A stretch of DNA of 21,288 nucleotides, taken from a virus. Position 1 is the first letter of the stretch. The number at the start of each line of letters is the position of its first letter. Of this stretch, positions 1 to 21,288 are shown piece by piece. The notes under the pieces were generated by a model. That model saw only the letters and a program-made list of their open reading frames with translations. It had not been told where the DNA came from and searched no databases. The DNA lies in the IMG/VR virus record IMGVR_UViG_3300025759_000850, positions 1 through 21,288 of that record; one strand, given 5' to 3'. Both the position numbers and the translations under genes were made by a program.

Positions 1-1
1 T

Positions 2-346
2 ACAGCCGATGAGGTGAGCGCTAGAGAGCAGCTCGATCTGTGGGAGAAGTTCCAAGACCACTGGTGTGAGCACAAGCCTAGCGTCACAGTCTACTACCGT
101 GACCACGAGTTCCTTGAGATCGGTCAATGGATTTATAATAACTTCGATAAGGTGAGTGGGATAAGCTTCCTGCCGTATGACGGTCACGTCTACCAGCAAG
201 CCCCTTATGAACCTATAAGTCGAGGCACATTCGAGCTACTCGAAGCTGAGATGCCCACAACAATAGAGTGGGATGTCGTGGAGAGAGACGATACTACTAC
301 CAGCTCGCAAGAGTTGGCATGTAAAGGCGGCGCCTGTGAGCTGTAA
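2..346 (+). CDS. nrdJ: Class II (B12-dependent) ribonucleotide reductase, C-terminal fragment
   Basis: This is the 3' end of a gene that begins outside the window. The frame is open from base 2 and ends in tandem TAA TAG stops, leaving about 114 residues. The text reads like the C-terminal region of phage adenosylcobalamin-dependent ribonucleoside-triphosphate reductases, which make deoxynucleotides for phage DNA synthesis. Recognisable stretches are DLWEKFQDHWCEHKPSVTVY, GQWIYNNFDKVSGISFLPYD and HVYQQAPYEPIS. It ends LACKGGACEL, a Cys-x4-Cys tail. In monomeric class II enzymes such a tail cysteine pair re-reduces the active site and is itself reduced by thioredoxin. It is the only plus-strand gene here and converges on the virion gene block. 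An internal GTG at base 14 could be taken for a start, but homology-like sequence continues upstream of it, so I treat the gene as 5'-truncated by the window edge. The catalytic core lies outside, so the class assignment rests on the tail alone. Confidence 0.85.
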   Translation, partial: TADEVSAREQLDLWEKFQDHWCEHKPSVTVYYRDHEFLEIGQWIYNNFDKVSGISFLPYDGHVYQQAPYEPISRGTFELLEAEMPTTIEWDVVERDDTTTSSQELACKGGACEL

Positions 347-377
347 TAGCCCTCAGACGTGTCTATTCTAGTGTAGA

Positions 378-430
378 AGCGACGATAACGATGAGGTAGT
401 AGGTAACTATACCCCGTCGCTATCGTCGCT
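378..430. other. Inverted repeat in the convergent intergenic gap
   Basis: The 105-bp gap between the reductase stop and the stop of the opposing virion gene holds a perfect 10-bp inverted repeat, AGCGACGATA (378-387) and TATCGTCGCT (421-430), around a 33-nt loop. Within the loop, CGTCGC at 415-420 offers a competing pairing with GCGACG at 379-384. The convergent position is where a two-way transcription terminator is expected. However, neither side has a convincing T tract: the plus strand continues AAAACTACGC and the minus strand TTCTACACTAG. A smaller hairpin (TTCTA-GTG-TAGAA, 366-378) abuts it. Terminator, RNA-end stabiliser or protein-binding palindrome are all possible. Confidence 0.45.
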
Positions 431-451
431 AAAACTACGCTCTGTGCAGCT

Positions 452-2251
452 CTAACGTCCTTGGAAGCGATTAGGAACTGTCGGAACGTCCAGACTAGGC
501 ACCTGCCCACTCCTTCGAGCATCGGCGTGCTGTATTGCCTGCCTACGTCGAGCTATCGCCTCCGCCCTCTCATCCTCACTAGCTCCGAGAGTCCTCATAG
601 CATTAGTAAGCATCACGGCGTCGGATAGCAGGTAGCTCCCCTTGCTTATTGTTATATTAGCTAGATCGCCAGTATCGACGTTATTCCTTATGAACAGCAT
701 AGCTAAGTCTTCTGGGTTCTGCTGCGGCTTAGGTACAGTAGCCTGATAGGCACGATACGCCCTAACAGGGTCATTACCAGCCCTGATAGCCTGCTGAGCG
801 AGTCTGACGTTACCCTCAAACATATTAGCTGCCCGATTATGTGCTGCCTTACCTATAACGTGAGCGGTGAGGAACCCTGCCGTTGACAGCCCTGCACCTG
901 TCGCAGCGCCCGGTACGCCTCCAACAGCTCCGCCAATAGACGTAACACCGGCTCCCATTATCATAGTCCGTACAAAGTCCTCAGAGTTAAACCGTAACTT
1001 ACCAAGTCTTCTAAATATCTCCTCTAAAGATGTACCCTCTAAGGCCCTCTTAAGAACAGCTTTCTGCCTATCGTCTAAGTATTTGCCTTGTCCGTTTCCT
1101 TCAACTAATGAACGTAATGTCTTATCCATAGTCTTCCAGACGGGCGTACCCTGCTTATTTACATTCTCCAGTGACTGAATGTACGCCCTATCGAACGCCT
1201 CGTTAATTGCACGGTCAGAACTATATCGCTGATACGTCCTACCAGCCGTCTCTACGACTTCCTCAAGCGTCATAGCCACAGCCTTGCGAGAAGCCTCCCC
1301 GTCTTTACCCGGCAACCGGATGTTATCGAGGACGATGTTACTCTTCTTACTCGTATCAAGCATTGTAGTTTTAAGGTAGTCAACAGCGTTCTTATAAGCA
1401 ACAGCGGTTGTATCTGAACCTCCTGCATACGGAGACAGGGCCTCTATCTCTCTCTGAAGCACCCCATACGTAAGCCTGCCCTCGTCAGCGGCTTTCTTTA
1501 TGATCTCTATGCTCCTACCTATCCTGCTAGGATTGTCGCTACCGAACTTTATACCTTCCCTGTATGCGAAATCTTCCAACCCCGGAACGATCTTCGCCCC
1601 GTCAATGGTGACTCCAAAGTCGTCAAGTGCCTTATACAGAACGTCAGAAGCGCCTTTTAACTGCTCAGCCGTTGGTATAGAGTCATTAAGGAACAACTGC
1701 CTACTAGCGGACGTCAGCGTCCTCAAACCGTTAAGAGCAACTGCTGTAGGAACTGAGGAAAGCGCTGCGCCTATAAATTCTCCGCCAAGCTCTCCACCGG
1801 CTCCCATCAAGTCACCACCGATCTCACCGCCATAGTAACCGCCCACACCAGCGACGGCACCTATACCAGACTCCGCTGCGATGCTCTGCTGTCCCAGACG
1901 TTGGAATACGTTAAGAGCTGTCGTAGAGGCGCTAGGACCCTTAGTTAACATATTAAGAACTGTACTTATGCCCTTAGCGCCCATTACCCACGAAGCTCCC
2001 TGCCCGGCGTAGTATCCAGACATAGAAGCAGCATTATTTACAGGGCCGCCAACACCGACTATACCGCCGCCCATGCCGGTAGCCATCCCGCCTATGAAGT
2101 CAGACGCGGTCTGTGCGCCCTGTTCCAGCCTTGACGGCGGCTCCGGCTGTCTCGGTTGAGGGTATTGAGGAACCGTAGGGGCATCTTCCTCTTTTTGACC
2201 TACCACCATATGGTGCAACTCAGGCGGAAGCCCTTTTAAAAAATCAGTCAT
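452..2251 (-). CDS. Putative ejection/internal virion protein, glycine-rich with hydrophobic segments
   Basis: This is a 599-residue protein, the last gene of the minus-strand virion block. I do not recognise a named family. A Pro-rich stretch (about 24-40) follows the N-terminus. Glycine-rich hydrophobic tracts that could be membrane-active lie at about 50-100, 128-172 and 429-468. Between them are soluble, helix-prone charged sequences, and the C-terminus is rich in Arg/Ala. In T7- and P22-like phages, large proteins encoded just after the tail hub are ejected at infection and form the channel that carries DNA across the envelope, and long Gly/Ala hydrophobic tracts suit that role. This is inference from position and composition. 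The ATG has a GGGGA site 5 nt upstream and lies 15 nt after the stop of the preceding gene. Confidence 0.6.
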   Translation of the reverse strand: MTDFLKGLPPELHHMVVGQKEEDAPTVPQYPQPRQPEPPSRLEQGAQTASDFIGGMATGMGGGIVGVGGPVNNAASMSGYYAGQGASWVMGAKGISTVLNMLTKGPSASTTALNVFQRLGQQSIAAESGIGAVAGVGGYYGGEIGGDLMGAGGELGGEFIGAALSSVPTAVALNGLRTLTSASRQLFLNDSIPTAEQLKGASDVLYKALDDFGVTIDGAKIVPGLEDFAYREGIKFGSDNPSRIGRSIEIIKKAADEGRLTYGVLQREIEALSPYAGGSDTTAVAYKNAVDYLKTTMLDTSKKSNIVLDNIRLPGKDGEASRKAVAMTLEEVVETAGRTYQRYSSDRAINEAFDRAYIQSLENVNKQGTPVWKTMDKTLRSLVEGNGQGKYLDDRQKAVLKRALEGTSLEEIFRRLGKLRFNSEDFVRTMIMGAGVTSIGGAVGGVPGAATGAGLSTAGFLTAHVIGKAAHNRAANMFEGNVRLAQQAIRAGNDPVRAYRAYQATVPKPQQNPEDLAMLFIRNNVDTGDLANITISKGSYLLSDAVMLTNAMRTLGASEDERAEAIARRRQAIQHADARRSGQVPSLDVPTVPNRFQGR

Positions 2252-2266
2252 TGTAATCCCCTATTT

Positions 2267-3571
2267 TTACTTTTTGAACCATTGAGAGAACTCAGGGTCC
2301 CAGAACCACTTGTTACCATTTTCATCTGTAAACTGTGTAACGGAGGGGCCATCAGACCCGCTAGGGGCAGACGTCGACATCTGAGCGTCAGTCCCAGCTT
2401 TGTCTGACTCGTACCCTGAGTACCTAAATGCTCTACGCTCTCTCAGGTCGTTAGCGATTGTCATGCTTCCATAATCAGCGGCTAAGCCAACAGCCCTACC
2501 TACACGACTCTCCGCACTGCTAATTATACCGTCAATAAGTCTAATGTTAGACTCCGTAGTATTGCTAAAGGACGCTGAGAACTGCTCAAGTTTCGCCCCT
2601 TCCCTCTCGGTAAAGGATGCCCCAAAAGACTCCTTCAGCCTAGATATTACAGACGCGCCCATTCGATTACGGAGTTCTACTGCATTGTTAACACTGTCCC
2701 AATCTACCCCTTCAGATCCAAACAGTAGCTTAGCCTGTAACTTACCAGCTTCCCATGCGCCAGTATCGACGAGTTCTAGGAGTTCCCTGATACGATACGC
2801 TTCAGCAAGACCACCTAACGCATCTTCAGCGTCTGAAACGGCTTTATTGAAGGTATTAACTTCCGCCTCAGCGATTCCCTTCTGTAGTAAGGCCCTACTT
2901 TCAAAGTCCATCTCGTCAGTCCTAGCCTGCTCTAATGCCTTAGCAGCCTCCTCTCCGGTTAGCTTATTTCCAGCGCGGTCACGTACGAAGGTTTGACCAT
3001 CGTCTGTAGCTATAAGCACAGTACCGTTCTGAAACGTCTCCACCGCATGTACGTCCACAGTCTCTGGAATTTCTCCCGTTAGCTGCATCTCAGACAATGT
3101 CGCTTGAGCTTGTAATTGACGTAATTCATACTCATGCAATTGCTGTGCTCGTGCTTCCTCCCGATTAGCTCGGCCAGCCGCAAGAGCTGCAAGTCTACCC
3201 TGCTCGGTTTGCACTCCTTCCTGAAATCTTCTTTGACGCTCTTGCTCTGCCCTGTCTACTCTCTGCTGCTGCATTATAGTCTGAGCCTGTGCAAGCTGAG
3301 GTACGAAAGCTGGAGCATTCCTCTGAGCCGCTGTCATCATCTGCTGATTATAGTCAGGAGCATTAGGGTAAATCTGACTCACAGCCTGATTAAACTGCTG
3401 CTGAGGAGTGAACAGGCCTAACCTGTTACGAGTCCTGTCCTGCGCTGCCTTGATACCCGCCATTGAAGCAGAGTGACCCTGACGAGTGTACTTCTCGAAA
3501 GGGTCTTCTACTTTATTGGCGTCCATCATATCAGCGTATATCTTCTGAATGTTGAACAATCCATCTAACAT
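2267..3571 (-). CDS. Putative internal virion / DNA-ejection protein, coiled-coil rich
   Basis: This is a 434-residue soluble protein with no signal peptide or membrane segment. Residues about 52-105 are rich in Gln. Residues about 100-165 form a long charged, Gln/Glu/Arg-rich helical stretch likely to be coiled coil. A short beta-like region (about 170-205) with a repeated TDDGQTF/DRAGNK look follows, then a helical region with the block SFGASFTEREGAKLEQFSAS that resembles segments of phage ejection proteins. The tail end is acidic and low-complexity and then aromatic (KWFWDPEFSQWFKK). It is the middle of three large genes after the tail hub, where internal virion proteins lie in podoviruses. 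The ATG is preceded by TAGGAG at 7-nt spacing. The ejection role is inferred from order and composition, not from a catalytic motif. Confidence 0.6.
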   Translation of the reverse strand: MLDGLFNIQKIYADMMDANKVEDPFEKYTRQGHSASMAGIKAAQDRTRNRLGLFTPQQQFNQAVSQIYPNAPDYNQQMMTAAQRNAPAFVPQLAQAQTIMQQQRVDRAEQERQRRFQEGVQTEQGRLAALAAGRANREEARAQQLHEYELRQLQAQATLSEMQLTGEIPETVDVHAVETFQNGTVLIATDDGQTFVRDRAGNKLTGEEAAKALEQARTDEMDFESRALLQKGIAEAEVNTFNKAVSDAEDALGGLAEAYRIRELLELVDTGAWEAGKLQAKLLFGSEGVDWDSVNNAVELRNRMGASVISRLKESFGASFTEREGAKLEQFSASFSNTTESNIRLIDGIISSAESRVGRAVGLAADYGSMTIANDLRERRAFRYSGYESDKAGTDAQMSTSAPSGSDGPSVTQFTDENGNKWFWDPEFSQWFKK

Positions 3572-3581
3572 ATTCTAACTC

Positions 3582-5870
3582 CTAGCCGCTAAATAGTCCG
3601 GGGAACCACTGCTCTAGCAGTCCAGTATTTACTGTCTGCCCCGTCTGATCGTTGATAGTACCTAAGAGCATGTCAACAATCAGTTGATTGTTGCCTAGCT
3701 CGTAGTTCATCTGTGCCTCTGCTGCCTGCTGTGCCAGCGTAGCTTCGTTCATGCCAGCCGTCTGTGCATAGCCCTCGGCTACCAGTTGGTTCCTCTCGGA
3801 GTTCAACTGTGTCTCAGCATTCAACTGAGCATAGTCAAAAGCCTGCCTATCGCTCAAGAACGAATTGGCGTACGCAGTATTGTTTACTCCGCCCATACCG
3901 ATATTGTAATTAGCCTGAGCATTGTAGTTCGATATAGCGTTCTGGTCTGCCAGTAACCCAAGCCGTGCTGCTTCCTGCTGCGCTTGGTTGAAAGCATTGA
4001 ATGCGGTAATGTTCTGATTACCTGCCTCAACGCCTAGCATTCCCTGCTGATACTGTCCCTGATTGTAAGCATTAAAGGCATCTATACCTTGCTGTCCCGC
4101 CTGAACGCCTAGCTGTCCCTGCTGGAACTGAGCCTGATTGTAGGCATTAAAGGCATCTATGCTTTGCTGTCCTGCTTGTAGACCAAGCTGTGACTGTGCC
4201 TGACTAGCCTGCTCAGCAGCTCTGTAGGCGTCTACGTTAATACCGGCAGCTTGTAGCGCCTGTGCTCCCTGAGCCTGTGCAGCCGCATCTCCTGCGCGGA
4301 ACGCATCGATGTTAATACCAGCAGCCTGTAAAGCCTGTCGTCCCTGCTCAGCCTGTGCTGTCTGCTGTGCCTGATACTGGGCGATAGTGTTACGGTCTGC
4401 TTCTAGTCCTAGCTGTCCTTGCTGTACAGCAGCGTTTACGTCCGTGCCGTACACGTTAGCCAACACGTTCTGCATCTGTACGTCCTGACCACGAGCCTGC
4501 GTAGCAGCGCCCACGTCCGTACCGTATAGCTGTGCCATAACCTGATTGTAAGCGTTAGTAGCCGCAGCCTGCTGTGCCTGAGCGTTGGTCTGAGCGCCGA
4601 ACATCCCCAGATTATACTGGTTGTTGATGCCTGCCATGCTCGTACCAGCCTGTACGTCCTGACCACGCTGATTCAGAGCAGCACTAAGCAGCCCCTGCTG
4701 GAACTGATTACCGATGGAGCGTCCTTGCAGTGCCTGCTCGCCCAGTACGTTAGTCAGGTTCGTAGCAGCGTTCTGAGACTCAGTGCCTAAGCCAAAGCTC
4801 TGGAGTAAGTTTTGATTCTGACGACCTGCGGACTCTTCGCCCAGACCCATAGCCTGTAAGCGCTGTGTTGCCAATCGTCCCTGCTCTTCACCTGCAAGCT
4901 GGAACGCACGCATAGCGTTAGCGCCTCGCGCCTCCTCTACAGCCTTAGCACGTGCCAATTCTTCCGGTGTACCGCCGTACGCATTAGAGGCAGTGCCTAG
5001 TCGTCCCTGTGCAGCCAGTTCGTCACGCAGAGCAAGACGCTCACGCTCACGATCACCAGACTGCATGCCTTCTAGCATGTCGTATATTTCTTGCTCGCTG
5101 CGTCCTGTACCGCCGCCTAGCTGTGACAGCGCGTCCTGTGCAGTTAGACCGCCCAGTAGACCACTAGCGATCTGTCCCTGCGAATACTGCGGAGACTGTG
5201 CCTGTGCATTGTACAGCGCGGACTGCTGCAAGTTCGTATTAACCTGTCCCGGTGCGTTGTACTGTGCAGCACTAGCAGTCTGTGGTATATTGAACCCAGA
5301 GAATCCGAGCATACCGTTCAGTGATACGTTAGCTGGACCTCCTACACCGCCCTGAAACCGTCCCGGTAAGTTTACATTCACACCACCAAGCTGAGCCGTG
5401 GGCCCTGCCGTGTAGTTGGACGTAACGCCACTAGGAGCCTGTCCTGCTACGTATGAAGACGCGATACTACCCGGTCCCATGCCAGCGGTATAGCTGTTAG
5501 TAGCAGTTGTAGGCTGTGCTCCCAGCGTGTAGCCATTAGTGTAACCAGTCGGCTGGCTGCCCAGCGTGTAGCCATTAACGGTACTGTAGCCTGTAGGGCC
5601 TGTCGCTGGAGCTGAGTAGCCGCTGCTACCAGTAGTTACCAAAGTAGGTGCTGTCGGAGCCGTAGGTGCAGTACCCCCATAGTTAGTAGTAGTATCAGGA
5701 GTGACAGTAACCGGCGTAAAAGTACCCTCGTCATTGTAGTCACGGGCTTCGTTTTGCAATGTCTGTAGTGAGGTGATGTTCGCGTTAAAGGCGTCTTGAT
5801 AGTTATTATTAGCCTGATCGGCTACCCACCACTGAGCGCCACCACTTAGTAGATCGCTTATCCAACTCAT
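3582..5870 (-). CDS. Large Q/A/N-rich repeat-containing putative tail or ejection protein
   Basis: This 762-residue protein starts with a Trp-rich N-terminus (MSWISDLLSGGAQWW). A Thr/Pro/Gly linker (about 50-95) follows, then five 13-residue repeats built on (N/S)xY(T/V)xG (99-163). A helical, Glu/Arg-containing region spans about 255-345. A long Gln/Ala/Asn-rich region (448-660) has a strict 25-residue period with consensus LGLxAGxxxIDAFNAYNQ. It ends in a hydrophobic C-terminus (LLEQWFPGLFSG). There is no membrane segment, lysozyme or peptidase motif. The ATG overlaps the stop of the tail-hub gene (TAATG) and has a purine-rich GGAAGGG upstream, so translation is probably coupled. Position after the tail hub and size suggest a virion protein, possibly an internal/ejection protein forming an extended helical bundle. 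The function is inferred. Confidence 0.6.
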   Translation of the reverse strand: MSWISDLLSGGAQWWVADQANNNYQDAFNANITSLQTLQNEARDYNDEGTFTPVTVTPDTTTNYGGTAPTAPTAPTLVTTGSSGYSAPATGPTGYSTVNGYTLGSQPTGYTNGYTLGAQPTTATNSYTAGMGPGSIASSYVAGQAPSGVTSNYTAGPTAQLGGVNVNLPGRFQGGVGGPANVSLNGMLGFSGFNIPQTASAAQYNAPGQVNTNLQQSALYNAQAQSPQYSQGQIASGLLGGLTAQDALSQLGGGTGRSEQEIYDMLEGMQSGDRERERLALRDELAAQGRLGTASNAYGGTPEELARAKAVEEARGANAMRAFQLAGEEQGRLATQRLQAMGLGEESAGRQNQNLLQSFGLGTESQNAATNLTNVLGEQALQGRSIGNQFQQGLLSAALNQRGQDVQAGTSMAGINNQYNLGMFGAQTNAQAQQAAATNAYNQVMAQLYGTDVGAATQARGQDVQMQNVLANVYGTDVNAAVQQGQLGLEADRNTIAQYQAQQTAQAEQGRQALQAAGINIDAFRAGDAAAQAQGAQALQAAGINVDAYRAAEQASQAQSQLGLQAGQQSIDAFNAYNQAQFQQGQLGVQAGQQGIDAFNAYNQGQYQQGMLGVEAGNQNITAFNAFNQAQQEAARLGLLADQNAISNYNAQANYNIGMGGVNNTAYANSFLSDRQAFDYAQLNAETQLNSERNQLVAEGYAQTAGMNEATLAQQAAEAQMNYELGNNQLIVDMLLGTINDQTGQTVNTGLLEQWFPGLFSG
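3891..4529 (-). repeat. 25-residue (75-bp) coding repeats in the Q/A/N-rich protein
   Basis: Residues 448-660 of the protein encoded at 5870-3582 run in an approximately 25-residue register. The clearest units are 561-585, 586-610, 611-635 and 636-660, each opening with LGL/LGV-type residues and carrying IDAFNAYNQ or a variant. Weaker units precede them at 486-511, 512-536 and 537-560, the last one residue short. Two YGTDV units start at 448 and 473. DNA of adjacent units is also similar but with scattered third-base changes. Confidence 0.85.
5382..5576 (-). repeat. Five 13-residue (39-bp) coding repeats
   Basis: Residues 99-163 of the protein encoded at 5870-3582 are five consecutive 13-residue units of pattern (N/S)(G/S/N)Y(T/V)(L/A)G followed by Gln/Pro/Thr/Gly residues. 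The tyrosine recurs at 101, 114, 127, 140 and 153. Units 1 and 2 are close copies and units 3-5 have diverged. The composition suggests an extended, flexible or beta-type spacer rather than a globular fold. Confidence 0.85.
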
Positions 5871-7372
5871 TAATATACCCTTCCTGTTATCATGTGAATG
5901 TCAACCTCCTGAACGGCTAACTCTGTTCCGTTGATTGAGGTCTGCCAACCGTATGATAGGCTTAACCCGCTTCCGAAGATGTTTACACGTTGTCTTGAAT
6001 TACCAGCTCCGCCAGAGAACTGAGCCACTCCGAACTCCGCTGTTCCAAACTCCGCTTGTGTCGCTCCCGGAGTCGTGTATGTCACGGTCTTGTATCCTTC
6101 ATTGTAGTCGAACGACCACTCAACCTGACTACTGTTTACGTTACCGCCTTCTATCACCACCGATAAGGTCTTAGGTATTAGAAGTACCATCTGTTCCGTG
6201 TACTGCTTGTGAGGCGCTCTGATAGTCATATCAAAGCTGCCGCCCTCGTCCGTATACAGCCCGCTGTAGTGCTGCAACCCGTTAACTGCACCGAGGTAGA
6301 AAGTACCGTCGATTGCCTCGTACCCGCAGTTAATAGGCCAGTTAGACCAGCGAGTAGCTCTCCAGCTACCGTCCTCTAGAGGCTGCTGAACGTCGAATAC
6401 GTACGCAATCTCTGCTGTAGGGAAGAAGTACACCACAAACCTGTTCGTCCTGCTGTATGCCGCCCTGACTGGGTCTGCTTCGTTGTCTACCCAGTATATA
6501 AGGTCGGTGTTTACGTTACGGCTTATGCTCCCGATGGGGCTGCTCTTCTCTTGAATCGTCCTGCCTAGCGATCTTACACCAGTCTTGTCTAGGAATATAA
6601 TGTCCTGTCCTGTATTGATGATCGTATCGCGGTGCTGACAGCCGATGTTACTAACCACGTCCTGTATACTCATCGTAGCGGGGCTGTCTGCCTCCCTGTA
6701 GATCAGGATGTTCCTAGTCAGGAAGATCACGAGGAAGTCGTTGTGCGATGCCAGTCCTGTCACAGTGTCCTTATCCTGCGGGAACACAGTAGACAAGTCG
6801 ATACTACCAGACGTACCGCCTCCCCAGTTGACACCGTTCAGGAGATCGCTCCAGTAAACCGTGTCGTCCTTAGCCGTCCACAGCCGACCAAAGGCGGACA
6901 ACGCGCACGTCCCCTGAGCTACGGTTCCGACGTAGTTCGAGTGTGCCGTTACAAGTTCTAACGTACCAACGCCTTTATCGTATTGCAGCGGGGCGTGACC
7001 ACTTTGGAAGAAGTACACGATCTCCTGCAACTGCACAATCTGCCACGCATTGTCTGTAATGGTCTGTCCGTTAGTGACGTCTGTTAGCGTAGTTGTGCCT
7101 GTGTAAACCTTGTTAGCCCCTACAGAGAACATAGTGGTCGTTCCGTCGTCCCACTCTGCCTCGAATATTGCCTCGATAGCCGAGGACGTACCGCCCGAAG
7201 TAGTAGTATACTCCCTGCCTTTACGAGCCGCGATACGTCCCTGCTTGTCGATGATACAGTTATCCGCCTTAGTCAGGAAACCGTCAGGCAGCAGACGTGG
7301 AGCGTCTTGCGTATTCAGCCCGAACTGTCCGGGGTTTACCTGAGCGACTGCCAGTTGCTGCTTTGATCTCAT
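5870..7372 (-). CDS. Tail hub / tail tubular protein B-like
   Basis: This is a 500-residue protein from the ATG at 7372, beta-rich and without membrane segments. Its opening, with GQFGLNTQDAPRLLPDGF followed by ADNCIIDKQGRIAARKG, is typical of the N-terminal region of podovirus tail-hub (tubular B / gp12-like, 'stabilisation') proteins, which form the lower tail tube below the adaptor ring. The body has many short beta motifs as in a propeller-type hub. Gene order (adaptor, then this gene, then ejection proteins) matches T7/P22-like layouts. An in-frame TTG 15 nt upstream is possible. I choose the ATG because it overlaps the adaptor stop as TAATG and has GGGAGA at 7-nt spacing, which suggests translational coupling. 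Confidence 0.75.
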   Translation of the reverse strand: MRSKQQLAVAQVNPGQFGLNTQDAPRLLPDGFLTKADNCIIDKQGRIAARKGREYTTTSGGTSSAIEAIFEAEWDDGTTTMFSVGANKVYTGTTTLTDVTNGQTITDNAWQIVQLQEIVYFFQSGHAPLQYDKGVGTLELVTAHSNYVGTVAQGTCALSAFGRLWTAKDDTVYWSDLLNGVNWGGGTSGSIDLSTVFPQDKDTVTGLASHNDFLVIFLTRNILIYREADSPATMSIQDVVSNIGCQHRDTIINTGQDIIFLDKTGVRSLGRTIQEKSSPIGSISRNVNTDLIYWVDNEADPVRAAYSRTNRFVVYFFPTAEIAYVFDVQQPLEDGSWRATRWSNWPINCGYEAIDGTFYLGAVNGLQHYSGLYTDEGGSFDMTIRAPHKQYTEQMVLLIPKTLSVVIEGGNVNSSQVEWSFDYNEGYKTVTYTTPGATQAEFGTAEFGVAQFSGGAGNSRQRVNIFGSGLSLSYGWQTSINGTELAVQEVDIHMITGRVY

Positions 7373-8019
7373 TAAATAGTCTCCCAAACTCCAAGTGTAG
7401 GGTCGCGTTGTATGTCTAGTCCGACAGCATCTGCCAGCGATTCCATTGCTCTCTGCATCTGCGTCATGTTATTACTTCCGCCTGTATCGCCCCGCTCTTC
7501 CAAGCAGTAAGCGTAGGCGAACTGTATAACAGGGTCTGCTGGTACGAGTAGTACGTCAGCGTCGTCTGTCATACGTGCCTGATGTTTCTTACCCAGCACT
7601 AACAGGGTGTACACTGCGTCAGGAGTAGGGTAGAGTTGAATCTCCAAGTCCCCGTCCGTAGCCTGCGCATAGCTTGCATAGTGCGTAGGCGGTCCAGAAG
7701 GATTACCAGACAGTGACTTCTGCACCTTCATAGTGCCTCTATCCATCATACGCAGCTTAGTGTTCTGCGTGTCGTTGAGCACGTGCCATATCTGACCATG
7801 CTCTCCGAGAGTCTCTACAACCTCAGTATCGTCCGAGGCAGTAGTAGTGATTGTGATCTCAGTGATTAGCTGTGACCAGTTGTGAGCGTTCTGTACGTGT
7901 ATCATGGCGTCGTTTACGAAGTCACCTACCATCGTAGAGTAGCTGTTCTCGTTCCATGTAGACGCTTCAGTCTCACGGAGCCTACGCATTACGCTGTTTA
8001 CCAAGTCTAAATATGTCAT
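7372..8019 (-). CDS. Head-tail adaptor / tail tubular protein A-like
   Basis: This is a 215-residue protein beginning MTYLDLVNSVMRRLRE. Such an N-terminal helix, followed by a sequence like FVNDAMIHVQNAHNWSQL, is the usual opening of podovirus adaptor proteins (tubular A / gp11-like, P22 gp4-like). These form a ring under the portal and connect it to the tail hub. Mixed helical and beta segments follow, with no membrane segment. The start is the ATG at 8019. It overlaps the stop of the preceding gene as TAATG and has a perfect GGAGG (8025-8029) 5 nt upstream. The longer possibility starting 12 nt upstream would place the start codon inside or against this site. The next gene is the tail hub, which supports the assignment. 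Confidence 0.75.
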   Translation of the reverse strand: MTYLDLVNSVMRRLRETEASTWNENSYSTMVGDFVNDAMIHVQNAHNWSQLITEITITTTASDDTEVVETLGEHGQIWHVLNDTQNTKLRMMDRGTMKVQKSLSGNPSGPPTHYASYAQATDGDLEIQLYPTPDAVYTLLVLGKKHQARMTDDADVLLVPADPVIQFAYAYCLEERGDTGGSNNMTQMQRAMESLADAVGLDIQRDPTLGVWETI

Positions 8020-9515
8020 TAAGGCCTCCAAAAAGAACCATAGCCGCCAATCTTAGGGAACCAGAACCCGCTGTGTGCGTCTGAGAACAGTCCCTCGTAG
8101 GCACGCCGTAGTGCATCATTACCGATGCCGCTGCCAGTGCCGTCTCCAGTACCGTCTCCAGTACCGTCTCCGTCTCCAGTGCCGTCTCCAGCGCCGTCTC
8201 CGCCTCCGGTACCATCCCCGCCACCGTCTACAGTGTCATTACCATCACCGTTATCGGGAGGTTCGGCGGGTTGGTCGATAACATCTTCAGGACGGCCTCC
8301 GGGGCTACCGCCACGTCCTGCACCGCCGTCTATAACATCATTACCGCCGCCACCTATCATAGTGTCAGGCCTTGTACCGGGACCGCCACCGTCTACAGTG
8401 TCATTACCGCCTCCACCGTCGCCTAAGTCTGGAGTTATGATTACGTCAGGGGTATCGCTACCACCGCCGTCGCCGACTTCGCCGGGAGACACATGCTCAG
8501 GCCAGTACCCACCGCCTCCAACATCAATAGGCAGTCCAGTGTATATCTGACCGTCTACTAAGTCCTCAGAAGCCCAGTCAGGCCTGTCACCTACGGGGTA
8601 TTCAGTCCCGTCTCCGGTGTTTCGTATTACGCCATTAGCCTCGTCATATATCCACTCGTTAGTAGGTTCGCCTATCACGCCACCGGCATCGCCGCCGGGG
8701 TCACCACCGGCATCTCCACCAGCATCACTACTACCGCCGCCAATGTCGCCACCACCGCCACCGCCAGCTTCGCTAGAGTCGATGACATTGATGCGGTCCA
8801 TGACCGAGCCGCCTGCGTCCATAGCCGTAGCAGGGTCGAACGTAGCGCCGTCTACTAGCACTCCGTACTCGTTAAGTACGTCCTGTGCGTTCTCACCGTT
8901 GATGTACACACGCTGGGCGATATCGTCCACCTGCTCTCTCGTTAGATCGACAGGGGTCTGCTCGGCAAGCGTAATGGACTCGTAGAAGTTCTCTGAGTTC
9001 GAGTCCATGTTCATGTCGATAAGGTCTTGCTGTGGAGACAGTAACTCATTGTCGAAGTCGCTGCTCTGCAAGTCATCCACGATCTCGTCCATCGTAGAAA
9101 CGCCTTCTTCGCCTACGACATCTCGTACCTTCTCGTAGTAGTCAAGCATCATCTCTGGCGAGAATGACATAACGCCCTCAGTGTCTTGCATACCGTCTGC
9201 ATTCACACCCTGCTCACGCATCATGTCGTTGTAGCCATTCTCTAGTACAACGGCTTGCTCCTCTGGAGTCAGGTCGTCGAACTTAGGCATGTCTGGTGAT
9301 AGTCCGAAGATATCCCACTTATTCGCCAAGTATGAGAACACTGCCAGTATCGGGTTGAACTGGAAAAAGCCAGAACCGATAGTACCCGACAGCCCACCGC
9401 CTGCTGCTGCTCCTAGCGTCTGAGCGCCCTGCTCAATAGCACGACTGCCACCGATGTACGTACCGGCTGCGTCGAATAGTGGAGCGTCTAGTACCCCAAC
9501 TGGATTTAATGGCAT
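8019..9515 (-). CDS. Acidic Gly/Asp-rich protein with RTX-like motifs, putative virion protein
   Basis: This is a 498-residue, strongly acidic protein. The N-terminal 70 residues include a Gly/Ala-rich hydrophobic stretch (about 28-65) that could touch a membrane or pack in the virion. Residues about 75-235 are globular-looking and acidic. From about 250 to 465 the chain is Gly/Asp-rich. It includes three GNDTVDGG/GNDVIDGG units (366-378, 387-399, 423-433) close to the RTX calcium-binding nonapeptide GGxGxDxUx, and a GDGTGDG tract (433-464). A short aromatic C-terminus (GFWFPKIGGYGSFWRP) ends it. It lies directly upstream of, and overlaps, the tail-adaptor gene, so it is probably a tail or head-tail protein. 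I do not recognise a family. Calcium binding is inferred from the motif and could instead reflect simple low-complexity drift. Confidence 0.6.
   Translation of the reverse strand: MPLNPVGVLDAPLFDAAGTYIGGSRAIEQGAQTLGAAAGGGLSGTIGSGFFQFNPILAVFSYLANKWDIFGLSPDMPKFDDLTPEEQAVVLENGYNDMMREQGVNADGMQDTEGVMSFSPEMMLDYYEKVRDVVGEEGVSTMDEIVDDLQSSDFDNELLSPQQDLIDMNMDSNSENFYESITLAEQTPVDLTREQVDDIAQRVYINGENAQDVLNEYGVLVDGATFDPATAMDAGGSVMDRINVIDSSEAGGGGGGDIGGGSSDAGGDAGGDPGGDAGGVIGEPTNEWIYDEANGVIRNTGDGTEYPVGDRPDWASEDLVDGQIYTGLPIDVGGGGYWPEHVSPGEVGDGGGSDTPDVIITPDLGDGGGGNDTVDGGGPGTRPDTMIGGGGNDVIDGGAGRGGSPGGRPEDVIDQPAEPPDNGDGNDTVDGGGDGTGGGDGAGDGTGDGDGTGDGTGDGTGSGIGNDALRRAYEGLFSDAHSGFWFPKIGGYGSFWRP
8124..8420 (-). repeat. 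RTX-like and GDGTGDG coding repeats
   Basis: This stretch encodes residues 366-464 of the acidic protein. It has three imperfect RTX-type units built on GNDxxDGG, followed by tandem GDGTGDG units whose DNA repeats as GGTACTGGAGAC-like 12-mers on the coding strand. The irregular spacing (21, then about 36 residues) is unlike a classical contiguous RTX beta-roll. Confidence 0.75.
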
Positions 9516-9524
9516 GATGCCTCC

Positions 9525-10739
9525 TTATTGATTCTGATAGACGTTCAAGGAGAATCTCCCCTCGACCACCGTACTGTTTGTATCCGTGTCTGCTGTTACG
9601 TATATTACGTCTCCTGCCGACACACCGAACCCAACCTTATCCGCATACACTAGCTGGTTAGTAGAGCCGGTGTCCATCGTATACCTGAATATCTCGTAGG
9701 CCGTATCCACACCCCTGTTGTACGCCCATATCTTGAAGATCACATTCGGGGAGCTACCTGACAGCTTGTTAGCTGCTAGGAAGATATCCTTCAGTACCCC
9801 CTTAGAGTCCGTGGGCGTGTGGAACCAGAGCTGCTGAGTAACACTGCCGCCTGCTGGTATGAACGCCTGCTCGCTACCGCCTGTAGTGGCTGTGATCGTT
9901 ATGTCCGAGTTGTTCACATTAGCCGTACCAGAGGCGTACACAGCTACTCGATTGATTCCCAGCCCAGTGAAGGACGTAGTATCCGAACCGTCAGTGCCTA
10001 GAGCATGTACAGCCGTAGCTGACTGACCGTTAGCATCTAAGTAGTATATTACCAAAGACGTTGCTCCAGTCGTTCCTGAGCCGTCCGTAGAGCCTCCACC
10101 CGTACCATCGTATGCAATGTCAAACGTATCTGCTGTCGTTAGTATCGTAGGCAGTGTAGTGATACTGCCTGCTGTAACCAACTGATCTCCCGAAGCGGCT
10201 GTCAGTCCTGAATGGTATCCAAACTTATTCCACCCTGTTACTCCTGAGCGTCTACCTAGCTTAACTTCGTCTTGAAAGCTAGAAGGACGTGTAGCGATAG
10301 CGTCGCTATCTAGCCCCATAGTCTGATTATATGCTGCAGATAGCTGTCCTATGCCTGCGGTGTTGTACGTAGTGAGCCTGAAGTACGATTGAGCTGACGA
10401 CCCGTTGACGTAGCGTACTCTGAAGTATCTACCGCCAACCGCTGCTCTATGTACTTCTGTAACCCCTGCCGAACATGCATAACCTGATGTAGGGTATGTA
10501 CTGTCCCAGTTCGTGCCGTCACTAGAGAAGTCGAAGTACAGCGTCCCAGCTACGTCAGCCTTGGACATAACTAATACTTCTGGGAAATCGTTTTGTTCCC
10601 CTGTGCCGGTGTACGTAGCGTCGCCAGCTAGCGGGGTAGTCGTCGAGTTGTCCGTAGAAGCATTACCGTAGTCGGTAGATATACTGCCAATCGTTACGGA
10701 GTCTAATGCAGTAGTGCTGGGTATCTTGCTTATAGGCAT
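9525..10739 (-). CDS. Putative virion structural protein, beta-rich, 404 residues
   Basis: This is a Ser/Thr/Gly-rich protein of predicted beta character, with no signal peptide or membrane segment. An N-terminal domain (about 35-130) carries LYFDFSSDGTNWDSTYPTSG and GGRYFRVRYVNGSSAQSYFR, a pattern seen in beta-sandwich virion or appendage domains. A later domain contains SLVIYYLDANGQSATAVHAL, GLGINRVAVYASG and VTQQLWFHTPTDSKGVL, also beta-sandwich-like. The ATG overlaps the stop of the preceding small gene by one base (TAATG), with GGAG upstream in the shared end. It sits in the block between the lysis module and the tail adaptor. A decoration, collar or tail-appendage role is plausible. I do not recognise a named family. 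Confidence 0.55.
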   Translation of the reverse strand: MPISKIPSTTALDSVTIGSISTDYGNASTDNSTTTPLAGDATYTGTGEQNDFPEVLVMSKADVAGTLYFDFSSDGTNWDSTYPTSGYACSAGVTEVHRAAVGGRYFRVRYVNGSSAQSYFRLTTYNTAGIGQLSAAYNQTMGLDSDAIATRPSSFQDEVKLGRRSGVTGWNKFGYHSGLTAASGDQLVTAGSITTLPTILTTADTFDIAYDGTGGGSTDGSGTTGATSLVIYYLDANGQSATAVHALGTDGSDTTSFTGLGINRVAVYASGTANVNNSDITITATTGGSEQAFIPAGGSVTQQLWFHTPTDSKGVLKDIFLAANKLSGSSPNVIFKIWAYNRGVDTAYEIFRYTMDTGSTNQLVYADKVGFGVSAGDVIYVTADTDTNSTVVEGRFSLNVYQNQ

Positions 10740-11077
10740 TACTGTCGCTCCCCTTCCACTTCACCGAATGCTGTAATCGTCAGCGTATCTGCTACGCTTG
10801 CCTGCACGCCGAGGCTACCAGACCTGTCTATGTTGCGTATAGGGGCCGCAAATTCAATCATATATACTTCCCCAACTGCGACAGAAATCGTGTATAATAT
10901 CGCTGTGGACGTGTCGTAGGTGGTGCCATCAGCATCATGGTAGAGGCTTACGTCAGCACTCACAGCTCCTGTGTTAGTCACCATTACAAGATCAACCGTC
11001 CAAGGTCTGTCCTCTTGAATGAACGTGGTAGCTGTCGTGCCACTAGGTCTTGTCTGCGCTATCTGTTTCCGTGCCAT
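10739..11077 (-). CDS. Small beta-rich protein, probable virion component
   Basis: This is a 112-residue protein with a basic N-terminus (MARKQIAQTRPSG) and alternating hydrophobic/polar strands such as VDLVMVTNTGAVSADVSLYH and ILYTISVAVGEVYMIEF. It looks like a single small beta sandwich. There is no membrane segment. Its first 35 nt overlap the end of the preceding gene in another frame. The start is nevertheless well supported by GAGG 6 nt upstream of the ATG, and its stop overlaps the next start. Being coupled to the 404-residue structural protein suggests the two act together in the virion. Its function is unknown. Confidence 0.55.
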   Translation of the reverse strand: MARKQIAQTRPSGTTATTFIQEDRPWTVDLVMVTNTGAVSADVSLYHDADGTTYDTSTAILYTISVAVGEVYMIEFAAPIRNIDRSGSLGVQASVADTLTITAFGEVEGERQ

Positions 11078-11603
11078 CCAGTACCTCGTTAATGTCCTTA
11101 GTAGGTACGGCTGTGATTGCCGTGCCCGGTGATAAGTTCCACACAGGGACGCTGACTTGTCTCATAGCGTCCTCGTAGTATTCATTAAACTTCTGATAGT
11201 TCGGAGCGTTGGCTAATCTCTCGTAGTTCTCAAACCAATGAGCACCTCCCTTGTGATGTCCGTCTGCTCCGATCAGGTATATTGTCGTAGCGCCTAGCGC
11301 CTGCGCTGCTTCGATGGCCGCAGCACCTGATATGTACGCAACCACCGTGCAGACTCGACAGCCCTCTGGGGTGATGGTGGAGTTACCAACCACTAGCTGC
11401 CCTGAGAAACTAGAGATCACCTCCTCATAAAACTTTAGGAACCGCGTGTCGCGGCTAAATAGATAATCGGCCCACGGTAGATGCTCCACACCCTTGTTCA
11501 CCACCATGACACGACGCGAATCGTCCATGTCCCGCCACTGGGCTACCGAATCTAGTTGTCCCCTAGTTACACTCGGCCCACCGCCGACTATCAAAACTTC
11601 CAT
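11043..11603 (-). CDS. Rossmann-like protein with GGGPS motif (DUF115/MptE-like pattern)
   Basis: This is a 186-residue protein from the ATG at 11603. It opens MEVLIVGGGPSV, a Gly-rich nucleotide-binding-type loop. MVVNKGVEHLPWADYLFSRD follows at about 33-52, and SGAAAIEAAQALGATTIYLIGADGHH at 92-117, followed by HWFENYER. This order (GGGPS, VN, PWADYLFSRD, SG-AAI, LGA-IYLIG-D) resembles a group of phage and bacterial Rossmann proteins loosely related to DUF115/MptE-like and sialyltransferase-like enzymes, which act on nucleotide or sugar-nucleotide substrates. The actual reaction is unknown. The start overlaps the stop of the preceding hydrophobic protein (TAATG). An upstream extension of 25 residues is Arg-rich, out of character and overlaps that gene, so I reject it. 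The gene sits between the lysis cluster and virion genes. Confidence 0.55.
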   Translation of the reverse strand: MEVLIVGGGPSVTRGQLDSVAQWRDMDDSRRVMVVNKGVEHLPWADYLFSRDTRFLKFYEEVISSFSGQLVVGNSTITPEGCRVCTVVAYISGAAAIEAAQALGATTIYLIGADGHHKGGAHWFENYERLANAPNYQKFNEYYEDAMRQVSVPVWNLSPGTAITAVPTKDINEVLDGTETDSADKT

Positions 11604-11863
11604 TAGTCGTTCTTGCCCCAGCCTGTGTCGTTGAACACTTTGACCAGCACGCCTACGGAGGTGGCGATCACGGGCCATACGCTCTCAAACTCAGCCACGG
11701 CATCGTCTGCTGCTTCGTAGGTAGTCTCCAGTATGGAGCGAAGCGCTGCCAGACGTTGTTCACCCTTACCCTCACCGGGGATGGCTTCTTCTAACGCCCG
11801 TATTGCGACGATAATGGAAGGTAGTAACGATAGCACTGCACGTATAATTCCAAACCACTTCAT
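11603..11863 (-). CDS. Small hydrophobic protein of the lysis cluster, function unknown
   Basis: This is an 86-residue protein. Residues 3-24 (FGIIRAVLSLLPSIIVAIRAL) form a hydrophobic or amphipathic helix with one Arg inside. The middle (25-60) is charged and helical. Residues 61-77 (SVWPVIATSVGVLVKVF) are a second hydrophobic stretch. AGGAGA lies 5 nt upstream of the ATG. It follows the holin and lipoprotein genes and is followed by a TAATG-coupled Rossmann protein. It could be a second holin, an antiholin or another membrane-associated phage protein. Nothing in the sequence decides between these, and no known family is certain. Confidence 0.55.
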   Translation of the reverse strand: MKWFGIIRAVLSLLPSIIVAIRALEEAIPGEGKGEQRLAALRSILETTYEAADDAVAEFESVWPVIATSVGVLVKVFNDTGWGKND

Positions 11864-11872
11864 AGTATTCTC

Positions 11873-12064
11873 CTAAAGTTTCTGTAGTAGACAGCGACCG
11901 CCCACCGTATAGTAAGTGATCGCTGTAATCTCTTCTCTACTCGCTGTCAGCTCGCAAGCCGACCTTATTCGTTGTAATGACTGTTGAGACAGCGCCCCAC
12001 AGCCCAGCAAAGGCAGGCACAATAGTGACCAGAGCAGTAGCAATCGCGCCGATCTCTTCACCAT
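11873..12064 (-). CDS. Small lipoprotein overlapping the holin gene, outer-membrane spanin (Rz1-like) candidate
   Basis: This is a 63-residue protein with a classic lipoprotein signal: basic start (MVKRSAR), hydrophobic core LLLLWSLLCLPLL and lipobox LLGC with the lipidated Cys at 22. The mature part is only 42 residues, with two more cysteines (37, 58) and no Pro-rich region. The first 128 nt lie inside the holin gene in a different frame. The last 64 nt occupy what would otherwise be an empty gap up to the next Shine-Dalgarno site. A long purine site (12065-12077, GAGGTGGAGGTGA) directly precedes the ATG. Outer-membrane spanins are small lipoproteins often overlapped with other lysis genes, and they bridge to an inner-membrane spanin to disrupt the outer membrane. 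The nearby one-TM coiled-coil protein (12502-12230) is the natural partner. The role is inferred. The signal peptide itself is clear. Confidence 0.65.
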   Translation of the reverse strand: MVKRSARLLLLWSLLCLPLLGCGALSQQSLQRIRSACELTASREEITAITYYTVGGRCLLQKL

Positions 12065-12227
12065 TCACCTCCACCTCATACCCGCTGAAGACTACGAAGA
12101 CTGCGACAATAGCCATTAGAAGCCCTGAGACGGCCTCTACGCTCATTTGTCCTGTCTTCCATGCCTCAACATTGGCTACTCGTTTACCTTGCTTAAACAG
12201 GCTCAGAAGCGCTCTCAGCTTATTCAC
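11937..12227 (-). CDS. Holin, two transmembrane segments
   Basis: This is a 96-residue protein with a basic N-terminus (KLRALLSLFKQGKR) and two hydrophobic segments: TM1 about 30-50 (VEAVSGLLMAIVAVFVVFSGY) and TM2 about 59-84 (IGAIATALVTIVPAFAGLWG and on). A short acidic loop (EVEVNGEE) separates them and the tail is short and polar. Size, two TMs and location beside spanin-like genes fit a phage holin, which opens lesions in the inner membrane so that the endolysin reaches the cell wall. The start is a GTG, with GGGAGGTGG overlapping the stop region of the preceding gene. The acidic loop codons double as the ribosome-binding site of the embedded lipoprotein gene. Confidence 0.75.
   Translation of the reverse strand: MNKLRALLSLFKQGKRVANVEAWKTGQMSVEAVSGLLMAIVAVFVVFSGYEVEVNGEEIGAIATALVTIVPAFAGLWGAVSTVITTNKVGLRADSE
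12065..12077 (-). promoter_or_regulatory. Internal ribosome-binding site for the embedded lipoprotein gene
   Basis: On the coding strand GAGGTGGAGGTGA ends immediately before the ATG at 12064. It offers two AGG cores, the nearer one 3-4 nt from the start. It lies within holin codons for EVEV, so it may be partly forced by that protein sequence. Its match and position are what make the out-of-frame lipoprotein start credible. Confidence 0.55.
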
Positions 12228-12229
12228 GC

Positions 12230-12502
12230 CTATCCACCTCCCAATCGCTCGATTAAGCGATCTAACTTGTCATTGATTTGCTGGGTACGTTCCTTCATCT
12301 CAGACCTGAACCGTAGCAGAGACGCGTCCTGTGCCTCGTCTACCCTAAGCTGGAAATCTACCGTGCTTTCTAGCTTAGCTATTCGGTCTGTCAATGCGTC
12401 ATACGCCCCAAACCCAGACAGCCCTACCGTCAACACCGCTATGATATTCATAACGCTGATAGTCCTGTCCATCCTGTATCCATTACTTGGTTGTTTAGTC
12501 AC
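12230..12502 (-). CDS. One-TM coiled-coil protein, inner-membrane spanin (Rz-like) candidate
   Basis: This is a 90-residue protein from a GTG at 12502 (GGAGG 5 nt upstream). An ATG ten codons later is the alternative. A longer form starting 45 nt upstream would overlap the preceding gene and lacks a good site. Lys/Arg residues precede one TM segment (about 15-35, ISVMNIIAVLTVGLSGFGAY), which predicts an N-in, C-out orientation. Residues 36-88 are a charged helix with heptad-like hydrophobics (DRIAKLESTVDFQLRVDEAQ, then INDKLDRLIERL), i.e. coiled coil. This architecture is that of inner-membrane spanins. It lies just before the holin and the lipoprotein. Other one-TM coiled-coil phage proteins exist, so the spanin call is an inference from architecture and neighbours. 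Confidence 0.6.
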   Translation of the reverse strand: MTKQPSNGYRMDRTISVMNIIAVLTVGLSGFGAYDALTDRIAKLESTVDFQLRVDEAQDASLLRFRSEMKERTQQINDKLDRLIERLGGG

Positions 12503-12531
12503 TCCTACCTCCGTGTAGAACGACAGTGTTA

Positions 12532-13083
12532 TTAGATAACAGGCCACACCATTGTCGGTAGCTCAGAGATTAGCTCCTCTACCGTGGGCGGTGTTCTGTT
12601 TCCCGCCTCAACGTCCGATAGGATAGCATAGCATGTATCCCATACGTCGTCCCTCCAGTCGACACAAGCCTTACCTTCAAGACCGTATCTTCCATTCTTA
12701 GAAGCAGCATAAGTTGCCGCCGATAACATAGAATCGTAGTTCCTCTGACCGGCTACCACATCCATGTGATCTTGCACTGCCAGTTCGTATTGCCTAACAG
12801 TTTTTGCCCTGTATGCATCCTTCTCGTCCTGCGTCATCTCAACAGCAGACTTAGCAAGAATCCATGCGCCATCTATTAGAGTAGGCAACGCATCGTTTAC
12901 TATTTTATGCGTTATTGGGTCATAAGCAGGGTCTTGAGCTATAGTCACAGGGTGCATATCCCAATCAGCCAGCAATGTATCTGTTGGCGCTTTAGGAAAT
13001 GAAGTGTTCGGGTTATCGCGTCTAAGGTCACCGATTGAGTACGGATAAGTCTCGGCAACATTATTGGGTGCTTTTACGTACAT
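12532..13083 (-). CDS. Tail-fibre accessory / assembly-like protein
   Basis: This 183-residue soluble protein has two parts. The N-terminal part (about 10-60, YPYSIGDLRRDNPNTSFP through DWDMHPV) and the C-terminal part (about 108-178, YDSMLSAATYAASKNG, then VDWRDDVWDTCYAILSDVEA and VEELISELP) both match a pattern common in phage proteins encoded next to tail-fibre genes. Those are often annotated as tail-fibre assembly or accessory proteins. A helical, charged linker (about 83-105) joins them. It follows two appendage-like genes with a 10-bp gap and AGGAGA before the ATG, which fits a chaperone or tip partner for those proteins. The biochemical function is not established by the sequence. Confidence 0.6.
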   Translation of the reverse strand: MYVKAPNNVAETYPYSIGDLRRDNPNTSFPKAPTDTLLADWDMHPVTIAQDPAYDPITHKIVNDALPTLIDGAWILAKSAVEMTQDEKDAYRAKTVRQYELAVQDHMDVVAGQRNYDSMLSAATYAASKNGRYGLEGKACVDWRDDVWDTCYAILSDVEAGNRTPPTVEELISELPTMVWPVI

Positions 13084-13093
13084 TTAATTTCTC

Positions 13094-13774
13094 CTAGTCG
13101 AAAGCTATTGTTCTTGCTACCCAATCATCATCCCCACCGCCTCCAAAAGCAGCAGGGTCAACGGTTGTTTGTGCATCAGTTATCCAATAGCTTATGCCTG
13201 TTGATGAAGTACCTGTGCTAGTGCCACTATCTGCTCCTGCCATTGTAAAATTAGTTTGAGCAGTCATGGTTACATCATCATCGTCCAAGTGTCCTGTAGC
13301 TACCCATAACTTTGTTCCAGACTGAGCGAGGCTTGGAGGGTCTGGCATACCCGTAGAGTTAGTTGCTGACCCACAGGATAAGTACGAGGATACCCCTCTA
13401 AACACTGCAGCAACAACGCTTAGGCCGTTATATCCAGAAGCAGCATCTGGCGCTGGATTGGTGTCTCCAGTCTGCCAAAAGCGATACAGGGTCTGGTTCC
13501 TGACAAGAGCGTCTTGAGCGCAGATATTGGTAAAGGTCGCTCCCGTTCCCCAAGTCCAGCTACTATCTGTTCCATTGTCAAGAGATACAGCAAGAACAAC
13601 TAAGTCTCCATCTTGAGCTATGCTTTCAATGTCCACATAGTCGGGGTTGCTATTCCAACCAGTAGAGCTAGTGCCAAAAAAGCGTTCGCTTGAGCTATAA
13701 GTAACAGCTCCGACAAAGGTTATTTCAGCAGTACCACCAACGCCACCAGCGCCTTGTATCTTATGCCATAACAT
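13094..13774 (-). CDS. Putative appendage/virion protein, beta-rich, 226 residues
   Basis: This Gly/Ser/Thr-rich protein has alternating strands (DGDLVVLAVSLDNGTDSSW, LSVVAAVFRGVSSYLSCG, KLWVATGHLDDDDVTMTA) consistent with one jelly-roll-like domain ending in GGGGDDDWVARTIAFD. There is no membrane segment or signal peptide. The start overlaps the stop of the repeat-bearing fibre-like gene (TAATG), so the two are probably made together. Location among appendage genes suggests a fibre tip, receptor-binding or decoration role. I do not recognise a family, and the acidic DDDD/DDDW patches are the only striking local features. Confidence 0.5.
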   Translation of the reverse strand: MLWHKIQGAGGVGGTAEITFVGAVTYSSSERFFGTSSTGWNSNPDYVDIESIAQDGDLVVLAVSLDNGTDSSWTWGTGATFTNICAQDALVRNQTLYRFWQTGDTNPAPDAASGYNGLSVVAAVFRGVSSYLSCGSATNSTGMPDPPSLAQSGTKLWVATGHLDDDDVTMTAQTNFTMAGADSGTSTGTSSTGISYWITDAQTTVDPAAFGGGGDDDWVARTIAFD

Positions 13775-14709
13775 TATGTTCCGTCTCCCACTAATGCACC
13801 GTAAAGTGTAGTGCTTACCTTCCAGAGCGCAATCACCGTATAGCCTGAAGTAGCCAGCGTTGGTGCGCTTCCTGCGTTATTAACCCAAGTCATCGTGGGC
13901 CATGTAATCGTATATGCTGTACCGTCGTCGACCATTAACGTGATGGCCTCGCCTGCGGCTATGTTATCGGTCAGCGATGTGATGTTACCTGTCAGCGTCA
14001 CTGTCTGTATGCTGCCGTTGTCAGGGTCAAGCTCGTCGGTCACAGACCCAGTAGTGCTAGTCCAAGCGTACACGTCCTCCACCGGAGTACCCGTCATAGT
14101 CGGTGACGTGATAGTCTTGTTAGTCAGCGTCTCAGTACCCGCCAGAGTGGCGAAGCTGCCATCGCTCAGTGCTGTATTGAACTGGGCAGTCGTACCCGAA
14201 ACAGTATTGCTAGACAGATTGATAGTCTTGTTAGTCAGCGTATCGGTGGTAGCTGCTTCGATGTAGCTCCCCAAGTCGCTGATGTCAGCCTCAACGATAG
14301 TAATCGTATTGCTTGCTGTATTGATTGTCTTATTAGTCAGCGTCTCAGTACCTGCCAACGTAGCAAAGCTACCGTCGCTCAGGGCAGTGTTGAACTGAGC
14401 AGTCGTACCAGACACAGTGTTGCTGGTCAGGTTGATAGTCTTGTTAGTCAGCGTGTCAGTGCTGGAAGCAGTGGTGTAACTGCCAAGGTCGCTGATGTCT
14501 GCCTCTACGATTGTGATCGTGTTGCTGGCAGTGTTGATAGTCTTGTTAGTCAGCGTGTCTGTTGATGCTGCCTCGATCTTAGTGGCGACCGCTGTCGCAA
14601 TGGCATCGAACTCTGTATCGAAGTCGACCCCTTTCACTAGCTTCGCAGGCGAGCCAGAGGCCAGCGCGTCTTTCGCTGTGAAGTTCGTAGTCTTAGTATA
14701 GTCGCTCAC
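13774..14709 (-). CDS. Tail fibre / appendage-like protein with TLTNKTI repeats
   Basis: This is a 311-residue protein. The N-terminal about 50 residues (containing ALASGSPAKLVKGVDFDTEF) look like a phage attachment segment often found at the start of fibre-like proteins. Residues 50-200 consist of two 71-residue repeats plus a partial third, with the motif TLTNKTI five times (52, 86, 123, 157, 194). Such repeats are typical of extended trimeric phage fibres. The C-terminal domain (about 213-311, with TITWPTMTWVNNAGSAPTL and VIALWKVSTTLYGALVGDG) is a common phage appendage ending. The start is a GTG (14709) with AGGAG upstream. An ATG 4 nt earlier is in another frame. The gene is first after the capsid hairpin. 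Host recognition or capsid decoration are the likely roles. Confidence 0.65.
   Translation of the reverse strand: MSDYTKTTNFTAKDALASGSPAKLVKGVDFDTEFDAIATAVATKIEAASTDTLTNKTINTASNTITIVEADISDLGSYTTASSTDTLTNKTINLTSNTVSGTTAQFNTALSDGSFATLAGTETLTNKTINTASNTITIVEADISDLGSYIEAATTDTLTNKTINLSSNTVSGTTAQFNTALSDGSFATLAGTETLTNKTITSPTMTGTPVEDVYAWTSTTGSVTDELDPDNGSIQTVTLTGNITSLTDNIAAGEAITLMVDDGTAYTITWPTMTWVNNAGSAPTLATSGYTVIALWKVSTTLYGALVGDGT
14110..14562 (-). repeat. 71-residue (213-bp) tandem coding repeats in the fibre-like gene
   Basis: Residues 50-120 and 121-191 are near-identical copies, and residues 192-200 start a third. Each copy has two half-units, so TLTNKTI recurs at alternating spacings of 34 and 37 residues. 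The two DNA copies differ at many third codon positions while the protein is almost unchanged, which indicates an old duplication kept by selection. Confidence 0.85.
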
Positions 14710-14735
14710 GCATAGTCTCCTGAATTTGAATTAGG

Positions 14736-14761
14736 ACGGGACGCCCTAGTGGACGCCCCGT
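14736..14761 (-). terminator. Strong hairpin after the major capsid gene
   Basis: In the minus-strand transcript, ACGGGGCGTCC and GGGCGTCCCGT form an 11-bp GC-rich stem around the loop ACTA. Two pairs are G-U wobbles, which become mismatches on the plus strand, so the structure is favoured in the RNA of the virion operon. It sits 15 nt after the capsid stop and 27 nt before the next start. No T tract follows (CCTAATTCAAATTC), so it may be a weak or partial terminator, a processing site or an mRNA 3'-end stabiliser rather than a standard intrinsic terminator. Confidence 0.55.
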
Positions 14762-14775
14762 GTGTAGTCTACTTA

Positions 14776-15735
14776 TTAGTCGTTGACTACGATTACGACA
14801 CCAGCTTCTTGCTGGAATTCATGTACACCGAACAGTACGTCGGAGGTCAGCAGGTCAGCCAAGTATTCTTGCTTGTACTGAGTCTGCGAACGGACGTCCA
14901 TCTGGGTAGCGAGTATGATGGCATCACGATGGAACATCATGGATGCGATCAGTCGATCACCAGCAGTGTTAGCTGTAGCAGTTTCCACTTCCGGGCAGTT
15001 GGTGGTCTGGTACAGGTCGACGCCGTAGATGGAGCCGAAGTTACCATTCTCAACCGGACGACCGGATACGAAGTCCTGACTGATGAAGTCAGAGATTCCG
15101 AACATGGTGCTCTTAACGCTGGGAGGGATAACCCAAACGCGGTCGTTCATCGGAACGTCTGCGTCGTCCAGCTCTTTAACGGCGGCACGGATGCCAGCAG
15201 CAGTTACTACGTCAGAAGTAGTCACAGTGTCTACCGCGTAAGCAGTAAGACCAGTGGAAGCGTCTACGTAGAAAGAGTTGCTGTGAACCCAGTCAGAGCC
15301 TGAGCCGTTGTCGTCACCGAGGTACTTGCCACGCTCAAGAATCAAAGAGTCGATCTTGGTTGCCAGAGCGTAACCAGCGTCTTCAGTGTAGAAACGACGC
15401 ATGCTGTCGAGTGCCTGAACGCCTACGATGTCCTCGATCAGCTTTGAGTATTCCCAGTGCTGGTCGATAACAACAGCGACGTTGCTCTCAACGTTACCAA
15501 TCAGGGTAACAGCAGTGTTCTCTGCCTTCTGATTGGCACTGCCACGGGTCGGGGCTGGGATGTTAATCGTGTCGCCCTTCTTGCCGTTGTGCTTGATCTT
15601 GCGTACCAGATTAGCGGCTACAAGGTTCTTCTCGTAGGTAGCCTTGATCTCGTCAGACCAGAGTTCGGGGATAAAAGTATCCGCTTCGGTCAGACCAGTA
15701 GCGCCAGTCATAGTTGGGTAAGTTGAAGTTGCCAT
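14776..15735 (-). CDS. Major capsid protein
   Basis: This is a 319-residue protein in the place expected for the coat protein: directly after the scaffold, with the portal and terminase upstream. The N-terminus runs TFIPELWSDEIKATYEKNLV, then KHNGKKGDTINIPAP, HWEYSKLIEDIVGVQALDSM and YTEDAGYALATKIDSLIL. This layout (N-arm, strand with GDTI-IP, spine helix ending in DSLI) is typical of HK97-fold phage coat proteins of about 320-350 residues. A later stretch, DVPMNDRVWVIPPSVKSTMF, also fits such coats, in which VIPP-type segments recur. It forms the icosahedral shell with the scaffold. The start is the ATG at 15735 with GGAG 9 nt upstream. A strong hairpin follows the gene, consistent with high expression. 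Confidence 0.85.
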   Translation of the reverse strand: MATSTYPTMTGATGLTEADTFIPELWSDEIKATYEKNLVAANLVRKIKHNGKKGDTINIPAPTRGSANQKAENTAVTLIGNVESNVAVVIDQHWEYSKLIEDIVGVQALDSMRRFYTEDAGYALATKIDSLILERGKYLGDDNGSGSDWVHSNSFYVDASTGLTAYAVDTVTTSDVVTAAGIRAAVKELDDADVPMNDRVWVIPPSVKSTMFGISDFISQDFVSGRPVENGNFGSIYGVDLYQTTNCPEVETATANTAGDRLIASMMFHRDAIILATQMDVRSQTQYKQEYLADLLTSDVLFGVHEFQQEAGVVIVVND

Positions 15736-15753
15736 TCCTTAGTTCTCCATAGG

Positions 15754-16572
15754 TTATTTAACCCTCCCTTCTGCGTACGCTCTCCTGATCTCAGGAGCGA
15801 GCGCCTCGTATCGGGATGGGTTGGTTCTCATTAGTTCAACAATGTCTTGTCGTCTAAACACCTTCTTAGAGCTACGTCCAGCGGGTGCGCCTTTCGCAGT
15901 TCCGGTAGAAGCCTTCTTTACTTCTGCCTTCCGAGCAGTCTTTTCCTGCTCTACGACATCGTCAGACACTTTCTTCCGAGTGTTCTTGTATTCCGTGAAC
16001 AACTCGTCAGCTATCGTCAGGTCGTAAGTAGCATCAGCTTCCTTCAGCATCCGTTGTCTAATCGTACTGCCTTGTACCCAGCTATTAAAGTCTGGGGACT
16101 TCAGCACTTCCATAAAGTCTGGATGCTTGCTTGCAAGCTGTGCTTGTGAGGCTTGATGCCTCTGTTGGGCGGCAAGTGTCTTGAGCTGTTGAATCTCAGG
16201 GTTCATTGCCAATGCCTTGTTTATTGCCTCGGTAGGTCGAGCAAAGAAATCATCGTCCGTAAGAGTGGGTTCAGGTTCCTTTTTATCCGTCCCTTCGTTC
16301 AGCTTACTAAGTACAAACTCATCAAGTGTTCTCCGTAACTGACCAACCTCATTGCCCTGTTGTCCGAAACGCTGCTCAAGTTCTTGATGCATACGCGCTA
16401 TTTCGGCAGGCGACTTGCCCCTGTATTTCTCAGGAAGTTCCTCTGCGTCCATAGTAGCTCCCGTAGGTCTCGACTCCTCAGTCGCGGTGCTTGCTACATC
16501 TTCTAGAGAGAACTCGGTAGTCCCCGGTTCTGCTTTTGGTGACTTATCTGCTGGATCATCTATCATTGCCAT
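15754..16572 (-). CDS. Capsid scaffold protein
   Basis: This is a 272-residue, highly charged, helix-rich protein just upstream of the capsid gene. It has a low-complexity acidic N-terminus (about 1-45) and a central coiled-coil-like region (about 55-150, with AEIARMHQELEQRFGQQG and Gln/Ala-rich stretches). The C-terminus is basic (about 215-272, KKASTGTAKGAPAGRSSKKV and on). Scaffold proteins of P22/T7-like phages share this plan, and the basic C-terminal helices dock on the coat protein during procapsid assembly before the scaffold leaves. No protease motif is present, so I see no fused maturation protease. The start is the ATG at 16572 with GGAG 8 nt upstream. A second ATG two codons later is possible. 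Confidence 0.75.
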   Translation of the reverse strand: MAMIDDPADKSPKAEPGTTEFSLEDVASTATEESRPTGATMDAEELPEKYRGKSPAEIARMHQELEQRFGQQGNEVGQLRRTLDEFVLSKLNEGTDKKEPEPTLTDDDFFARPTEAINKALAMNPEIQQLKTLAAQQRHQASQAQLASKHPDFMEVLKSPDFNSWVQGSTIRQRMLKEADATYDLTIADELFTEYKNTRKKVSDDVVEQEKTARKAEVKKASTGTAKGAPAGRSSKKVFRRQDIVELMRTNPSRYEALAPEIRRAYAEGRVK

Positions 16573-16622
16573 TGTTAAAACTCCGTGCTGTTTGCATTAT
16601 GGAGAAGCATATAGGATTGCGG

Positions 16623-16904
16623 TTATCGCCCGCCACGTGCTACATCCCACGCTGCCGTAGGACCGTGTCGTTCGACTGCCTTCCTTTCCACCGCCATCTG
16701 TTTCTCTCTATTCGCCATCCACTTCATCGTGGCTCCGGGGTAATCCCCTGAGATCGGGTCTAGAGAGGTACGTACGGGACTTATGATACGCTTCGCTGTT
16801 ACTTCACACCCTTCCACCGGACACTCCATTGTGGTCGTCTTCGAGTCAACAAAGACTTCCGTGGTATGCCCCGCTTCGCAGGTCACGTCGATACAGATAA
16901 TCAT
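16623..16904 (-). CDS. Small zinc-ribbon-like protein (FmdB-like pattern)
   Basis: This is a 93-residue protein with an N-terminal zinc-ribbon-like pattern: C9-x3-H13 in TCEAGHTTEVF and C28-x4-C33 in MECPVEGCEV, followed by AKRIISP. That order recalls the short FmdB-type ribbons, with His in place of one Cys. The C-terminus carries SLDPISGDYPGATMKW and a basic helical tail, a segment I associate with small phage proteins encoded beside head genes. The start overlaps the stop of the preceding gene as ATGA. A structural or assembly role near the portal is plausible, and a regulatory role is the alternative. The function is not known. Confidence 0.6.
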   Translation of the reverse strand: MIICIDVTCEAGHTTEVFVDSKTTTMECPVEGCEVTAKRIISPVRTSLDPISGDYPGATMKWMANREKQMAVERKAVERHGPTAAWDVARGGR

Positions 16905-17134
16905 TCCTCTGTATCCACTTCTGAGGCAGTGCGAATCGCATCCTCGTATGCTAGGATTGAGTTGAGGATGCTGACTTGTCCTTGCCGGAAGCCTAACATC
17001 TGATCGCCTTCAATCCCATCGAGATGGTTAATACCATTCTTATTGGCGGTGACGTCCTCAAGAAAGAATCGCCAGCCTTCGCTTGCGAACATATCTTCTA
17101 ACGCCTTCTGGACTTCAATGTTGAAGTTATCCAT
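16901..17134 (-). CDS. Small hypothetical protein between portal and scaffold
   Basis: This 77-residue acidic, helical protein contains EDMFASEGWRFFLEDV and GFRQGQVSILNSILAYEDAI. It has no membrane segment, signal or catalytic motif. AAGGAG lies 5 nt before the ATG, and the gene ends in an ATGA overlap with the zinc-ribbon-like gene. Small genes in this slot recur in related-looking podoviruses, but I cannot name a family. An accessory head protein is the simplest guess from its position. Confidence 0.6.
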   Translation of the reverse strand: MDNFNIEVQKALEDMFASEGWRFFLEDVTANKNGINHLDGIEGDQMLGFRQGQVSILNSILAYEDAIRTASEVDTEE

Positions 17135-17143
17135 GTGTACTCC

Positions 17144-17296
17144 TTACTTCTTAGTAGTTGGTTTGGGTTGCTTGCTGTCTTCAAGTTCCTTGATACGGTG
17201 CTCAAGCTCGTTTACTTTATTGGTAAACCACTCAAAGCGTCCGTTGATCTGGTCGACTATCCTCTGCAAATCCTCTTTCTTGACTACTGGTGTCAT
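17144..17296 (-). CDS. 50-residue coiled-coil protein overlapping the portal gene end
   Basis: This short gene is read in a different frame from the portal and overlaps its last 65 nt. It encodes 50 residues starting MTPVVKKEDLQRIVDQINGR. A heptad-like helix (about 18-41, with FTNKVNELEHRIKELED) and a basic tail (KPTTKK) follow. AGGAG lies 9 nt upstream of the ATG. The stop is followed at once by the AAGGAG of the next gene, so it fills the otherwise empty 97-bp gap. Those two well-placed sites and the protein-like composition support it. Its function is unknown, and a small oligomeric head accessory protein is possible. Confidence 0.6.
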   Translation of the reverse strand: MTPVVKKEDLQRIVDQINGRFEWFTNKVNELEHRIKELEDSKQPKPTTKK

Positions 17297-19292
17297 CTAC
17301 TGGTACTCCTGTCGGGGTTCCTTCATCGAATGGAATTGCCCCGTTCTTAGTTGCTGATTCAAGGATTTCTAACTGCATCTTACGGTTGGCTAAGTTAAGC
17401 TCAGCCTCCTTAAAGCGCCGTGAGAACTCCTTGTCGTCGTCACTGCCAGCAGCGAGTTGCTTGCTAATGGCTGCGATTCTATCATTCTCCAGTTCAATCG
17501 GGATAGCACGCTTCTCTGCCTCGTACTTCTCTGCCCTCTTGTTGCTCTCGTTCGCTTGTGCTTGGAATGCGGCGATCTGAGCTTGGAGTAACTGTTCTTG
17601 TAGCTGTGCCTGACGCTGAGCAGCCTCTTGCTGCTGCGGGTCGGGCTGTGCTGCCTTCTGGATAGTAGCGATCAACTGCTCCCTGTTGTTCAGGTGCATA
17701 TTGTTGATGATTGCCTCTATCAGGGGCAGGTACGCCGGGCTTTCCTTACCCGTAGTGCTCAGCAGTGTGGTCAGTTGGCTAGTCTCGAACTCTCTAGCCA
17801 TGATTCCCATGCTGCCTGACACGACAAACTTGTAATCCTTGGCGGGGAAGCGCTCAGGGTCGTACTGTATGTACAACCATGCCGCCATCTCCACGGCAGG
17901 GATTAGAAAATCGTTCTGAAACGCCATGAGCGTGCGCTTATGACGCTTTATCACGCCCCCTAGTGCCATACTAACGGCTCCAGAACGTGCGTCTCCGATC
18001 TCCTGAGGCAGTCCAGCGGTGTCTATAGCGCCGGTAGCCCTCTGGTGCATGCGCTCCAGTGCTTCTGCCTGATTAAACGTGATTCCACTCACTTCACCGA
18101 ACTTAAATGGGCGAAGTATCGTGTTGGGGTCCCCTGTAGTGATCAGAGTCTTACCCGGAACCACCTTAGCGTTCATGCCACGGGGCATTCTAGTGCCGTC
18201 TACGGCTAACATTGGGTGTGCGGTCAGCGCCAGAGCGTCTGCTCGTGCCCGTAACTCGCAATCAATAGCCTTCTGGCTGTTATAGCCCTTCTCGACAACG
18301 CCTCTACCGTAGAAAACACCCGGCATGCAGTCCCATTGGAACGATACGACGGGGCGTTGACCCATCATAAACGGATTCTTCTCGGCTTTTAGCAGTTCTC
18401 CACTGGTAGCGTCGATGACGACGATAGCTTCAGTGTAGTAAGTCTTCTCTACGTCCGGCATTTCGATGTCATAACCGTCGAACGGGTCGTCTCCCTCGGT
18501 GTCTTTGTCCGCATCGAGCAGTTCTGTCGGCACTAAGCCGTAATATTTGATGAGTCGGCACTTGCTGTGAGCCTGAGCCGCCAGATTCTGGTCAGCTTCC
18601 AGCGAAGTTTCCGTGTAGGACACGCCGACCATCACGTCATCGCGGTAAACGCCGCTCTCTTGAAGCAGCTCCACCTGATGAGTAGGTACGTATTCGTCGA
18701 TTGCCACGCCCAGAGCGCCTTCAATGGACACAGCAGCAGGGTCAATGCGGAAGTTACGAGGATGGATGGGCCTGTAATCGACCACAACCTTCTCTTTTGA
18801 CATCACTCCGACAGCCTTAGTGTACTGATCGACGGACTGAGATGCCGGAGCCTTCTCTACCACCTCGTCCAGTACCAGTTCCATGATGCCCGTACCCGTC
18901 ACGGCAGCGTTAATAAGCACTTCGCCGCACGTCTTACGGAACCCACGCTTCTCAAAGTCCTCCATCAGGGCAGCACGCATAGCTACAATATCGCTAGAGT
19001 CCTGATCTTGGAAGTCATCGCGGATGTCAATGAACTCGCCTCTGCCGAATATGGCCTCTTCCACCTCGGCTACACTGCCTTCTACGGCTTGTGCGCTTGC
19101 TGGCGATATGAGACGACTGCGCTCGCTCTGACGAGTCTTGTCATTCTCCGCCCAGATGCCGCGCCACAGGCGGTCATACTCAAGGTGCTTCTCCTGATAG
19201 TTGGAGATGTAGTGCTGTTCCCACTCTTCTACCTTGTCTAGTACCCAGCTAGTAAGACTGGCTCCTAGCAAGTTATCATCTTTATTAAGCAT
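17232..19292 (-). CDS. Portal protein (head-tail connector)
   Basis: This 686-residue protein lies immediately after the terminase and before the scaffold and coat genes. The N-terminus (WVLDKVEEWEQHYISNYQEK then YDRLWRGIWAEND) and a mid-region with MPGVFYGRGVVEKGY, AIDCELRARADALAL and AGLPQEIGDARSGAVSM resemble large podovirus portals. These form the dodecameric ring at the packaging vertex through which DNA enters and leaves. The C-terminal about 150 residues are Gln/Ala/Glu-rich coiled coil (from about 550), comparable to the barrel extension of P22-type portals. The length is also closer to P22 (about 725) than to T7 (about 535). The ATG follows AGGAG at 5 nt, and that site shares bases with the terminase stop. 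Confidence 0.85.
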   Translation of the reverse strand: MLNKDDNLLGASLTSWVLDKVEEWEQHYISNYQEKHLEYDRLWRGIWAENDKTRQSERSRLISPASAQAVEGSVAEVEEAIFGRGEFIDIRDDFQDQDSSDIVAMRAALMEDFEKRGFRKTCGEVLINAAVTGTGIMELVLDEVVEKAPASQSVDQYTKAVGVMSKEKVVVDYRPIHPRNFRIDPAAVSIEGALGVAIDEYVPTHQVELLQESGVYRDDVMVGVSYTETSLEADQNLAAQAHSKCRLIKYYGLVPTELLDADKDTEGDDPFDGYDIEMPDVEKTYYTEAIVVIDATSGELLKAEKNPFMMGQRPVVSFQWDCMPGVFYGRGVVEKGYNSQKAIDCELRARADALALTAHPMLAVDGTRMPRGMNAKVVPGKTLITTGDPNTILRPFKFGEVSGITFNQAEALERMHQRATGAIDTAGLPQEIGDARSGAVSMALGGVIKRHKRTLMAFQNDFLIPAVEMAAWLYIQYDPERFPAKDYKFVVSGSMGIMAREFETSQLTTLLSTTGKESPAYLPLIEAIINNMHLNNREQLIATIQKAAQPDPQQQEAAQRQAQLQEQLLQAQIAAFQAQANESNKRAEKYEAEKRAIPIELENDRIAAISKQLAAGSDDDKEFSRRFKEAELNLANRKMQLEILESATKNGAIPFDEGTPTGVPVDDTSSQERGFAEDSRPDQRTL

Positions 19293-19300
19293 TGTCGCTC

Positions 19301-20560
19301 CTAGTATCCTGAGATTTCGTCGAGAGCCGCGTAGTCGTCCTCATCGTCGAGGTCTCGATAGTCTACGTAGCTAACCTTGGCAAGCTGGTCAATGTATGCC
19401 AGCGCGTCCACCATGTCATCGTGCGTTAGTTTGTCAGGGAACTGGAATAGCTCATCTAAGAATTGCCTGTTCCATTCGCCCTTGTTTAGCGTTATACGTC
19501 CTTGCTCGAAGTTACCCTGCAAGGCCCAGATGATTCTGTCCGTCTTTCGCTGATTACCGTGCGTTAGCTCCTTGATGGGGAAGTAGCGACCTGATCGCTT
19601 CTGCAACTCGAACAGGGGTGACATCACCGCCTGCTTTGCAATACCCATCTCAATGCCAACACCGACAGGATTGTACTCGGCTATCAAGTCGAAGATCGTC
19701 TGAGCAGTCTCCTCGACCGTCCAGCGCCCCGCTACGATGTCCGCAACCCACCAGCCGTCCTCGTTCACCTTGACGACAGCAAAGGCGCTATTATCACGCC
19801 TACGCTTCCTCTTAGCCCCTGCCTGCTCAAAGCCTGCAAGGTCGCAAGCGATATAGAAGTCTCCGGTCATGGGTTCCTCGTCATCAATTTTAACCCACTC
19901 TTCCTTAAAGACTTCGCTACCGATTGCTTCGAACGATGCCATAAACTCCTGTCGGAATGCATGGCTGGACATTCGATTCTGTGCTGAGTCGATCTCTTCC
20001 TTCGCTACCAGCGGATTGTCGTATGTGGTGAAGTGCCATGCCTTGTAGGCTTCGTCCTCACCCGTGTCCGCGTAGTGGTAGAGATCATAGAAGTGGTTGC
20101 GTCCCTTCGGCGTACCGATGAACACTGCCTCACCTCTCAAGTCAGCTAGGGCGGGGAGGATAATCTCGTCCCACACCTCCGGCTTCATCTCAGCGTATTC
20201 GTCTAGGATAACCGCACGCAGGGCAACACCCCGCATCGTATCCGGTCTGTCACTGCCCTTCAGGCTGATGCGGCTACCGTTAACCAGCTCGACCTGTAGG
20301 TTGTTGACGTTACTCTTTGTTCTCAGCCCCTCAGTGAGTTCTAGCAGTAGATGCCACATAATGTCTCGTGCCTGTCCCTGAGTTGGTGCTATGTAGAACA
20401 CGTCGCACTTCTCTCTAGTCAGCGCAGCGAAGATCATCTTGTAGGCTGCGAAGCGAGACTTGCCCGTCCGCCGTCCTGCCGCAATCACTGTGAATCTGCT
20501 GTTATCGTTCCATACTTTTTCCTGCCACGGGAGTAGGGAGATATCAAAGTTCATTACCAT
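19301..20560 (-). CDS. terL: Terminase large subunit
   Basis: This is a 419-residue DNA-packaging motor. The ATPase half shows the Walker A-type loop AAGRRTGKS (27-35), Walker B VILDE (117-121, preceded by RGVALR) and the coupling motif GTPKG (149-153). The nuclease half shows RNase H-like acidic positions: D240 in ACDLAG, E304 in GIEMG and the HDDMVDA cluster (380-386). These are the features of phage TerL, which pumps DNA into the procapsid through the portal and cuts the concatemer. Length and domain order are normal, with no intein or insertion. The start is either the ATG at 20560 or the one at 20554, and the latter overlaps the preceding stop as TAATG. The portal follows after 8 bp. Confidence 0.95.
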   Translation of the reverse strand: MVMNFDISLLPWQEKVWNDNSRFTVIAAGRRTGKSRFAAYKMIFAALTREKCDVFYIAPTQGQARDIMWHLLLELTEGLRTKSNVNNLQVELVNGSRISLKGSDRPDTMRGVALRAVILDEYAEMKPEVWDEIILPALADLRGEAVFIGTPKGRNHFYDLYHYADTGEDEAYKAWHFTTYDNPLVAKEEIDSAQNRMSSHAFRQEFMASFEAIGSEVFKEEWVKIDDEEPMTGDFYIACDLAGFEQAGAKRKRRRDNSAFAVVKVNEDGWWVADIVAGRWTVEETAQTIFDLIAEYNPVGVGIEMGIAKQAVMSPLFELQKRSGRYFPIKELTHGNQRKTDRIIWALQGNFEQGRITLNKGEWNRQFLDELFQFPDKLTHDDMVDALAYIDQLAKVSYVDYRDLDDEDDYAALDEISGY

Positions 20561-20841
20561 TTAACCTTATCGGCCCAATAAGCAGCAGACATTTTACCCT
20601 TGGATATATTCTTGGCATGTCTAGCCTTAAAGGACTCTCGTCGTTTACGTTCAGCTTTGCTCTCCCCGGCTTTCTTGGGAGAACCTGAAACACCCTGCTG
20701 TCCGAAGCGTATGGTCTTAATCTTATCGCCTTCTTTCGCCACAACTACGTGTGATTTAGTAGGATGCTTAGGGGTACGCTTAGGTTTGTTATAACCCGAT
20801 ACTCCTGCTCTTTCCAATCTTGAATCTTTCTTAGCTGGCAT
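20554..20841 (-). CDS. Small basic conserved-type phage protein upstream of terminase
   Basis: This 95-residue protein is very rich in Lys/Arg. It opens MPAKKDSRLERAGVSGYNKP, continues with TPKHPTKSHVVVAKEGDKIK and IRFGQQGVSG, and ends with a basic helix and the aromatic tail AAYWADKVKW. I recognise the style from small proteins widespread in marine phages, but I cannot give a secure family name or function. Composition suggests nucleic-acid binding. The place just before terL is the usual slot of the small terminase subunit, but the sequence lacks an obvious helix-turn-helix, so that role is only a possibility. It overlaps the lysozyme stop (TGATG) with GGAGAGG upstream, and its own stop overlaps the terL start. 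Confidence 0.65.
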   Translation of the reverse strand: MPAKKDSRLERAGVSGYNKPKRTPKHPTKSHVVVAKEGDKIKTIRFGQQGVSGSPKKAGESKAERKRRESFKARHAKNISKGKMSAAYWADKVKW

Positions 20842-21272
20842 CAGTCCTCTCCGCAGTGCATACTCTCGATAGCGTCCCCGACATACTCAAACCTCGCCTT
20901 CACCCCGCTACGCTGAGCGCAGGCTACTCTGTAGTCCTCGTTGTCGTACCACTCCTCGACAGCTTCCAAGTACATTTTATTGTTGAATAGCCGCCTAGTG
21001 CGCGGGGACATCTGCCAGTCTCCACGGTAGCAAGCCACCACGATAGCGTCTTGTACTGATTGAGGGAGGAGGTCGAAGTCTGTCGTCAGGTGCCTCGCCT
21101 GCTGCTCGAAATGATCGAATACTTCAGGGAAGGGAATATCAGCCCAGTAACCAGTCTGACCAACACCCACCGTGACTACGCCCTTGGTGTCGCGATAAGG
21201 TACAGGGCTGTATCCTTCCCAAATTATAACTGGTAGATGCTTACCCTCGATCTGTCCGGGGTAGGCATCCAT
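20841..21272 (-). CDS. Endolysin, T4-type lysozyme (GH24)
   Basis: This 143-residue muramidase cleaves the MurNAc-GlcNAc bond of peptidoglycan. The catalytic triad is visible with exact T4-lysozyme spacing: E19 (IIWEGY), D28 (YRDTKG) and T34 (VVTVGVG), i.e. Glu-9-Asp-6-Thr. The C-terminus has the helical SGVKARFEYV segment expected of the family. There is no signal peptide or SAR-type TM, so export would need a holin. The holin candidate is about 8.6 kb downstream in the same orientation. The ATG at 21272 has only a weak site, and the frame stays open to the window edge (codons for AIRAV precede it). The true start may therefore lie outside, although 143 residues is already a normal length. 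A virion-associated lysozyme is a less likely alternative. Confidence 0.85.
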   Translation of the reverse strand: MDAYPGQIEGKHLPVIIWEGYSPVPYRDTKGVVTVGVGQTGYWADIPFPEVFDHFEQQARHLTTDFDLLPQSVQDAIVVACYRGDWQMSPRTRRLFNNKMYLEAVEEWYDNEDYRVACAQRSGVKARFEYVGDAIESMHCGED

Positions 21273-21288
21273 AACAGCTCTAATAGCT

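Follow-up and report, generated by a model that had tools for sequence, protein, structure and literature searches.

In the excerpts available from the survey by Kongari et al. 2018 (PMC6139136), spanins are described as embedded, overlapped or separated gene pairs or as unimolecular proteins, at least one cysteine is reported for 507 of 528 systems, and 31 phages are listed which possess a lipoprotein but no linked i-spanin. No spanin was identifiable in about 13% of the genomes surveyed, and the bias of gene callers against overlapping frames is named there among the causes of missing spanins (PMC6139136). The nearest overlap with a holin gene that we found in the literature is that of lydE on lydD in phage P1 (PMC9025707, in excerpt). 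Among the titles and opening lines of abstracts returned by our literature searches, no lipoprotein or o-spanin gene overlapping a holin gene was found, and none is reported in the excerpted texts of PMC6139136, PMC12596118, PMC9025707 and PMC9144972. The exported protein described here, which is read in the shifted frame of a holin-like gene, is probably part of the way in which the phages concerned break the outer membrane.

The DNA analyzed, referred to as the window, is an IMG/VR virus record of 21,288 bases, on the minus strand of which the genes 12502-12230, 12227-11937, 12064-11873 and 11863-11603 follow each other in this order. The gene at 11937..12227 (GTG start, 96 aa) encodes a holin-like protein with two transmembrane (TM) segments, as predicted by hydropathy for most members shown. 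The initial annotation had placed a 63-codon frame inside this gene, shifted by one base and running 64 nt beyond its stop, and recomputing the coordinates bore out both statements: the ORF (11873..12064, minus strand, ATG start) is offset by 163 nt, which equals +1, and shares the stretch 12064-11937 with the holin-like gene. The purine site noted ahead of it is likewise present at 12077-12065 on the minus strand (GAGGTGGAGGTGA) and is likely to serve as ribosome-binding site for the ATG at 12064 or a GTG at 12061. The product of 63 residues (MVKRSARLLLLWSLLCLPLLGC followed by GALSQQSLQRIRSACELTASREEITAITYYTVGGRCLLQKL) can be divided into a signal helix (approximately residues 4-21), the lipobox LLGC with Cys22, a linker (23-36) and a predicted beta hairpin (37-46/49-58); the LLGC lipobox, a mature part of 42 residues with cysteines at positions 37 and 58 and a composition that is not proline-rich had all been read correctly from the sequence. 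One detail has to be amended, as the ORF had been thought to end before the next AGGAG: its stop codon TAG (11875-11873) has two bases in common with the AGGAG at 11874-11870, which precedes the ATG of the next gene at 11863. This next gene, p86 (11603..11863, minus strand), encodes a small protein that has a hydrophobic helix at its N-terminus and contains the motif EEAIPGxGKGEQ, and is a frequent neighbor of the overlapping gene. On its other side, the gene at 12230..12502 (minus strand) encodes a protein of 90 aa with an N-terminal TM segment and a charged, coiled-coil-like part, the candidate i-spanin partner discussed below. Two further genes of this region were noted. The gene 11043-11603 in the lysis/tail region matches phrog_4603, annotated as alpha-2,3-sialyltransferase (E 1.2e-20). 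A protein of 183 aa (p183; 12532-13083) adjoins the cassette and is 80-85% identical in other contigs (L249-L252); in L251 its homologue is followed by different genes, which suggests that p183 moves between phages.

Several observations place the host gene in a lysis context. The PHROG family phrog_3428, annotated as holin, was matched by 3 of the 19 holin members introduced below (best E 0.0012), and endolysin-like genes lie beside or near the holin-like gene of relatives. Seven of the ten that were tested pass the Pfam cut-off for M15/VanY or lysozyme families, the other three being L204 (just under the cut-off), L184 (DUF5675) and L172 (no match). The presence of Pfam-supported hydrolases near the holin-like gene thus marks the locus as a lysis cassette. 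A lysozyme-like endolysin of the phage in the window (20841..21272, minus strand) does not adjoin the cassette; it scores 21.9 bits against PF00959, just below the cut-off of 22.3 bits, and matches the phrog_7 endolysin with an E of 4.6e-5. PF03245, the family of the lambda-type Rz, was found in none of the 20 source records at E <= 0.1, several of these being fragments, while the E. coli control was positive.

A single-protein scan of IMG/VR yielded a near-identical sister contig of 33 kb as the sole relative of the holin; since it has zero differences to the window over 12600-11501, it is uninformative on constraint. Relatives of p86, at 47%, led to L164, whose holin has 31% identity and is accompanied by a +1 lipoprotein ORF at the same place. 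Upstream of this holin, at L164:289-751, a second small lipoprotein-like ORF and then a gene resembling transglutaminase-like cysteine peptidases were observed by eye. Profile searches returned 13 loci for p86 and 24 for the holin, to which one MAG contig was added, so that all loci were fetched by similarity of the holin or p86 and independently of the overlapping frame. After grouping of near-copies, 19 divergent holin lineages were obtained, consisting of the window, uncultivated phages and one MAG, with rows of the holin alignment (A9) being 29-52% identical to the first row. L201, a fragment ending inside the holin, was left out of the locus count, and L175 and L185, which harbor similar frames in TM genes unmatched by the holin profile, stand outside the 19. 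In these two, the TM genes with the +1 lipoprotein-like frame lie ahead of p86 (L175:360-867 and L185:3427-3955); should these frames be real, more than one origin or transfer of the overlap would have to be assumed.

Megablast of the window against INPHARED gave zero matches, and tblastn against the same database with four holins (window, L171, L188, L202), with the lipoproteins of the window and L192, and with the i-spanin-like protein of the window and the p86 homologue of L171 gave nothing, or an E of 1 or more. Bacterial genomes gave a match in one MAG contig, and the single positive among 369 genomes was the same one. Relatives of the phrog_7595-type gene and of the MCP contained no further such cassette among the matches listed from tblastn of window proteins, nor did the two p183 loci that were examined add any beyond those counted. 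The nearest MCP relative, L083 (67%), was set aside, as by eye it has a different cassette with a lipoprotein that is not nested in the holin.

Relatives of p86 were identified in L164, L170-L173, L175, L176, L180, L184, L185 and L211, with the motif EEAIPGxGKGEQKLA, and 14 of the 19 lineages have a p86 match at the cassette, compared to none there in the remaining five. The gene is on the same strand in eight lineages, namely the window, L211 and six that had been reached by way of p86 in the first place, and is convergent in L188, L189, L193, L195, L205 and L206. In L164, L175 and L184, the start of p86 and the stop of the overlapping gene share 4 nt; in L172 p86 comes after a further gene, and in L173 and L176 it occurs with no overlapping gene visible.

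In all 19 lineages, the window included, no stop interrupts the +1 frame where the holin gene ends, and the frame continues for 34-148 nt beyond the holin stop; before grouping, the same was true of all 24 loci in which the holin is complete. The search for the same overlap in related phages, as proposed in the initial annotation, turned out positive in each of these holin lineages. We weighed this conservation against the reading that the ORF is a chance open frame, since hydrophobic TM segments, when read in the +1 frame, tend to give Leu, Phe, Ser and Cys and may thereby mimic a lipoprotein signal. For the window alone, such a reading has some appeal: upon shuffling of the holin codons the +1 frame stays open over the overlap in 10.9% of cases and a lipobox in hydrophobic context appears in 4.9%, the sister contig is devoid of substitutions, and the window is missed by the family profile when left out. 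The case for the ORF from the window alone is accordingly modest, and it is the set of divergent relatives that raises it above chance. Permutation of synonymous codons, done separately for the holins of 17 of the 19 lineages with 5,000 shuffles per holin, gave a product of about 10^-25 for an open +1 frame, a figure to be read as a measure and not as an exact probability because the lineages are related and the starts were chosen by the analyst; the +2 frame over the same stretch was open in 1 of the 17. A strict lipobox in hydrophobic context occurs in 10 of the 19 lineages compared to 0.31 expected (P 3.5e-15; codon permutation, all 19), a control that is important since TM segments read in the +1 frame are prone to resemble signal peptides.

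Further evidence comes from the part of the ORF beyond the holin stop. In this tail, L192 and L197 differ by 8 synonymous and 5 nonsynonymous changes and L196 and L200 by 18 and 11 (16 and 14 if whole codons are judged with the boundary codon included). Pooled over the two pairs, 26 synonymous and 16 nonsynonymous differences stand against about 25% synonymous expected (P about 1e-6), and the non-overlapping tail shows the pattern of purifying selection in both close pairs. Within the overlap itself, holin-synonymous changes numbered 5 in 107 nt versus 6 in 148 nt upstream for L192/L197 and 2 versus 5 upstream for L196/L200, one close pair each, so that there is no clear reduction of synonymous change in the holin overlap in the two close groups. 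The open frame in 19 of 19 lineages, the excess of lipoboxes and the selection on the tail already contradict a chance frame for the family, and we regard this reading as extremely improbable. Comparative sequence data thus support the +1 ORF as a real gene that overlaps the holin gene and is kept in relatives.

The members of the family have, by eye, a signal-like N-terminus and a cysteine some way after it. A lipoprotein signal had been recognized in the window and is present there and in most lineages; a cysteine within the last ten residues is found in 18 of the 19, and ten share the motif [VILFM][DE]G-x6-C, to which the tail of the window protein (YYTVGGRC) does not conform. The lineage counted as open across the holin stop that was excluded for the C-terminal cysteine is L205, which has the motif in another frame. 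At L205:4131-4540 the overlapping frame seems to be broken, with the C-terminal motif IDGLTIKVVCTF in another frame, due to a frameshift or an assembly error. The initial annotation had named stops or loss of the lipobox in relatives as arguments against the gene: no stops were encountered, and the lipobox cysteine is in fact lost in six of the 19 lineages (L170, L188, L189, L193, L195 and L206). In L164 and L190 (both with Pro at lipobox position -3) and in L210 the lipobox is imperfect with the cysteine in place.

AlphaFold2 modeled the window protein as a helix (4-21) and two strands (37-46 and 49-58) with a mean pLDDT of 71.7, the values being 82-87 over residues 41-60 and 64 over 31-40. 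In this model Cys37 would lie opposite Cys58 at the open end of the hairpin, as inferred from the strand register. For the long member L195 a beta-alpha-beta-beta arrangement, the first strand of which contains Cys68 and the last Cys110, was predicted at low confidence (pLDDT 59). Foldseek retrieved zero matches to the window model from BFVD at E <= 0.001, and comparison to solved structures gave one match with an E of 0.8. Leave-one-out profile tests were run on 19 sequences, 17 of them from the 19 lineages and two from L175 and L185. Eight of these were recovered at E < 0.1 (L190 at 1e-5, L192 at 1e-4, L211 at 4e-4, and L202, L180, L171, L170 and L172) and seven more at E 0.3-19, while the window, L175 and L185 were unrecovered at E <= 100 and L188 gave only an unrelated frame. 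As the window is missed by the sequence profile, it is placed in the family by frame, position and architecture. A scan of 21 members, some rows of which begin inside the signal, against PHROG, Pfam and NCBIfam identified no known family, with scattered weak matches of single members only, and the window ORF, its holin and p86 have weak matches only in PHROGs and Pfam.

Taken together, we propose that, as part of the lysis cassette, the +1 ORF encodes a small lipoprotein of the outer membrane, most likely an o-spanin paired with the protein encoded at 12230-12502, and assign this reading a probability of about 0.5. It is favored by a linked gene for a TM and coiled-coil protein upstream, the negative search for a lambda-type Rz in the source records, the absence of any other lipoprotein found in an insensitive scan, and two periplasmic cysteines. 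With respect to features expected of an o-spanin, the window has the lipobox LLGC, which is strict in 10 of the 19 lineages and lacks the cysteine in six, and the predicted periplasmic cysteines are Cys37 and Cys58 in the window and a C-terminal cysteine in 18 of the 19. The suggestion of an unrecognized o-spanin type is borne out in part: the type is unfamiliar to the family libraries searched, and its identity as an o-spanin is a proposal. The candidate i-spanin has a TM segment at residues 14-31 by hydropathy and a coiled coil by eye, would be oriented N-in according to the positive-inside rule, and matches phrog_7686 'Rz-like spanin' weakly (E 0.095), so that the gene can be said to have a putative i-spanin layout. 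Similar TM and coiled-coil genes were seen by eye near L171, L172 and L210. By eye, the upstream protein of L190 and L192 has a C-terminal TM segment instead, that of L188, L193 and L195 is a TM protein that looks C-in, and the 2.6 kb upstream in L180, L184 and L202 showed no apparent TM and coiled-coil gene; this survey left out L196. The scan for other lipoproteins by regular expression, which recovered the family's own ORF in two of six contigs and thus has a low sensitivity, found none in the window or in the two pieces that cover the sister contig. Four contigs of non-lipidated members yielded one to three other candidates apiece, none of which appeared to be a clear spanin by eye.

According to the proposed o-spanin function, ribosomes would use the purine site within the holin gene to start translation, which would entail co-expression with the holin. 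Signal peptidase II would lipidate Cys22 and the protein would move to the outer membrane, where a flexible linker may present a disulfide-clamped hairpin, held by Cys37-Cys58 or by intermolecular disulfides, to the coiled coil which the inner-membrane protein encoded at 12230-12502 would extend into the periplasm. Once holin and endolysin have acted, lipoprotein and partner together would disrupt the outer membrane.

Judged from the sequences, the main argument against an o-spanin are the six lineages without the lipobox cysteine, whose proteins look as if secreted; in addition, a clear partner was not seen near every member and the protein is not proline-rich. The six lineages leave room for a periplasmic holin regulator or a divergent function. 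Thus, it might be speculated that the protein is an exported, antiholin-like regulator, small, disulfide-bonded, periplasmic or lipidated and produced from the same transcript, which times lysis via the periplasmic loop of the holin or by envelope sensing. Such a role would be in line with a tie to the holin gene that holds throughout the 19 lineages, compared to the less regular one to the coiled-coil partner, and with a lipid anchor that is not universal (6 of 19 without the cysteine) next to a C-terminal cysteine kept in 18 of 19; in P1, lydE, annotated as a putative antiholin, likewise overlaps the 3' part of a pinholin gene (PMC9025707, in excerpt). However, retrieval of the loci through their holin or p86 builds in part of the link to the holin. 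By hydropathy, the two TM segments of the window holin are only about 13 residues apart, and the lipoprotein signal is far above chance. LydE, moreover, has no signal sequence by eye, and its removal left lysis unaffected in a plasmid test (PMC9025707, in excerpt). We therefore consider a regulator unlikely, if worth keeping in mind.

Alternatively, roles might be split, the lipoprotein members being spanins and the long non-lipidated members having another periplasmic job. The contigs of five of the six non-lipidated lineages measure 79-111 kb, the remaining one, the 23-kb L206, has a near-copy of 71 kb (L207), and p86 is convergent in five of the six, all of which would fit such a division. 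Both groups nevertheless have frame, place and C-terminal cysteine in common, and on the holin tree, which is weakly resolved, the lipidation label has to change 4 times, with 65 of 500 shuffles being as low, so that there is no clean split; divided roles appear improbable.

Small lipoproteins also act in superinfection exclusion in phages and plasmids, and one of the 21 members weakly matches the TrbK entry-exclusion lipoprotein (E 0.0093). An exclusion or other accessory lipoprotein that sits in the lysis operon so as to be expressed late would, however, hardly account for a holin overlap kept across divergent genomes and is a poor fit to the late cassette position, and with the TrbK match being single and weak among 21 members, we rate it as highly improbable. 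A bolder, rather doubtful reading is that the family represents a new lysis class, an exported, disulfide-clamped mini-protein from the +1 frame of a holin, the working part of which would be the C-terminal cysteine hairpin and not the lipid anchor. If true, formation of the inner-membrane hole would be coupled to failure of the outer membrane without a lambda-type Rz/Rz1 pair.

Irrespective of its exact function, the locus offers a clear case of a second gene maintained inside a holin gene over wide divergence, and nesting in a holin instead of an i-spanin gene would be a new genetic arrangement. A lipoprotein hidden where automated gene calling would not look may explain some of the spanin-less phages. 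With lambda Rz/Rz1, as excerpted from PMC6139136, the locus has in common a small lipoprotein with periplasmic cysteine that is encoded in the lysis cassette in the +1 frame within another lysis gene. In contrast to lambda, the host gene is a holin and not an i-spanin gene (PF03245 in 0 of 20 records), the protein is not proline-rich and the ORF extends beyond the stop of the host gene. The T4-type o-spanin PseT.2 resembles the window protein in not being proline-rich and in having two conserved cysteines (PMC6139136, in excerpt), and its description there as beta-alpha-beta can be set beside the low-confidence beta-alpha-beta-beta model of L195. Unlike the gene described here, PseT.2 is a separate gene outside the holin, and the two are likened by description, not by sequence. 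The lipoproteins of 'spanin-less' phages are similar in that their spanin partner is uncertain (PMC6139136, in excerpt), but the present one is nested in a holin gene and kept across divergent genomes. P1 lydE, finally, is also a small gene that overlaps the 3' part of a two-TM pinholin gene, lydD (PMC9025707, in excerpt); it differs by an offset of 104 nt (+2) and, by eye, by the lack of a signal sequence or lipobox, and LydE was therefore rejected as a homologue.
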